Both the position numbers and the translations under genes were made by a program. A DNA stretch of 58,812 bases from Omnitrophica WOR_2 bacterium GWF2_43_52 (GTDB lineage: Bacteria > Omnitrophota > Gorgyraeia > Gygaellales > UBA12090): NCBI GenBank assembly GCA_001805445.1, contig MHGF01000008.1:1-58812 (forward strand). The letters run 5' to 3'. The notes beneath the pieces were generated by a model. It made no database searches, was not told where the DNA came from, and was given only the letters and a program-made list of their open reading frames with translations. Of this stretch, positions 1 to 58,812 are shown piece after piece (within the stretch, counting starts at the first letter, position 1; each line of letters begins with the position of its first letter).

Positions 1-593
<593 letters not shown>

Positions 594-594
<1 letters not shown>

Positions 595-932
595 TCTAAA
601 ATATTTTTGCTGTCGCAAAAACATTTTAGAATATGTAGTTTCTTTGAGAAACTATGAATCATTAGCTATTTACCAGTAGCTAATTTTGGATTCAGACTCT
701 CGATAAAATGGGCTTATCGATGAGCTTGGCTATTTTTTTTAAATTGGAAGCAATATCTTCCAGCACTAATAATGAGTTAAAAGGCTTCCAGTTTATAGTG
801 TAGCGTGTGATGTCCCGCTTTAAAAAAGCGGGAAGTGTAATGAATCAGGGCATTACATAGTACACATTTGTCCCGCATTGCGTGTTCATCCGTGATAATG
901 ATTAAGAAAGCGGGAGATATTACACATAAATT
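594..932 (+). other. 16S-tRNA-Ile spacer with processing stems
   Basis: No gene here. A strong hairpin (arms 594-608 and 617-631, TTCTAAAATATTTTT with its complement) directly follows the 16S 3' end. Further stems are GTAGTTTC/GAAACTAT, ATTAGCTA/TAGCTAAT and TCCCGCTTT/AAAGCGGGA near 811-831. They are probably rRNA processing signals, by inference. Confidence 0.55.
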
Positions 933-1006
933 GGGCCCATAGCTCAGTTGGTTAGAGCACAGCCCTGATAAGACTGGGGTCAGTGGTTCGAATCCACTTG
1001 GGCCCA
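933..1006 (+). tRNA. tRNA-Ile (GAT)
   Basis: Complete cloverleaf: acceptor GGGCCCA pairs with TGGGCCC and discriminator A is at 1006; D arm GCTCAGTTGGTTAGAGC; anticodon loop CTGATAA with GAT; T arm AGTGG-TTCGAAT-CCACT. One C-A mismatch lies in the anticodon stem. CCA is not encoded. Its place between 16S and 23S is the usual one. Confidence 0.97.
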
Positions 1007-1012
1007 CTAATA

Positions 1013-1102
1013 CAGAGTGAAGAGGTAAGAGTGAAGAGTAAAGAAGATGGAAAAGCCGAAAATTATTTTTCTTTACTCTTAAATCTTTACTCTTAACTCT
1101 GC
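1013..1102. repeat. Inverted array of short words between the spacer tRNAs
   Basis: The left arm (about 1013-1047) is built of GAGTGAAGAG / TAAGAGT / GAGTAAAG words. The right arm (about 1070-1102) holds the complement words CTTTACTCTTAA and CTTTACTCTTAACTCTG. The arms can fold into one long hairpin. Its style matches the other word arrays in this window. Confidence 0.75.
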
Positions 1103-1108
1103 TTTTCA

Positions 1109-1181
1109 GGGGCAGTAGCTCAGCTGGGAGAGCGCCTGATTTGCATTCAGGAGGTCGGGAGTTCGATCCTCCTCTGCTCCA
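1109..1181 (+). tRNA. tRNA-Ala (TGC)
   Basis: Complete cloverleaf: acceptor GGGGCAG pairs with CTGCTCC (one G-U), discriminator A at 1181, D arm GCTCAGCTGGGAGAGC, anticodon arm CCTGA-TTTGCAT-TCAGG with TGC, T arm GGGAG-TTCGATC-CTCCT. CCA is not encoded. Normal second spacer tRNA. Confidence 0.98.
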
Positions 1182-1400
1182 CTTAAAAATTCCGACAAGG
1201 AATTTTTAAGTGGCACTAAAGCGAGCGTAATGCCGCGACAAGCGGCATAGAGAGCGTAGTGCAACAGAAGAGATTCCGACAAGGAATTTTTAAGTGGCAC
1301 TAAAGCAGCACCGCGCCAAAGCGCGGTGTAATTCACCGACAAGATAGAGAGGGTGAATTAAGCGTTAAAAGTCGCGACAAGCGGCATAGTGAGCGTGGCG
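1179..1400. repeat. Hairpin-rich repeats with GACAAG loops in the tRNA-Ala-23S spacer
   Basis: A perfect 15-bp stem (1179-1193/1199-1213) with loop GACAA starts on the last bases of tRNA-Ala. A 34-bp direct repeat occupies 1189-1222 and 1273-1306. A TGCCGC-GACAA-GCGGCA hairpin (1231-1247) recurs near 1372-1387. AATTCACC/GGGTGAATT (about 1330-1359) also has a loop starting GACAAG. From 1400 to 1647 there is only the leader of 23S, with small stems, and no gene. Confidence 0.75.
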
Positions 1401-2938
1401 GTGCGACCAATAAATCAAGCAAACTCAAGTATATTCAAGATAAAATAATACTTAGCATGTTTGAATAAATATTTTCTTCGCGGCACGTTCCGCGATTGTA
1501 GGTTCTTTGACAACTTATATAATCAAGTAACATGAGTCTTTTCTAAAGAAAAGATTCGGGTAAAACTACATAATTTTGCCAATAATGGTTCTCGGAAGGA
1601 TTTTATATGTGATGTATAAAATCGTTTAAAGAATGGAAAAACTTTTGGTCAAGCTACAAAGGGTTTATGAAGGCTGACTTGGTTATGCCAGGCGATGAAG
1701 GACGCGGTAAGCGGCGATACTGCTTGGGGTAGCTGCAAACAAGCGTTAATCCCAAGATTTCCGAATGGGGCAACCCATCCTGAGTCATATCAGGATACGC
1801 AAGCCTAAAATTTAAAATAGGGTTTGCGGGCGATACCTAGAGAATTGAAACATCTAAGTAACTAGTGGAAAAGAAAACGAATGTGATTTCCCCAGTAGTG
1901 GCGAGCGAAAAGGAAAGAGCCTAAACCCTTGACGCGCAAGTGTCAGGGGGGTTGTGGGACCTCACTGTGGTAGGTTAAGGGATAGCAGAAGTGCATGGAA
2001 AGGCACGCAATATAGAGTAAAAGCCTCGTATGCGAAATTCCAAGACCGCCTAGAGGTATCCCAAGTACTACGGGACACGTGAAACCCTGTAGGAATCCAG
2101 GCCGACCATGGCCTAAGGCTAAATACTAGGCATAGACCGATAGCGCACAAGTACCGTGAGGGAAAGTTGAAAAGAACCCCGGCTAGGGGAGTGAAATAGA
2201 ACCTAAAATCATAAACCTACAAGCTGTTGAAGGGCTATGTCCCGTCGTAAGGCGGGAAATGCCTGACAGCGTACCTTTTGTATAATGGCCCGGCGAGTTA
2301 CTGTATGGTGCAAGCTTAAGCCTTTCATGAAAGTGCATGGCGATGGCGAAGCGAAAGCGAGTCCTAAATGGGCGTCCATAGTACCATATAGTAGACCCGA
2401 AACTGAGTGATCTACCCATGGCCAGAGTGAGCCCCGACGAAAGTCGGGGGGAGGCTCGAACCCATCGGCGTTGAAAAACCGTGGGATGAGCTATGGGTCG
2501 GAGCGAAAGACTAAACAAACTCAGAAATTGCTGGTTCTCCTCGAAATAGTTTTAGGACTAGCCTTGTGCCACTACATCGTAGGGGTAGAGTGCTGAATGG
2601 ACTAGGGACCTTACCAGGTTGCCAAATCCAACCAAACTCCGAATACTACGATGACTATCACAGGAGTCAGACGGTGGGGGCTAAGCTTCATCGTCAAAAG
2701 AGAAACAGCTCAGACCTCCAGTTAAGGTCCCTAAATATAGGCTAAGTGGTAAAGGATGTAAAATCGCATAGACAATCAGGATGTTGGCTCAGAGGCAGCC
2801 ATCATTTAAAGAGTGCGTAACAGCTCACTGGTCGAGCGGTTTTGCGCCGAAGATGATCGGGGCTTAAGCCTATTACCGAAGCTGAGGATTTATTTTGGAT
2901 TCGTCCAAAATAAGTGGTAGAGGAGCGTTCTGTCATTT

Positions 2939-2969
<31 letters not shown>

Positions 2970-3611
2970 AAGACAGAAGTGAATATGTCGGGATGAGTAG
3001 CGAAAAGATCTGCGAGAAACAGATCCACCGAAAGCCTAAGGTTTCCTGGGGAAGGTTAATCCACCCAGGGTTAGTCGATCCTAAGCTGAGGCTAAACAGC
3101 GTAAGCGATGGATATGCCGTTAATATTCGGCAACTGGTTAAATGGTGCTTGAAGTTAGTGAGTGACGCGGAAGGCATGGGTCTGCCGAGTGTTGGATGTC
3201 TCGGTTCTTGTCTCGGGGACGGGATGAGGGGACCCTGAGGTTTCCGATGGGGAAGTGATTCAATGTTCATGTCGCCAAGAAAAGCTTATTAACTAAATCA
3301 TTTAGCCACTCGTACCGTAACCCGACACAGGTAGGCCTCCAGAGAATGGTAAGGTGCTCGAGAGAACCCTCGTTAAGGAACTCGGCAATCTAGCCTCGTA
3401 ACTTCGGGAGAAGAGGTACCTCAGATGGTAAGTTCATCAGAATGAAGCTGTCTGAGGTCACAGTAAAGGGGCCCGTGTGACTGTTTAGTAAAAACACAGC
3501 ACTCTGCGAACTCGAAAGAGGATGTATAGGGTGTGATACCTGCCCGGTGCTGGAAGGTTAAGGGGAGTTGTCATCCGCCGTAAGGTGGAGAAGCGGCGAA
3601 CTGAAGCCCCA

Positions 3612-3661
<50 letters not shown>

Positions 3662-4320
3662 GGGGTAAGTTCCCACGCGCACGAATGGTTTAACAACATG
3701 GGCGCTGTCTCGACGAGGGGCTCGGCGAAATTGTAGTGGCGGTGAAGATGCCGTCTACCCGCATCAAGACGAAAAGACCCCGGAACTTTTACTGTAACCT
3801 GGTATTGGATTTTGGTTCAATCTGCGTAGTATAGGTGGGAGGCTTTGAAGCCTTGGTTTTGGCTGGGGCTGAGCCGCAATGTGAAATACCACCCTTATTG
3901 AATTAAGGTTCTAACTTTGACCTCTCTATCGAGGCAGAAGACAGTGCCAGGCGGGCAGTTTGACTGGGGCGGTTCCCCTCTAAAATGTAACGAGGGGGTT
4001 CCAAGGTTGGCTCACTGCGGTCGGCAATCGCAGGTGGAGTGCAAAAGCATAAGCCAGCTTAACTGCGCATCCGACAGGACAAGCAGATACGAAAGTAGGA
4101 TTTAGTGATCCGGTGGTTGAATATGGGATCGCCATCGCTCAACGAATAATAAGTACTCCGGGGATAACAGGCTGATCGCGCTCGAGAGTTCATATCGACA
4201 GCGCGGTTTGGCACCTCGATGTCGGCTCATCCTATCCTGGGGCTGGATAAGGTCCCAAGGGTCCGGCTGTTCGCCGGTTAAAAGGGTACGCGAGCTGGGT
4301 TTAGAACGTCGTGAGACAGT

Positions 4321-4691
4321 AAAATGACCGTTGCTGTCTAAAAATCTGGCTAATTGCTGGAAAATCTGAGTATCCCGTATTACTACTTGACGATTTAGTC
4401 TCTATATGAGATCATAATCTAAAGGAGTGAAAATATATGGGTGCAGACAATCAGCAGGAAAGGCCTTAAGCACGAAGATGCACGAATAAAATAACGAATA
4501 CACACTAATTTATTTGTGTTAATTCGATAAAAATTCGTGATAATTTGTGCTCAAGGAATCTTCAGAGACTATACGCCAGACTCTCCAAAAGGAGAAGAAG
4601 ATATAGTCCGAACTGTATAGCGATATGCAGAGACGGACAGAAATGTGCCGTCCACCTAAGATGTTTTACGGCTTAGGGAGTAACAGAATTG
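4321..4691 (+). ncRNA. Group I self-splicing intron in 23S rRNA
   Basis: 371 nt inserted in the peptidyl-transferase region, just after the base I count as E. coli U2604. Exon AGACAGT can pair with the internal guide GCTGTCT (4333-4339), leaving the required U-G pair at the 5' splice site. The last intron base is G (4691). Core elements: P-like AATTGCTGGAAA (4352-4363), Q-like AATCAGCAGG (4449-4458), R-like TTCAGAGACTATA (4561-4573) and S-like AAGATATAGTCC (4598-4609), with ACTATA/TATAGT forming P7. A CTCTCC/GGAGA hairpin fits P8. No homing endonuclease frame is present. Confidence 0.93.
4469..4551. repeat. Inverted word array in the intron's P6 region
   Basis: Between the Q-like and R-like core elements lies an insert of CACGAA / GCACGAAT / AACGAAT / ACACAC words. 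They are followed by complements TTTGTGTTAATTCG, AAATTCGTG and AATTTGTGCT, so the stretch folds into one long hairpin. It extends a peripheral helix without breaking the core. Confidence 0.7.
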
Positions 4692-4996
4692 TCGGTCTCT
4701 ATCTGATGTGGGTGTAAGGATACTTGAAGAGGAGCTCCCTATAGTACGAGAGGACCTGGGGAGACGAACCTCTGGTGTTTCAGTTGTCCTGCCAAGGGCA
4801 GAAGCTGAGTAGCCATGTTCGGAAGGGATAAGCGCTGAAAGCATCTAAGTGCCAAGCCCCCCTCGAAAATAGGTATCCCTGTCCGCAAGGACTGAAGGCT
4901 GGTCGTAGACTACGACCTTGATAGGCGCAGGGTGTAAGATCCGTAAGGATTTCAGCTGATGCGTACTAATAGCCAATCGGCTTGACCTTATATATA

Positions 4997-5065
4997 GCGA
5001 AAGAGCGTATAGCGTGTAGCGTATAGGAAACTGTATGCTATTCGTTATACGCTACTAGCTACGTA
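4997..5065. repeat. Inverted word repeat between 23S and 5S
   Basis: AGCGTATAGCGTGTAGCGTATAG-type words are followed by their complement TATGCTATTCG/TTATACGCTA, giving a hairpin directly after the 23S end. It may act in processing or be another word-array element. Confidence 0.6.
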
Positions 5066-5132
5066 GGGAATTATAACTATAAACTGGTATTTTAGTTTTA
5101 CCGTATTTGATTATATAAGTTGTCATATACAT

Positions 5133-5250
5133 TTGGGGTGTCTTTACCAGAGGGGCCACACCCGTTCCCATTCCGAACACGGTAGTTAAGCCCTCTAGGG
5201 CCGATGGTACTGTAGTAGCAATGCTATGGGAGAGTAGGACGATGCTCCAT
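5133..5250 (+). rRNA. rrf: 5S ribosomal RNA
   Basis: About 116 nt. Helix I pairs TGGGGTGT (from 5134) with GATGCTCCA (to 5249), using G-U pairs. Internal landmarks are CCACACCCGTTCCCATTCCGAACAC-type loop sequence and GTAGTAGCAATGCTATGGGAGAGTAGGAC near the 3' side. It is the last gene of the rRNA operon. End positions are good to a few bases. Confidence 0.95.
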
Positions 5251-5260
5251 TTATTTAAAA

Positions 5261-5291
5261 AATCCCTATAGATAACTGTAGGGATTTTTTA
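5261..5291 (+). terminator. Rho-independent terminator of the rRNA operon
   Basis: Stem AATCCCTA (5261-5268) with TAGGGATT (5279-5286), followed by a T run. It sits 10 nt after the 5S gene. Confidence 0.9.
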
Positions 5292-5293
5292 TT

Positions 5294-5327
5294 AGTAGAG
5301 AGTAGATAGTAGTAAGTAGTTAGTAGA
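5294..5327. repeat. AGTAGTAAGTAG word array
   Basis: Stuttering GTAGAGAGTAG / ATAGTAGTAAGTAG / TTAGTAG words directly after the rRNA terminator. The same words recur at 23354-23396 (inverted), 37298-37324, 37711-37737 (inverted), 39533-39568 and 47060-47094. Confidence 0.8.
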
Positions 5328-5353
5328 AAAGAAATCGGGCTATTTTTGTTGTC

Positions 5354-5381
5354 TTGACACATGGTAAGAATATGTTAATAT
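5354..5381 (+). promoter_or_regulatory. Sigma70-type promoter of the RHH/GIY-YIG pair
   Basis: TTGACA (5354-5359), 16-bp spacer, TAATAT (5376-5381). The start would fall near 5388, 29 nt before the ATG, leaving room for the ribosome site AGAGGA. Confidence 0.65.
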
Positions 5382-5416
5382 TTAAAGAATATAGAAGAAT
5401 AAAGAGGAATCTATCT

Positions 5417-5653
5417 ATGTCTAAAGTGGTGACATTACGGTTGTCGGAAGAGGAATATAAAAAGATATCAGCCGCGGCGGGAATTGAGCATCGGCCAATT
5501 TCTAATTTTATCACAACCGGGATTCTTAAAGAAATAGAGGAGTCTTACTATGTGGACTCTATTGAGATGGCTCAGCTAAGATCGGATAAACGGTTGCAGG
5601 AGAAGTTAAAGGCGGGCCATAACGACGTAAAGCGGGGGAAGGGTAGGAATTAA
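5417..5653 (+). CDS. Ribbon-helix-helix antitoxin-like protein
   Basis: A 78-residue protein. The start at 5417 is chosen because AGAGGA lies 9 nt upstream and the fold begins MSKVVTLRLSEEEYKKI, the usual N-terminal beta strand and helix of RHH DNA-binding proteins. The tail SDKRLQEKLKAGHNDVKRG resembles the toxin-binding C-terminus of RHH antitoxins that normally precede RelE-type toxins. The stop is 1 bp before the next ATG, so the two genes are surely cotranscribed. Here the partner is not RelE but a GIY-YIG protein. It probably binds its own promoter and neutralises the partner; both are inferred. An upstream in-frame start near 5354 would overlap the promoter and is less likely. Confidence 0.85.
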   Translation: MSKVVTLRLSEEEYKKISAAAGIEHRPISNFITTGILKEIEESYYVDSIEMAQLRSDKRLQEKLKAGHNDVKRGKGRN

Positions 5654-5654
5654 T

Positions 5655-6263
5655 ATGGCTTATCTGACGGTTTTTGAGAGAAAATTAGACCAGTTGTTTC
5701 TTGATAGGACATTCAATTTGAGGTGTATGCTTGGTTTAAAAAAGCGTGGACCTAAGCCTCAAATTACACGCAAGAAAATTAATAAAGCTATTGAAGATTT
5801 GCAAGGTTTGGCATCAAGAATTTTGGCAAGTGGATTAGCAAAAAAGGAGTTTGAGGAAAATGCTGGCCCGAAAAAAGGAAGGAAAATAACTGGTAGAGGT
5901 TGGAAACCACAGAAAGAAAAATTTGACAGATGGTTTAACAAAGAGTTTCCAAATCAAGATGAACTTGTATATGTATTCTGGAATAAGGATAAATGCCTTT
6001 ACGTCGGGAGAACAGGAAATGGCGGTTCTCGCCCATCTTCGCACTTTAATAGAAAAGATATCCCGAAAATAACGCGGATCGATATTTATCCTGCTAAATC
6101 AAAAGTTTATACCCCAAAATTAGAATGTCTTGCTGTTCACCATTTTGAACCTAGAGCAAACGCTTATAAGCCATCAGAAAAGAAATGGACCAAGAAATGT
6201 CCATTGTGCGCTATACATAAGCAAATAACAGCCGAGTTAAGAAAAATTTTCAGAATGAAATAG
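5655..6263 (+). CDS. GIY-YIG nuclease domain protein, possible toxin of an RHH/GIY-YIG pair
   Basis: 202 residues. The N-terminal 90 residues are basic and helical (RGPKPQITRKKINKAIEDL). A GIY-YIG domain follows: LVYVFW (104-109), CLYVGRTG (114-121), Arg126, His130, and a candidate metal-binding Glu157 in LECLAVHHFEPRAN. A CPLC pair (182-185) near the end may bind metal. The first Gly of the family name is replaced (LVYVFW), but the Tyr, YVG, Arg and Glu positions look intact. It is read right after the RHH gene with a 1-bp gap. Such nucleases occur as homing enzymes, restriction enzymes and repair proteins; the partner gene makes a toxin role attractive but unproven. Confidence 0.75.
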   Translation: MAYLTVFERKLDQLFLDRTFNLRCMLGLKKRGPKPQITRKKINKAIEDLQGLASRILASGLAKKEFEENAGPKKGRKITGRGWKPQKEKFDRWFNKEFPNQDELVYVFWNKDKCLYVGRTGNGGSRPSSHFNRKDIPKITRIDIYPAKSKVYTPKLECLAVHHFEPRANAYKPSEKKWTKKCPLCAIHKQITAELRKIFRMK

Positions 6264-6360
6264 GAGAAGGTTACAAATAGTAAGCGAAGAAGTCAGTGCG
6301 ATTTTTCTTGTGTATCATTATTATGGCTTTAGATAAGCAAAAGCAAAGAAAGGGGAGGGT

Positions 6361-6684
6361 ATGACTATTTCAAGAAAAGGGTTTTTGAAGTCTTCGCTTG
6401 CGGCGGCAGCGGGGCTTTTAGTGAGCGGTGTAGCCGGTAAGGCAAAATTATTTGCTGATGCCGAAGTAGCTAAAGAACAGGAACAAATGTATAAAGTTGG
6501 CGATACGGTCACTCAAGCCGGCAGATATCAGTGCGCGGTGTGCGGGTTTATTGTGGAATACTTGCCTAAGCATATTGAAAAGGGAGTGACTTTCGGGATG
6601 TGCACGGTTTGTAAGTCAGGAACTGAAGATGGGCCTAAAAAAGCAAGTGAGGAATTTTGGAAATATATTGGAGCCTGTAAGTAA
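6361..6684 (+). CDS. Putative Tat-exported zinc-ribbon / rubredoxin-like protein
   Basis: 107 residues with GGGGAGGG just before the ATG. The N-terminus SRKGFLKSSLAAAAGLL looks like a twin-arginine-type signal with RK in place of RR, followed by an Ala-rich hydrophobic stretch. The mature part carries two CxxC pairs, C58-x2-C61 and C81-x2-C84, in a YQCAVCGF...GMCTVCK frame like rubredoxin or zinc-ribbon knuckles. A periplasmic redox or metal-site protein is plausible. I do not recognise a named family, and the length of the loop between the two pairs is the main uncertainty. It stands alone, followed by a long hairpin. Confidence 0.65.
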   Translation: MTISRKGFLKSSLAAAAGLLVSGVAGKAKLFADAEVAKEQEQMYKVGDTVTQAGRYQCAVCGFIVEYLPKHIEKGVTFGMCTVCKSGTEDGPKKASEEFWKYIGACK

Positions 6685-6768
6685 AAAATACATAAAAACG
6701 CGGCCTTCGTGTTATTTTGTGTAGATAGAATTATTCAGGTTTTCAAAAAACATTTGAAATCCAGCGGC

Positions 6769-6842
6769 AAAAGAGTACAATAGGTCATTGTGTTTTATCT
6801 TGTCTATCCAGCGTAAAAAAACACAATGGCCTATTATCTTTT
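6769..6842. repeat. Long imperfect inverted repeat upstream of the SulP gene
   Basis: Left arm 6769-6796 (AAAAGAGTACAATAGGTC...) and right arm 6817-6842 (ACAATGGCCTATTATCTTTT) pair over about 25 bp around a 20-nt loop. It may end the upstream transcript; there is no T run. The spacer 6685-6866 holds no gene. Confidence 0.7.
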
Positions 6843-6866
6843 ATAGAGAAAAGGAGTAAAGGGTGT

Positions 6867-8522
6867 ATGTTGTATCCAAAGCTATTTACCACACTAAAAG
6901 GTTATACTAAAGAGCAGTTTTTATCTGATTCGATAGCCGGGATAATTGTAGGGATAGTGGCGATCCCCTTGGCAATCGCCTTTGCCATTGCCTCAGGCTT
7001 ATCTCCGGAAAAAGGGTTGTTTACCGCTATCATCGGTGGTTTTTTGATTTCAGCCCTTGGCGGCAGCCGGGTGCAGATTGGCGGGCCGACAGGAGCATTT
7101 GTGATTATTGTCTACGCGATGGTGCAGAAGTACGGGGTTGACGCGTTGGTTGTGGCTACCCTGATGGCTGGATGCATTCTTGTGGTAATGGGTTTTGCCG
7201 GTTTTGGGACAATTATCAAATTTATTCCTTATTCCGTAGTCGTGGGTTTTACCAGCGGCATCGCGGTAGTAATATTTTCCTCGCAAGTCAAAGACTTTTT
7301 TGGGTTAGCTATCGACAAGGTTCCTGCTGAGTTTATAGAAAAATTGAGGGTGTTCTTTGAGTTTTTTGGCACGGTTAATCTTTACGCGTTGGCGCTTGCA
7401 TTAGTAACAGTCTTACTTATTGCTATCTGGCCAAGGCGTTTGAGAAAAGTGCCGGGTTCTCTTTTTGCTTTATTGCTCACATCGCTACTGGTTAAGCTTT
7501 TTCATCTGCCGGTTGAAACGATAGGAAGCCGTTTTGGCGAACTTCCTCATACGCTGCCCTTGCCGAAGTTTCACCCCATGGATATAAAAACCATTCAGCA
7601 TCTATTTCAGCCCGCATTCACAATAGCTGTTTTGGGCGCTATTGAGTCTCTATTGTCGTGCGTGGTTTCAGATGGCATGATTGGGGGAAAGCACCGTTCG
7701 AATATGGAGCTTATCGGCCAAGGCGCGGCTAATATCGGTTCGGCTATCTTTGGAGGGATGCCGGCAACTGGGGCCATTGCCCGCACGGTAACTAATATTA
7801 AAAATGGCGGCAGGACGCCTGTAGCGGGCATGATGCACGCGGTGACTATTCTTATTATAATGCTCTTTTTGGGGCGATGGATAAAGCTTGTGCCTCTTGC
7901 GTGTTTGGCAGGGATTCTTGTGGTGGTGGCATATCATATGAGCGAATGGCGTTCTTTTCGCGACCTTCTCAAAGGGCCCCGAGGGGATGTGGTTGTGCTC
8001 TTAGCCACTTTTCTGGTTACCATTTTTATTGACCTTACCGCCGCTATTCAACTGGGCGCTGTTTTATCAGCCTTTATATTTATGAAACGAATGTCGGATG
8101 TCCCGCATATTAAGGTTATTGCTAAGGAAATCGAGGAAGACGCGCGGGAAATAGATTTGCCGATAAATTACAAGGCGGCGATTCCAAAGGGCGTAGAAAT
8201 TTATGAAATCAACGGGCCGCTTTTCTTTGGGGTGGCTAATCAGCTGGATGAGACAGACAGGATAATCGGGGAAAAGCCCTTGGTTCGTATCTTAAGGTTC
8301 AGGGACGTGCCGCTTATTGATTCCACCGGCCTGCGCGCCTTAACGAATTTTTATCATAAGTGTAAAAAGAGCGGTATCCAGCTTATAATTACAGGCTTGC
8401 ATATTCAGCCGCTTAATGAGATGGTTAAGTCTAATCTTTACGATTTGATCGGGGAAGATAATGTTTTCTCAAATATGAATGACGCGCTTACGCGCGCGCG
8501 GGAATTTTTAGCGAAAAAATAA
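6867..8522 (+). CDS. SulP-family anion transporter with STAS domain
   Basis: 551 residues with AAAGGAG 10 nt before the ATG. About the first 420 residues are hydrophobic membrane segments with SulP hallmarks: GIIVGIVAIPLAIAFAIASG near the start, GGSRVQIGGPTGAF, and ATGAIARTVTNIKNGGRTPVAG. The C-terminal 110 residues form a STAS domain ending in the LIDSTGLRALTNF loop typical of anti-sigma antagonist-like folds. The family moves sulfate, bicarbonate or other anions, usually with Na+ or H+; the substrate cannot be told here. Length is normal. It reads alone, 14-24 bp before mazG, and may share its transcript. Confidence 0.93.
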   Translation: MLYPKLFTTLKGYTKEQFLSDSIAGIIVGIVAIPLAIAFAIASGLSPEKGLFTAIIGGFLISALGGSRVQIGGPTGAFVIIVYAMVQKYGVDALVVATLMAGCILVVMGFAGFGTIIKFIPYSVVVGFTSGIAVVIFSSQVKDFFGLAIDKVPAEFIEKLRVFFEFFGTVNLYALALALVTVLLIAIWPRRLRKVPGSLFALLLTSLLVKLFHLPVETIGSRFGELPHTLPLPKFHPMDIKTIQHLFQPAFTIAVLGAIESLLSCVVSDGMIGGKHRSNMELIGQGAANIGSAIFGGMPATGAIARTVTNIKNGGRTPVAGMMHAVTILIIMLFLGRWIKLVPLACLAGILVVVAYHMSEWRSFRDLLKGPRGDVVVLLATFLVTIFIDLTAAIQLGAVLSAFIFMKRMSDVPHIKVIAKEIEEDAREIDLPINYKAAIPKGVEIYEINGPLFFGVANQLDETDRIIGEKPLVRILRFRDVPLIDSTGLRALTNFYHKCKKSGIQLIITGLHIQPLNEMVKSNLYDLIGEDNVFSNMNDALTRAREFLAKK

Positions 8523-8545
8523 CAGAAATAGTATATTTGCCAGAA

Positions 8546-8938
8546 ATGTCCTCACGAACAAAATTTATTGAATTAAAAAAAGTTTTTGAGATTCTCCACG
8601 GCCCCAAAGGCTGCCTTTGGGATAAAAAGCAGACCCATACAACGCTTATTCCCTATTTACGTGAAGAGTCTAAGGAGTTCATTGAAACGGTTAAAAATAA
8701 TACCTATTCCCATATGAAAGAAGAATTGGGCGACTTACTGTTACAGGTGATGTTTCACGCCCAGATAGCCAAGAAAAAAGGCAAGTTTGATATTGAAGAT
8801 GTCATTGACTCTCTGGTAAAAAAATTAAAACGCCGCCATCCTCATGTGTTTGGGAACGTCAAGGTACACTCGGTTCAAGAAATTAAGGATAATTGGGATA
8901 ACATTAAGAAATTAGAAAAAACCAGCGCAACCGCGTAG
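8546..8938 (+). CDS. mazG: MazG-type nucleoside triphosphate pyrophosphohydrolase
   Basis: About 130 residues, one MazG domain rather than the two of the E. coli protein. Motifs: GPKGCLWDKKQTHTTLIPYLREESKEFIE and EELGDLLLQVMFHAQIA carry the EExxE...ExxD magnesium site, and RRHPHVFG follows. It should hydrolyse NTPs or dNTPs to monophosphates and so clean the nucleotide pool. The ATG at 8546 is preferred; a TTG at 8537 is an alternative, and neither has a clear ribosome site. The last four codons lie inside a perfect 21-bp inverted repeat, so the C-terminal SATA is repeat-derived. Confidence 0.92.
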   Translation: MSSRTKFIELKKVFEILHGPKGCLWDKKQTHTTLIPYLREESKEFIETVKNNTYSHMKEELGDLLLQVMFHAQIAKKKGKFDIEDVIDSLVKKLKRRHPHVFGNVKVHSVQEIKDNWDNIKKLEKTSATA

Positions 8939-8984
8939 GTTGCGGAAATTCTCCGTCGACACTTTTCCGCAACCTACGCGGTTG
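8928..8984. repeat. Perfect 21-bp inverted repeat overlapping the mazG 3' end
   Basis: Arms 8928-8948 and 8964-8984 (CAACCGCGTAGGTTGCGG...) are exact complements around a 15-nt loop. No T run follows, so it is more REP-like than a standard terminator. Confidence 0.9.
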
Positions 8985-9043
8985 AATTGGAAGGTTATGG
9001 AAATAAAGGTTGAAAGGTTGGCTCAGGAAGAGCTTAAAATAAG

Positions 9044-10210
9044 ATGTTTACAGGAAGAATAAAAGGCATTAATATAGGATCGTGGCTTCTGATGGAAGGA
9101 TATATTTTAGGCGGCAGAAATATTCCTGAGAGCCGCTTTAAACAAGATTTCAGGAAATCCTATGGCCTTCGGGGATTGCAGGAATTTGAGGAGATTTTCA
9201 GGAATACCTATATCACTGAAGATGATTTTCAAAACATAGCGGCGATTTCAGCCAATGCCATAAGGCTACCCTTTAATTGCCGTCTTATTGAAACAAAACC
9301 GTATACGTATACAGAGAGAGGTTTTATATTTTTGGATAAGGCTTTTGCCTGGGCCAAAAAACATAACCTTGGGGTAATCCTTGATTTGCACGCCGCCAGA
9401 GGCGCGCAAAACTGCGATTGGCATGGTGATAGCGACGGAAAGGCTCATTTCTGGGAGAATGCTGAGTTTAGGGATAGAACCTGCGCGCTTTGGGAGAAGG
9501 TAGCGGATAGATATAAGTCACACCCGGCATTAATTGGCTACGATGTTTTGAACGAACCTGTTATAGCCAAGGAACGGGAAGACGCTCTAAGGAAATTTTA
9601 CGCGAAAGCCGTAAAAAGGATCAGGGCTGTTGACAAAAAACACCGTATCTTTTTGGAAGGCAACCTGTGGGCTACGCGGATAGATTTTTTATCAGATTTG
9701 CTGCTGGATGATGAGATAACCATCAGTATCCATGCTTACGAGCCGCTTTCGTACACGTTTAATTTTACTCCTTTTTTAAGGTTTCCCGGAACAATGGATG
9801 CTGAAACCTGGGATGCTACGCGTATCGCGCGTTACTTGACTACTTATGCTGATTTTGCCAGGAAGCATAAAACAAGAATTTTTGTGGGAGAGTTTGGCAT
9901 AAACTGGCGGGGAGGCTTCTGGGGTGAAGCGCAATGGCTTGAGGCTATGTTAGAGGCATTTGATAGCTGGGGATTTGAGTATACCTATTGGACGTACAAG
10001 GCTGTAGCCGGCCATGCATTTCCTGATGGGCTGTATCAATTCTTGCCTAATAATAAGTATGTAAGAAGAGAAGGCCCTGTGTTTGGCTGGGAGAATTATA
10101 TAACTCTCTGGAAAAAAGAAAGAAGCCAGATTATCGATTCCTGGAAAACCTGGAACTTTACCCCTAACCAGGAAATCATCGCCAGTTTAAGGCGACATTT
10201 TAAAGGATAA
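9044..10210 (+). CDS. Glycoside hydrolase family 5-like beta-glucanase, cytoplasmic
   Basis: 388 residues with no signal peptide. Clan GH-A features: RGVN-like KGINIGSWLLMEGY at the N-terminus, AIRLPFNCRLIE, VILDLHAARGAQN, the acid/base in YDVLNEP, ISIHAYEP, the nucleophile in IFVGEFGINW, and a late YWTYKA strand. This fits GH5 exo- or endo-glucanase relatives that act on beta-glucans. Lacking export signals, it may process imported or internal oligosaccharides. GGAAGAG lies some 12 nt upstream of the ATG. It is followed 3 bp later by a small gene and then a WbuC-like gene, perhaps an operon. Confidence 0.88.
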   Translation: MFTGRIKGINIGSWLLMEGYILGGRNIPESRFKQDFRKSYGLRGLQEFEEIFRNTYITEDDFQNIAAISANAIRLPFNCRLIETKPYTYTERGFIFLDKAFAWAKKHNLGVILDLHAARGAQNCDWHGDSDGKAHFWENAEFRDRTCALWEKVADRYKSHPALIGYDVLNEPVIAKEREDALRKFYAKAVKRIRAVDKKHRIFLEGNLWATRIDFLSDLLLDDEITISIHAYEPLSYTFNFTPFLRFPGTMDAETWDATRIARYLTTYADFARKHKTRIFVGEFGINWRGGFWGEAQWLEAMLEAFDSWGFEYTYWTYKAVAGHAFPDGLYQFLPNNKYVRREGPVFGWENYITLWKKERSQIIDSWKTWNFTPNQEIIASLRRHFKG

Positions 10211-10213
10211 CCT

Positions 10214-10543
10214 ATGGACTTTAGTGAGTTAAAAAAACAAGTACAAGGTGTCAATTTCGGGGAAATTCGTGTTGACGCGGAGAATTGTTTTGAAGCGGTG
10301 ACGACGAATGAGGATATGGGGACTCTTACTGCTCTTATGGAGAAATTCTTAGGCCCGCCTGCTTTTCCTTCCGCGGCCCCCTTATCATCGGCAATGCAAA
10401 CTACGATTAAAAACTATGGCGGCATTAGTGATGGGCAAACACTCTATTACTTAAGTCAGGGCAACAGTGCCGTTTTTGCCATGTTTTGGCCTTGGGGCGA
10501 TAAGACCCATGTTACCTTAAAGCTTGTCCAGCAACGCGGGTGA
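10214..10543 (+). CDS. Hypothetical protein, 109 residues
   Basis: I do not recognise this family. The gene starts 3 bp after the glucanase stop and ends 4 bp before the WbuC-like start, so it looks like a true operon member. It has no signal peptide or membrane segment. The sequence is mixed alpha/beta with a C-terminal HVTLKLVQQ strand and a central GGISDGQTLYYLSQG stretch. Codon use and base composition match the neighbours. Confidence 0.7.
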   Translation: MDFSELKKQVQGVNFGEIRVDAENCFEAVTTNEDMGTLTALMEKFLGPPAFPSAAPLSSAMQTTIKNYGGISDGQTLYYLSQGNSAVFAMFWPWGDKTHVTLKLVQQRG

Positions 10544-10547
10544 GGTT

Positions 10548-11018
10548 ATGATAAAAATAAGCGATAAGCTTATCAGGCAGGTAGCGGCTAAGGCAAGAAA
10601 TTCAAAAAGGAAGAGGCTCAATTATAACTTTCATAAAAGTTATAATGAAAAAGTCCAGCGCCTGCTGAATGTGGCGTATCCGGGAACCTACATCCGTCCC
10701 CACAAACATGAAAATCCCGATAAGGTAGAAGTTTTTATTATTTTAAAAGGCAAGGTTCTGATTGTAGAATTCTCTGATAAAGGTAAGGCCAGAGATTATT
10801 GTATTTTAGACGCAAAGAAGGGTAGCAGGGGAGTTGAGATTCCCGCGAGAGTGTGGCATTCGTTTATATGTTTAGAGGCAGGTTCCTGCCTGTATGAGCT
10901 AAAAGAAGGGCCTTATGAACCTATAAGCGATAAAAACTTTGCCTTATGGGCACCTGTGGAAGGAACAAAGGAGGCAACGGTATTTAATGAAAGGATAGTG
11001 GAGTCATTATCCATATAA
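10548..11018 (+). CDS. wbuC: WbuC-like cupin-fold metalloprotein
   Basis: 156 residues from ATG 10548, chosen because GAGG lies just upstream and homologues start near MIKISDKLI. WbuC family features: RLNYNFHKSYNEKVQRLLNV near the N-terminus, then the cupin metal motif YIRPHKHENPDKVEVFIILKGK and a second His in VWHSFICLE. WbuC proteins are often encoded beside O-antigen or sugar genes, with an unproven role. Here the neighbour is a glycoside hydrolase. A terminator follows directly. Confidence 0.88.
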   Translation: MIKISDKLIRQVAAKARNSKRKRLNYNFHKSYNEKVQRLLNVAYPGTYIRPHKHENPDKVEVFIILKGKVLIVEFSDKGKARDYCILDAKKGSRGVEIPARVWHSFICLEAGSCLYELKEGPYEPISDKNFALWAPVEGTKEATVFNERIVESLSI

Positions 11019-11022
11019 ACAA

Positions 11023-11047
11023 AAAACCCCGTTATTCGGGGATTTTT
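11023..11047 (+). terminator. Rho-independent terminator after wbuC
   Basis: AAAACCCCG - TTATT - CGGGGATTTTT: a short GC stem with A run before and T run after, so it can act in both directions. The spacer from 11048 to 11249 holds a CCCCGCC-GCA-GGCGGGG hairpin (11182-11198) and no gene. Confidence 0.85.
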
Positions 11048-11249
11048 GTAGGTGATAGGCCTGTGTTGCTTTCGCTATCCTATTGCCTCCTTGTTCTAAT
11101 TAAAGTATACCACATTGTAAACAAATTTCAAGAGCTGAGGTAATCTGGCAGTTACAGGGGGATGAAGAAAATTGGCCTTGTCCCCGCCGCAGGCGGGGCC
11201 ACCCATTTCCCCCGTTTAGTGACCGATTACGAGTTGCGCGCATTTTTTC

Positions 11250-11278
11250 TTTACAAAGAATATAAATGTGCTTATAAT
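11250..11278 (+). promoter_or_regulatory. Sigma70-type promoter of the PG-binding lipoprotein gene
   Basis: TTTACA (11250-11255), 17-bp spacer, TATAAT (11273-11278). The start would fall near 11285, giving a leader of about 45 nt with AAGGAG before the ATG. Confidence 0.8.
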
Positions 11279-11330
11279 TAATCGAGATTGATAAACACGT
11301 AATTTTTATACTATATCTAAGGAGAAGAAG

Positions 11331-11801
11331 ATGAGAAAAAATGCCTTTTTGAGTCTCGGGATTGTAGGGCTAATGGTTTTTGTGGCTGGTTGTAGTGAGA
11401 AAATACAGGAGGCTGTTCCTTCAGGGCTTGCTCCTATTAATGAGACATCACTTACTCAGGGCGTAACCTTATCTCCTGAGGTCATGCCTCAGCTTCAGAA
11501 TGCTTCGGTTCAGACTCCCCAGGCTCTCGGCGGACAAACGATAAGTGTTCAGCCCGCAGAAAGCGTTTCAGGCGCGGGAATGTTTTCCGCGAAAGAGATA
11601 CAACATGCCCTTAAAAATGCGGGGCTCTATGATGGAGCGATTGACGGGAAAATCGGCCCACAGTCAAAGAAAGCCATTGAGGAATTCCAGGCGAAAAACG
11701 GTTTAAAAGCTGACGGTAAAGTAGGGCCCATGACTTGGGAAAAGCTTAAAGCCTACTTGGAAACAGTCCCTGAGGCCTCTTCTTTGGATATCAAGAATTA
11801 A
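11331..11801 (+). CDS. Lipoprotein with peptidoglycan-binding domain
   Basis: 156 residues. A lipoprotein signal ends in the lipobox VAGC (Cys21). A Ser/Pro/Gln-rich linker runs to about residue 85. The C-terminal domain is PG_binding_1: FSAKEIQHALKNAGLYDGAIDGKIGPQSKKAIEEFQ followed by NGLKADGKVGPMTWEKL. It probably tethers the outer membrane to the wall or presents an envelope function; no catalytic domain is attached. AAGGAGAAG gives a good ribosome site, and the gene stands alone between its promoter and a terminator. Confidence 0.92.
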   Translation: MRKNAFLSLGIVGLMVFVAGCSEKIQEAVPSGLAPINETSLTQGVTLSPEVMPQLQNASVQTPQALGGQTISVQPAESVSGAGMFSAKEIQHALKNAGLYDGAIDGKIGPQSKKAIEEFQAKNGLKADGKVGPMTWEKLKAYLETVPEASSLDIKN

Positions 11802-11831
11802 TTTTTTTCAGGCCAGGGATAGTCTTATAAT

Positions 11832-11871
11832 AAAAAGCCACGACTAAAGGAATAGCGGTTGTGGTTTTTTT
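11832..11871 (+). terminator. Rho-independent terminator after the lipoprotein gene
   Basis: AAAAAGCCACGAC pairs with GTTGTGGTTTTTTT across a 13-nt loop, with G-U pairs and a long T run. Confidence 0.75.
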
Positions 11872-11910
11872 GTTTCTTACAGCTTCGCGCATTGTGCTTA
11901 GAGAGATGGC

Positions 11911-11939
11911 TTTACAGATAAGTTTGGCCATTGTATAAT
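11911..11939 (+). promoter_or_regulatory. Sigma70-type promoter of recG-tsaB-alr
   Basis: TTTACA (11911-11916), 17-bp spacer, TATAAT (11934-11939). The start near 11946 lies 46 nt before the preferred recG ATG. Confidence 0.75.
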
Positions 11940-11991
11940 TACTATAGTCGGTTTTTTGCCTGTCGAAGGCGTGCGGAATGTGGGTTTTTTT

Positions 11992-14085
11992 ATGACGCGT
12001 AAAACTCTTACTACTGATATTCGTTACCTCAAAGGTATCGGCGAAAAAAGGCGCGCTGTATTCCATGGCCTGGGCATAGAGACTATCGATGACCTTGTCT
12101 ATTATTTCCCGCGCCGCTATGAAGATAGAACGCATAGTACGTCCATAGCCAAACTTAAGGCAGGGGAGTGTCAAATAATCAAAGGCAAGGTCTTAGGGTT
12201 TGGCCAGCGCCGGAGTTTCAGGCGGCGCTCATTTTCTATCTTTGAGGCTATCATTGACGATGGCAGCGGCAGGCTTGAGTGTGTCTGGTTTAATCAGCCG
12301 TATCTGAAGCAGTATTTTAAGAGGGGTGAAGAAGTTGTGTTATATGGTAAGGTAGAGCCTCATGGAACGTCCCTGCAAATGCAAAACCCCGAGTATGAAA
12401 TCACGGCCGAGAAGCCGCCGCAAGAAAGCCTTAATTATGGCAGGATTGTTCCTGTTTATTCATCCGCAGAGAAGCTAAGCCAGCGGATGTTTCGCCGTAT
12501 CATAAAAACCTGCATGGATGAATATGTCCCGTCGTTAGTTGATGTTGTGCCTTATGACATCAGAGAGCGGCATCATCTGCTTAATATCGCAAGCAGTATC
12601 GTGAATATGCATTTTCCTCACGATGCGCCAACGCAAGCATTAGCCTACAAAAGAATACTCTTTGAAGAGGGTTTTTTATTACAGCTGTTGTTTGGCTTGA
12701 AACGCCTTAAAAAAAACAGGATGATAGGTATCAAGCATTCTTTGTGCCTGGAATCTTTAAACAGCTTTGAAAAGAGCCTCAGCTTTACCTTGACTTCTTC
12801 CCAGCGAAGCGTGATCGAAGAAATAAAACAGGATATGGTTTCTGGCAGGCAGATGCAGCGTTTGCTGCAGGGTGATGTGGGTTCAGGGAAAACCATAGTG
12901 GCAGTATATGCCTGTCTTATCGCTGTCTCATCAGGCTTTCAGGCAGCGTTTATGGTGCCTACGGAGCTTCTGGCTCAGCAGCACTTTGGTGTTATCAGCC
13001 AGCAGCTTTCAGCCTTCAGCTTAAAGGGGCGTACCCTTACGCCAGCCTTACTGACGAGCAGCCTTAGAAAAAAAGAGAAAGAGAAAATTTACGCGGAAGT
13101 AGAAAAGGGCGGCATAGATATCCTTATCGGCACCCACGCCATTATCCAGGAAAACCTTATCTTTAAGAAACTCGGGTTAGCCGTGATTGATGAACAGCAT
13201 AAATTCGGGGTGCATCAGCGCTTAAGCCTGTTGGCTAAGGGAATAAATCCCGATTGCTTGATTATGACCGCAACGCCTATTCCGCGCACCTTAGCCATGA
13301 CTATTTATTCAGACCTGGATATTTCGACGATGAGGGAATTGCCCGCGGGAAGGAAGCCTGTAGAGACGTATTGTGTGGATGAATCTAAAAGACAGTGGGT
13401 TTATGATTTTATAAGGGATCATCTAAGCGCGGGGCGCCAGGCATATATAGTGTATCCTCTGATTGACGAGTCGGAAAATATGGAAGTGAAAGCCGCGTCT
13501 GTAATGTATGAAGGATTAAAAGATGTTTTTCATGATTTCAGTGTGGGGCTTATTCACGGGCGCTTGAAGCAGTCCCAGCGCGATAGCATTATGGAGTCAT
13601 TCAAAAATGCCCAGATAGATATTTTAGTCTCAACAGTGGTGATTGAGGTGGGTATTGACATCCCGAATGCCGCGGTCATGGTCATTGAGCAGGCAGAACG
13701 CTTTGGGCTTTCGCAGTTACATCAGTTGCGCGGCAGAATCGGCAGGGGGAGCTTTTCCTCTTTTTGTATTCTTATTAGCGCTACCCAGGATAGTGAATCT
13801 TTAAAGAGGCTTCAGGTTATGGTTGAAGAAAGTGACGGGTTTGTTATTGCTGAGCGGGATTTGGCGTTGCGCGGGCCGGGAGAATTCTTCGGTGTGCGCC
13901 AGCACGGGATTCCTGAGATGCGGCTTAATCCCCTGGAGAATTTAGAGCTCCTGAATACGGCTAAGGAAGAGGCCTCGCGATTACTTGAAAAAGACGCGTT
14001 ATTAAGCTCCAGGCAAAATGCTGCCCTAGCCGAGGCATTAAAAACGAGATTCCCCGAATATGAGCGTTTGATGGAGGCAGGATGA
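11992..14085 (+). CDS. recG: ATP-dependent DNA helicase RecG
   Basis: About 697 residues. ATG 11992 is preferred because the family's N-terminal helix-hairpin begins DIRYLKGIGEKRRAVFHGLGI; a TTG at 11956 would add 12 residues. The wedge (OB-fold) domain is followed by superfamily 2 motor motifs: GDVGSGKT (Walker A), IGTHAIIQ, a DEQH box in VIDEQHKFG, TATPIPRTLAMT, STTVVIEVGIDIPNA-like motif V and QLRGRIGRG (motif VI). RecG reverses stalled forks and acts in recombination repair. The stop overlaps the tsaB start (ATGA). Confidence 0.97.
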   Translation: MTRKTLTTDIRYLKGIGEKRRAVFHGLGIETIDDLVYYFPRRYEDRTHSTSIAKLKAGECQIIKGKVLGFGQRRSFRRRSFSIFEAIIDDGSGRLECVWFNQPYLKQYFKRGEEVVLYGKVEPHGTSLQMQNPEYEITAEKPPQESLNYGRIVPVYSSAEKLSQRMFRRIIKTCMDEYVPSLVDVVPYDIRERHHLLNIASSIVNMHFPHDAPTQALAYKRILFEEGFLLQLLFGLKRLKKNRMIGIKHSLCLESLNSFEKSLSFTLTSSQRSVIEEIKQDMVSGRQMQRLLQGDVGSGKTIVAVYACLIAVSSGFQAAFMVPTELLAQQHFGVISQQLSAFSLKGRTLTPALLTSSLRKKEKEKIYAEVEKGGIDILIGTHAIIQENLIFKKLGLAVIDEQHKFGVHQRLSLLAKGINPDCLIMTATPIPRTLAMTIYSDLDISTMRELPAGRKPVETYCVDESKRQWVYDFIRDHLSAGRQAYIVYPLIDESENMEVKAASVMYEGLKDVFHDFSVGLIHGRLKQSQRDSIMESFKNAQIDILVSTVVIEVGIDIPNAAVMVIEQAERFGLSQLHQLRGRIGRGSFSSFCILISATQDSESLKRLQVMVEESDGFVIAERDLALRGPGEFFGVRQHGIPEMRLNPLENLELLNTAKEEASRLLEKDALLSSRQNAALAEALKTRFPEYERLMEAG

Positions 14086-14768
14086 AACTTTTGGCGATAG
14101 ATAGCTCATCGCGCTATTTTTCAATGGGTATAGAAAAAAATGATTGCCTGTTGGTACGTGTTTTGAAACCCTTTGGTAGAGAGCTATCCCGGAAGATCAT
14201 GCCGTCAGTTGAGAGCGCTTTAAAGAAAGCGAACATTCCCCTTGCTCAATTCGATTGTTTTGGCATAGGGCTTGGCCCGGGGTCTTTTACGGGATTACGT
14301 ATTGGGCTGGCAACATTGAAAGGGTTATTGTTTTCGCTTAACAAGCCTGTCGTCAGTATCCCGAGTTTAGATATTCTGGCATATGCTCTGCGCGGGCATT
14401 CTGGAGTGGTATGTCCTGTTATCGACGCAAAGAGGGGGTTAGTATACTGCGCGCTTTATGAAGCCAAGCAGGGGAAGATACAGCGAAAGAGCCGGTATCT
14501 TTTGGTGCCAATAAAAGAGGTAGTTGAGAAAGTAAAGGCAAAAGAAGCGGTTTTTTTCTTAGGAGACGGGTTGACACTGTATCAGAATACACTTGAGAAG
14601 GGTTTAGGCAAAAGGGCGCGGTTTATCCTTGAGGAGAAGCTGTGGTATCCGCAACCGGAAAATCTCCTGGCACTGATTAAGGAAAAATATAAAAGAAGAG
14701 AATTCTCAGATATCGAGGCCTTAGTTCCCCTTTATTTATACCCTAAAGAATGTCAAATCACACGATAA
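14082..14768 (+). CDS. tsaB: tRNA threonylcarbamoyladenosine biosynthesis protein TsaB
   Basis: 228 residues, starting in a 4-bp ATGA overlap with recG. The N-terminus MKLLAIDSSSRYFSMGI and the stretch GIGLGPGSFTGLRIGLATLKGL are diagnostic of TsaB, an inactive member of the ASKHA-fold TsaD family. TsaB scaffolds TsaD and TsaE in making t6A37 of ANN-decoding tRNAs. The cysteine/His metal site of TsaD is absent, as expected. It overlaps alr at its end. Confidence 0.95.
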   Translation: MKLLAIDSSSRYFSMGIEKNDCLLVRVLKPFGRELSRKIMPSVESALKKANIPLAQFDCFGIGLGPGSFTGLRIGLATLKGLLFSLNKPVVSIPSLDILAYALRGHSGVVCPVIDAKRGLVYCALYEAKQGKIQRKSRYLLVPIKEVVEKVKAKEAVFFLGDGLTLYQNTLEKGLGKRARFILEEKLWYPQPENLLALIKEKYKRREFSDIEALVPLYLYPKECQITR

Positions 14769-15889
14769 CGATGAAGCCATTAACCTATAGGCCTACCTGG
14801 GCGGAAATAAACCTGAAAAATCTGGATTACAATTTTAAACTTGTTAAAAAGCTTGCGGGAAGAGAAGTGAAAATACTGGTTCCGGTGAAAGCCGATGGCT
14901 ATGGCCATGGGATAGTGGCTGTTTCAAAGCGCCTGGAAAGGTTGGGGGTTGATTATTTAGGTATCGCGAGTATTGATGAAGGAATTACCTTGCGTAACGC
15001 TGGAATCAAAACCCCACTATTAGTCTTAAGCACGGTTTTACCGGCTGACGCGAAGCCGGTGATTGCCTATAACCTTACGCAAACTATTTGCACAAAAGAA
15101 TTAGCCATGGCGTTATCCTTAGAAGCAGTGAAAAAAAATAAGGCAGTAAAGGTTCATGTGAAAATTGATACCGGCATGCATCGAATCGGAGTCGCCTATG
15201 GCAGCGCCTATGCCTTTATCAAGGAGATTGGCAAGCTAAAAAATCTTATTATTGAGGGGATATTCACGCATTTTCCTTGCGCGGATACCAAGAGCGGCTT
15301 TACGAAAGGACAAATTAAGGAGTTTGATGATCTTATCGATACATTAGAAGGCGAGGGTAATGTTATTACCTTAAAGCACGCGCAGAATAGTTTAGGGGTT
15401 ATTGGGTACCCCAAAGGACTTTGCACTATGGTACGTCCCGGGCTTATGCTCTACGGCCTGTATCCTAAGCAGCGTCTCAAAATAAAGCTTAAGCCGCTTC
15501 TAAGCTTAAAAACAAAGATTGTTTTTATTAAAACTATTGCCAAAGGCAAAGGTGTCAGCTATGGCCATAGTTATATCAGCGGACGCGCGATGAAGGTTGC
15601 TACGCTGCCTATTGGTTATGGAGACGGCTATCCGCGCGCTCTCTCAAATAAGGCGTATTGCCTTGTTAACGGAAAGAAAGCGAAAATAATCGGCAGGATC
15701 TGCATGGACCAGACAATGATCGATATCACTAAAATCGAAGGTGTATCCGTGGGGCAGGAGGTTGTCTTGATTGGAAAACAAAAAGGCGAGAACGTTACCG
15801 CGGAGCAATTAGCACGATTGGCGGATACGATACCTTATGAAATTATCTGTAATTTAGGGGGGCGTATACGGCGGGTGTATATACGTTGA
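14750..15889 (+). CDS. alr: Alanine racemase
   Basis: 379 residues. PLP lysine Lys48 is in VKADGYGHG, and the second catalytic base Tyr is in GVSYGHSY. Other family blocks: KIDTGMHRIG, THFPCADT, RPGLMLYGLYP, TLPIGYGDGYPR and GRICMDQTMIDI. It makes D-alanine for peptidoglycan in the cytoplasm, matching murI and the amidase further on. The ATG at 14750 overlaps tsaB by 19 bp; a second ATG at 14771 would overlap nothing and is a fair alternative. Neither has a clear ribosome site, so translation may be coupled. Confidence 0.96.
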   Translation: MSNHTITMKPLTYRPTWAEINLKNLDYNFKLVKKLAGREVKILVPVKADGYGHGIVAVSKRLERLGVDYLGIASIDEGITLRNAGIKTPLLVLSTVLPADAKPVIAYNLTQTICTKELAMALSLEAVKKNKAVKVHVKIDTGMHRIGVAYGSAYAFIKEIGKLKNLIIEGIFTHFPCADTKSGFTKGQIKEFDDLIDTLEGEGNVITLKHAQNSLGVIGYPKGLCTMVRPGLMLYGLYPKQRLKIKLKPLLSLKTKIVFIKTIAKGKGVSYGHSYISGRAMKVATLPIGYGDGYPRALSNKAYCLVNGKKAKIIGRICMDQTMIDITKIEGVSVGQEVVLIGKQKGENVTAEQLARLADTIPYEIICNLGGRIRRVYIR

Positions 15890-15979
15890 TGGATATGAAG
15901 TAGGTAGGAGCATGTTAAAAACGGATACTAGTGCGCTGTGACATTAGATTCTGACATTACGCTATCATGTTTGAATATA

Positions 15980-16140
15980 GGGCGGAGGTCCTGTCAAGGT
16001 TATGTTTTCGCGGGGACGTTCGGCCTGCTCCTGCGGCAGGCCTCACTCGGCGTAAATTTTCGCGCTCCGCCTGCGGCGGAGTCCAAGCCGCGAAAATTTC
16101 CGTACGCCCCGCTCAAACACAACCTTGCCACCCCCGCTCA
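15980..16140. repeat. Large branched foldback element
   Basis: The 413-bp gap 15890-16302 holds this foldback and no convincing gene. Outer arms GCGGAGG...CAAGGTTATGTTT...GCGGGG pair with CCCCGC...AAACACAACCTTG...CCCCCGC. Inside are CCTGCTCCTGCGGCAGG, an 11-bp AAATTTTCGCG/CGCGAAAATTT pair, and the palindrome CTCCGCC-TGC-GGCGGAG. Two small open frames over it are products of the GC-rich fold. Confidence 0.8.
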
Positions 16141-16302
16141 GCAAGTGAAGTGTTGCAGATAGCAAAAATTTATGTCACGAAGCACTAAGGTATCAAGGAA
16201 TTAGGATTTTCCCGCAATAGTCTTTGATGAGGCGGGATCCCTCCTGATTTTCTGATTGCCGCATTTAAGATGGCAAAATCACAAATATTATATGACAGGA
16301 GT

Positions 16303-17553
16303 ATGAAAAGATTTAATACGCAAAGCATGGGAGTATTTATTATTTTTTATTTTTTTGCTTTGAGAGTGGCCTATGCGCAAGATGCACTCCATCAGCAATG
16401 TCCCTTAGAGTGGCACAAGCGTAATGGCCATCTTATTCCTGATGCTCCGGAATCAGAAGCTATTAAAAAACTAAACCAGGATTACAGTAAGCCCTGGCGT
16501 AGCGAGGCCGACGCGGATGGTGACGGAGTGGAAAATGAATATGATCCCTCTCCGTACGATTGGAGGGAGTGCGGGTATAACCCTTTTGGGACCTTGGAAT
16601 TTTTAAGCTGGAATCATTCGTGGAACAACTACAAATACAATAACGAAAGGTTAGAAAAGATTGTAAGGCTTTTAAAAGAAGCCGGGGTAAGCTATGTGCG
16701 GGTGGATATGCTTTGGCAGGATATGGAGCCTGAGCCTAATAATTGGAATTTTAAAAAATATGATTATCTCGTTAATCTGCTAACACAAAACCACATAAGG
16801 ATTTTAGGGCTTTTAAGCTATTCTGTTTCCTGGGCAGGAAAGGATTGGAATTACCCTCCTTATGATAACGCGACTTTTGTCAATTACGCGAAGCGGGTTG
16901 TGTCGCGTTATAAGGATAAGGTAAAGTATTGGGAAATCTGGAATGAGCCTGATTCTCCCGTTTATTGGGTAGAGCGTGACGAGATGAAAGGGTACGCGCA
17001 GCTTTTAAAAGAATCATATCAGGTAATCAAAGAGTCTGATCCGTCGGCGAAGGTAGTGTTGGGAGGGCTTACTTCAGAGGCATTGTTTCCGCTTAAGAAT
17101 ATCTATAGAAATGGCGGAAAGGATTATTTTGATGTGGTGAATATCCACCCCTTTACTAACCCGTTAGCGCCGGGGCGGCTGCAAAGGGTAAAAGTGATTT
17201 ATAAAAATATTAGAAAAGAAATGGTTAAAAACGGCGACGGCCATAAGAAGATTTGGTTTACCGAAATCGGCTGCCCTGGCGTCAAGGAAGCGGTAAAAGC
17301 GAATGGGTGGTGGGAAGGAAAAAGCCCTACCGAGAAACAGCAGGCACGATGGGTAAGAGAGATTTACAGTGAGCTTCTTTCTTTAGAAGATGTGGAAAAG
17401 ATTTTCTGGGCGTTTTTTCGCGACACCAAGGAGCATTTTAAAAACGGGGTGGATTATTTCGGGCTGGTGCGTTGGGATTTTTCTAAGAAGCCGGGGGTTT
17501 CGGCGTATAAAAAATGCGTTCGGAAATGGGAACACACTAAGCAGCCTCGGTGA
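16303..17553 (+). CDS. Secreted clan GH-A glycoside hydrolase (GH39/GH5-like)
   Basis: 416 residues from ATG 16303, chosen because MKRFNTQSMGVFIIFYFFALRVAYAQ is then a clean signal peptide; ATG 16270 would add 11 polar residues. Just after the signal is a calcium-type DADGDGVENEYDPSPYD motif. The barrel shows VSYVRVDMLWQDMEPEPNNWNF, acid/base Glu in YWEIWNEPD, VNIHPFTNP and the nucleophile Glu in IWFTEIGCPG. This pattern fits GH39-like xylosidases or related families; the substrate is unknown. Its stop overlaps by 17 bp the convergent lptG stop. Confidence 0.85.
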   Translation: MKRFNTQSMGVFIIFYFFALRVAYAQDALHQQCPLEWHKRNGHLIPDAPESEAIKKLNQDYSKPWRSEADADGDGVENEYDPSPYDWRECGYNPFGTLEFLSWNHSWNNYKYNNERLEKIVRLLKEAGVSYVRVDMLWQDMEPEPNNWNFKKYDYLVNLLTQNHIRILGLLSYSVSWAGKDWNYPPYDNATFVNYAKRVVSRYKDKVKYWEIWNEPDSPVYWVERDEMKGYAQLLKESYQVIKESDPSAKVVLGGLTSEALFPLKNIYRNGGKDYFDVVNIHPFTNPLAPGRLQRVKVIYKNIRKEMVKNGDGHKKIWFTEIGCPGVKEAVKANGWWEGKSPTEKQQARWVREIYSELLSLEDVEKIFWAFFRDTKEHFKNGVDYFGLVRWDFSKKPGVSAYKKCVRKWEHTKQPR

Positions 17554-18631
17554 TTGCTTTGAGGCTCAGGCTAAAAAAGAGCGCGGGGATAATCCAGGCT
17601 GCCAGGAAAGGAAAAAGTACTCCGCTTTTACCTAATGCTAAGCTAACTGAAGTCAAGATAAAATAGAGGAAGCTTATCGCGATACAAATTCCGAAAGAAC
17701 TGAAGATATTGGCCCTCCGGCGGATGACAAACGAAAAAGGTATTCCCACCAAGATTAATATCAGGCAGGAAACCGCGCTTGCATAGCGGTTGTAAAGGTC
17801 CACCGATAAGCTTCTGATGGCCGCTGTGGCTGAGCTTTTCTTGAGCCTCCAGATATAGTCTTCAAGCTGGCTGACGGTCATAAACTCAGGGTGTTGCCTT
17901 TGCTGAAGGAAATCCTGCGGGCTTTCTGTTATAGCCAGGATCTGTTCCTCGCTGTAATAGGTGTCATCTGTTATTTGGTCGTATCGGTCAAAATAAAACT
18001 TGGTAAGCTCGTAGAATGTCCAGATACTATTTTTATAGGCAGCCTTTGAGGCAACAATTTTTGCTTTAAGATTTTGTTCTTCATCATGTTCAAGAATAGT
18101 AATTCCCTTCATGACACTATTTTTAGTATCAAAGGAGTTTACGAAAAACAAGCGGTTTTCCAATCCGTAGAACGTTAAGTTATTGATGATTTCGTCTTTA
18201 GCCTCGGTATTTTTTCCCCCCTCAATTTTTACCTTCATTCTTTCAGCCTGGAGCTTTGCCTGCGGGACAAATTTTTCATTCGTAAAGAATATGGCAATGC
18301 TAAGGATAGCCCCTAGGATAACCAGGGGAGCGCTTAATTGCCACAGGCTTAAGCCTCCGGAGCGCATCGCGATGAGTTCATTGTTGCGGTTAAGCTTGCC
18401 ATAGGTAAATATAGTTGCTAACAATATGGCAATAGGCGAGGTTTGCGTGAAGATTACGGGAAAATAAGTGGAATAGTAGTGATAAATAAAAAGTACGCTG
18501 ACATGGTTTTTAAGTATGTCGTCAAGGTGGCTTAAGACATCAGCAAGGACATAGAGGAAGATAAAGACAAAGAGGCATCCAGCGAAGGTTGCTACAATAG
18601 GTTTGAGTATATATCGTTCTAAGATACGCAT
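17537..18631 (-). CDS. lptG: LPS export permease LptG-like (YjgP/YjgQ family)
   Basis: About 364 residues from MRILERYILKPIVATF, which matches the family's start; the longer frame to 18685 runs into lptF. Three N-terminal membrane segments, a periplasmic beta-jellyroll middle (residues about 120-270) and three C-terminal segments follow the LptF/G plan. TYGKLNRNNELIAMRSGGLSLWQL is the cytoplasmic coupling-helix region that contacts LptB. The pair moves lipopolysaccharide from the inner membrane, so this cell should have an LPS-type outer membrane. It overlaps lptF by 13 bp. Assignment of G versus F is by order and is tentative. Confidence 0.88.
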   Translation of the reverse strand: MRILERYILKPIVATFAGCLFVFIFLYVLADVLSHLDDILKNHVSVLFIYHYYSTYFPVIFTQTSPIAILLATIFTYGKLNRNNELIAMRSGGLSLWQLSAPLVILGAILSIAIFFTNEKFVPQAKLQAERMKVKIEGGKNTEAKDEIINNLTFYGLENRLFFVNSFDTKNSVMKGITILEHDEEQNLKAKIVASKAAYKNSIWTFYELTKFYFDRYDQITDDTYYSEEQILAITESPQDFLQQRQHPEFMTVSQLEDYIWRLKKSSATAAIRSLSVDLYNRYASAVSCLILILVGIPFSFVIRRRANIFSSFGICIAISFLYFILTSVSLALGKSGVLFPFLAAWIIPALFFSLSLKAITEAA

Positions 18632-19737
18632 AGCTTTATAAGCAGCACAATCCCTATAACGGTGAAGATAATGTTGGGCATCCACATGCCAAGCGCAGGG
18701 TTAATATGTCCCTGGAGGCTCAATGCTTCGCAGCCAATAAGCAGAAGGTAGTAGATGATTACGATGCCAAACGCAAGCACGAAGTTCAAGGCTTTTTCCT
18801 TGCGGTGGGTAATGATTGCCATCGGCGAGGCAATAAGGATAAATATGAAAGCGGAAAAGGCGAGCGCTAATTTCTGGTGTAAGTGGGCGCTCAAGGGAAC
18901 GGTGTCTATGCCTTTGGCTTTGTACTCCTGGATTTCTTGTTTTAGCTCATTCATGGTCATGTCTTTTGGCTTTTTCTCAATATCTCTGTTTTCATTTTGG
19001 TCTGCAAGGCTAAGGGTCATGTAATATGTCTTAAACTTAAGTTTATAGAATTCTCCGGGTTTTTTTAGGTCAGGCTCATCGGAAGTGCCGTCAATCAGTT
19101 TGAGCTTGACGATTCTTTTCTCCGGAAGAGAAACAAATTCTCCTCGCCGAGCCACGATAATGCGGGAAGGTTTGTCTTTACCCTGAGGTTCGTAGATGCG
19201 CACATTATTAAGGATATTGCGTTCACCGGTTTGCTTGTTACGCTCTATCGAATATACGAATAACACATATTTCTGGAATGCGTTTATAAAAGTGCCGGGC
19301 TCTAGGGCCGCGGTCGGATTTTTAATTCCTATATCAACCAGTGTTTTCCTCGTAGCGTAATGCGCTTTAGGTATGACGCGGTCGTTTAAAATTATCAGCG
19401 ATAGGCTTATAATCACACCGGTTATCATTAATGGCATGATGAGTTTAAACACATTAATTCCGCTGGCGCGGATAGCTAAGATCTCGTTATCTGAAGAAAG
19501 CCTGCCTAAGGAAAGCAGGACTGCCGCTAATACGGCAATAGGGATGGTATAGGTCAAGAGATAGGGAATAAGGTAAAGGAATAATTTTAATACGCTCAAG
19601 AAGCTGACCCCCTTGGTAATGACTAATTCCGCAAGCTTAATGAGGTTTCCTACAAGCATGACGAAGATAAGTATCGCCAGCGATAAGATGAAGGGGACAG
19701 TGAATTCCTTAAAAATATAGTTACGTAATATTTTCAT
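18619..19737 (-). CDS. lptF: LPS export permease LptF-like (YjgP/YjgQ family)
   Basis: About 372 residues from MKILRNYIFKEFTVPFILSL. As in its partner, two triple membrane bundles flank a periplasmic domain, and LLSLGRLSSDNEILAIRASGINVFKL is the coupling helix. The late segment KLALAFSAFIFILIASPMAI is typical of LptF/G. Its start lies 4 bp after the comF stop, and lptG overlaps its end, so comF-lptF-lptG form one transcript from the promoter at 20477-20505. Such coupling with comF is probably accidental rather than functional. Confidence 0.9.
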   Translation of the reverse strand: MKILRNYIFKEFTVPFILSLAILIFVMLVGNLIKLAELVITKGVSFLSVLKLFLYLIPYLLTYTIPIAVLAAVLLSLGRLSSDNEILAIRASGINVFKLIMPLMITGVIISLSLIILNDRVIPKAHYATRKTLVDIGIKNPTAALEPGTFINAFQKYVLFVYSIERNKQTGERNILNNVRIYEPQGKDKPSRIIVARRGEFVSLPEKRIVKLKLIDGTSDEPDLKKPGEFYKLKFKTYYMTLSLADQNENRDIEKKPKDMTMNELKQEIQEYKAKGIDTVPLSAHLHQKLALAFSAFIFILIASPMAIITHRKEKALNFVLAFGIVIIYYLLLIGCEALSLQGHINPALGMWMPNIIFTVIGIVLLIKLCVS

Positions 19738-19741
19738 AGTG

Positions 19742-20467
19742 TCAGCCGGCAATCGTTACGACAAAAACCGCCTGTGCTCCCGCGCCTTTGAGCGCTCTTG
19801 CCGCTTCTGAAGCAGTGGCTCCGGTAGTGAGCACGTCATCGACCAGGAGGACGCGTTTGTTTTTGACTGCTTCCTGGTTGTTTACCCCAAAGGCGCCTTG
19901 GATATTTTTCCATCGGGAGCTTCTATCAAGCCCTGTCTGTGACGCGGTATTGCGCCTGCGATACAAAGCGTTATCTACTACCGGCAGCCCGAAGTGCCGG
20001 CTGAGATTAATTGCTAAAACGCGCGCCTGATTGAATTCTCTTTCTCTCAGCTTAGCCTGAGCAAGAGGAATAGGGATAAGGTAATCGCACTGGGTAAGAG
20101 GAATATGGTAATCGCTTACAAAACGGATAAGAAGGCCTGATAAGAAACTTCCTAAGGAGGGCTTATGGTTATATTTAAAGTGATGAATAGCTTCTTTCAA
20201 TGTATCCTCATAAGGATATCCTGTCCATGCCCGCTCGAAGAAAAAGTGTATTGTTTCGCATTCTCCGCACAGGTTTTCTCCGAAAGCGGCTTTTTTAATA
20301 GTCCTGCCGCACTTCCGGCAGAAGGGAGGGTTAAACGGAATTATGGAGTCACGGCATCGCTGGCAGATGCTTCCCTTAGAATCTCCCATCGGAATCTTCA
20401 CATGGCATACGAGGCAGTAGCTGGGATAGAGTATTTCCCTGAAGGCTTGGAGTAGTCGGTTTCTCAT
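19742..20467 (-). CDS. comF: ComF-family phosphoribosyltransferase-like protein
   Basis: 241 residues. The N-terminus has a zinc-binding cysteine set: CLVC, CQRC, CRKC and CGEC within the first 75 residues. The C-terminal half is a type I PRTase fold with VLLVDDVLTTGATASEAARALK, the PRPP loop. ComF proteins aid DNA uptake in competent bacteria, with an energy or remodelling role at the inner membrane. A pilus/secretion-type machine is encoded 16 kb away, so uptake is conceivable. The ATG lies 9 nt after a -10 box, so the mRNA is probably leaderless or nearly so. Confidence 0.93.
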   Translation of the reverse strand: MRNRLLQAFREILYPSYCLVCHVKIPMGDSKGSICQRCRDSIIPFNPPFCRKCGRTIKKAAFGENLCGECETIHFFFERAWTGYPYEDTLKEAIHHFKYNHKPSLGSFLSGLLIRFVSDYHIPLTQCDYLIPIPLAQAKLREREFNQARVLAINLSRHFGLPVVDNALYRRRNTASQTGLDRSSRWKNIQGAFGVNNQEAVKNKRVLLVDDVLTTGATASEAARALKGAGAQAVFVVTIAG

Positions 20468-20476
20468 TGAAGCATT

Positions 20477-20505
20477 ACTATAACAATAAATATATCCCTT
20501 GTCAA
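20477..20505 (-). promoter_or_regulatory. Promoter of comF-lptF-lptG (leaderless)
   Basis: Read on the minus strand: TTGACA (20505-20500), 17-bp spacer, TATAGT (20482-20477). The expected start near 20470 is within about 3 nt of the comF ATG at 20467. Confidence 0.8.
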
Positions 20506-20511
20506 ATGCAG

Positions 20512-20540
20512 TTGACAGAAGCGCTTGGACACGCTACAAT
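20512..20540 (+). promoter_or_regulatory. Promoter of pyrE (leaderless)
   Basis: TTGACA (20512-20517), 17-bp spacer, TACAAT (20535-20540). The ATG is at 20547, where transcription should start. There is no ribosome site. Confidence 0.82.
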
Positions 20541-20546
20541 ATTTTC

Positions 20547-21110
20547 ATGAATAAAAAAACCGAAAAACTCAAGAAGCAGCTATTGGCATTGCTTAAAAAG
20601 GAGGCCTTCCGTGAAGGCGAGATTGTATTGTCTTCTGGTAAAACAAGCCCCTTTTATATCGACGGCCGCTGTGTTACTTTGAATGCCGAAGGCGCGTATT
20701 TGACCGCGGCCCTTATGTTTGATATTCTTAAAAAAGAAAAGTTCGAAGCAGCCGGAGGGCTTACCTTGGGGGCGGACCCAATCGTCGGGGCTTTAGCGGC
20801 AGTAAGTTTTATCAAAAAAAAGCCGTTTAAAACGTTTATTATCCGTAAAACCCCAAAAGCCCATGGCAGGCGCCGGCAGATAGAAGGCCCTTCCCTAAAG
20901 GCTGGTTCCCGCGTGATTTTGGTTGATGATGTGGCAACGTCTGGAAAATCTTTTGTTGAGTCAATTGAGATCCTGCGCCAGGAAGGTTTTCTGGTGGATA
21001 CCGCTCTTTGTATAGTCGATCGCCAGGAAGGGGCCGCGGGAGCCCTCGCCCAAAAGAACTGCCAGCTTATTTCTCTTTTCACGCCGCAAGACCTCGGAAT
21101 TAACCTTTAA
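20547..21110 (+). CDS. pyrE: Orotate phosphoribosyltransferase
   Basis: 187 residues from ATG 20547; a longer frame from 20499 would cross the promoter. LLKKEAFREGEIVLSSGKTSPFYIDGRCVTLN is the typical N-terminal block, GGLTLGADPIVGALAAVS and FIIRKTPKAHGRRRQIEGP the substrate loop, and VILVDDVATSGKSFVESIEIL the PRPP motif. It joins orotate and PRPP to form OMP in pyrimidine synthesis. It stands alone, divergent from comF, with no other pyr genes in view. Confidence 0.95.
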   Translation: MNKKTEKLKKQLLALLKKEAFREGEIVLSSGKTSPFYIDGRCVTLNAEGAYLTAALMFDILKKEKFEAAGGLTLGADPIVGALAAVSFIKKKPFKTFIIRKTPKAHGRRRQIEGPSLKAGSRVILVDDVATSGKSFVESIEILRQEGFLVDTALCIVDRQEGAAGALAQKNCQLISLFTPQDLGINL

Positions 21111-21111
21111 A

Positions 21112-21296
21112 CCCGGAATTTGCATTAGGATTTTGGTAAAATGTCTCTAACTCTTTGCCATAACTGCGTTTTACTCGCAAAAGTGTCCTCGCCGTACTAC
21201 ACCGAGTACGGCTGTGGTACTTTTGCTCGTAAGCCTTGTTCTGACAAAGATTTAGGCCATTTTCCTCAAAACCTAATGCAAAATCCGGGTTAATAT
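21112..21296. repeat. About 185-bp foldback, MITE-like
   Basis: The ends AACCCGGAATTTGCATTAGG (left) and CCTAATGCAAAATCCGGGTT (right) are near-perfect inverted repeats. Inner segments continue to pair: AACTCTTTGCC with GACAAAGATTTAGGCC-like sequence, and TTACTCGCAAAAGTG...GCCGTACT with AGTACGGC...ACTTTTGCTCGTAA. The arms are about 88 bp each. It fills the pyrE-flavoprotein gap. Confidence 0.88.
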
Positions 21297-21299
21297 TTT

Positions 21300-22751
21300 A
21301 TGCAGGTATATGACATCGCAATAATAGGCGCGGGCCCTGCCGGTACCATGGCCGCTATACGCTCGGGCCAGCTTGAAAAAAACATACTCTTGATAGAAAG
21401 AAACAATTCTATCGGCAGGAAGATTTTGCTCAGCGGTAAAGGCAGATGCAATGTTACGAATATCCTTTCGTTAGAGGAATTTATTACTAAATTCGGCAGG
21501 CGGGGGGCTTTTTTGAGGTCGGCCTTCTCAAAATTCTTCAATCAGGAGCTGATAGATTTTTTTAAAGCCAAGGGGCTGGATTTAAAAGTAGAAAGGCAGG
21601 GCAGGGTTTTTCCTGTAACCGACAGGGCAGCTTCAATTGTTGAAGTTTTAATGAGGTATCTTCTGGAGAACAAGGTTACCATAGTATATGCTACAGAGGT
21701 AATAGAGATAAAAAAGGAGAAAAATAGTTTCCGCCTATTTTTCGCGGGCGGCCGGCAAACAGCGGCAAGGAGAGTAATCCTGGCAACCGGCGGCTCGTCA
21801 TTTAGTTTTACCGGTTCAAGGGGAAACGGCTTTACTATCGCCAGGAAAGTAGGCCATACCATTGTTCCTTTGATGCCAGGCTTGGTCCCTTTAAGAACTG
21901 AGGAGGCATGGGTAAAAGGCCTTCAGGGGTTGACTTTGAAAAATATACGCCTTACTTTTACAGCGGGGAATAAAAAAATAACCTCGGATATCGGAGAATT
22001 GCTTTTTACTCATTTCGGAGTTTCCGGGCCTTTGATTTTGGATTTAAGCAGTTCAGTGCTTGAGTTGTTTGAGAGGGATAAGAAAGTTTCTCTTTGTATT
22101 GACCTCAAGCCCGGGTTAACTCCCGTGCAGCTTGAGGATAGGCTATTACGCGAGTTTAGGGATAGTGGGGGCAAGAATATAAAGAACGTCCTTAAAGGCA
22201 TACTGCCGCTTAAACTCATTGAGGTATTTGTAAATTTGCTTAGGTTAGATTATAATAAGAAATCCAATCAGGTAACTAAAGAAGAAAGGCGCGCTATGGT
22301 AAGCTTATTAAAGTCCTTTTGCCTGCGTATTACCGGCTCTTTGCCGATAGAAGAGGCAATGGTTACCTGCGGAGGAGTCTCTACTAAAGAAATTGACCCC
22401 AGGACTATGGAATCAAGGTTTGTGGCTGGATTATATTTCGCGGGGGAAATAATTGATGCTTCTGCCTCAAGCGGAGGCTATAATTTACAGCAGGCGTTTT
22501 CTACAGGGTATTTGGCGGGAGAATCGGCAGCAGTTTCAATGAAGACATCCGGGCACCAGGACACCAGGACACCAGGTCACCAGGACACCAGGACACCAGG
22601 ACACCAGGACACCAGGACACCAGGACACCAGGACACCAGGACACCAGGACACCAGGTCACCAGGACACCAGGACACCAGGATACCAGGTCACCAGGACAC
22701 CAGGTCACAAGAAAAAGAACAAGCCCTTTTTTTTCACTGGTGACATTGTGA
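21300..22751 (+). CDS. HI0933/YhiN-family FAD-dependent oxidoreductase with repeat-encoded tail
   Basis: 483 residues. The N-terminus DIAIIGAGPAGTMAAIRSGQ binds FAD; SGKGRCNVTN, VILATGGSSFSFTGSRGNGF, FTHFGVSGPLILDLSS and GGYNLQQAFSTGYLAGESAA are the family blocks. Homologues end near the last of these, about residue 415. Here the frame runs on through an 8-bp tandem array, adding some 68 residues of TRTPGHQD repeats before a stop. The family's substrate is not established. No clear ribosome site; a TAATAT box lies 3 nt before the ATG but without a -35. Confidence 0.92.
   Translation: MQVYDIAIIGAGPAGTMAAIRSGQLEKNILLIERNNSIGRKILLSGKGRCNVTNILSLEEFITKFGRRGAFLRSAFSKFFNQELIDFFKAKGLDLKVERQGRVFPVTDRAASIVEVLMRYLLENKVTIVYATEVIEIKKEKNSFRLFFAGGRQTAARRVILATGGSSFSFTGSRGNGFTIARKVGHTIVPLMPGLVPLRTEEAWVKGLQGLTLKNIRLTFTAGNKKITSDIGELLFTHFGVSGPLILDLSSSVLELFERDKKVSLCIDLKPGLTPVQLEDRLLREFRDSGGKNIKNVLKGILPLKLIEVFVNLLRLDYNKKSNQVTKEERRAMVSLLKSFCLRITGSLPIEEAMVTCGGVSTKEIDPRTMESRFVAGLYFAGEIIDASASSGGYNLQQAFSTGYLAGESAAVSMKTSGHQDTRTPGHQDTRTPGHQDTRTPGHQDTRTPGHQVTRTPGHQDTRSPGHQVTRKRTSPFFSLVTL
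22553..22708. repeat. 8-bp tandem array (ACACCAGG)n with inverted companion
   Basis: Nineteen 8-bp units, mostly ACACCAGG with some TCACCAGG and one ATACCAGG, plus a partial unit. All lie in frame in the flavoprotein gene. A short inverted set TGGTGACA/TTGTGACT/TGGTGACT/TTGTGACT follows at about 22738-22770, so the two can pair. Confidence 0.95.
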
Positions 22752-22775
22752 CTTGGTGACTTTGTGACTTAATGT

Positions 22776-23351
22776 ATGCGTAAGATTATTTTGGCATCGC
22801 AATCTAAGGCAAGGCGGGAACTGCTTAAGCAAATAGGGCTTACGTTTCAAGTAGCAGGCGCCCATGTTAAAGAAGAACACCGTCAGAGGGGTGGTTGCGC
22901 TCGTTTGGTAACGCGCAACGCGCTTCTTAAGGCTCAGGATGTAGCGAAAGGATGTCAATCTGGTGTGGTTATTGGCGCGGACACGGTAATTTTCGCGGGA
23001 GGGAAAATAATCGGTAAGCCGAAAAATGTATCAGACGCTTTTCGAACCTTAAAACTGCTTTCTCAAAAACCCCAGTGGGTCTATACAGGGCTCGCAGTCA
23101 TTGATATAGAAAATAGCAGAGTCTATACTGATTATGAAAAAACAAAGATTTATATGTATCGTTTGACGGATAGCCAGATAAGGAACTATTTTAAAAAGGT
23201 TTCTCCCCTTGATAAGGCGGGCAGTTTTGATATCCAGGGCTTAGGAAGCGTGTTTATTGACCGTATTGAGGGTTGTTTTTATAATGTCGTAGGCCTCCCC
23301 TTGGCAAAATTGGCAAAGTTATTAAGGAAAGCAGGTATTGATGTTTTTTAA
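22776..23351 (+). CDS. maf: Maf-family nucleotide pyrophosphatase
   Basis: 191 residues. MRKIILASQSKARRELLKQIGL is the canonical Maf start; GADTVIFAGGKIIGKPKNVSDAFRTLKLLS carries the catalytic Asp and the KP motif; DKAGSFDIQGLGSVFIDRIEGCFYNVVGLPL closes the family pattern. It hydrolyses non-canonical or certain normal NTPs (dTTP, UTP, CTP or modified bases) and affects septum formation in some bacteria. It begins just after the inverted end of the 8-bp array, so the array may bear on its expression. Its end overlaps the next gene by 11 bp. Confidence 0.95.
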   Translation: MRKIILASQSKARRELLKQIGLTFQVAGAHVKEEHRQRGGCARLVTRNALLKAQDVAKGCQSGVVIGADTVIFAGGKIIGKPKNVSDAFRTLKLLSQKPQWVYTGLAVIDIENSRVYTDYEKTKIYMYRLTDSQIRNYFKKVSPLDKAGSFDIQGLGSVFIDRIEGCFYNVVGLPLAKLAKLLRKAGIDVF

Positions 23352-24171
23352 GAAATCGTTTACTTTCTACTTTCTACTCTCTACTCTCTACTTTATGGCC
23401 GGTTGCGCTACCGAATATAATACCGCGACGCAATCCGAGGAGTGGATATTTCATTCCGTTAATAAAGAAATAAAGATAGGAAAATCCGTGGCTATGCAGA
23501 TTGAGCGCACGTATAAAGTAAGCGAAAATTCTTACCTGCAGGCAAGGGTTAAGGCTATAGGGGAAAAGATTGTCGGCGTTTGTGACCGGAAAGAGCTTGT
23601 CTATTATTTTAATGTCCTTGAGGCTCGGGATGAAAAAGACAGAAAGGATATTGACGAGGAAGTGAATGCCATGGCGCTTCCCGGAGGCTATATCTATTGT
23701 TTTAAAGGCTTGTTTAACGTCGCGAATCCGACAGATGATGAGTTAGCTTGTGTTTTGGCGCACGAAGTCGGGCATATCGTGGCAAAGCATTCGCTTAAGA
23801 AGTTGCAGGGTTCAATGGCGTATATGGTAATGAGAATCCTTTCTATGCAAGTACCGAACGCTCCCGAAGTTGGCTATGGGCTGGATGCGGCATTCTATGA
23901 ATTGATGATGGGTTATTCCCGGGAGGATGAATTGCTGGCAGATAGGCTGGGAGTGCGCTATGCGAAGGCGGCAGGCTATGACCCTCAAGGAATGATTACC
24001 TTTCTAGAGAAATTGCAGGCAATAAACCGTAAAAAACCGCTGCGCCCGTTTTCGTATGGGAAGACCCATCCCTATGCCCCGGATAGAATTCGGGTGGTGA
24101 AAGAAGAATTAGGAGAGGGAATAAGCTTTAAGGATTACATTAATATAGAAAGCAGAGAACACGGAAGGTAG
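23341..24171 (+). CDS. M48-family metalloprotease lipoprotein (BepA/YfgC-like)
   Basis: 276 residues from ATG 23341, inside the end of maf. A lipoprotein signal ends at the lipobox MAGC (Cys near 21). The zinc site is LAHEVGHIVAKHS (HExxH), with a third ligand Glu in YSREDELLADRLGVRYAKAAGYDP. Such proteins clear misassembled outer-membrane proteins. Two oddities: the signal-peptide codons are a TACTTTCTACTCTCTAC word array, and the TAG stop belongs to a REP element (GTAGGGGCGGCCC). The natural C-terminus may have been longer. Confidence 0.92.
   Translation: MFFKKSFTFYFLLSTLYFMAGCATEYNTATQSEEWIFHSVNKEIKIGKSVAMQIERTYKVSENSYLQARVKAIGEKIVGVCDRKELVYYFNVLEARDEKDRKDIDEEVNAMALPGGYIYCFKGLFNVANPTDDELACVLAHEVGHIVAKHSLKKLQGSMAYMVMRILSMQVPNAPEVGYGLDAAFYELMMGYSREDELLADRLGVRYAKAAGYDPQGMITFLEKLQAINRKKPLRPFSYGKTHPYAPDRIRVVKEELGEGISFKDYINIESREHGR
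23354..23396. repeat. CTTTCTACTCTCTAC word array inside a signal peptide
   Basis: Inverted version of the AGTAGAAAGTAG words seen at 5294, 37298, 39533 and 47060. It encodes FTFYFLLSTLYFM, which still works as a hydrophobic signal core. Confidence 0.8.
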
Positions 24172-24194
24172 GGGCGGCCCTCTGTGGCCGCCTG
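24168..24194. repeat. REP element, variant GTAGGGGCGGCCC
   Basis: 27 bp: GTAGGGGCGGCCC - TCTGT - GGCCGCCTG hairpin. Same family as the copies near 31-35 kb. It supplies the upstream gene's TAG and lies 8 bp before cbiM. Confidence 0.8.
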
Positions 24195-24201
24195 AACAAT
24201 T

Positions 24202-24831
24202 ATGCATATTCCTGACGGTTTTTTAAGTGATAAGGTCTGCGCGGCCACATGGATAATCTCGGCCGCAGGAATGGGGTATTATCTAAAAAAAACAGCGCTG
24301 ACCCTTAAGGATAAAATGATTCCTTTGATGGGGGTAATGAGCGCTTTTATCTTTGTCGCGCAGATGCTTAATTTCCCTGTATTTGGCGGAACTTCAGGCC
24401 ACCTTCTGGGCGCGGCCTTGGCAGCGATACTCTTAGGCCCCTATGCCGCGGCAATAGTTTTAACCTGTGTTTTGGTAATTCAGTGTTTGCTTTTTCAGGA
24501 TGGCGGCATCACCGCGTTAGGGGCCAATATCCTGAATATGGCTTTACTGGCAACACTCAGCGGGTATGCGGTGTATCGGTTAATACTCGCTGTGGTTAAA
24601 AAGCCTTCGGCAACGCTCTTTGCGGCTATGTTCGCGGCATGGGTATCGGTTGTTATTGCTTCTTTTAGCTGCGCTTTAGAATTAGCCCTATCCCAGACAG
24701 CGCCGGCAAAGATAGTATTTACTGCCATGGTTGGGATGCATTCACTCACTGGGCTTATCGAAGCGGCCATTACCAGCCTTGTGGTAAGCTTTATTTTAAA
24801 GGTGAGGCCGGATGTACTCTATAAACCATGA
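24202..24831 (+). CDS. cbiM: Cobalt/nickel ECF transporter, substrate-binding S component CbiM
   Basis: 209 residues beginning MHIPDGFLS, the N-terminal loop whose His and backbone bind Co2+ or Ni2+. Six or seven membrane segments follow, with FPVFGGTSGHLLGAALAAILLGPYAA and LLFQDGGITALGANILNMAL, both family hallmarks. It is first in a four-gene operon with a CbiN-like protein, CbiQ and CbiO. No cobalamin riboswitch is visible upstream, so nickel supply is as likely as cobalt. Confidence 0.95.
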   Translation: MHIPDGFLSDKVCAATWIISAAGMGYYLKKTALTLKDKMIPLMGVMSAFIFVAQMLNFPVFGGTSGHLLGAALAAILLGPYAAAIVLTCVLVIQCLLFQDGGITALGANILNMALLATLSGYAVYRLILAVVKKPSATLFAAMFAAWVSVVIASFSCALELALSQTAPAKIVFTAMVGMHSLTGLIEAAITSLVVSFILKVRPDVLYKP

Positions 24832-25115
24832 ATAAGAAACAGATGCTTATTGGTTTAATGGTGGCATTTGCGACGCTCCTTATTTTTTCTCTCTTTGCCT
24901 CAAAGCTTCCGGATAGCCTAGAGCGATTGGCAGAAAGCAGGCATTTCTCGGGTAAAGAGAAAGTAGTAGCCAATGCTCTCCTTGCCGACTATTCACTGCC
25001 CGGGCTAAAAAATAAGAAATTAGCGCTCGCCTCTGCCGCGATAGCGGGTGCGGTTATCGCGTTTTTGCTAAGCTATTGGCTCGCGTTTTTACTAAAGAGA
25101 AAGAATAAAAACTAA
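24828..25115 (+). CDS. CbiN-like / PDGLE-type auxiliary component
   Basis: 95 residues with two membrane segments (about 7-25 and 68-90) around a short periplasmic loop containing KLPDSLERLAE. This PDGLE-type loop is found in auxiliary subunits of Co/Ni ECF transporters, where it replaces or resembles CbiN and is needed for uptake through CbiM. It starts in a 4-bp overlap with cbiM and ends on the cbiQ start. Confidence 0.85.
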   Translation: MNKKQMLIGLMVAFATLLIFSLFASKLPDSLERLAESRHFSGKEKVVANALLADYSLPGLKNKKLALASAAIAGAVIAFLLSYWLAFLLKRKNKN

Positions 25116-25882
25116 TGGAACACGCGTTTCTCGATGAGTACAGCCATAGCGATAGTTTTATCCATCGCTTGGAGCCAAGAATTAAAATAGCCTGTTTCTT
25201 TTTATTCGTTTTTTATGTGGCTTTCCAGAGAAGTTGTAATATATATGTTTATGGCGCGTACGCCATCGTGATGATGTCTCTGGTCAGGGTTTCTCGGATT
25301 CCCCTGGCTTTTGTTTTTAGGCGTGTTGTATCGGTGCTCCCTTTTATCGTGATGATCGCGCTCTCTATTCCTTTCATGAAGGCTGGGCAGGAAGGAGCGA
25401 CGATTGCCTTGGGCAGCCTGAAGCTGTCGGTAAGTTTTGAGGGAATCGTGTTATTTGTAAATATAGTGATCAAAGCCTGTTTAAGTATTATCGCGATGAC
25501 CTTGCTTATGGCAAGCACAGATTTTTCGCAGCTATTGAAGGCATTTGAAAAATTACATGTGCCGGGAGTTCTGCTTATGGTACTATCGTTTATGTACCGC
25601 TACCTCTTTGTGATTGAGGATGAGCTGATGAAGATGAGGCTGGCAAAAGACTCCCGCACTATAGGAGGCTCGAAGTGGTTTCATCTTAAGGCGCAGGCGA
25701 ATATGCTTGGCGTGTTATTTATCCGTGCCTATGAACGCGCGGAAAAGGTGTATTTAGCGATGTGCGCGAGGGGGTATGAAGGCAAGATGCGCACGCTATA
25801 TGATGCCAAAGTAACTTTACGGGATGTGTTGTTTTGTGTTGTTTTTTTCGGGGTGATGACGATTATTAAACTTAATGGCTAA
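25115..25882 (+). CDS. cbiQ: ECF transporter transmembrane component CbiQ
   Basis: 255 residues. HSDSFIHRLEPRIKI at the N-terminus and MYRYLFVIEDELMKMRLAKDSRTIGG in the middle are the T-component patterns; AYERAEKVYLAMCARGYEG includes the ARG-type coupling helix that docks onto CbiO. Four or five membrane segments. It joins CbiM to the ATPase. The start touches the preceding stop, and its end overlaps cbiO by 8 bp. Confidence 0.94.
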   Translation: MEHAFLDEYSHSDSFIHRLEPRIKIACFFLFVFYVAFQRSCNIYVYGAYAIVMMSLVRVSRIPLAFVFRRVVSVLPFIVMIALSIPFMKAGQEGATIALGSLKLSVSFEGIVLFVNIVIKACLSIIAMTLLMASTDFSQLLKAFEKLHVPGVLLMVLSFMYRYLFVIEDELMKMRLAKDSRTIGGSKWFHLKAQANMLGVLFIRAYERAEKVYLAMCARGYEGKMRTLYDAKVTLRDVLFCVVFFGVMTIIKLNG

Positions 25883-26609
25883 GAAAGCGATAGAAATAAA
25901 AAATCTAAATTTTACCTACCCTGACGGTACCCAGGCATTGAAAGATGTCAGCCTTGATATTTTAGAGGGTGAAGCCGTAGGAATCATAGGGCCCAATGGA
26001 GCGGGAAAATCAACGCTCCTGCTTCATTTTAACGGCATTTTATCGGGAAATAATCATATCAGGATTTTTGATATACCGATAAGCGATAAGACCCTGCCTC
26101 AGATTAGAAGGAAGGTGGGGCTTATTTTCCAAGATCCCAATAATCAGCTTTTTATGCCGACGGTTTTTGATGATGTTGCCTTCGGCCCGCTAACTATGGG
26201 TTTATCTAAGGACAAGGTGCAAACAGCAGTGGATGAGGCATTAGGGGAAGTAGACCTTTTGAACTGCCGTAGGCGCTCTTCGCATCATTTGAGTTCAGGG
26301 CAGAAAAAGAGGGTTGCCCTTGCTACGGTGCTGTCAATGAACCCTGAAATTTTGGTTTTGGATGAGCCATCGAGTGATTTGGACCCTAAGCACAGGCGTG
26401 ATTTAATCGTTATACTCAAAAGGCTCACGGCAACCAAAATAATTGCTACCCACGATTTGGATTTAGTGCTGGAAGTCTGTTCGCGAGTTGTTATTATTGA
26501 TGAGGGTAAGGTGGTAGCTATCGGCGATGCCAGGGAAGTGTTTAACAATAAGCAGCTTCTTGAAAGCCATAATTTAGGGGTTCCTTCGGCATTATGCCGG
26601 ATAGGATAG
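25875..26609 (+). CDS. cbiO: ECF transporter ATP-binding protein CbiO
   Basis: 244 residues with a complete ABC set: [12 protein letters not shown] (Walker A), Q-loop [54 protein letters not shown] (signature and Walker B), and [10 protein letters not shown] (H-loop). The FxDP-NQLF stretch is typical of ECF A components. One ATPase gene only, so it should work as a homodimer. A hairpin follows the stop. Confidence 0.95.
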
Positions 26610-26647
26610 TGTACTGTTATTGAGAATTAAGTTAACAGAGCACTATC
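26605..26647. terminator. Hairpin between convergent cbiO and the PilZ gene
   Basis: GATAGTG-TA-CTGTTA pairs with TAACAG-AG-CACTATC around a 13-nt loop, overlapping the cbiO stop. No T run; a bidirectional terminator is plausible given the convergent genes. Confidence 0.5.
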
Positions 26648-26655
26648 GAAGGATT

Positions 26656-27024
26656 TTATGGCGTGGTCGTAGAGTAAGGATTACTCTGCGAGAGTACATA
26701 CCGTAGGATGCGTTTTCTGTTATTGACGCCAACTCGGATAAATTGCACGCCTGTTTCATAGAAAAGAGTGTTTGTTTTATCTTTTACCGCTGCATCATGC
26801 TGCCAGGCAATTTTTGCTAAACCAAAAAAAGGTTCTTTGTCTTCCGGCAAGGAGATCTGCAATTCGATGAGTGTGCCTGCTTTTATTTTTTCTTTTAATG
26901 GTAAACGCACACCTCCGGCGCTTATATCGAGCACGTGCAGGGGGTACTCTCCCATAACGCCCATAGTTTTATAGATAACCGTTGCCCCGTCTTTCACCCG
27001 TAAATATGTTCGCTTTTCAGCCAT
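26656..27024 (-). CDS. PilZ-domain protein, c-di-GMP effector candidate
   Basis: 122 residues, a single PilZ domain. The c-di-GMP motifs are RTYLR (positions 5-9, RxxxR) and DISAGG (D/NxSxxG) near residue 33-38. Downstream strands FFGLAKIAWQHDAA and ETGVQFIRV follow the usual barrel. It could read the c-di-GMP made by the GGDEF protein at 53 kb and act on the pilus/secretion machine, though no contact is shown. It is convergent with cbiO and downstream of tRNA-Leu on the same strand. Confidence 0.9.
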   Translation of the reverse strand: MAEKRTYLRVKDGATVIYKTMGVMGEYPLHVLDISAGGVRLPLKEKIKAGTLIELQISLPEDKEPFFGLAKIAWQHDAAVKDKTNTLFYETGVQFIRVGVNNRKRILRYVLSQSNPYSTTTP

Positions 27025-27085
27025 TGTATTATTTGGAGTATGCTGTTTATTTAAACTCCGCTTTTGTTCAACTCTTAAAATTAAA

Positions 27086-27167
27086 TGCGGAAGGAGGGAG
27101 TTGAACCCTCAAGGGTTACCCCATACGCTTCTGAGACGTACGCGTATGCCAGTTCCGCCACTTCCGC
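27086..27167 (-). tRNA. tRNA-Leu (CAG)
   Basis: Class II tRNA of 82 nt. Acceptor GCGGAAG pairs with CTTCCGC, with discriminator A at 27086; anticodon stem TACGT/GCGTA with loop CTCAGAA gives CAG; long variable arm TGGGGTAACCCTT; T arm GAGGG-TTCAACT-CCCTC. CCA is not encoded. Confidence 0.97.
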
Positions 27168-27204
27168 ATATTGTGTACAAGATAGTACCTTACAAAAAGA
27201 CCGC

Positions 27205-27233
27205 TGTCAATAAAGAACATGGTATGATATAAT
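27205..27233 (+). promoter_or_regulatory. Possible promoter of the AEC transporter gene
   Basis: TGTCAA (27205-27210), 17-bp spacer, TATAAT (27228-27233). Good -10, weak -35. Leader of about 50 nt. Confidence 0.45.
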
Positions 27234-27288
27234 TAAAATCCAATATAACAGCAGCGGTAACTAATTGATAGAGTAACGGTTAAATCCT

Positions 27289-28251
27289 ATGGATGTCAGT
27301 CTCTATTTTAAATCTATAACTCAAGCAATACTCCAGATATTTCTTTTGGGGTTATTAGGTTTTATGTTGGTCAGAAGGAAAGCCCTAAGCAGTGAGGGGC
27401 TCAATGGATTGACTAATTTTTTTATCAACATTGTTTTTCCCGTTTTGATTTTTTGGCAGATTGTTACTAAGTTTAAGTTTGAAGTATATCCGAATTGGTG
27501 GATGTTTCCTCTGGCGAGTTTTGGCATTACGTTGGTAGGATTGTTGATTGGTTTTCTATCCAGTTTTTCAGTAAAAGACATTCAAACCAGGCGCGAGTTT
27601 ATCTGTTTAACCGGGTTTCAAAATTCAGGATATCTGCCTTTAGTGTTATTAGGCTGGATTATCCCGCGAGAGCATTTGAGCGCCGTACTCATTTATCTTT
27701 TTTTATTTCTTTTGGGATTTAATCTGGTGATATGGTCATGGGGAGTGTTTTTCCTATCGGCGCGCAAGGCCCAGCGATTTTCTTGGAGGAGTTTATTCAG
27801 CCCTCCGGTAGCCGCGATGCTTGCGGGATTTGGGTTTGTCGTTTTAAAGATAAATACTCTTATCCCTCACTTTATCCTTTCTCCTCTTGAGAGCCTGGGT
27901 AATTGCAGTTTCCCCTTGGCAATCGTGGTGGTAGGGGGGAGTTTAGCTGAACTTTATTCGCTGGAAAGGCCAGATAAAAAAACTATTGCCATGCTCGTTT
28001 TTGCTAAGCTGTTCGTGATGCCGCTTGTAGGGTTATTGTTCCTTAGCCTTGTGAGGCTGCCTTATTTTATCGGGTTGTTGATTATTTTAGAGTTAGCGGT
28101 GCCTTCGGCAACTAATTTAGCGATTATCAGCAGAAAATATTCCCAAGCTGAGAAACTTATTGGGCAGGGTGTTTTTTTTACCCACATCGTAAGCTTGGTG
28201 ACATTGCCGTTATTCTTATCCGCTTTTAATCTTATTGTGATGAGGCAATAA
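27289..28251 (+). CDS. AEC-family (auxin efflux carrier-like) transporter
   Basis: 320 residues, ten predicted membrane segments in two inverted sets of five. Family patterns: GFMLVRRKALSSEGLNGLTNFFINIVFPVLIFWQIV in the first half and FPLAIVVVGGSLAEL in the second, both resembling the crossover helices of PIN/AEC and BASS-fold carriers. Bacterial members export or exchange organic acids such as malate; the substrate is unknown here. It reads alone, 17 bp before smpB. Confidence 0.9.
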   Translation: MDVSLYFKSITQAILQIFLLGLLGFMLVRRKALSSEGLNGLTNFFINIVFPVLIFWQIVTKFKFEVYPNWWMFPLASFGITLVGLLIGFLSSFSVKDIQTRREFICLTGFQNSGYLPLVLLGWIIPREHLSAVLIYLFLFLLGFNLVIWSWGVFFLSARKAQRFSWRSLFSPPVAAMLAGFGFVVLKINTLIPHFILSPLESLGNCSFPLAIVVVGGSLAELYSLERPDKKTIAMLVFAKLFVMPLVGLLFLSLVRLPYFIGLLIILELAVPSATNLAIISRKYSQAEKLIGQGVFFTHIVSLVTLPLFLSAFNLIVMRQ

Positions 28252-28263
28252 TCGTGCTATAAT
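28235..28263 (+). promoter_or_regulatory. Promoter of smpB (leaderless)
   Basis: TTGTGA (28235-28240), 17-bp spacer, TATAAT (28258-28263). The ATG at 28268 is only 4 nt beyond the -10, so the mRNA should start at or in the start codon. The -35 lies in the end of the AEC gene. Confidence 0.75.
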
Positions 28264-28267
28264 TTTT

Positions 28268-28729
28268 ATGGAACCCATTGATATTACGACAAATAGGAAG
28301 GCTTTTCGGGATTATGAAATCTTAGAGCGCCTTGAGACAGGCATAGCGCTTGTAGGCAGTGAGGTAAAGTCTTTACGCCATGCAAAGGCAAGCCTTGACG
28401 ACGCCTTCGCGCGGATAGACGAAGGGCAGATCTTTCTACACAACGCCTATATCGCTCCTTATGAACAGGCAAGTTATTTTAATGTTGAGTCTAAAAGAAT
28501 TCGCAAGCTTCTTTTACATCGCGGCCAGATAGTTAAACTGGAGAGTAAAATTGTCCAAAGAGGTTTTTCCCTGATACCTTTAAAGATGTATTTTAATAGC
28601 CGCGGGTTTGTGAAGATGGAATTGGCGCTGGCGCGTGGTAAAAAACTGTATGATAAGCGGGAAGATGTTAAGAAACGGGAAGTTGAATTACAGATGCGAA
28701 AAATGTTGAAGAATAGGAGAAATCGCTAG
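28268..28729 (+). CDS. smpB: SsrA-binding protein SmpB
   Basis: 153 residues. ITTNRKAFRDYEILERLETGIALVGSEVKSLR, HNAYIAPYEQASYFN and RKLLLHRGQI are all diagnostic. The basic tail KKLYDKREDVKKREVELQMRKMLKNRR enters the mRNA channel and mimics an anticodon-mRNA duplex. SmpB brings tmRNA to stalled ribosomes, and the tmRNA gene follows 101 bp downstream, the classic pairing. Confidence 0.97.
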   Translation: MEPIDITTNRKAFRDYEILERLETGIALVGSEVKSLRHAKASLDDAFARIDEGQIFLHNAYIAPYEQASYFNVESKRIRKLLLHRGQIVKLESKIVQRGFSLIPLKMYFNSRGFVKMELALARGKKLYDKREDVKKREVELQMRKMLKNRRNR

Positions 28730-28830
28730 AACTATGCGCGGAGGGAAAAGTTATAATGACATGTCCTTCGCTCCGCCTATTCGGCGGTGCTCAGGATCAA
28801 TTTTCCTGAGGTAAAATGAACGAAAATTGA

Positions 28831-29246
28831 GGGGGTGAAAGGTCTCGACTTAGGTGGGCGAGTAATGGTGGCATGCCGCGGAAGCAATGACGGCCGCGAT
28901 AACAATCATTGCACAATACAAATGCTGATAAACCATCAGTATTAACCTTCAACGGGTTAATGAGAACTATGCAAGTAGTTCCTAGCCCGATGATGGCTCC
29001 AGTCTTCGTTCGCTAATCCGAACGAAGCCTCAAACCGATCTGCCTAAGGGTTGGATTTGAGCACTTAGTTTAGGCTAGTCCTTTATCTTGCCTTGAGTTA
29101 AAGGATGAGATTTATGAAAAGGGTAGTCCCTTTAAAATCCCGTTTACCGGAGAGTTTAGGGATGAAGTTTAAAAGGTATCCTACGCATGTAGAGGCTTTT
29201 ATTCAAGCGCTTAAGGACGCGGGTTCAATTCCCGCCACCTCCACCA
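28831..29246 (+). ncRNA. ssrA: Transfer-messenger RNA (tmRNA)
   Basis: 416 nt. Acceptor GGGGGTG (28831-28837) pairs with CACCTCC (29236-29242), followed by encoded ACCA. The T arm is GCGGG-TTCAATT-CCCGC. The first pseudoknot is visible: CGCGG/CCGCG with loop GCAATGA pairing to TCATTGC. Eleven nt after it lies GCT (28924), the expected resume codon. The frame stays open to TAA at 29014-29016, which sits in the loop of a CTTCGTTCG/CGAACGAAG hairpin as in other tmRNAs. A weak TAAAAT (28812-28817) may be the -10. Confidence 0.96.
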
Positions 29247-29275
29247 ACCATTTCATTAATGAAATGGTTGGTGGA
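29240..29275. repeat. 36-bp perfect palindrome at the tmRNA 3' end
   Basis: TCCACCAACCATTTCATT and its exact complement with no loop, centred at 29257/29258. Its left arm includes the encoded CCA of tmRNA. A second stem, GCCGAAATA/TATTTCGGC (29278-29298), follows. No gene in 29247-29453. Confidence 0.9.
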
Positions 29276-29453
29276 TGCCGAAATAATGTATTTCGGCGCC
29301 ACCATTCTGCTACGCTCTTTAGAAGCTAAATAGTTACCACTGCAGAATTAGCATAAAGAATATTTGTAAAAAGAGAACGATGGTTCGAATAGGATGATAG
29401 AGAAGAGCAAGAACAACCCGTAGTGCTTATGGGTTTATATTTTTGGAGAGGCA

Positions 29454-29788
29454 ATGGTTAAGGTAAAAAGCAAAAAAAATATCCCATAATTCAAAGGATA
29501 TTAAAAAAGATACAAAAAGAATATCAACCAGAGAAAGTAATCCTTTTTGGTTCATATGCATGGGGCAAACCAAGCAAACACAGCGATATTGATTTGTTTA
29601 TTGTTAAAAAGACAAATGCGCGGCATATTGACCGTTCAGTAGAGATAAGAAAGATAGTTGATAAGGAAAACGGAATGGTTGCGTTAGACCCAATAGTTTA
29701 TACTCCTGATGAAACCGAATATAGGCTTAAGCTGGGGGATGACTTTATTAAGAAGATTCTGACAAAAGGAGTTGTGTTGTATGGATAA
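29454..29788 (+). pseudogene. MntA-like nucleotidyltransferase, frameshifted
   Basis: The frame from ATG 29454 (MVKVKSKKNIP) hits TAA at 29487. Adding one A to the A8 run at 29472-29479 joins it to an open frame with IQRILKKIQKEYQPEKVILFGSYAWGKPSKHSDIDLFIVKK. That contains the minimal nucleotidyltransferase GSYxxG...SDIDLF motif. MntA antitoxins AMPylate and silence HepT (HEPN) toxins. The partner start overlaps its end by 8 bp, the normal order. The break could be real, phase-variable or a sequencing error. Confidence 0.8.
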
Positions 29789-29858
29789 ACCAGAAATAGT
29801 CAAGGAATGGTTTAGTAAAGGCAATAAGGATATAAACGACGCGGAATTCCTTTTTTAA
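29781..29858 (+). pseudogene. HepT (HEPN) toxin fragment
   Basis: 25 codons, MDKPEIVKEWFSKGNKDINDAEFLF and stop. This is the first helix of a HEPN domain (typically 110-140 residues); the RxxxxH catalytic part is absent. The rest is lost and the sequence soon reaches CCCCGCTCCACCA, which resembles the tmRNA 3' end. Confidence 0.7.
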
Positions 29859-29911
29859 AGAAAAAACAAAATAATATCGGGTGCCTTCTATCCCCGCTCC
29901 ACCAAATTTTT

Positions 29912-31636
29912 ATGCAAAAAACTGATAACCAGAAAAAGATGGATAGCCCGCCGTTGAACAGGCTTTATATCGGGTTGGTTTTAGCTATACTTGTGACAGA
30001 GACAGCGGTTATGCTGGTTTTTCATGTATTTCTGGAGACTTGGCATCTTTCGCCATTAGCTGAAGGGTTGACCAACAGCCTGGTTTTAGTTATTTTTTTA
30101 CTTCCTGTACTGCATTTCTCATTCTATCGTCCTGTATCTTCGCAAATCGCCAGGTATAAACAGGCTTTAGAATCAATACAGGAATTACAGACCATCTATG
30201 GCGTCATCATTCGTACGGCAATGGATGGTTTCTGGCTTATCGATATCATGGGGCGCATTTTGGAGGTTAACGATTCTTACTGCCGTTTAACCGGTTACAG
30301 CCGTCAGGAGCTGTTAGCTATGTCTGTATTTGATTTAAGAGCGCAGGAAAAACCCGAAGATACCAAAAGGCATATCCAGCGGATAATAGAATCCGGCGGT
30401 GACCGCTTTGAAAGCCATCATCGCTGTAAAGACGGCAGAATTGTGGATTTGGAGGTCAGCGTTAATTATTTAGATGTTGATGGCGGCCGGCTCTTCGCCT
30501 TTCTACGCGATATTACTGAGCGCAAGCTTGTTGAGAGGGAAATGACAGAGTTGAACATATTAAATCAAGTGCTTGTCAAAACCATTCCTTTTGGAATGGA
30601 TGTTGTGGATGCTGAGGGGAACGTTTTGTATCTTAGCCCGAGGTTAGAGGCTCTTTTTGGCAAGGAGGCAATAGGCAAAAAGTGCTGGGAGCTGTACAAG
30701 GATGATAAAATTCAATGCAAAGATTGCCCTTTAAAATCAACAACTGCAGCGGGGCTAACAGATACTATAGAAACCTTTGGCGTATTTGGGGGAAGGAGTG
30801 TGCAAATCAGCCATACCAGTATGGAATATCAGGGGAAAAAAGTCCTCCTGGAAATTTTTCAGGACATCACCGAGCGCAAGCGTTACGAAGAGGAGCTGAT
30901 AGCGGCAAACCATGAGCTGGTGAAGCTGGAGAGGATGAAGACTGAATTTATCACCACAGTGTCTCATGAGCTAAGGACGCCCTTAGGGATAATGCGCGAA
31001 GGGGTGAGCCAGGTGGTTGAAGGCCTCCACGGCGAGATAACCGAGGGGCAGAGGCAGTATTTGGGGAAATCATTGGGCCATATGGAGCGCCTGACCAGGA
31101 TAGTCAATAGTATTTTAGAGATAGCCAACCTTGAGGCGGGAAAGATTGGCCTGCGGATGGAATCGGTGGATATTGCGGCATTAGCGCGGGAGATGATACG
31201 CATGTTTGAACCCGCGGCCCAGAACAAAAATGTAGAGATACGGGCACATTTTTCGAGTAGGGGCGAACCCCTGTGTTCGCCCGAAAAGATAGTGTTGCGG
31301 GGGGACAGGAATAAGCTTGGGCAGGTGTTTATCCATTTGATAGATAACGCGGTAAAATTTAGTGAAAAAGGGCATATAGAGATTCAGATTCAGGAAACAG
31401 CGGATACCGTGGAATGTGTGGTGAGTGATACAGGCAGAGGGATGACGAAAGAGGCTTCGGCGAATGTGTTTGATAAATTCCAGCAGTTTGGCAGGGAATA
31501 CGGGCCCGGGCAAAAAGGGGTAGGCTTAGGCTTAGCGATAACCAAGGGTATTATAGAGTTGCATAAAGGCAGGATTTGGATTGAGAGCGAGTTTGGCAAA
31601 GGCACGAAGGTGAGTTTTAGCCTGCCGAAGGGATAG
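29912..31636 (+). CDS. PAS-domain sensor histidine kinase (copy 1)
   Basis: 574 residues. Two membrane segments (about 18-40 and 50-70), a coiled linker, one PAS domain (TAMDGFWLIDIMGRILEVNDSYCRLTGYS), a second PAS-like domain with CWELYKDDKIQCKDCPL, then HisKA with the phospho-His in VSHELRTPLGIMREG and a HATPase with DNAVKFSEKG, DTGRGM and GVGLGLAI. In-frame REP sequence encodes residues about 449-457 (SSRGEPLCSPE) between HATPase strands. From DITERKRYEEELIAAN onward it is almost identical to the kinase at 32851. The signal is unknown. Confidence 0.93.
   Translation: MQKTDNQKKMDSPPLNRLYIGLVLAILVTETAVMLVFHVFLETWHLSPLAEGLTNSLVLVIFLLPVLHFSFYRPVSSQIARYKQALESIQELQTIYGVIIRTAMDGFWLIDIMGRILEVNDSYCRLTGYSRQELLAMSVFDLRAQEKPEDTKRHIQRIIESGGDRFESHHRCKDGRIVDLEVSVNYLDVDGGRLFAFLRDITERKLVEREMTELNILNQVLVKTIPFGMDVVDAEGNVLYLSPRLEALFGKEAIGKKCWELYKDDKIQCKDCPLKSTTAAGLTDTIETFGVFGGRSVQISHTSMEYQGKKVLLEIFQDITERKRYEEELIAANHELVKLERMKTEFITTVSHELRTPLGIMREGVSQVVEGLHGEITEGQRQYLGKSLGHMERLTRIVNSILEIANLEAGKIGLRMESVDIAALAREMIRMFEPAAQNKNVEIRAHFSSRGEPLCSPEKIVLRGDRNKLGQVFIHLIDNAVKFSEKGHIEIQIQETADTVECVVSDTGRGMTKEASANVFDKFQQFGREYGPGQKGVGLGLAITKGIIELHKGRIWIESEFGKGTKVSFSLPKG
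31257..31283. repeat. REP element inside histidine kinase 1
   Basis: 27 bp, GTAGGGGCGAACCCC-TGT-GTTCGCCCG, in frame within the ATPase domain. Same position and sequence as 34310-34336. Confidence 0.9.
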
Positions 31637-31640
31637 CCGA

Positions 31641-31784
31641 ATGGCCAAAAATAAAAACCGTATACATGGAATCATATCAATTGTAGGGGCGAACCCAGGT
31701 GTTCGCCCGAATAACGATAACGGGCAAAACGATAACGGGCAGACACATGGGTCTGCCCCTACATTCCCGACATTCGTATTTTAA
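31641..31784 (+). pseudogene. Internally deleted mini-copy of the RAYT gene
   Basis: 47 codons: MAKNKNRIHGIISIVG, then REPIN-coded residues, then FPTFVF and TAA. The start matches the RAYT start at 31799 (ATGGCCAAA) and then jumps to TATACATGGAATCATATCAATTG, the RAYT sequence at 32028-32050, before a REPIN. It looks like a deletion derivative of the transposase lying just upstream of the intact one. Confidence 0.75.
31683..31762. repeat. REPIN copy A (80 bp)
   Basis: Two REPs in inverted order: GTAGGGGCGAACCC...TTCGCCCG and CGGGCAGACACATGGG...GCCCCTAC, joined by AATAACGATAACGGG with one extra CAAAACGATAACGGG unit. The linker stutter makes it longer than the 65-bp copies. Confidence 0.92.
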
Positions 31785-31798
31785 TAGGTGTTTAATTA

Positions 31799-32359
31799 AT
31801 GGCCAAAGACCAAAATAAACCATGCGATTTACCAAAACGCAGACAATTAAGGTTGAAAGGGTATGATTATTCACAGAGCAATGCGTATTATATAACCGTA
31901 TGCACAAGGGACAGGGAAATGTATTTCAAAAATGAAGAGGCAAGGAAATTAATAAAAGATATATGGAATAAATTGCCGGATAAATATAATGGTATCTATA
32001 CGGATGAATGCATAATTATGCCAAATCATATACATGGAATCATATCAATTGTAGGGGCGAACCCAGGTGTTCGCCCGAATAACGATAACGGGCAGACACA
32101 TGGGTCTGCCCCTACGTTAGGGAGAATTGTTCAATGGTTCAAAACATTGACGACGAATTATTACATAAAAGGTGTTAGGAATAATAATTGGAAACCGTTT
32201 TCGGGCAAATTATGGCAACGCAATTATTATGAGCATATTATCAGAAATGATGGGGACTTGAATAAAATCCGTGAATACATCAGAAATAATCCGGTAAATT
32301 GGGAAAATGATTCTGAAAATATTACACGTAGACGTGAATCCATGTGTTTGCCTGAATAG
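31799..32359 (+). CDS. REP-associated tyrosine transposase (RAYT, IS200-like Y1)
   Basis: 186 residues. RLKGYDYSQSNAYYITVCTRDREMYF is the usual N-terminus; the HUH motif is in IIMPNHIHGII (His77, His79); the nucleophile Tyr is in WQRNYYEHIIRN (143/144), followed by IREYIRNNPVNWE. These single-copy enzymes cut REP hairpins and are thought to spread REPINs. Here a REPIN lies inside the gene, coding residues about 85-106 between the HUH strand and the next helix. Another REPIN supplies the last residues (RRESMCLPE). It is flanked by REPINs on both sides. Confidence 0.92.
   Translation: MAKDQNKPCDLPKRRQLRLKGYDYSQSNAYYITVCTRDREMYFKNEEARKLIKDIWNKLPDKYNGIYTDECIIMPNHIHGIISIVGANPGVRPNNDNGQTHGSAPTLGRIVQWFKTLTTNYYIKGVRNNNWKPFSGKLWQRNYYEHIIRNDGDLNKIREYIRNNPVNWENDSENITRRRESMCLPE
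32051..32115. repeat. REPIN copy B inside the RAYT gene
   Basis: 65 bp, GTAGGGGCGAACCC...GGGTCTGCCCCTAC with linker AATAACGATAAC. It is in frame and adds about 22 residues. Confidence 0.92.
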
Positions 32360-32392
32360 CGATAGCGGGCAGACACATGGGTCTGCCCCTAC
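32328..32392. repeat. REPIN copy C at the RAYT 3' end
   Basis: 65 bp. The left REP has decayed (GTAGACGTGAATCCATGTG); the right REP is intact. The RAYT stop TAG falls in the linker. Confidence 0.88.
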
Positions 32393-32426
32393 ATGCGTAT
32401 ATTTGTGTATACGAGGAGACCTAACA

Positions 32427-32846
32427 ATGGACAAGAAAAAAATTTTATTAGTTGACGATGAGCCGGATTTTGTGGAGTTGATAAAAAAAAGGCTGGAATT
32501 AAATGGGTATGAGGTTGCTTCAGCCGTAAACGGCAAAGAGGCATTGGAAATGATAACGGGCAGACACGTGGGCCTGCCCCTACTTAAGAATGAGCGCTTT
32601 GATGCGGTTTTGCTTGATATCCTGATGCCTGAGATGGACGGGCTTAATGCGCTTAAGGCAATACGCAGGCACAATAAAAATTTGCCTGTGTTTATGCTCA
32701 CTGCCCATTCCGACGAGGAGCAGTTCCAGGAGGCAAACCGCCTGGGCGCGTCAGGATTCATTGTCAAGACCGCCGACTTGCAAAAGGAAATAGAGAATAT
32801 TACCAGTATCCTGCGTCTTTCAAGCAAATTTCATCCAGAGAAATAG
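32427..32846 (+). CDS. Single-domain response regulator with a REP-encoded loop
   Basis: 139 residues; ATG 32427 has AGGAG 9 nt upstream. Receiver features: KILLVDDEPDF (acidic pair), phospho-Asp64 in VLLDILMPEMDG, Thr in MLTAHS and Lys in FIVKTA. Between EALEMI and NERFDAV the REP 32557-32583 codes TGRHVGLPLL (residues 44-53), lengthening the alpha2-beta3 loop by about ten residues. There is no output domain. It lies between the two kinases and probably takes phosphate from one of them. Confidence 0.92.
   Translation: MDKKKILLVDDEPDFVELIKKRLELNGYEVASAVNGKEALEMITGRHVGLPLLKNERFDAVLLDILMPEMDGLNALKAIRRHNKNLPVFMLTAHSDEEQFQEANRLGASGFIVKTADLQKEIENITSILRLSSKFHPEK
32557..32583. repeat. REP element inside a response regulator
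   Basis: 27 bp, CGGGCAGACACGTGGGCCTGCCCCTAC half-REPIN with GATAA linker remnant before it. In frame. Confidence 0.88.
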
Positions 32847-32850
32847 GGCT

Positions 32851-34689
32851 ATGGCAGAAAATACCTCAGGACAAAAAACAGCTTCTCAAATGCTTTGCAC
32901 CGGAGAAGAACATCCCGTCTGGAAGACAGTCTACCATTCTCCTGTAAAACTTATTTTGATTGTAGGTATTTCACTATTCGTCTATGAGGCTCTGATAATG
33001 GCGGTTATCCGCTATCTTCCGCCGCTTCCTGAATGGGTTTTGATAGTTCTTGATCCGGCGCTTTTGCTTATTTTATTGTCTCCTACCTTGTTTTTCTTCT
33101 TTCTTAAACCCCTGCTTATGAATCTCTCAGTGTTAAGAAAAGAAGAAGAGGAAATCCATACGCTTAATGAAGCATGCGAACGCAAGGTTATTGAAAGGAC
33201 TGCGCAATTTGAGTTAGCGAATAAAAAATTGGAGGAAATAAATGCGCTGAATCAGGCAATTTTTCAAGCTATACCTTTTGGTATGGATATTGTGGATACG
33301 GATTACAATATCCTTTTCTTAAGCCCTAAGCTTGAAGCTGTTTTTGGCGAGGAGGCAATCGGGAAAAAATGCTGGGAGGTATACCGGGATAGTAAAGCCC
33401 CCTGCACCGAGTGCCCTTTAAACAAGGGCATTGAGCCCTGTGAATCCGTGACTATAGAGACTGAAGGATTTTTTGGAGGGAAGGTATTTCAGATTAGCCA
33501 CACGGCGATGATGTATCAGGGCAAGAAAGCGGTTTTAGAGATTTTTGAGGATATTACCGCGCGCAAACTGCTAGAGGTGGAGCAGATTAAATTGTCCGCG
33601 GTAATACGGCAGGCCGCGGATTTGGTAATGATTACTGATACCAACGGCATTATCGAGTATGTAAATAACGCCTTTGAGGAATTGACAGGATATAAAAGAG
33701 ATGAGATAATCGGAAAAACTCCGGATGTCCTCTCTTCCGGCGTTCAGAGGAAAGAATTTTATAATAATTTATGGATAACAATTAAAAGGGGCGAAGTTTT
33801 CCGGGGGATTCTTGTAAACAGGAAGAAGAACGGAGAGTTTTACTATTCTGAAAAGACCATAACTCCGATCAAAGGCCCTCAAGGAAATATTATTAGTTTT
33901 GTTTCCACAGATAAAGACATCACCGAGCGCAAGCGTTACGAAGAAGAGCTGATAGCGGCAAACCGGGAGCTGGTGAAGCTTGAGAGGCTGAAGAGTGAAT
34001 TTATCACCACAGTGTCTCATGAGCTGAGGACGCCCATAGGGATAATGCGCGAAGGGGTAAGCCAGGTGTTGGAGGGGCTGCATGGGGAGATAAGCGAGGG
34101 GCAGAGGCAGTATTTGGGGAAGTCTTTGAGCCATATGGAGCGCTTGACTAAGATAGTCAACAGTATCTTAGAGATAGCTAACCTTGAGGCGGGAAAGATT
34201 GGCCCGCGGATGGAAGAGGTTGATATCGCGGTAATAGCGCGGGAAATGATACGCATGTTTGAACCTTCAGCCCAGAATAAAAACGTAGAGATACGGGCAC
34301 ATTTTTCGAGTAGGGGCGAACCCCTGTGTTCGCCCGAAAAGATAGTACTGCGGGGAGACAGGAATAAGCTTGGGCAGGTGTTTACCAGTGTGATAGATAA
34401 CGCGGTAAAATTCACCGAAAAAGGGCATATTGAGGTGCAGATTCAGGAAACAGCGGATACCGTGGAATGTGTGGTGAGCGATACCGGCCGAGGGATGACG
34501 AAAGAGGCTTCGGCGAATGTGTTTGATAAATTCCAGCAGTTTGGCAGGGAATACGGGCCAGGGCAAAAAGGGGTAGGCTTAGGCTTAGCGATAACCAAGG
34601 GTATTATAGAGTTGCACAAAGGCAAGATTTGGATTGAGAGCGAGCTGGGAAAAGGGACACGGGTGAGTTTTAGCCTGCCGAAGGGATAA
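32851..34689 (+). CDS. PAS-domain sensor histidine kinase (copy 2)
   Basis: 612 residues. Two membrane segments (about 33-52 and 62-88), coiled linker, PAS with CWEVYRDSKAPCTECPL (about residues 165-200), a second PAS (ADLVMITDTNGIIEYVNNAFEELTGY), HisKA with VSHELRTPIGIMREG, and a HATPase with DNAVKFTEKG, DTGRGM, GVGLGLAI. The REP at 34310-34336 codes SSRGEPLCSPE as in copy 1. The kinase half is nearly identical to copy 1 while the sensor half differs, so the two arose by duplication with a swapped sensor or by gene conversion. Confidence 0.93.
   Translation: MAENTSGQKTASQMLCTGEEHPVWKTVYHSPVKLILIVGISLFVYEALIMAVIRYLPPLPEWVLIVLDPALLLILLSPTLFFFFLKPLLMNLSVLRKEEEEIHTLNEACERKVIERTAQFELANKKLEEINALNQAIFQAIPFGMDIVDTDYNILFLSPKLEAVFGEEAIGKKCWEVYRDSKAPCTECPLNKGIEPCESVTIETEGFFGGKVFQISHTAMMYQGKKAVLEIFEDITARKLLEVEQIKLSAVIRQAADLVMITDTNGIIEYVNNAFEELTGYKRDEIIGKTPDVLSSGVQRKEFYNNLWITIKRGEVFRGILVNRKKNGEFYYSEKTITPIKGPQGNIISFVSTDKDITERKRYEEELIAANRELVKLERLKSEFITTVSHELRTPIGIMREGVSQVLEGLHGEISEGQRQYLGKSLSHMERLTKIVNSILEIANLEAGKIGPRMEEVDIAVIAREMIRMFEPSAQNKNVEIRAHFSSRGEPLCSPEKIVLRGDRNKLGQVFTSVIDNAVKFTEKGHIEVQIQETADTVECVVSDTGRGMTKEASANVFDKFQQFGREYGPGQKGVGLGLAITKGIIELHKGKIWIESELGKGTRVSFSLPKG
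34310..34336. repeat. REP element inside histidine kinase 2
   Basis: Same 27-bp REP and same site as 31257-31283, so the insertion is older than the kinase duplication or was copied by conversion. Confidence 0.9.
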
Positions 34690-34691
34690 AA

Positions 34692-34735
34692 AAACGGATG
34701 CAGACGGATGATGGCGGATGTCGCGGATAAATAAC
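34692..34735. repeat. ACGGATG word stretch
   Basis: AACGGATG-CAGACGGATG-ATGGCGGATG-TCGCGGAT: four related words right after the kinase stop, before the leader of the next regulator. Confidence 0.6.
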
Positions 34736-34809
34736 AGGTGAAATAATCGAAAATGAGTGATAAAATAAATAACAGCAATGAAGTAATAGAAATAAGGAGG
34801 ATTTTTAGG

Positions 34810-35187
34810 ATGAGCAGGAAAAGGATTTTGTGTGTTGAAGATGAGGCGGATATGCTGGAGATGGTGCGCTTCCGCCTTGAGCAGGAGGGATATGAAGTTA
34901 TCTCCGCGGCAAATGGTAAAGAAGGCTTGGATAAAGCGTATAAGGACAAGCCTGATTTGATATTGCTTGATCTGATGCTTCCGGAGAAAAGCGGCTATGA
35001 GGTGTGCCGTATCCTGAAATCTGATACGCAATTTAAAGTAATTCCTATTGTTATCTTTACTGCCAGGGCTTCCGTAAGCGAGGAACAGCTTGGATATGAG
35101 TGCGGCGCTGATGACTATATTACCAAGCCGTTTATGCCGGATGATTTCATCAATAGAATCAAAAAGCTGCTGAAAGAAGAATTGTAG
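34810..35187 (+). CDS. Single-domain response regulator
   Basis: 125 residues from ATG 34810, chosen over 34753 because AAGGAGG stands 7 nt upstream. RILCVEDEADM, phospho-Asp in LILLDLMLPEKSGYEV, Thr in IFTARAS and Lys in YITKPFMPDD give a full receiver. No output domain. Its TAG stop is part of a truncated REP (GTAGGGG), so the original C-terminus may have differed by a few residues. It lies upstream of another receiver and the secretion ATPase gene, suggesting control of that machine. Confidence 0.92.
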   Translation: MSRKRILCVEDEADMLEMVRFRLEQEGYEVISAANGKEGLDKAYKDKPDLILLDLMLPEKSGYEVCRILKSDTQFKVIPIVIFTARASVSEEQLGYECGADDYITKPFMPDDFINRIKKLLKEEL

Positions 35188-35197
35188 GGGCGAACCC
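35183..35197. repeat. Truncated REP giving a stop codon
   Basis: 15 bp GTAGGGGCGAACCCA, the left part of the REP. TAG at 35184-35187 region ends the upstream gene. Confidence 0.75.
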
Positions 35198-35213
35198 ATT
35201 GGAGAGCCAGGTA

Positions 35214-35585
35214 ATGGCAAAGAAACGCATATTGGTGGTAGATGATGAGGTGGATTTAGCCGAGATGATACGCTTTCGCCTGCAGGCAAACGGATATGAA
35301 ATCCTGCTTGCCCATGACGGACAGCAGGCATTGGAGGTGGCGCGAAAAGAAAGGCCGGATTTGATTATCCTTGATTTAATGCTTCCCAAGATGGACGGAT
35401 ACAAAGTCTGCGGCCTGTTGAAAATTGATTCGCGCTACGCGGATATTCCCATTATTATTTTTACTGCCAAGGCTCAAGGAGAAGATATAAAGCTTGGCGA
35501 AGAAGTCGGGGCGAATGCCTATCTGTTAAAGCCGTTTGAGCCAAAAGTGTTATTGGATAAAATAAAAGAGCTTATTAAAGAATGA
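35214..35585 (+). CDS. Single-domain response regulator
   Basis: 123 residues from ATG 35214 (MAKKRILVVDDEVDL); a start at 35199 would add five residues. Acidic pair DDE, phospho-Asp in LIILDLMLPKMDGYKV, Thr in IFTAKAQ and Lys in YLLKPFEP are present. It ends in a 4-bp ATGA overlap with the secretion ATPase gene, so the two are translationally coupled. This argues that the receiver regulates or docks on the pilus/secretion motor, as small receivers do in other pilus systems. That link is inferred. Confidence 0.92.
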   Translation: MAKKRILVVDDEVDLAEMIRFRLQANGYEILLAHDGQQALEVARKERPDLIILDLMLPKMDGYKVCGLLKIDSRYADIPIIIFTAKAQGEDIKLGEEVGANAYLLKPFEPKVLLDKIKELIKE

Positions 35586-37288
35586 AAGCGCAAAAGCAAA
35601 AAAAATCCTTAGCCGAAACACTGGTTGAAATCGGCCTTTTAAGCAATGAGCAGGTAAAGGAGGCTCAAAACCAGGAGCGTGAAAGCGGCCAGCCGTTTCG
35701 CAGAATCATTGTTCAAAAGGGCTATGTCAGCGAAGAAGATTTAATCTCTTTTATGGCCGCCCATATGGGCCTGCCGCGGATTGAGCTCAGGAATTATATT
35801 ATTGACGCCAAGGTTATTGGCCTTATCACTGAGGAACTGGCGCGTAAACATCACATCATCCCGATTTTAAAAATCGGTAATAGCCTTACCTGCGCGATGT
35901 TTGACCCTCTCAACATCTTTGCCATAGATGAATTACGCAACAGGACAGGCTTTGATATTGAGCCCGCGGTAGCCACAGAGCAGGAAATCAAGGAAGCGCT
36001 CAATCAATATTACAGCGTTAAAGGAAGCATTGATGAAATAGTCAAAACTATTGATAAGGAGCGTGTTGGGCTTAAGAAGGGTGAGGAATTTGACCTTAAG
36101 AAACTGCAGGAGGTCTCGGGAGAACCCCCTGTAGTAAGGCTGGTGAATTTGACGATTATGCAGGCAGTTAAAGAAGGCGCAAGCGATATCCATATTGAAC
36201 CTGAAGAGGATACTGTAAGGATTAGATACCGTATTGACGGTATTTTGTATGACCGTTCGCCGATTCCCAAGTACCTTCAGTCAGCGATTATCTCTCGTAT
36301 TAAAATACTTTCCGAGCTTAACATTGCCGAGCATAGGGCATCTCAAGATGGCCGTTTTCAGATTAAAATAGAGAGCCGCCAGATAGATATACGCGTCTCG
36401 GTGGTAGCGACTATTTTTGGGGAGAATGTGGTGTTACGGCTTTTGGATAGAAGCAGTTCAATCTTAAGTTTAAGCCAGTTGGGTTTTTCTAAAGAGATTT
36501 TAGGCAAATATGAGAAGCTCATCCTGCGGCCCTTTGGCATAATCTTGGTAACCGGCCCTACGGGCTCAGGAAAGACCACGACGTTGTACGCGTCCCTCAA
36601 CCTTATCAACTCAAGCCAGAAGAATATTATTACTATTGAGGACCCTGTTGAATATCATCTTGACGGGATACGCCAAATACAGGTAGAGCCTAAGGCAGGC
36701 ACCACCTTTGCCACAGGCCTGCGTTCTATCCTTCGGCAGGACCCTGATGTGATTATGGTAGGAGAGATACGCGATAGGGAAACCGCGGAGATTGCCATTC
36801 AGGCTTCTTTAACCGGCCATCTGGTATTTTCAACCCTGCATACCAACGATGCCTCAAGCGCCGTAAGCAGGCTGATTGATATGGGGGTTGAGCCTTTTTT
36901 GGTATCCTCGGCGCTTATCGGAGTATTAGCCCAAAGATTGGTGAGGGCGATTTGCAAAGAGTGCAAAGAAGAATATATCCCTTCCGAAGAATTGATGAAT
37001 GATATAGGATACAAAGATAATGGCCAAGGCGCGGGAATTAAATTTTTTAAGGGAAAAGGCTGCCCTAAGTGCTCGCAGTCAGGCTACCGGGGGAGAATCG
37101 GCATTTTTGAATTGATGCCGGTGGATGACGCTCTCAGGAGCCATATTACGGCTAAGGCTCCACGAGAAGAAATAAAAAAGCAGGCAGAGGCCATGGGTAT
37201 CGTCAGTTTAAAGGCCGACGGCCTGCGCAAGGCCAAAGATGGAATTACAACGGTAGAAGAGGTGCTACGGCTAACGCAGGAGGAGTAA
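35582..37288 (+). CDS. gspE: Type II secretion / type IV pilus assembly ATPase GspE/PilB
   Basis: 568 residues. An N-terminal MshEN-like domain (LAETLVEIGLLSNEQVKEA, about 1-150) can bind c-di-GMP in some relatives. The motor has VTGPTGSGKTTTLYASL (Walker A), IITIEDPVEYHLDGIRQIQV (Asp box), ILRQDPDVIMVGEIRDRETAEIAIQASLTGHLVFSTLHTNDA (Walker B and His box), and a tetracysteine zinc knuckle (CKECKEE...CPKCSQSGYRGR). It powers pilin polymerisation at the inner membrane. Start overlaps the preceding receiver. The downstream gspF is separated by a foreign four-helix-bundle gene. Confidence 0.96.
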   Translation: MKAQKQKKSLAETLVEIGLLSNEQVKEAQNQERESGQPFRRIIVQKGYVSEEDLISFMAAHMGLPRIELRNYIIDAKVIGLITEELARKHHIIPILKIGNSLTCAMFDPLNIFAIDELRNRTGFDIEPAVATEQEIKEALNQYYSVKGSIDEIVKTIDKERVGLKKGEEFDLKKLQEVSGEPPVVRLVNLTIMQAVKEGASDIHIEPEEDTVRIRYRIDGILYDRSPIPKYLQSAIISRIKILSELNIAEHRASQDGRFQIKIESRQIDIRVSVVATIFGENVVLRLLDRSSSILSLSQLGFSKEILGKYEKLILRPFGIILVTGPTGSGKTTTLYASLNLINSSQKNIITIEDPVEYHLDGIRQIQVEPKAGTTFATGLRSILRQDPDVIMVGEIRDRETAEIAIQASLTGHLVFSTLHTNDASSAVSRLIDMGVEPFLVSSALIGVLAQRLVRAICKECKEEYIPSEELMNDIGYKDNGQGAGIKFFKGKGCPKCSQSGYRGRIGIFELMPVDDALRSHITAKAPREEIKKQAEAMGIVSLKADGLRKAKDGITTVEEVLRLTQEE

Positions 37289-37297
37289 AGGAGTAGA

Positions 37298-37324
37298 GAG
37301 TAGTAAGTAGAAAGTAGATAGTAG
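37298..37324. repeat. Left inverted word repeat of the four-helix-bundle element
   Basis: 27 bp starting GAGTAGTAAGTAGA and ending 2 nt before the ATG. It matches 24 of 27 bases of the complement of 37711-37737. Further words precede it from 37285. Confidence 0.85.
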
Positions 37325-37326
37325 GG

Positions 37327-37698
37327 ATGGAAGAGAAAAAGAAGATACAAAGGGTGGAAGATTTTATAGTGTATCAAAAGGCAATGAAGCTTTTTGATGA
37401 TTTTATAAACGAAGATATAGGCATCTTAAAGGAACACTTCGGAGCCAGAGAATTAGCAAGGCAGCAAATAAGGAGCTTAGATTCCATATGTGCAAATATG
37501 GAAGAAGGGTATGGGAGAAAAGCAGGAAAAGAATTAAAGCAATTCTTTAGAATCTCACGAGGTTCTGCTAATGAAAGCAAGGGAAGATATGTTAGGTGCA
37601 GGAAATTTTTAACCCAAGAAGTAGTTGATAAAAGAGTGGCGCAGCTAAATGAGATTCATGCTATGCTGCATTCTTTAATTGGTAAACTTTCTGATTAG
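37327..37698 (+). CDS. Four helix bundle protein (23S rRNA intervening-sequence protein type)
   Basis: 123 residues: VEDFIVYQKAMKLFDDFINE, ARELARQQIRSLDSICANMEEGYGRKAGKELKQFFRISRGSANESKGRYVRCRKF and KRVAQLNEIHAMLHSLIGKLSD form four helices. The family (S23/IVP) was first found in insertions in 23S rRNA and occurs widely as orphan genes of unknown function; it often has conserved Ser-Gly-Ser and Glu residues as seen here. It interrupts the gspE-gspF operon in the same direction and has inverted word repeats hugging both ends, so it looks like cargo of an inserted element. Confidence 0.88.
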   Translation: MEEKKKIQRVEDFIVYQKAMKLFDDFINEDIGILKEHFGARELARQQIRSLDSICANMEEGYGRKAGKELKQFFRISRGSANESKGRYVRCRKFLTQEVVDKRVAQLNEIHAMLHSLIGKLSD

Positions 37699-37710
37699 TC
37701 AGCGTACTTA

Positions 37711-37737
37711 CTACTCACTACTATCTACTTACTACTC
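37711..37737. repeat. Right inverted word repeat of the four-helix-bundle element
   Basis: 27 bp beginning CTACTCACTACTATC and ending TTACTACTC, the complement (24/27) of 37298-37324. Confidence 0.85.
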
Positions 37738-37751
37738 TTAAAATATGTTAA

Positions 37752-37796
37752 CGTAAAACGGTAAACGGTTGGCGGTAAACGGTACACGAAACGGAG
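37752..37796. repeat. ACGGTAAACGG word array before gspF
   Basis: GTAAAACGGTAAACGGTTGGCGGTAAACGG-type words repeated three to four times. The last copy runs into ACGGAGG, which serves as the gspF ribosome site. Confidence 0.75.
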
Positions 37797-37802
37797 GTTT
37801 GT

Positions 37803-39017
37803 TTGCCTACGTATACTTACAGGGCAAGAGATGATCGGGGGCAGTTAGTAAGAGGCACCATGGATGCCTTATCAGGCGATGAGGTAACTGCCAAGCTGCG
37901 TGTCATGGGCTATATGGCAACCCATATCGCTTTGGCAAGCAGGGGAATAAAGGTTGGTGATTTTGCCGAGAGGATTCGGCCAATAAAACAGCAGGATCTC
38001 ATTGTTTTTTATTTCCAGCTGTCCAATCTGATAGGCGCGGGCATTCCTATTTTGACCGCCTTAAAGACTATTGAAACGCAGGTAGAGCACAGGAAATTAA
38101 AAAAGGTTATCGGTGATACGCGCAGAAGTATTGAGGCGGGGAGTTTGTTTTCGGCGAGCCTTGATCGTTACGCGGGGATTTTCGGGAAATTATTTATCAG
38201 TATGGTAAAGGCAGGCGAGGAATCCGGCAGGCTGGACAAGGTACTGCGCAGTTATGCCGCTTATGCCGAGGGCCAGCAGGAATTAAGGGAAAAGGTTAAA
38301 GGGGCATTGTTTTATCCGGCAATCCTGTTTATCGCTTCTATTATAGTTATTCTGTTTATTGTGACGTTTCTTATCCCGCAGTTTGTTGATTTGTTTTCAA
38401 AAGCAGGGCTCAGGCTGCCTTTTATCACTCAAATGCTCTATACCGCGGGCTTAATGCTCAAGAACTATTGGTATTTTTTTATGCTGTTTCTTGCGGCTTT
38501 GATTTTTAGCGCGAAGCAATACGCCAGGACAAAAACAGGAAGGCTTTATTGTGACCGGCTTTTGCTAAAGATTCCAGTTGTAGGTGTTCTTATGCGTAAA
38601 GTCTATGTGTCAAGGTTCTCCCGCACCTTAGCGACGCTGCAGATAAGCGGAGTATCTATTTTACAGTCATTAGATATCACAAAGGAGGTTATTGGTAACA
38701 AGGTAATGTCTGAAGTAGTTTTTAAGGCAAGGCAGGCAGTTGAGCAGGGGCAGAAAATATCCGATCCCTTGAAGGTAAGCAAGGAATTTCCCCTTGACGC
38801 TGTAGAGATGATCGCTGTAGGCGAAGAAACGGGGAATTTAGAGGAGATGCTTAACAAAATTGCCGATTTTTACGATATGTCTATAGGGTTTGCGGTCAAG
38901 AAACTCACGGTTATTATTGAGCCTGTATTTTTGGTAATAATGGGCAGTATTATTGCTTTTATTATGGCTTCAATGCTTATTCCGGTTTTTGATATGGTGA
39001 AATTGTTGCGGCATTAA
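37803..39017 (+). CDS. gspF: Type II secretion / type IV pilus inner-membrane platform protein GspF/PilC
   Basis: 404 residues with a TTG start; the family start MPTYTYRARD and the ribosome site GGAGG 5-6 nt upstream decide it. Two T2SSF domains: IVFYFQLSNLIGAGIPILTALKTIE (about 60-185) and VYVSRFSRTLATLQISGVSILQSLDITKE (about 265-390), each followed by the long membrane helices. It anchors the ATPase GspE and couples rotation to pilin insertion. The 515-bp gap from gspE is filled by the four-helix-bundle element. Confidence 0.95.
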   Translation: MPTYTYRARDDRGQLVRGTMDALSGDEVTAKLRVMGYMATHIALASRGIKVGDFAERIRPIKQQDLIVFYFQLSNLIGAGIPILTALKTIETQVEHRKLKKVIGDTRRSIEAGSLFSASLDRYAGIFGKLFISMVKAGEESGRLDKVLRSYAAYAEGQQELREKVKGALFYPAILFIASIIVILFIVTFLIPQFVDLFSKAGLRLPFITQMLYTAGLMLKNYWYFFMLFLAALIFSAKQYARTKTGRLYCDRLLLKIPVVGVLMRKVYVSRFSRTLATLQISGVSILQSLDITKEVIGNKVMSEVVFKARQAVEQGQKISDPLKVSKEFPLDAVEMIAVGEETGNLEEMLNKIADFYDMSIGFAVKKLTVIIEPVFLVIMGSIIAFIMASMLIPVFDMVKLLRH

Positions 39018-39085
39018 ATAACAGCTGTCAGCTTTCGGCTTTCAGCTATCTGCTTTTAGCTGAGCGCTGATAGCTGAAGGCTTTT
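39018..39085. repeat. Inverted CAGCTTTCAGCT word repeat
   Basis: CAGCTGTCAGCTTTCGGCTTTCAGCTATC words followed by GATAGCTGAAGGCTTTT; the last 13 bp pair with the earlier words. It lies between gspF and the pseudopilin gene. Confidence 0.75.
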
Positions 39086-39102
39086 AAAAAGGAGGTTGTA
39101 GA

Positions 39103-39531
39103 ATGAAAAAAGGGTTTACTTTAATAGAACTTTTGATTGTAATCGCGGTGATTTCAATATTGATTGGTATTGCCTTGCCGCGCTTTAAGGGTATGCAGGA
39201 TGAAGGAAATATTGCCAAGGCAAAGGGCGAGTTAAGGACGCTTAAGACCGCGGTAGAGAGTTATTATATTCATAATAATAGCACGTATCCTACCGCCTTA
39301 AGCAGTTTGACCTCAGCGTCACCGAATATTGTAAGCGCGATTCCCAACGACCCCTTTTCCAATGCGACGTATGGATACGTCAGGGGAGGCACAAATAACA
39401 AGTTTTACGTGATTTACTCTGTGGGCGCCGCGGCAACCGGAAGCGCGACGATTACCAATGATACGGTTGTTGAGACAAGCGGCACAAGCTGTATCTACGC
39501 GGCAAATACTGGTGAGGATACTCAACCTTAA
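39103..39531 (+). CDS. gspG: Type II secretion major pseudopilin, GspG-like
   Basis: 142 residues. Leader MKKG and the class III signal GFTLIELLIVIAVISILIGIALPRF, with prepilin cleavage after Gly4 and Glu5 of the mature protein in FTLIE. The following KAKGELRTLKTAVESYYIHNNSTYPTAL helix and the Pro-rich turn match GspG/PilE folds. The tail is Thr/Ser-rich with two Cys that might bond. AAGGAGG lies just before the ATG. It is the first of four pseudopilin genes here. Confidence 0.92.
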   Translation: MKKGFTLIELLIVIAVISILIGIALPRFKGMQDEGNIAKAKGELRTLKTAVESYYIHNNSTYPTALSSLTSASPNIVSAIPNDPFSNATYGYVRGGTNNKFYVIYSVGAAATGSATITNDTVVETSGTSCIYAANTGEDTQP

Positions 39532-39532
39532 G

Positions 39533-39568
39533 AGAGTAGTAAGTAGAAAGTAGTAAGTAGAGAGTAGG
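39533..39568. repeat. AGTAGTAAGTAGAAAGTAG word array
   Basis: Solo array between two pseudopilin genes, sharing GAGTAGTAAGTAGAAAGTAG with 37298-37324 exactly. It ends 5 nt before the next ATG. Confidence 0.85.
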
Positions 39569-39572
39569 GCGA

Positions 39573-39926
39573 ATGGGAAGAAGAGGGGTTAGCTTACTTG
39601 AGGTGTTGATAGCGTTGATTATCCTCACCGTGGGCACGTTTGCTATAAGCCAGGCGTTTAGCTCCGGGCTTTTGGCGTCTGCGGATGTTGAAAACGTGGA
39701 TTTGGCATTAAACATCGCTCAGGCGAAAATGGAGCAGATAAAGAATACAAGCTTCGCGAGTTTGGTAGATATCTCTCCTACCGCGGACGCGAATTTTCCG
39801 GATTTTACTGTGGCACTCAATGTCGCGGAAAGCCAGAATCCGATGCGCTTAGATGTAACGGTTGCCTGGAACGTGAAGGGTGGACAAGCAAATGTTACGC
39901 TTACGAGCCTGGTTACTAATTATTAA
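39573..39926 (+). CDS. Minor pseudopilin, GspI/PilV-like
   Basis: 117 residues. The leader MGRR is followed by GVSLLEVLIALIILTVGTFAISQAFSSGLLAS, a class III signal with Glu at position 5 of the mature chain. ALNIAQAKMEQIKNTSFASL is the typical GspI/PilV helix. The C-terminus is a short beta region (DVTVAWNVKGGQANVTLTSLV). Minor pseudopilins of this kind form the tip complex that starts fibre assembly. A word array sits where a ribosome site is expected, with only GTAGGGCGA before the ATG. Confidence 0.88.
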   Translation: MGRRGVSLLEVLIALIILTVGTFAISQAFSSGLLASADVENVDLALNIAQAKMEQIKNTSFASLVDISPTADANFPDFTVALNVAESQNPMRLDVTVAWNVKGGQANVTLTSLVTNY

Positions 39927-39932
39927 CGGCTG

Positions 39933-40550
39933 ATGCAAGGCAAAAAGGGGTTTACCCCGTTAGAAAGCCCCGCCATTTATGGCGGGGATGAAAGATGTGA
40001 AAGTTTAATTCCTTATAGAAAGGGCAGGGTAAAAGCCCCGTTCTTTCTAACGGGGTTTACTTTGATAGAGTTGAGTATCAGTGTGAGCATGTTTATTATT
40101 ATAATGTTGGTTGCCGCGTATGTTTTTCGTTCGGTGCTCATAAGCTGGTCAAGCCAGGAAACAAGGACAGGCCTGGCTATAGGCCTTGACAGGGCTGTTG
40201 AGGAGATGTCAAGGGATTTACGTAAGGCTCGGGCTGTCCAGGCAGTCAATGATGAAATAAGGTTTAGGCAGGGTGTCAGCAGTTATTATATCTATTATTT
40301 TTATAACCCGAATGATGCATACCCTCTTGCTTTTTCACAAGGGCTGTATCAGTTAAAGAAGGAGGCCTTATCCGGAGGGATAGACGGAAACTTTACCTAT
40401 GGCGCGGGCCAGCCAATACTTAATGATGTACTTGCTCCTGTGACATCAGATTTATCTATGAGCGGTAACCTGACAACCATAGATGTAAGCGTAAGAAGGC
40501 ACGATGAAACAATAAGGGCCAGGACTCAGGTTCGGCCGAGGAATTTTTAA
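39933..40550 (+). CDS. Minor pseudopilin, GspJ/PilW-like, with repeat-extended leader
   Basis: 205 residues. The true class III signal is GFTLIELSISVSMFIIIMLVAAYVF at residues 41-65, giving a 41-residue leader instead of 5-6. The reason is a 105-bp insert: the frame begins MQGKKGFT, breaks into about 35 insert-coded residues (PLESPAIYGGDE...APFFLT), then repeats GFT and continues LIELS. Removing the insert gives MQGKKGFTLIELS, a normal leader. The rest (VEEMSRDLRKARAVQAVNDEIRF) is GspJ-like. Whether prepilin peptidase still cleaves is unknown; no better start codon lies between. Confidence 0.88.
   Translation: MQGKKGFTPLESPAIYGGDERCESLIPYRKGRVKAPFFLTGFTLIELSISVSMFIIIMLVAAYVFRSVLISWSSQETRTGLAIGLDRAVEEMSRDLRKARAVQAVNDEIRFRQGVSSYYIYYFYNPNDAYPLAFSQGLYQLKKEALSGGIDGNFTYGAGQPILNDVLAPVTSDLSMSGNLTTIDVSVRRHDETIRARTQVRPRNF
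39956..40060. mobile_element. 105-bp palindromic insert with GGGGTTTAC duplication
   Basis: Direct repeats GGGGTTTAC at 39947-39955 and 40052-40060 look like a target duplication. Inside, 13-bp inverted ends CCCCGTTAGAAAG (39955-39967) and CTTTCTAACGGGG (40043-40055) enclose CCCCGCC-ATTTAT-GGCGGGG. The length is a multiple of three and no stop is made. Confidence 0.88.
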
Positions 40551-40560
40551 GGTGAGCAGG

Positions 40561-41421
40561 ATGAAATTGTCATGGCCAGGCCAACGCGGGGCAGTAATGC
40601 TTTTTACTTTCATTGTGATGACAACCCTTACCGCTGTTACCGTTACTTTTTTATCAATGAGCGCAATTCAAATTAAAGCAAAAGGCGATGATATCGCAAG
40701 CTCAAAGGCATTGTGGCTGGCGGAGGCAGGATTGCAAAAGGCGGCCTGGAATTTAAAAACCCCTGTAGCCAGCGGCGGACAGGGAGAGGATTGGGTGAGC
40801 CCGGGGACGACTGAAAATTTGGGGAATGGAAGTTATACGATGGCTGTGGCTCGATGGGATTTCGCGTTAGCAGTTAACGGTTCATCCGCGGCGGCTACCT
40901 CAGAGCAAGGCGCTAATGTCGCCGCGAATGCTATTGACGCCAGTGACGCGACCTATTGGGAATCGGTGAATCAGCCTACGCCGGCAAATCCCGAAGAAAT
41001 TATTATAACTTTTCCCTATACGCTTATTCTTAATAAGGCGCGTTTCTTAATTCCTTCAGCCACTAACCGTGTGCCAAGAAACTATTCTTGGCAAGTATCC
41101 ACTGACGGCATTACGTATACAACAGTAGTGAATGTGGTAAATAATGAAAACCCTGACGTCACGGATAGCTTTAGCGCTGTTTCTAACGTGAATTATCTTA
41201 AGCTTAAAGTTACCTCGGTAGGCATTGTTACTCCTCCTCGGGGAGGGCCTGGGGTGCCGCGGGTTTTCATAGCGGCCTTGGAGGCTCTGGGGTCAAAGAT
41301 TACTCTAACGGCAAGCGTGAACGGGCTAAACAGAAGAATAGAGCAGACAGTGGTAGCCGATGACGCGACCCAGACAGCGTTTGATCAGATTGACTGGAAT
41401 GAGATATTCCCCGCGAGTTAA
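40561..41421 (+). CDS. PilX/GspK-like pilin-family protein with an F5/8 type C (discoidin) domain
   Basis: 286 residues from ATG 40561 (GTG 40552 also possible). The N-terminus GQRGAVMLFTFIVMTTLTAVTVTFLSM is a membrane helix of the PilX/GspK type, with ASSKALWLAEAGLQKAAWNL following, diagnostic of that family. From about residue 100 to 225 a discoidin-like domain appears: EQGANVAANAIDASDATYWES, IIITFPYTLILNKARFL, YSWQVSTDGITYTTVVN and NYLKLKVTSVG. Such domains bind carbohydrates or lipids, so this subunit may serve adhesion or substrate choice at the fibre tip. This is inferred. Confidence 0.85.
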   Translation: MKLSWPGQRGAVMLFTFIVMTTLTAVTVTFLSMSAIQIKAKGDDIASSKALWLAEAGLQKAAWNLKTPVASGGQGEDWVSPGTTENLGNGSYTMAVARWDFALAVNGSSAAATSEQGANVAANAIDASDATYWESVNQPTPANPEEIIITFPYTLILNKARFLIPSATNRVPRNYSWQVSTDGITYTTVVNVVNNENPDVTDSFSAVSNVNYLKLKVTSVGIVTPPRGGPGVPRVFIAALEALGSKITLTASVNGLNRRIEQTVVADDATQTAFDQIDWNEIFPAS

Positions 41422-41424
41422 AAT

Positions 41425-43005
41425 ATGAATAAGACGCTCAATTTTGATTTCTTTCCTAAGGAAAAATATATTGTAGGCTTGGATATTGGCAATAGCTCAA
41501 TTAAATTAGCCCACTTTAGAGCGGACGATGGCATAGGGCATTTACTAGCTGTTCGTTCTATAGAGGTTTCTAAGGAGAAAGGCGCCTGCTTTGCCATAAA
41601 GGAGATTCTTTCCGGAATTGACATTCCTCATACGCGGTTTGTTACCCTGCTTAATTCCCCACAGGCAATGGTCAAAAGAATAGTGGTTCCCCCCATGCCG
41701 CAGGCTGAATTAAAGGATGCGCTGGCCTTAGAAGTAAAGAATTACTTTCCATTTCCCGTGAATGATTGCCAGATTGATTTTGAGGTTGTTGGCGAGGTAT
41801 TGGAAAAAGGCGCGACGAAAATAGAGCTTCTTCTGGCGGTATGCCCTCATCAGGCAATTAAGGAGCATATCGCCTTATTGCATCAGGCAGGTGTAAACCC
41901 CGCGCAGATAATTCATCCCAGTCTTGCTCTTTATAACCTCCTAAGGCGCTCTTTTGTAAAAGAGGCTTTAAGCTTCGCGGTGATTGATATCGGTAAAATA
42001 TTCAGTGAGCTTGTTATCGTAAGGGATGGAAAATTTGTTTTTAGCCGTAAAATCCCTATTTCCGGCGATGATTTTACGAAGGCGTTAACCGCGACTTTAT
42101 TTTCCGAACATGGGAAGATTCAATTAAGCTATGAAGACGCGGAGAGGATAAAATGTGACTATGGCATACCCGCGGAAAATAGCACGCAGTTTATTGAAAA
42201 TCTTATTGCCATAAGCCAGGTGCGTTTTTTACTCAGGCCATTGGCTGAGAAGCTGGCGCATGAAATTGAGCGTTCCTTTGATTCTTACCAGGAAGAGTCA
42301 TATGGCCAAAGAGTGGAGAAGCTTATCCTTATGGGTGGGGCAAGCCGCCTTAAGGGATTAGACGCGTTTCTTAGAGAAACCTTGGAGCTTGAGACAATCA
42401 TGTATAGCGCGCTCGATGGAATAAGCGTTGATAGCCATGCGCTTAACGAAAAGGTGAACATCAATTGTTTTGCGGGTGCTCTTGGCTGCGGAATGCAGAG
42501 TCCCACAGGAATTAACCTTTTACCTTTAGAAATGAAACAGGCGATGCAGCGCTTAGTGCTTCGAGGCCTTATAAAGGCCGCGGTAACCGGTTGTGTAACG
42601 TTGGTTATCCTTTTATTTGTCGGCCTGCGTATTCAGGCTGTTGTCTTAAACAAAAAGATCGCCAGCGCGGAGTTTCAGTTGCAGGCCTTGGAGCGGGAAA
42701 TCGGAGAAATGAAAAGTTGGGGGGTCTTCAAGGATTTTTTCAACGCGCAAATTTACGGTGAAGACATAATGAAAGAGATCAGTAACCGTATACCGGATGG
42801 GCTTTGTTTAAGGGAAATTACTCTTAACCGTAATGCCCTTGAGATACGAGGAATAATACCTGTTGCCTATCGGGACAAAGAAGGCCTGCTTTCAGGTTTT
42901 ATCCGTTCCTTGGAAGCAGGGATATTTAAAAATGTAAGGCTTAATGCTATTTCCGAAACAGCCGGCGTCAAGGAATTTAAGCTTATGGTGGAGCTAAAAG
43001 AGTGA
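41425..43005 (+). CDS. PilM-PilN fusion (GspL-like assembly protein)
   Basis: 526 residues. Residues 1-360 are an actin-like PilM domain: YIVGLDIGNSSIKLAHF, VVPPMPQAELKDALALEVKNYFPFP, VIDIGKIFSELVIVRDG, KLILMGGASRLKGLDAFL. Then GINLLPLEM starts a PilN-type part: one membrane helix (about 385-408), a coiled coil and a ferredoxin-like periplasmic domain ending VRLNAISETAGVKEFKLMVELKE. In most pilus systems these are two genes; the fused plan equals GspL of type II secretion. It bridges the ATPase and periplasmic parts. The next gene overlaps its stop. Confidence 0.9.
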   Translation: MNKTLNFDFFPKEKYIVGLDIGNSSIKLAHFRADDGIGHLLAVRSIEVSKEKGACFAIKEILSGIDIPHTRFVTLLNSPQAMVKRIVVPPMPQAELKDALALEVKNYFPFPVNDCQIDFEVVGEVLEKGATKIELLLAVCPHQAIKEHIALLHQAGVNPAQIIHPSLALYNLLRRSFVKEALSFAVIDIGKIFSELVIVRDGKFVFSRKIPISGDDFTKALTATLFSEHGKIQLSYEDAERIKCDYGIPAENSTQFIENLIAISQVRFLLRPLAEKLAHEIERSFDSYQEESYGQRVEKLILMGGASRLKGLDAFLRETLELETIMYSALDGISVDSHALNEKVNINCFAGALGCGMQSPTGINLLPLEMKQAMQRLVLRGLIKAAVTGCVTLVILLFVGLRIQAVVLNKKIASAEFQLQALEREIGEMKSWGVFKDFFNAQIYGEDIMKEISNRIPDGLCLREITLNRNALEIRGIIPVAYRDKEGLLSGFIRSLEAGIFKNVRLNAISETAGVKEFKLMVELKE

Positions 43006-43523
43006 AAAATGTAAACGCCATGTTTACTAAGAGGAATGCCTTGATTATTGTGGCATCAGGAAGCGCGCTGTGCTTGACAGTGGCAACGCTATTTTTATTT
43101 CTTCCGCTTGTCAGGGAAAACAGGAAAAAAAGCATTGGCTTGGCGGCACTTACGAAGGAGCTTGCCTACGGCTATCACTATGTAGCAATGGTACAAAGAA
43201 GCGGCGCCGCTAAGAAACTTATCCCGCAGGCGGATGTTTCCTGGGCCATTGATGCTATTACAAAAGAGGCAAGGAAGCACAGGCTTATTGTTAAAACAGC
43301 CAGCCAGAAAGATGTTGTGGATACGGGAAATTTCTATTGCCTGCTTCCTTTGGAAATAGAATTAGAAGGCGGGTATAGGGATATAGGGCTTTTTTTTCAC
43401 GCCCTTGAAGTGATCCCCGGTGTTTTTGTGAATGTGGATACGTTCACCCTGCGCTATGACGAAGCTATTGCTCCGAGGCTTTCATTGCGGCTTATACTGC
43501 AGCTCTACGTTAGCAAGGGATAA
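43002..43523 (+). CDS. PilO/GspM-like assembly protein
   Basis: 173 residues from a GTG overlapping the previous stop (GTGA); ATG 43020 is an alternative. One membrane helix (about 12-33), a short coiled segment, then a periplasmic ferredoxin-like domain with WAIDAITKEARKHRLIVKTASQ and LPLEIELEGGYRDIGLFFHALEVIPGVFVNVDTF, the PilO pattern. It should pair with the PilN part of the preceding protein. Confidence 0.85.
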   Translation: MKNVNAMFTKRNALIIVASGSALCLTVATLFLFLPLVRENRKKSIGLAALTKELAYGYHYVAMVQRSGAAKKLIPQADVSWAIDAITKEARKHRLIVKTASQKDVVDTGNFYCLLPLEIELEGGYRDIGLFFHALEVIPGVFVNVDTFTLRYDEAIAPRLSLRLILQLYVSKG

Positions 43524-43525
43524 AA

Positions 43526-43921
43526 ATGAACAAGCAAAAAATAGTCTTCATCGTTTTAATCGTGATATCGTGCTTAGTCTGGAGTAGAAACCTGAAACTA
43601 CAAACTGCCAGTAAGAGGCCGGGCGCGGCTGGTAACAAAAATGTAGTTTCTCTTGAGGGCCTCGCTCAGATGCCGGCGCGTTCTTCATACGCGGCGTGGG
43701 TACGGGATCCTTTTACTGTAGACAAGAAAATAGATAAGTCATCAAGCGATATTCAGCTTAAGGGGATTATGTTTGATCCTTCCGACTGCTATGCTTTAAT
43801 TAACGATCAGGTAGCCCACATTGGAGATGTGGTTCAAGGTGCTCGAATTATCAACATAACCAAGGATACGGTGATTTTAAATGACGGCGGAGAGGATTTT
43901 GAATTAAAACTTTCTGACTAG
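43526..43921 (+). CDS. PilP/GspC-like periplasmic protein
   Basis: 131 residues. One N-terminal membrane helix (about 6-22), a disordered stretch, then WVRDPFTV and a small beta domain IQLKGIMFDPSDCYALINDQVAHIGDVVQGARIINITKDTVILNDGGEDFELKL. That is the homology-region fold of GspC and PilP, which contacts the secretin. The secretin gene itself is not in the window. Last gene of the cluster; the spacer to 44037 holds no gene. Confidence 0.82.
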   Translation: MNKQKIVFIVLIVISCLVWSRNLKLQTASKRPGAAGNKNVVSLEGLAQMPARSSYAAWVRDPFTVDKKIDKSSSDIQLKGIMFDPSDCYALINDQVAHIGDVVQGARIINITKDTVILNDGGEDFELKLSD

Positions 43922-44024
43922 CACTTTTTGGGGGGATTGTTCTGCTTGTAAAATTATTCCGCGGGTATTTCGCGCGGCATGGTTACCTAAAAAAAGAGTA
44001 TTTTTCCGATTATATAATTCGTGC

Positions 44025-44030
44025 TACAAT
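44025..44030 (+). promoter_or_regulatory. -10 box close to the amidase start
   Basis: TACAAT ends 7 nt before ATG 44038, and the -35 (TTTTCC at 17 bp) is poor. If used, the mRNA would be leaderless. Confidence 0.45.
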
Positions 44031-44037
44031 TATGCCT

Positions 44038-45189
44038 ATGTATAGAAGCGGCAGAAAAACGTTTAACCAGGTGTTCCTGAGCCTAACGAGGTACGCTACT
44101 GTTGGTTTCAGCCTTGCCTTGGCACTGGCTATGAATGGCTGCGCCACCGTTTCCCACCGTCAGGACAAGGTGGCGGGATTTCCGTTGCAAACCTTATCGG
44201 TTAAGGGCAAGGTTTATTTTCCCTTGGTAGATGTCTGTTCTTATCTGAAGATTGAGTGCGACTATGATGCTTTAGGCAGGCAGATAAGTTTAAGAAAAGC
44301 GGATACCGAAGTAAAGCTTCTCCTGGACAGTTCGATGATTTTAGTTAATGGCTCAGCCCTTGATATTGAAGAACCCGTTGTGCTTACCGAAAATGGAGTC
44401 GCGGCAGTTCCTTTGCAATTTAAGGCCAGGGTGCTTGATAGGTTTTATTGCCAACTGCCTCTTAACGAGCCTCAGGAATCGGTTTTGCCGCTTAGGATTA
44501 GGCGCGTGGTGGTGGATGCCGGCCATGGCGGCCATGATCCCGGAGCAATCGGGAGGACGGGGTTACGTGAAAAAGATGTTAATTTGGATATTGCAAAGCG
44601 CCTTTCCAGCCTTTTACGTACCAGGGGAATAGATGTGGTGATGACCCGGCCTATAGATACATTTATTTCCTTAGAAAAAAGAGCTGATATCGCCAACCGC
44701 GCGAACGCGGATCTTTTTATCAGCGTTCATTCAAATTCAGCGCGTACTTCAGGGCTCAATGGTTTTGAGGTTTATTATGTCAGCGAGAAAATGAATGATG
44801 TCTCTCGTGCGCTGGCCGCGGCTAAAACCGCTTCTTTGGATTTTTCTCCGGGTTCTTTTTATAATAGCTCTTTGGATTTAAAAGTAACCCTGTGGGATAT
44901 TCTCTATACCCAGAATCGGGCGGAATCTATCGTATTGGCTCAGAATATATGCCAGGAAGCCAACCGCGGCATTGGCGTAAAGATTTTGGGTGTCAAGGGG
45001 GCACGGTTTTCGGTGTTGCGGGGAACACGGATTCCCGGGGTGCTGGTTGAGGTAGGATTTCTCTCGCATCCTACCGAAGAGCGCCGCTTAAGAAATGGTT
45101 TCTACCGCCAGCAGGTCGCTGAGGCATTGTGCTCCGGAATCATTAATTACGGCAGGCAATATGACCTGGCGAGCGCTACCTATAAATAA
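44038..45189 (+). CDS. N-acetylmuramoyl-L-alanine amidase (Amidase_3) lipoprotein
   Basis: About 383 residues from ATG 44038 (44032 also possible). A signal peptide ends at lipobox MNGC. Residues about 50-150 look like a copper-amine-oxidase N-type or AMIN-like beta domain (VYFPLVDVCSYLKIECDYD). The catalytic domain has VVVDAGHGGHDPGAIG (Zn His), NLDIAKRLSSLL, VVMTRPIDTFISLEKRADIANRANADLFISVHSN (second His) and GVLVEVGFLSHPTEE (catalytic Glu). It cuts the amide bond between MurNAc and stem peptide in the periplasm, in cell separation or remodelling. Confidence 0.94.
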   Translation: MYRSGRKTFNQVFLSLTRYATVGFSLALALAMNGCATVSHRQDKVAGFPLQTLSVKGKVYFPLVDVCSYLKIECDYDALGRQISLRKADTEVKLLLDSSMILVNGSALDIEEPVVLTENGVAAVPLQFKARVLDRFYCQLPLNEPQESVLPLRIRRVVVDAGHGGHDPGAIGRTGLREKDVNLDIAKRLSSLLRTRGIDVVMTRPIDTFISLEKRADIANRANADLFISVHSNSARTSGLNGFEVYYVSEKMNDVSRALAAAKTASLDFSPGSFYNSSLDLKVTLWDILYTQNRAESIVLAQNICQEANRGIGVKILGVKGARFSVLRGTRIPGVLVEVGFLSHPTEERRLRNGFYRQQVAEALCSGIINYGRQYDLASATYK

Positions 45190-45208
45190 GAGAAAGAAAA
45201 ATCTAACA

Positions 45209-46009
45209 ATGCAGAAAGCAATCGGTGTTTTTGATTCCGGAGTCGGCGGTTTAACTGTAGTTAAAGAGCTTATCCATCAACTGCCGAACGAAGATATTAT
45301 CTATTTTGGAGATACGGCGCGGGTTCCTTACGGTATAAAGTCAAAGGAAACGATTATCCGCTTTTCAATTGAGAATATCCTGTTTCTTTTAAAGCAGGAG
45401 GTAAAACTTATTTGTGTTGCCTGTAACACCGTCTCAAGCATCGCCCTGCCGGCAATTAAGAATCATTTTCGCGTGCCTATTGTCGGGGTTTTGTCTCCCG
45501 GAGCCCGAGAGGCCGTGTATGCCACCAAGAATAAACGTATTGGTGTCATCGGGACAAAGGCTACTATTACTAGCCAGGCCTACGAAAAGGAAATCCGGAT
45601 GCTTGACCCAACCATCAGGATTGTTTCTCAGGCCTGTCCTTTGTTTGTTCCCTTTGTTGAGGAGGGCTGGCTTAATGGCCGGGCGGTTGAGGATGTGGCA
45701 AAAGTTTACCTGACATCTCTTAAGAAGGCTGGGGTTGATACTATTATTTTAGGATGCACCCATTATCCCTTGCTAAAGCCTGTCATCAGAAAGGTGATGG
45801 GGCAGGCCGTTGTATTGATAGACTCAGCAAAACAGGTAGCCACAGAGGTAAAGCAGATTTTGGCAAATGAAGCCCTGCTTGAGGCTAAGAGCCATAGGCC
45901 GGACAGGGCATTTTATGTTTCTGACGGCCCGGCATGGTTTAGCGGGCTGGCGAAAAGATTTTTGGGATATTCTTTAAAAACAGTTACCAAGGTTGACCCG
46001 ATTGTTTAG
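45209..46009 (+). CDS. murI: Glutamate racemase
   Basis: 266 residues from ATG 45209. IGVFDSGVGGLTVVKEL starts the fold; catalytic cysteines are in LICVACNTVSSIALP and IILGCTHYPLLKPV; YFGDTARVPYGIKS binds substrate. It supplies D-glutamate for peptidoglycan, complementing alr and the preceding amidase. A longer frame to 45095 lies inside the amidase gene and is not used. The end is 12 bp before queD. Confidence 0.96.
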   Translation: MQKAIGVFDSGVGGLTVVKELIHQLPNEDIIYFGDTARVPYGIKSKETIIRFSIENILFLLKQEVKLICVACNTVSSIALPAIKNHFRVPIVGVLSPGAREAVYATKNKRIGVIGTKATITSQAYEKEIRMLDPTIRIVSQACPLFVPFVEEGWLNGRAVEDVAKVYLTSLKKAGVDTIILGCTHYPLLKPVIRKVMGQAVVLIDSAKQVATEVKQILANEALLEAKSHRPDRAFYVSDGPAWFSGLAKRFLGYSLKTVTKVDPIV

Positions 46010-46021
46010 GGATGGCGCGCT

Positions 46022-46390
46022 ATGTATAAATTAAGGGTTACATCAGAATTCAGCGCCGCGCACAATTTGCGCGAGTATAAAGGTAAATGTGAAGCCCTGC
46101 ACGGCCATAACTGGAAAGTAGAGGTTGTTATTGCCGCAAAGAATGCCAATAGGCAAGGACTGGTAGTTGATTTTCATGAAATAAAGAAAATGGTAAAGGC
46201 AGTTTTAGAAGAGCTTGACCATAGCTATTTGAATCAGCGTGACTATTTTAAAAAGCATAATCCCACCTCAGAGAATCTTGCCAAATATATCTTTGATGAA
46301 ATCAAGGCTCAGATACCATCAAAAAAAATCAGGCTGCAGGAAGTCACGGTCTGGGAATCGGATCAATGCTCGGCAACCTATTCTAGGTAA
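46022..46390 (+). CDS. queD: 6-carboxytetrahydropterin synthase QueD
   Basis: 122 residues. Zinc ligands are His in FSAAHNL and the HGHNW pair; the catalytic Cys is in KCEALHGHNW; LVVDFHEIKK, LDHSYLN and VTVWESDQCSATY complete the 6-pyruvoyl-tetrahydropterin synthase pattern. It turns dihydroneopterin triphosphate into 6-carboxytetrahydropterin, first dedicated step to queuosine. The stop touches the queC start. queE and queF follow; GTP cyclohydrolase is not here. Confidence 0.96.
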   Translation: MYKLRVTSEFSAAHNLREYKGKCEALHGHNWKVEVVIAAKNANRQGLVVDFHEIKKMVKAVLEELDHSYLNQRDYFKKHNPTSENLAKYIFDEIKAQIPSKKIRLQEVTVWESDQCSATYSR

Positions 46391-47070
46391 TGAAGAAGGC
46401 CGTGGTTCTTTTATCCGGAGGCCTGGATTCTGCTACGTCCTTGTATTTCGCCAAGAATAAGGGATTTGAGTGTGTTTGCCTTATTTTCCGTTATGGCCAA
46501 CGCCATGTAAAGGAGATAGCTGCCGCAAAGAAGATAGCGCGGCGCGCGCGGTGCCGATGGCAGGTAGTGACACTATCGTTACCGTGGAAGGGCTCGAGCT
46601 TATTAGACAGAGAGATGAAGATACCTGTGGCCACCACGTCACAAGGCCACCATGTCACTAGTGTCCCCAACACCTATGTGCCCGCGCGGAACATCATTTT
46701 TTTGAGTTTCGCGTTATCCTATGCCGAAGCGAGCGGGGCAAGAACCATATTTATCGGGGCTAATGCCATAGATTACAGCGGCTATCCGGATTGCCGGCCG
46801 GAATTTTATCGGGCATTTGTGAAAGCGGCTCAATTAGGAACGAAGACTGGAATTGAAGGGTTTCCTATTAAGATTATAACTCCCCTTATTACTAAAACCA
46901 AGGCGCGGATAATAAAGCTTGGTATGAAATTAGGGGTGCCCTATGAGTTAACATGGTCGTGTTATAAAGGCGCTCTAGTACCCTGTGGCGAGTGCGAGAG
47001 CTGTAGGTTTAGGGAAAAAGGATTTAGCGAAGCAGGTATCGAGGACCCTGTACTCCGGAGTAGAAAGTAG
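46390..47070 (+). CDS. queC: 7-cyano-7-deazaguanine synthase QueC
   Basis: 226 residues. VVLLSGGLDSATSL is the PP-loop; YGQRHVKEIAAAKKIARR, NTYVPARNIIFLSFALSYAE, DYSGYPDCRPEFY and the zinc set CYKGALVPCGECESC are present. It turns 7-carboxy-7-deazaguanine into preQ0 with ATP and ammonia. The variable loop before NTYVPARN (VATTSQGHHVTSVP) is coded by GTCAC/CCACC words like those of the 8-bp array. The tail runs into a GTAGAAAGTAG word array (LRSRK), so the natural C-terminus may have been altered. Confidence 0.95.
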   Translation: MKKAVVLLSGGLDSATSLYFAKNKGFECVCLIFRYGQRHVKEIAAAKKIARRARCRWQVVTLSLPWKGSSLLDREMKIPVATTSQGHHVTSVPNTYVPARNIIFLSFALSYAEASGARTIFIGANAIDYSGYPDCRPEFYRAFVKAAQLGTKTGIEGFPIKIITPLITKTKARIIKLGMKLGVPYELTWSCYKGALVPCGECESCRFREKGFSEAGIEDPVLRSRK

Positions 47071-47094
47071 TAAGTAGAAAGTAGTGAGTAAATT
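47060..47094. repeat. AGTAGAAAGTAGTAAGTAG word array
   Basis: Begins in the last queC codons (its TAG stop lies in it) and continues to GTAGTGAGTA. Same words as at 37298 and 39533. Confidence 0.85.
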
Positions 47095-47213
47095 GACGAG
47101 GGACGATGGACGATGGACGATAGACGATAGACGATAGACGATAGACGATAGACGATAGACGATAGACGATAGACGATAGACGATAGACGATAGACGATAG
47201 ACGATAGACGATA
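47095..47213. repeat. 7-bp tandem array (GACGATA)n before queE
   Basis: Seventeen units: GACGAGG, two GACGATG, then fourteen exact GACGATA copies (47116-47213). It ends 17 bp before the queE ATG. The minus-strand frame reading VYRLSSI repeats is only a shadow. Confidence 0.97.
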
Positions 47214-47230
47214 GTGTGGGGTATTACAGT

Positions 47231-47905
47231 ATGACAGGAAAGATTACAGAAATATTTGAGAGCATCCAGGGCGAAGGGGTTTATTTCGGCAAGAAACAGG
47301 TATTTGTGCGTTTTGCCCAATGTAACCTGCAGTGCAGCTATTGCGATACCGAGTTCAATCATTTCCGGGAATATGGCGTAGATGAGCTTTTATCCGCGAT
47401 TGCATCATATGAGGGAAACTACCATTCTATTTCTTTTACCGGTGGCGAACCTCTCTTACAGAAGGATTTCTTAAGAGAAAACTTATTGTTGCTAAAGCAG
47501 GCAGGAAATAAAACCTATTTGGAAACTAACGGAACGCTCCCTGAGGCCTTAGATGAGGTTATTGAGTTTGTTGACATTATCGCCATGGACATAAAGCTGC
47601 CCAGTTCAGGCAAGAGCTCTGGCGTTTATTGGGATGAACATCGCCGCTTTCTAAAAACCGCAAGCCAAAAAGAGGTTTTTATTAAAGCTGTTATAAGCAC
47701 TGCTACTACAGAAGAAGATTGTAAGGTAATGCTGGATTTGCTTAATGGAGAGAAGTATCTCGGAGTTCTGGTGTTACAGCCAAACAGTTTGGAAGATGGG
47801 CGGCAATTAGAAGAGAAATTAACTCTGTTTAAAAATTGGGGGGCACACTATCCTTTTTCGGTATGTGTTATGCCCCAGATGCATAAGCTATGGGGAGTAC
47901 GATGA
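47231..47905 (+). CDS. queE: 7-carboxy-7-deazaguanine synthase QueE (radical SAM)
   Basis: 224 residues from ATG 47231. ITEIFESIQGEGVYFGKKQVFVRFAQCNLQCSYCDTEF has the CxxxCxxC iron-sulfur motif; ISFTGGEPLLQKDFL binds SAM; TYLETNGTLPEAL and VDIIAMDIKLPSSG follow. It converts 6-carboxytetrahydropterin to CDG, between QueD and QueC. The array of 7-bp repeats ends just upstream, so its copy number would set the spacing of upstream signals. No strong ribosome site is visible. Confidence 0.95.
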   Translation: MTGKITEIFESIQGEGVYFGKKQVFVRFAQCNLQCSYCDTEFNHFREYGVDELLSAIASYEGNYHSISFTGGEPLLQKDFLRENLLLLKQAGNKTYLETNGTLPEALDEVIEFVDIIAMDIKLPSSGKSSGVYWDEHRRFLKTASQKEVFIKAVISTATTEEDCKVMLDLLNGEKYLGVLVLQPNSLEDGRQLEEKLTLFKNWGAHYPFSVCVMPQMHKLWGVR

Positions 47906-47995
47906 GACGAGGGGCGAACGACGTCCGCCACAAAGCGTTGGCGGACGCCCGCCAAAGCAGTATGGCGGGCGAGGGACGAGGGACGACGGACGAGA
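47906..47995. repeat. GGGACGA words with two embedded hairpins
   Basis: GAGACGAGGGGCGAACGA is followed by hairpins GTCCGCC...GGCGGAC (about 47922-47945) and GCCCGCC...GGCGGGC (about 47947-47970). Then GAGGGACGAGGGACGACGGACGAG words run on into the first queF codons. Confidence 0.85.
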
Positions 47996-48397
47996 AAATC
48001 ATATGAGGGATTACAAACGAATATAAGAAGCTTAAAGACGCCAAAGATTGAAGTTTGGAAAAATCAGTATTCGGATAAGGATTATGTCATCAATTTAGAT
48101 ATTCCGGAGTTTACCTGCATTTGCCCGAAGACAGGCCTGCCGGATTTCGCCGATATAACAATTGAATATTCCCCGGATACATATTGTATTGAGCTTAAGT
48201 CTTTTAAAATGTATACCATTTTTTATCGCAGCATAGGGATTTTTCATGAGCATTGTATCAATAAAATTTTAGATGATTTTGTGTCCGCGGTAAAGCCGAA
48301 ATGGGCTAACATTACAGGCGTTTTTAACCCCCGCGGCGGCATTACCACCACCGTAAGCGCGCAGTGGAAAAAGCCCCTCGAGCACATCGATGCCTGA
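47990..48397 (+). CDS. queF: NADPH-dependent 7-cyano-7-deazaguanine reductase QueF, without a normal start codon
   Basis: About 135 residues if read from ACG 47990. The frame TRKSYEGLQTNIRSLKTPKIEVW matches the family N-terminus. The active Cys is in EFTCICPKTGLPDFADI, and IELKSFKMY, FHEHCINKILDDFV and NPRGGITTTV follow. This is a complete type I QueF fold, but no ATG, GTG or TTG exists in frame upstream; the first ATG is at 48209, far inside. A repeat array abuts the codons here, and ATG may have become ACG. It may start at ACG, or be silent. The three other que genes precede it. Confidence 0.85.
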   Translation, partial: TRKSYEGLQTNIRSLKTPKIEVWKNQYSDKDYVINLDIPEFTCICPKTGLPDFADITIEYSPDTYCIELKSFKMYTIFYRSIGIFHEHCINKILDDFVSAVKPKWANITGVFNPRGGITTTVSAQWKKPLEHIDA

Positions 48398-48410
48398 CAC
48401 CAAATAAGAT

Positions 48411-49256
48411 ATGCGTGAAATAGAAGCGGAATCAGTAAGAAGCATAATAGCCGAATTGGCGCAAGAAGCGAATTTCGCGTTGCGAAAGGATGTTCTGGCG
48501 GCTTTAGGGGCTGCCTTAAAAAGAGAGACTAATGTTCAGGCAAGGAAAATCCTTTCCGCAATCATAGAAAACGCGGATATTGCCAATAACGATAGGCTTG
48601 CTCTATGCCAGGATACCGGCCTGCCGGTTGTCTTTGTGGAAATTGGACAGGATGTGCACATTAGCGGCGGTTCTCTTGTAAGGGCCATCAATCAGGGAAT
48701 ACAACGCGGGTATACGCGGGGATATTTGCGTAATTCAATAATTAAGCAGCCTCTTTTTCGAGGCAGGCCTGAATTTTCACCGGCGATAATCCATACCGAG
48801 ATAATTTCCGGAGAAAAGCTAAAGCTTACTGTTTTACCGAAAGGATTTGGCTGTGAGAATAAGTCTCAGGTGAAGATGTTTAATCCTACGGCAGGAATTG
48901 AAGAAATAAGGAAGTTTATTATCGGCGTTGTGAAAAATGCCGGCCCCGATGCCTGTCCGCCTTTTGTGGTAGGCGTTGGAATAGGAGGCACCCAGGATTA
49001 CGCCTGCTTACTGGCGAAAAAAGCCTTGTTAAGAAAAATCGTCTCTCGTCCTTCGTCAATCACCCCTTGTATTAGTAGAATAGAAGAGAGTTTGTTAAAG
49101 GATATTAATCGTTTAAATATCGGGCCGATGGGGCTGGGGGGTAAGGCTACGTGCTTAGGTGTTACCATTGAAACCTATCCTACGCATATCGCCGGGTTGC
49201 CGGTTGCGGTAAATATCAGTTGCCATGCCCTGCGCAGCGCGCGCAAGGTGTTTTAA
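48411..49256 (+). CDS. fumA: Class I fumarate hydratase, alpha (N-terminal) subunit
   Basis: 281 residues. The iron-sulfur ligands lie in ALCQDTGLPVVF, PKGFGCENKS and GPDACPPFVVGVGIGGT; GGKATCLGVTIETYPTHIAGLPVAVNISCHALRSAR is the conserved C-terminus. Two-subunit class I enzymes use an oxygen-sensitive 4Fe-4S cluster to hydrate fumarate to malate, or act on tartrate in relatives. The beta subunit gene starts one base after the stop. No other TCA genes are in view, so the assignment to fumarase rather than tartrate dehydratase is by likelihood. Confidence 0.92.
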   Translation: MREIEAESVRSIIAELAQEANFALRKDVLAALGAALKRETNVQARKILSAIIENADIANNDRLALCQDTGLPVVFVEIGQDVHISGGSLVRAINQGIQRGYTRGYLRNSIIKQPLFRGRPEFSPAIIHTEIISGEKLKLTVLPKGFGCENKSQVKMFNPTAGIEEIRKFIIGVVKNAGPDACPPFVVGVGIGGTQDYACLLAKKALLRKIVSRPSSITPCISRIEESLLKDINRLNIGPMGLGGKATCLGVTIETYPTHIAGLPVAVNISCHALRSARKVF

Positions 49257-49257
49257 A

Positions 49258-49746
49258 ATGGCAATACACGCGGGAGATGAGATTGTCTATAGCGGTAAGC
49301 TTTATACCGCGCGGGACCAGGCGCATAAGAGGTTAGCAGAGGCAATTACAAAAGGCAAAAAACTGCCTCTTGATCTAAAAGGGAAAATTATTTATTACTG
49401 TGGCCCAACCAAGACTCCTAAAGGCGCGGTAATCGGTTCTTGCGGCCCTACTACAAGTTCGCGTATGGATGTGTTCACGCCGCTCTTGCTTAAAGCGGGG
49501 CTCAAAGGTATGATCGGCAAGGGGAGCCGCAGCCAGGAGGTGCGGTTGGCAATAAAGAAATACAAGGCGGTGTATTATCTTACCTTCGCAGGCTGCGGGG
49601 CATTGCTTGCAAGGTATGTGAAGAAAAAAAGGCTGGTAGCGTATCCGGAATTAGGGCCTGAGGCAATCTATGAATTAGAGGTAAGTGATTTTCCTCTTAT
49701 TGTGGCAATTGATGCTAAGGGAAGAAGTATTTATAAAGGGAAATAA
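49258..49746 (+). CDS. fumB: Class I fumarate hydratase, beta (C-terminal) subunit
   Basis: 162 residues from ATG 49258. HAGDEIVYSGKLYTARDQAHKRL, IYYCGPTKTPKGAVIGSCGPTTSSRMDVFTP, GMIGKGSRS and YLTFAGCGALLARYVK give the swivelling beta domain that closes on the alpha subunit's cluster. A little shorter at the N-terminus than many homologues (about 180 residues). Directly downstream of the alpha gene. Spacer 49747-49830 holds two hairpins. Confidence 0.92.
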   Translation: MAIHAGDEIVYSGKLYTARDQAHKRLAEAITKGKKLPLDLKGKIIYYCGPTKTPKGAVIGSCGPTTSSRMDVFTPLLLKAGLKGMIGKGSRSQEVRLAIKKYKAVYYLTFAGCGALLARYVKKKRLVAYPELGPEAIYELEVSDFPLIVAIDAKGRSIYKGK

Positions 49747-49757
49747 AGTTAATAGTC

Positions 49758-49806
49758 TCAGCCGTAGGCTGATCCGCCTGCGGCGGAGATAGTCGATGGC
49801 CGATAG
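49758..49806. repeat. Two hairpins and GATAGTC words before rph
   Basis: TCAGCC-GTA-GGCTGA and TCCGCC-TGC-GGCGGA followed by GATAGTCGATGGCCGATAGTC words. They may attenuate or be word-array remains. Confidence 0.6.
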
Positions 49807-49830
49807 TCAATTGATACAGGAGAGGAAAGT

Positions 49831-50550
49831 ATGATTCGTTTAGATGGCAGGGAAGCAAATAAATTAAGAAAGATTACCATTACCAGGAATTTTACTAAGT
49901 ATGCCGAAGGCTCTTGTTTGATAGAGTTCGGTAACACCAAGGTTATCTGCACTGCTTCATTTGAAGAGAGTGTTCCCCCTTTTCTGAAAGGAAAGGGAAG
50001 CGGCTGGCTGACAGCGGAATACGGCATGCTCCCGCGTTCGACGCATACCAGGATGAATAGGGAGAGAGAAAAAGTTTCAGGCAGGACCTTTGAAATTCAG
50101 CGTTTAATCGGCAGGTCGCTTCGGGCTGTATTTGACCCAAAGGATATCGGTGAACGCACGATAAAGATTGACTGTGATGTGATTCAGGCAGACGGAGGCA
50201 CGCGTACCGCTTCAATTACCGGCAGTTTTATCGCCCTCGCGGATTGTCTGATAAAGCTAAAAAAGGATGCCCTGCTTTCATCAATTCCCGTTAAGGATTA
50301 TGTCGCGGCGGTGAGTGTGGGAATTTTACGGGGTGAGCCTATTATGGATTTGACCTATGCTGAAGATTCAAAGGCAGAGGTGGATATGAATGTAGTGATG
50401 ACTGGAAGCGGAAAGTTTATTGAAGTCCAGGGCACGGGTGAGGGGGGAACCTTTAGCAAGGATGATATGGATGAGCTGCTCATCCTTGGGCAGGAGGGAA
50501 TAGAAAAACTTATTGATATGCAGCGCTCTCTCTATAAAGATATACTATGA
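49831..50550 (+). CDS. rph: Ribonuclease PH
   Basis: 239 residues. [77 protein letters not shown] and the phosphate/metal block [21 protein letters not shown] are diagnostic, and [10 protein letters not shown] ends the fold. It trims tRNA 3' ends by phosphorolysis. AGGAGAGG gives a good ribosome site. Its stop overlaps rdgB (ATGA), the usual pairing. Confidence 0.97.
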
Positions 50551-51203
50551 AAAGGCAGAAAATAGAGGATAGAAAGGGGAAGATAGAAAATAAAAGAATA
50601 CGGGAAATTATCGTTGCCACGCGTAACAAAAAAAAGTTGGAAGAAATAAAAGAGATTACCAGCGGCTTAAAACTTAAGATTGTAAGCCCGGATGATTTTT
50701 CCGATACTCCTTATATAAAGGAAGATGGGAAGACCTTTTTGGAAAACGCGCGGAAAAAAGCCCTGAAAACAGCCAGGTTTACTCATAAGCTCACCTTAGG
50801 CGAAGATTCCGGATTATGTGTTGATGCTTTGTTGGGAGCGCCGGGGATTTATTCTTCACGTTTTTCCGGAAAGGGTAAAAGCGACGTAAAAAATAACCAG
50901 AAGCTCTTAAGGCTTCTTAAGGATGTGCCTTTTAAGAAACGCACCGCGCATTATGTTTGTGCCGTGGCGCTTGCGGATAAGGACGGCCTCATTGGCGCAG
51001 TGAGCGGAAAATGTAACGGCCTGATCGCTTTTGAGCCGCAAGGCAGCCATGGTTTTGGTTATGACCCTCTTTTCTTTATTCCGAAATATAAAAAGACTTT
51101 TGCCCAACTCGGGGAAAAGGTCAAGCATGCGATGAGCCACCGGTACAAGGCGCTTAAGAAAACAAAAGCGCTTCTTGAAAAATACTATAGAAATGGCAGA
51201 TGA
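50547..51203 (+). CDS. rdgB: XTP/dITP diphosphatase RdgB/HAM1
   Basis: 218 residues. [17 protein letters not shown] is the true family start (about residue 21), [25 protein letters not shown] carries the catalytic Asp, and [13 protein letters not shown] and [17 protein letters not shown] complete the pattern. It removes ITP and XTP from the nucleotide pool. The first 20 residues ([20 protein letters not shown]) are coded by GAAAATAGAGG/GATAGAAAG words and look like a repeat-added extension. Overlaps rph at the start and the prenyl synthase at the end. Confidence 0.95.
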
Positions 51204-52080
51204 GTTGAATATAGAAAAGTATATATATTCTACCCGGGAAAAAGTCGATTCCCATCTTAAACGTATCCTGGGACAGGGTAAGAGCGGCATTGACAAGGCC
51301 ATGCGTTATGCGGTTTTAAATGGCGGCAAGCGTCTACGCCCTATACTGCTGATTGCAACCTATCAGGCTTTGGGTGGGTCGCTTGACCGGAGGATCGTGA
51401 ATATCAGCGCAAGCATAGAGTTTATTCACGCCTTTAGCCTGATTCAGGATGATTTACCGGCTCTGGATGACGATGATTTTAGACGTGGCCTACCTACGAC
51501 GCATAAGGCGTTTGGGGAAGATGTTGCTATTTTAGCTTCAGATCTTTTGCTTAACCAGGCATATGCAGTAATAGCGAAAGAACCCTCTCTGAACCCGGAG
51601 TTAAAAATCGGCATTCTTTTGGAATTAAGCACCGCGGTAAAAGATTTAATTGAGGGGCAGGGAAAAGATCTAGGTTTATGTAAAGAGAAAAAAATAACCC
51701 TGGATACTTTAAATAAAATTAACACAGGTAAAACCGCGGCATTGCTTGTTGCTTGTGTAAAAATAGCGGGGAGAGTCAGAAAAGTAAGCCCTAAAGAATT
51801 GGGGAATCTGCGTTCTTTCGGTGAAAAATTAGGATTAGCATATCAAATCGTTGATGATGTCCTGAATGTAACCAGCGATAAGAAAATGTTCCAAGGCAAA
51901 CGCTTTAGCGACAGGCAAAAGGGAAAAAAAACCTATGTAACTGTTGTTGGTATTAAAAGGTCCGAGGAAATTGCGGGCTCTTTAATCGCGCGGGCAAGAA
52001 AAGACCTTAGCAAAGTAAAGAACCTGGATACAACAATATTATTTGAGCTAAGCAGTTTCCTCATGAACCGCCGGTACTAA
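51193..52080 (+). CDS. ispA: Polyprenyl (farnesyl/geranylgeranyl) diphosphate synthase
   Basis: 295 residues from ATG 51193. The first Asp-rich motif is in IQDDLPALDDDDFRRG, with the chain-length loop just before it; GGKRLRPIL and GKTAALL are conserved; the second Asp motif is in QIVDDVLNVTSDKK. It condenses DMAPP/IPP into FPP or GGPP for undecaprenol, quinone or carotenoid routes. Product length cannot be read with certainty. It starts inside the last codons of rdgB. Confidence 0.92.
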   Translation: MADELNIEKYIYSTREKVDSHLKRILGQGKSGIDKAMRYAVLNGGKRLRPILLIATYQALGGSLDRRIVNISASIEFIHAFSLIQDDLPALDDDDFRRGLPTTHKAFGEDVAILASDLLLNQAYAVIAKEPSLNPELKIGILLELSTAVKDLIEGQGKDLGLCKEKKITLDTLNKINTGKTAALLVACVKIAGRVRKVSPKELGNLRSFGEKLGLAYQIVDDVLNVTSDKKMFQGKRFSDRQKGKKTYVTVVGIKRSEEIAGSLIARARKDLSKVKNLDTTILFELSSFLMNRRY

Positions 52081-52089
52081 TCAGAGAGT

Positions 52090-53082
52090 ATGAGCCAGGG
52101 TACGCTTGTTTTGACAAGGCAGGATGTGGAAAAATGTATTGCCATGCCACAGGCCATAGAAATCGTAGAAAATGCCTTTAAGGCGCATGGGCAGGGTTTG
52201 ACTCAGATGCCGGCAAAGATTTACCTTCATTTGGATAAATATAATGGTGATTTTAGGGCAATGCCAGCGTATGTTAAGGAACCGGAGGCTTGCGGGATAA
52301 AGTGGGTAAACGTTCATCCTGACAACAAGAAATATGGCTTACCATCGGTGATGGCGCTAATAATCCTGAGTGATTCCAAGACCGGATTCCCTCTGGCAAT
52401 AATGGATGGCACTAGTATTACCAATCTGAGGACTGGGGCAGCAGGCGCGGTAGCTGCGAAATACCTTGCCAGGACTGATAGTAAGCGAATAGCCCTCATT
52501 GGCTGCGGTGTTCAGGCCACGACCCAGTTAATGGCATTGCGCGAGGTTTTTCCCATTAGTACCGTTTCGGTTTTCGACTCTTTAGAGCCGCAGGCTAACG
52601 CCTTTATAAAGAAAACGCGTTCGTTAGTTCCTAAGATAAAAAAGCACGCGACTATTGCTGAGTGCCTTAACGGCGCGGATATTATTGTTACCACTACCCC
52701 TTCTCGAGAGCCGATTGTGCAATCTCAGTGGGTAGCAAAAGGAGCGCATATCAACGCGATAGGCGCTGACGCTAAAGGTAAAGAAGAGCTAGACCCGAAA
52801 ATTCTTACAAGAGCAAAGGTGGTGGTAGACGATATAACGCAGGCCCTTCATAGCGGGGAAATAAATGTGCCGGTTGCAAAGAACTTATTTAGGAAAAGTC
52901 AGATTTACGCTGATTTAGGCGAGATTGTTACGGAAAAAAAGGCAGGCAGGCAAGCCAGGGATGAGATAACTCTCTTTGATTCTACGGGCCTTGCCATTTT
53001 AGATATAGCATTAGCCCAGTACGCCTACCTGCAGGCAGTAAGCGTTAACCGAAGAAAGCTTAGGAAAATCAAATTTTATTAA
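52090..53082 (+). CDS. Ornithine cyclodeaminase / alanine dehydrogenase family protein
   Basis: 330 residues of the mu-crystallin-like family. MPAKIYLHLDKYNGDFRAMPAYV and ACGIKWVNVHPDN bind substrate; TSITNLRTGAAGAVAAKYLAR and the Rossmann motif IALIGCGVQATTQLMALREV bind NAD(P); IVTTTPSREPIV and GADAKGKEELDPKIL follow. Members deaminate alanine or cyclise ornithine to proline, among others; I cannot pick one. 10 bp after the prenyl synthase gene. Confidence 0.93.
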   Translation: MSQGTLVLTRQDVEKCIAMPQAIEIVENAFKAHGQGLTQMPAKIYLHLDKYNGDFRAMPAYVKEPEACGIKWVNVHPDNKKYGLPSVMALIILSDSKTGFPLAIMDGTSITNLRTGAAGAVAAKYLARTDSKRIALIGCGVQATTQLMALREVFPISTVSVFDSLEPQANAFIKKTRSLVPKIKKHATIAECLNGADIIVTTTPSREPIVQSQWVAKGAHINAIGADAKGKEELDPKILTRAKVVVDDITQALHSGEINVPVAKNLFRKSQIYADLGEIVTEKKAGRQARDEITLFDSTGLAILDIALAQYAYLQAVSVNRRKLRKIKFY

Positions 53083-53180
53083 AGCCATCTTTTCTTATGC
53101 GAACATGTTGGCTCATAAGAAGCGATAATGCTATTTGATAGTCAGGGCCTGATTGTTAGCATGCTTTAGGGAGGTGTGGT

Positions 53181-54095
53181 ATGGGAACAGGAAAAGAAAC
53201 AATTCTTATCGTAAACGGAAATATCAATGTGCGTAATGATCTGCGTCAAAGCTTAAGCCATGACTTTAACGTAGAGACTTCTCTTACGTTTCAGGAAGCG
53301 CTTAAGCTTATCAGAGAAAAATCGTATGACGCGGTTATCGCTGAATTGGATATCCCGGAAATTAAGGGCATCGAGGTTTTGCGGAAATTGAAGGAATCAA
53401 AATCGGAGACTCCAGTTATTGTGGTGACAACCTATAAATCTGTGTCATTGGCGGTTGAGGCAATGAAGTCGGGAGCGTATGATTATATTACGAAGCCTTT
53501 TAATACCGATGAATTGAAATTAGTCATTCATCATGCTTTGGATATGAGGAAACTGGCTGAGGAAGCCAAAGAAAAGAAGATTTATCAGGAATTAGCCCTT
53601 ACTGACGCGCTCACCCAGATTTACAACCGGCGTTATTTTGAGGAGCTTTTGCGCCGGGAGACAGAAAGGGCAAGCCGCTACCGTCAGAAGTTCTCCTTGA
53701 TGATGATTGATGTGGATGATTTTAAAAAATATAACGATACCTATGGCCATGTAGGAGGCGATAAGGTTTTAAAGGATATGGCATCTGCTGTCTTATACCG
53801 GATACGGAGTACCGATTATGTCGCTCGCTACGGAGGCGAGGAATTTGCCGTGATAGCTCCCCAGACCGATAAGGAGGGGGCGTCGGTGTTAGCGGCACGG
53901 TTAATTGATTTAATCGCAAGCAAAGAATTCCTTTTAGATAACGCCGAGAAGACGAAAATCAGTATCAGCGCGGGAGTCGCTACCTTCAACGAGGATGCCC
54001 AGACAAAAGAAGAGTTAGTCAAGCGCGCGGATGAGGCATTATACCAGGCGAAAAAATTAGGGAAAAACAGGGTGTGTTTGTTTTGTAAGACTTAA
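53181..54095 (+). CDS. Diguanylate cyclase with degenerate receiver domain
   Basis: 304 residues: receiver (1-120), coiled linker (120-140), GGDEF domain (about 140-300). In the receiver the acidic pair is replaced by VNGN (Asn12, Gly13), and alignment of DAVIAELDIPEIKG puts Glu55 where the phospho-Asp should be; Lys105 in YITKPF and Thr83/84 remain. The catalytic GGEEF is intact with metal Asp in MMIDVDDFKKYND. RSTD, five residues before GGEEF, is a complete inhibitory I-site. It should make c-di-GMP, perhaps without phosphorylation. GGGAGGTG precedes the ATG. Confidence 0.92.
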   Translation: MGTGKETILIVNGNINVRNDLRQSLSHDFNVETSLTFQEALKLIREKSYDAVIAELDIPEIKGIEVLRKLKESKSETPVIVVTTYKSVSLAVEAMKSGAYDYITKPFNTDELKLVIHHALDMRKLAEEAKEKKIYQELALTDALTQIYNRRYFEELLRRETERASRYRQKFSLMMIDVDDFKKYNDTYGHVGGDKVLKDMASAVLYRIRSTDYVARYGGEEFAVIAPQTDKEGASVLAARLIDLIASKEFLLDNAEKTKISISAGVATFNEDAQTKEELVKRADEALYQAKKLGKNRVCLFCKT

Positions 54096-54229
54096 AATGG
54101 TATCCCTGAATATTTGTTGATGGATAAGGTGGCTCCTGCTCAAGAGGCTCTGTCTTCTAGGTGAGGCGGAGTTTTTTGGTATGGGTACCCTTAATTTTTA
54201 AAAACCGGTTGCGTGAAAAAAGAGATGAT

Positions 54230-54748
54230 ATGAAGAACCTCGCTGTATCAATCGTCATGCTTTTAGTAACCTGCTGTTTAGTGTGTGCCGATAATAAAAA
54301 GGAGGAAAGCCTTATGCGTATAGCCAGCCCGGCCTTTGGGCATAATGTAGGGATTCCTAAAAAATATACCTGTGATGGCGGGGATATCAATCCGCCGCTT
54401 GAGATTTCTGATGTTCCGGCTAATGCCCGGAGCTTAGCCTTAATTGTGGATGACCCGGACGCGCCGATGGGGATATGGGTGCATTGGGTGGTTTATGATA
54501 TCCCTGTAGTCTCGCGTATTGATGAAAATAACGTCCCCGGGATTCAGGGAGCAAATGATTTTGGCCGTCAAGATTACGGCGGCCCCTGCCCGCCATCGGG
54601 AAGGCATCGTTATTTTTTTAAGGTGTATGCCTTGGACATAAAACTCAACGTACAGGAAGGGGTAGCAAAACAGGATTTGGAAAAGATGATGGAAGGCCAC
54701 ATCGTGGCAAAGGCAGAATTGGTAGGGCTTTATGAAAGGAAGAGGTAG
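54230..54748 (+). CDS. YbhB/YbcL-family (PEBP/Raf-kinase-inhibitor-like) secreted protein
   Basis: 172 residues from ATG 54230, which gives a signal peptide MKNLAVSIVMLLVTCCLVCADN. The PEBP fold shows IPKKYTCDGGDINPPLEIS, LALIVDDPDAPMGIWVHWVVYDIP, FGRQDYGGPCPPSGRHRYFFKVYALD and a closing HIVAKAELVGLYERK. Members bind anionic ligands; the bacterial role is unclear. A longer frame from 54161 is not supported. Stands alone. Confidence 0.92.
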   Translation: MKNLAVSIVMLLVTCCLVCADNKKEESLMRIASPAFGHNVGIPKKYTCDGGDINPPLEISDVPANARSLALIVDDPDAPMGIWVHWVVYDIPVVSRIDENNVPGIQGANDFGRQDYGGPCPPSGRHRYFFKVYALDIKLNVQEGVAKQDLEKMMEGHIVAKAELVGLYERKR

Positions 54749-54883
54749 CGAGGAGTATTCTGTAGAGTGGCTTTGCTGGTAGCCCAAAAATTAGTGTTAA
54801 ACGTCATTGGCTAAGCAAGTGGCGGATTTTAAATATGTTACAGTGATGTATCTATTTTAGAATAGAGATATGAGGAGATAGCC

Positions 54884-56401
54884 ATGCATTTAAAAGATAT
54901 CCTTAAGCGATTCTTCCTGTCGGCAGGACCAGTATTATTTCTTTTCAACTTTTTTGCTGGTGTTTTATTCCTGAATGAAGGGCTTTTTCATCATGACAGT
55001 GTGGTCTTAGCGCAAGCAGTAGAGCAAGCCTATCAGACTGGGCACTTGCAGCCTTCAATAAGAGGCAGGTATGGAGCAGTGATTATTAATAGTTTGTTGT
55101 ATCTCCCCTTTTTTCTTCTAGGGCTTAATGCTGATTTGATGCTGAGGCTTTCCAGTGTGCTTTTTCACGCGCTTTCTGTTTGTATGCTATTTTATTTTGT
55201 CAAGGCATTCTTAGAGAATGAAACAAAGGCTTTTTTTGCCGCGTTTCTGTTTTCTTTTATACCTGTGTACTTTATTCCTAATACCTATGGTAAGGAACAT
55301 GGTATGAGTATGTTTTTTTTGCTGCTTTCATTTTATTTAGTTTACTGTGGCAGCAAGAAAGGTAATCTTTTATTTTTATCGCTTTCTGGTTTCTTTTTCA
55401 TCTTTTCTATAACGGTAAGGGAAAGCATGTTGATAACAGCGTCGCTCTATGTTCTGCTTTATTTTTCTCCTGTGATTACCCTGCGGCCATTGAAATTTTC
55501 TTTACAGAAAGAAAAGGTATCCAAGGCAAGGCTTATCGCCTGGTGTATTCCGTTTGCGATATCCTTCTTAACAGTATATTGTACGTATCTAAAAAGGGAG
55601 TTTTATCAGGCGATATATGTCGGTGATTTTAGCGATACGCAATTCTTAGGGCTGCTTTCTTCGGTACTGCCAAGGGCGCTTGCTGACATTTATACGAGTG
55701 TGCCTACTATGCTGTTAGTCTTTTTTATTATAGGGGCTGATATACTATTGCGGCAGCAGAAAGCCTTTCAGGCTTTATGCTTGCTTCTATGGTCTCTATT
55801 GATTTTTTATCTAGGTAATGTGATTTCCTATTGTCCTCGTTATCTTGATCTGGTATTTGTTCCTATCTGTATTTTGGCTGCGGAAAGCCTCTATGCCATA
55901 TACGCTCAGGAAAAATTGCTCTGCTATGGGATACTTATTTATTTTGTAATGGCTCTGTTTAATTTCATGTATCCACTCTTGTCTTTCCGGCATATCTATA
56001 ACGGCGAAAAACAATTTGCGCTGTATGTTCGTGAAAAAACTCCAGAAAACTCAATTGTTGTGGCTATAGATGACGCCCCTTTTATGGAGTATTACGGCCA
56101 CAGGGCTACGAGTGTTATTCCCGTGAATGCTCCTGAAAGTATGGAGAAATTCATGAAGCAACTGAAGGACTCTATGAAACGTGGTATCCCTGTCTATATG
56201 ATGGAATCAGCTTTCTATATGATGGAAGCAGCTTTCATCTATGATTCCAAATACGAATTCACAAAAAAGTTTTTTACCGAATTTAGCGTTAATGTTGTGG
56301 GAGAAAAATTATCAGAAGATTACCATCGCCCGGAATTAAGTCTTAATACTTACATGCAAAAATTATTCAAGCTTGAACTGAAAAGAGAGGGCCAGCAATG
56401 A
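54884..56401 (+). CDS. Multi-spanning GT-C-like glycosyltransferase
   Basis: 505 residues with about eleven membrane segments up to residue 390 and a soluble C-terminus. The first external loop holds FHHDSVVLAQAVEQAYQTG, with an acidic residue at the place of the GT-C catalytic Asp, as in PMT/ArnT-type transferases that use lipid-linked sugars. A small internal duplication (MMESAFYMMEAAFIY) sits near residue 440. The GT2 enzyme gene downstream could make its polyprenyl-phosphate sugar donor. The acceptor is unknown; family assignment is moderate. Confidence 0.72.
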   Translation: MHLKDILKRFFLSAGPVLFLFNFFAGVLFLNEGLFHHDSVVLAQAVEQAYQTGHLQPSIRGRYGAVIINSLLYLPFFLLGLNADLMLRLSSVLFHALSVCMLFYFVKAFLENETKAFFAAFLFSFIPVYFIPNTYGKEHGMSMFFLLLSFYLVYCGSKKGNLLFLSLSGFFFIFSITVRESMLITASLYVLLYFSPVITLRPLKFSLQKEKVSKARLIAWCIPFAISFLTVYCTYLKREFYQAIYVGDFSDTQFLGLLSSVLPRALADIYTSVPTMLLVFFIIGADILLRQQKAFQALCLLLWSLLIFYLGNVISYCPRYLDLVFVPICILAAESLYAIYAQEKLLCYGILIYFVMALFNFMYPLLSFRHIYNGEKQFALYVREKTPENSIVVAIDDAPFMEYYGHRATSVIPVNAPESMEKFMKQLKDSMKRGIPVYMMESAFYMMEAAFIYDSKYEFTKKFFTEFSVNVVGEKLSEDYHRPELSLNTYMQKLFKLELKREGQQ

Positions 56402-56578
56402 ATATACTTGCGTGTTCGATACAATAGCGAGGCAGTAGTAAGTATGATACTGTAGGTAATGGCATGCTGGGTAATGTTCTGTGCTTCAAGAATGCTAGGC
56501 TTAAATTAAAGGTCCGGGTTTTTGATGAGTGTATTTATCCTCAGCAGAGTAACTTTTGTTTTATCTTAGGTAAACTCT

Positions 56579-57328
56579 ATGGATTCGATACTACAAGATA
56601 AGAGTATGTTGTACAGGAAAAGTGGCAGAGATAGCCGCAAGGCGCGCATGAGAATTTCTGTGATTATCCCGGTTTATAATGAAGAGAAGGTACTCAAGGA
56701 AATAATTGATAGGGTTAAGTCAGTAACTATAGTTGATGAGATAGTTGTCGTTGATGATTGTTCCAGCCAGGGAACGCAGGATGTCCTCGATCTAATACAG
56801 GATGCTTCCATAAAAATCATCAAGCATCCTTATAATAGGGGAAAGGGTGCGGCAATCAGAACGGGGTTGGCTCATATAACAGGTGATATTGTTATTATAC
56901 AGGATGCCGATTTGGAGTATGACCCGAGGGACTATAAGAATCTGGTTGAGCCGATAGAAAATGGAAAAGCGGATGTGGTTTATGGTTCGCGTTTTTTATT
57001 GAAGAAATGGAAGGCCTCTACCATGTTTCACTGCCTGGTAAACCAGTTTTTGACTTCTCTTACCAATATGCTGTTTTTCTCTCATCTCTCAGATATGGAA
57101 ACATGCTATAAAGTATTCAGGACTGAAATTATCAGGTCTTTGGGATTAACGTCAGACCGCTTTGAGATTGAACCTGAAATTACCATCAGGACTTTAAAGC
57201 GCGGCCATAGAATATACGAAGTCCCTGTTTCCTATAGGCCCCGATCCTATGGTGAGGGAAATAAAATCGGATGGCTTGACGGCTTAAAGGCCGTCTACGC
57301 AATTTTAAAATATAGAATAAAGAAATAG
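56579..57328 (+). CDS. Family 2 glycosyltransferase, dolichyl-phosphate mannose synthase-like
   Basis: 249 residues; the conserved domain begins MRISVIIPVYNEEKVLKEII at residue 24, so ATG 56648 (with AAGG upstream) is a fair alternative start. IVVVDDCSSQGTQDVL, HPYNRGKGAAIRTGLA and the DxD in IIQDADLEYDPRDY bind nucleotide sugar and metal; DMETCYKVFRTEII and FEIEPEITIRTLKRGHRIYEVPVSYRPRSYGEGNKI complete the pattern. No membrane anchor. It probably forms a polyprenyl-phosphate sugar for the preceding GT-C enzyme. Confidence 0.92.
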   Translation: MDSILQDKSMLYRKSGRDSRKARMRISVIIPVYNEEKVLKEIIDRVKSVTIVDEIVVVDDCSSQGTQDVLDLIQDASIKIIKHPYNRGKGAAIRTGLAHITGDIVIIQDADLEYDPRDYKNLVEPIENGKADVVYGSRFLLKKWKASTMFHCLVNQFLTSLTNMLFFSHLSDMETCYKVFRTEIIRSLGLTSDRFEIEPEITIRTLKRGHRIYEVPVSYRPRSYGEGNKIGWLDGLKAVYAILKYRIKK

Positions 57329-57456
57329 GGGTCCAGGCCTTGAAACGTGAAGGGTATATAAATTAATTGCAGGAAAAAGAGAGTTGCATTACTAGAAAAT
57401 TAACCAAGGAAAAGTAAGCGGCCTAATGGAGCGGCACTTTAAAATGAGGTAATACT

Positions 57457-57963
57457 ATGCAGAGCACAATTGATAAAGCTATCGGTTATTTGATGCAATA
57501 CGGTTTAAGTTTGCTCTACGCCATCCTTATTTTTATCATAGGAAAATGGCTGGCCCGTCTTGCTTCAAGGATTGCAACTGTTACTATGAAAAAGGCAAAT
57601 TTAAACGAAACCCTTGCCTCTTTTTTAAGGAATATAGTTTATTACACGCTGCTTATTTTTGTAGCTATCGCGGCATTGAATAAGATTGGTATTGAAACGA
57701 CGTCGTTTGTCGCGCTTGTAGGAGCTGCGGGCTTAGCAATAGGCCTTGCGCTTCAGGGGTCGTTAGCTAATTTTGCCGCAGGAGTTATGTTGATTTTTTT
57801 TCAGCCTTTTAAAGTAGGAGATGATGTTGAAGCAGGTGGCGCAAGCGGTACTGTGAAAGAAATACAGATTTTTAGCACGATAATCGATGCGAAAGATAAA
57901 AAGACGATTATCGTTCCAAATGCTAAAATTACCGCGGATAAAATAATTATCAATCATGCATGA
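57457..57963 (+). CDS. Short MscS-family mechanosensitive channel
   Basis: 168 residues. Three N-terminal membrane helices (about 15-35, 58-76, 84-110) are followed by the pore helix pattern ALVGAAGLAIGLALQGSLANFAAGVMLIFFQPFKVGDDVE and the beta domain SGTVKEIQIFSTIIDAKDKKTIIVPNAKITADKIIIN. The stop comes right after the beta domain, so the C-terminal alpha/beta cage of about 100 residues found in E. coli MscS is missing. It may be a naturally short channel or a truncated gene; no continuing frame is seen in the next 140 bp. Confidence 0.88.
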   Translation: MQSTIDKAIGYLMQYGLSLLYAILIFIIGKWLARLASRIATVTMKKANLNETLASFLRNIVYYTLLIFVAIAALNKIGIETTSFVALVGAAGLAIGLALQGSLANFAAGVMLIFFQPFKVGDDVEAGGASGTVKEIQIFSTIIDAKDKKTIIVPNAKITADKIIINHA

Positions 57964-58103
57964 AAGATGGGGATAGGATGGGAGCAGATGGTTCGGTATT
58001 TTTTTTCGCAACGTTGTTATTAAAAGGCGTATCCGAATTTCAAAAGCGTATACTGTGTTTTTATAGTGAGACAAGTTATTGATTTTAGGGCTCAGTAAAG
58101 GAA

Positions 58104-58679
58104 GTGGTGACAAAAGTAAAGAGGTGCCCTTGGGCAGAGTCTGACCCGTTTTCCTGCGCTTATCATGACCAGGAGTGGGGTATTCCTATCCATGATGATA
58201 AAAAGCTGTTTGAATTCCTTCTGCTTGAAGGGGCGCAGGCAGGGTTGAGCTGGAGTACTGTTTTAAAAAAGAGAGCGCATTATGAAAAAGTGTTTGATGG
58301 CTTTGACCCTCGTAAAGTATCTTTGTATGATTATAGAAAAATTGAGAAATTACTATCGGACCCAGGGATTATACGGAATCGTTTAAAGATAGAAGCGGCG
58401 ATTTCCAATGCGAAGTGTTTTCTTGCGATTCAAAAGGAGTTTGGAACGTTCGATACCTATATCTATCAGTTTACCTCTTACAAAACTAAGAAGAATACGT
58501 GGAAAACTATAAGTGAAGTCCCCGCATCAACCCCTGAATCAGATGCCATGAGCAAAGAGCTGAAGAGAAGGGGTTTTCGTTTCGTAGGTTCGACAATTTG
58601 CTACGCTTTTATGCAGGCGGTAGGGATGGTCAACGACCATATAACTTCTTGCTATCGTTATAAAGCTGTAGCTAGATAA
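58104..58679 (+). CDS. tag: DNA-3-methyladenine glycosylase I
   Basis: 191 residues, GTG start with AAAGGAAG just upstream. RCPWAESDPFSCAYHDQEWGIPIHDDKKLFEFLLLEGAQAGLSWSTVLKKR is the family N-terminus including a zinc-binding Cys; His and Cys near the end (VNDHITSCYRY) complete the zinc site. It excises 3-methyladenine from alkylated DNA. Length is normal. The gene stands alone. Confidence 0.96.
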   Translation: MVTKVKRCPWAESDPFSCAYHDQEWGIPIHDDKKLFEFLLLEGAQAGLSWSTVLKKRAHYEKVFDGFDPRKVSLYDYRKIEKLLSDPGIIRNRLKIEAAISNAKCFLAIQKEFGTFDTYIYQFTSYKTKKNTWKTISEVPASTPESDAMSKELKRRGFRFVGSTICYAFMQAVGMVNDHITSCYRYKAVAR

Positions 58680-58769
58680 AAGCACATCCCTTCCTGATAG
58701 TCACACCCCTAAGATATAAATAGTGTCGTTTCTGCGTAACGCTATTATTTTGATAAAGTTACAAACAAA

Positions 58770-58798
58770 TTGACAATATTAGCTTATTATGCTAATTT
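58770..58798 (+). promoter_or_regulatory. Promoter of a gene leaving the window (leaderless)
   Basis: TTGACA (58770-58775), 17-bp spacer, TAATTT (58793-58798). ATG at 58805 is 6 nt beyond the -10. Only eight bases of the possible gene are in view. Confidence 0.6.
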
Positions 58799-58812
58799 GC
58801 TTTTATGTCGAG

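Follow-up and report, generated by a model that had tools for sequence, protein, structure and literature searches.

According to Quentin et al. 2018 (PMC6006769), TnpAREP subclass 2.4, to which every member of Bertels' RAYT group 4 belongs, is unique in having REPs in frame inside the transposase gene, generally between HuH and Y, and this feature predominates in the subclass. REPs within genes have also been described more widely (Di Nocera et al. 2013, PMC3733652). These intragenic REPs and the Rickettsia palindromic elements are, like the element analyzed here, palindromic repeats lying in frame in protein genes; however, their host genes are unrelated, whereas the present host gene encodes the cognate enzyme. 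The REPINs of Pseudomonas fluorescens (Bertels and Rainey 2011) are similar in that two inverted palindromes tagged with GTAG or GTGG make up a single mobile unit associated with a RAYT. Unlike the approximately 20 REPs found in this genome, several of which are intragenic, they are extragenic and number in the hundreds. In the case of E. coli and the group 3 enzymes, the GTAG foot and hairpin are bound in single-stranded DNA, which is cut nearby (PMC8266576), and W94, Q95, E100, H101, and R104 of E. coli TnpAREP contact GTAG (PMC6006769). The E. coli enzyme (rayT/yafM, PDB 4er8; group 2) has the HUH-Y1 fold and the W-Q-E-H-R set of GTAG contacts in common with the protein studied here, but it differs in its gene without an in-gene REP, its bulged REP stems, and its C-terminal extension.

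The window, i.e., the whole stretch of 58,812 nucleotides that was analyzed, carries a gene that is very probably a TnpAREP/RAYT of subclass 2.4 (RAYT group 4) accompanied by its REPs, an arrangement termed a "REPtron", with a cognate REPIN in a permissive loop. The features of the locus are as follows.

31799–32359, plus strand: RAYT (TnpAREP) gene, 186 amino acids, with HUH residues H77/H79, tyrosine Y160, and the GTAG-contact set W139, Q140, E145, H146, and R149 (profiles, alignment, and model)
32051–32116, plus strand: in-frame REPIN insert of 66 nt, 22 codons, residues 85–106 (VGANPGVRPNNDNGQTHGSAPT), in the loop that joins the HUH strand to helix C, which follows it
32051–32076, plus strand: left REP of the in-gene REPIN, GTAGGGGCGAACCCAGGTGTTCGCCC (pattern search and self-comparison)
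32090–32115, minus strand: right REP of the in-gene REPIN, GTAGGGGCAGACCCATGTGTCTGCCC (pattern search and self-comparison)
31655–31766, plus strand: duplicate of the RAYT interior (32023–32119) that contains the "upstream REPIN" together with 28 nt of RAYT coding sequence (sequence comparison)
31683–31708 and 31737–31762: the two halves of the upstream REPIN (pattern search)
32328–32392, plus strand: downstream REPIN, with a decayed left half (32328–32352) and a right half at 32367–32392

Membership in subclass 2.4 fits the features read from the sequence. As in that subclass, an in-frame REP lies between HuH and Y, the gene is bordered on both sides by inverted GTAG-tagged REPs (31683–31762 and 32328–32392), and the W/Q/R motif is conserved. 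Moreover, the HuH–Y spacing is enlarged and variable (86 residues here, with a median of 88 in the subclass and 64–146 in the relatives examined), and the alignment with relatives stops shortly past the Y motif, leaving no conserved C-terminal extension. Nothing categorical sets the locus apart from the subclass; what the window adds is an upstream copy of the gene interior and a protein end that is read from a decayed REPIN.

The RAYT protein matched PF01797 over the curated cut-off, and it matched NCBIfam REP_Tyr_transpos with an E-value of 1e-18, under the curated cut-off of that family, probably because of the insert and the divergence of the protein. The HUH motif, a single downstream tyrosine, and the metal-binding position approximately four residues past it (N164) are all present. 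In an alignment of 52 relatives, H77, H79, Y160, and N164 were invariant, which agrees with the preliminary description of a RAYT that had kept its HUH and Tyr residues. On alignment to 4er8, the GTAG-contact set proved to be the counterpart of the five E. coli residues given above. The AlphaFold2 model had a mean pLDDT of 86.8, with a confident core and low confidence in the insert stretch, and fold comparison of this model returned IS200-type transposases and E. coli TnpAREP 4er8. An IS200/IS605 insertion sequence, which would be marked by mobility of the whole element and several transposase copies, was considered and rejected, as the genome contains one full copy and one fragment. The genome encodes 11 further Y1_Tnp genes, none closely related to this RAYT.

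The preliminary description placed three REPINs at the locus: one upstream, one in frame inside the RAYT, and one forming its C-terminus. All three were recovered. The REP pattern GTAGGGGCGAAY-N4-GTGTTCGCCC had 4 matches in the window, as did the partner pattern for the right half, compared with 0 in 100 shuffles (0.00 expected). The in-gene REPIN forms one long hairpin that folds far better than shuffled sequences (z-scores of -6.0 as RNA and -5.3 as DNA). It had been located about 22 residues after the HUH strand; however, 22 residues is the length of the insert, which starts 5 residues past HIHG. The upstream REPIN is present but is better seen as belonging to an incomplete second copy of the RAYT interior. 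This duplicate is 112 nt long and contains RAYT coding sequence (28 nt encoding the HIHGII region), and thus it was derived from the RAYT gene or a sister copy. A RAYT copy with an internal deletion is hinted at by the resemblance of 31640–31657 to the start-codon region at the 5' end of the RAYT (31798–31815; 83% over 18 nt), a match too short to rely on. As for the C-terminus, the part formed by a REPIN amounts to the last ten residues (177–186), which are read from the left REP, now decayed, of the downstream element, and the stop codon sits in the spacer of this element. No Rfam match was found at the in-gene element; the sole Rfam match in 29000–36500 was tmRNA. The tmRNA gene lies at 28831–29246 (Rfam RF00023, ARAGORN), approximately 0.7 kb upstream of the first histidine kinase gene.

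REPs also occur in the neighboring genes, as single elements lying in frame.

31257–31282, plus strand: left-type REP in a histidine kinase gene (29912–31636)
32558–32583, minus strand: right-type REP in a response regulator gene (32427–32846)
34310–34335, plus strand: left-type REP in a histidine kinase paralogue (32851–34689)

The two kinase paralogues carry only the left type, at the same position, and the response regulator only the right type. Since the site is identical in both paralogues, the REP is probably older than the kinase duplication. Genome-wide (2.47 Mb), the pattern GTAGGGGC-N(8–22)-GCCCG had 20 matches, compared with 1 for the reversed control, so that the expectation of REPINs elsewhere in the genome held. 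Eight of these 20 matches fall within 31257–34336 of the window, at most 3 kb from the RAYT. Pairs of inverted REPs forming REPINs were found elsewhere at C10:27364–27425 and C38:25087–25150, and the copies inspected outside the locus were intergenic or close to gene ends. In two places, the TAG of a GTAG foot serves as the stop codon of a gene: at 24168–24171 for the upstream gene (ORF 23338–24171) and at 35184–35187 for the response regulator gene 34753–35187. REPs with stems of other RAYT clades were also observed in this genome (C34:139697, C2:66138, C14:4361, and C35:70632); these are possibly remnants of lost RAYTs.

The preliminary description regarded a RAYT carrying REPINs inside its own gene as an odd layout. 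This view had to be given up, since in-gene REPs are the published hallmark of the subclass and occur in about 90% of the relatives. Judged by the refuting condition given in that description, an insert shared by distant RAYTs, the claim of oddness fails within the subclass. This gene is ordinary for its subclass, and the statistics on in-gene REPs extend the published description. For these statistics, 80 relatives of this RAYT protein from many phyla were fetched in addition to those of the phylum itself, giving 105 distinct RAYTs. In 95 of these 105, the region between HuH and W held one or more REP hairpins (stem of 7 bp or longer with at most 1 mismatch), a count of tips that share ancestry and not of independent events. 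The 10 without a hairpin represent an upper bound, as bulged E. coli REPs and some of the decayed copies escape the finder. To avoid loop bias, sampling was repeated with a 65-residue C-terminal fragment as the query; a REP was found in the HuH–W region of 19 of 21 parsable loci and then of 30 of 33 further loci, both samples partly overlapping the first set. Of the GTAGGG feet in HuH–W loops, 161/176 had a stem, compared with 1.3% of feet planted in shuffled loops. The plus-strand feet were in frame 0 in 68 cases, in frame 1 in 8, and in none in frame 2, where TAG would be read as a stop. REP density in the loop was 8.0 per kb, approximately 130 times that of other long nearby ORFs (0.06 per kb). 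Outside the subclass, the insert was absent: no REP lay in the ORF of the other Y1_Tnp genes of this genome (5 parsable of 6 fetched; HuH–Y spacing 60–62), and none was found in E. coli rayT by a finder that misses bulged E. coli REPs.

The match between each in-gene REP and the REPs near it was evaluated by searching for the in-gene REP (at most 4 mismatches) both in its own locus and in every other one, with the RAYT ORF left out. Own-locus matches numbered 181, compared with a permuted mean of 18.6 and maximum of 66 (2000 permutations), and 48 loci had an own match, compared with a permuted maximum of 15. In-gene REPs thus match the REPs beside their own gene approximately ten times more often than foreign REPs. 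When 15 in-gene REPs were offered to the whole genomes G202 and G024, every listed match was to the in-gene REP of that genome. Moreover, REP distance tracked core-protein distance (Mantel r of 0.32; permutation maximum of 0.13). One stem, GGGCGGTT, is common to five RAYTs (L095, L099, L123, L133, and L040) from Chloroflexota, Planctomycetota, Nitrospirota, and the phylum of the window, and a loop reading CRGGSRTAPT is common to 4 of these 5. The shared stem and loop across phyla suggest that gene and REP were transferred together.

Turnover was reconstructed on a tree of the RAYT core without the loop, on which many inner branches are weakly supported and change counts are approximate. REP presence changed 8–11 times, depending on whether bare feet were counted, compared with a minimum of 64 changes in the 8-nt stem (44 types). 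Thus, the element stays while its sequence gets replaced. The enzyme would be a single-strand HUH nuclease recognizing the GTAG foot and hairpin of its REP, by homology to the E. coli and group 3 enzymes. In this reading, a REPIN is lodged in the variable surface loop that separates the HUH strand from helix C, and the fold tolerates it there. The hairpin, which is of the enzyme's own REP type, persists, and its stem changes along with the RAYT lineage and with the genomic REPs nearby. These changes probably arise when cognate REPs are copied into the gene again and again or via conversion by genomic REPs.

Whether selection or mere tolerance keeps the insert bears on its persistence and leaves the identity of the gene unaffected. 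Under neutral insertion, REPINs would hop randomly and survive in a dispensable loop, and their frequency would reflect an old inherited insertion plus tolerance. The loop is indeed peripheral and of low confidence in the model, insert-free RAYTs exist and are scattered over the tree, and in-frame REPs also occur in unrelated genes, both here and in the literature (PMC3733652). However, REP density in the loop was approximately 7 times that of nearby non-ORF DNA (1.1 per kb). A neutral relic should also decay, yet hairpins of the local type were kept through all the stem changes. Neutral insertion is a serious explanation that we place somewhat short of even. Alternatively, the in-gene REP could be a working part of group 4 RAYTs that links enzyme and substrate through horizontal transfer and seeds the REPs of a new genome, with the pairing selected beyond its coding role; this proposal is possible but tentative. 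The wider pattern bears on how RAYTs and REPs stay matched. Approximately 90% of the sampled group 4 RAYTs, from many phyla, carry a REP of local type in one loop, with far more replacements of its stem than losses of the element, and through this single loop the idea of a self-carried substrate becomes testable. The interest accordingly lies in these wider statistics more than in this gene.

Another explanation is that the RAYT is decaying and inactive, overrun by its own REPINs and on its way to becoming a pseudogene. The genome holds only about 20 REPs, and therefore present-day activity is doubtful. The C-terminus replaced by a decayed REP and the partial duplicate upstream point in the same direction, as does a gap near residue 45, where roughly a dozen residues that follow the FG motif in relatives are absent. 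However, the frame is open, the HUH, Tyr, and DNA-contact residues are kept, the core fold is confident in the model, and relatives normally have the same layout, all of which makes decay unlikely. Autoregulation, as the preliminary description proposed, in which the hairpin in the RAYT mRNA or in single-stranded gene DNA would be bound by the RAYT or block expression and limit copy number, is also unlikely: the hairpin is strong in the sense RNA, a cognate REP is kept across phyla, and REP hairpins have been suggested to down-regulate RAYT expression (PMC3733652), but the known enzyme activity is on single-stranded DNA, and the insert is absent in about 10% of the relatives. Our literature search turned up no study of autoregulation through REPs within the gene.

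A second in-frame REP site, 37–65 codons before HuH, was observed in 8 relatives (L029, L037, L049, L104, L109, L116, L121, and L125), and in the inspected cases among the group 4 RAYTs, it lay between the FG and LN motifs. In two relatives, partial tandem RAYT copies adjoin the full gene (L028 873–1193 and L049 972–1412, in reverse-strand locus coordinates), and these copies resemble the upstream duplicate of the window.
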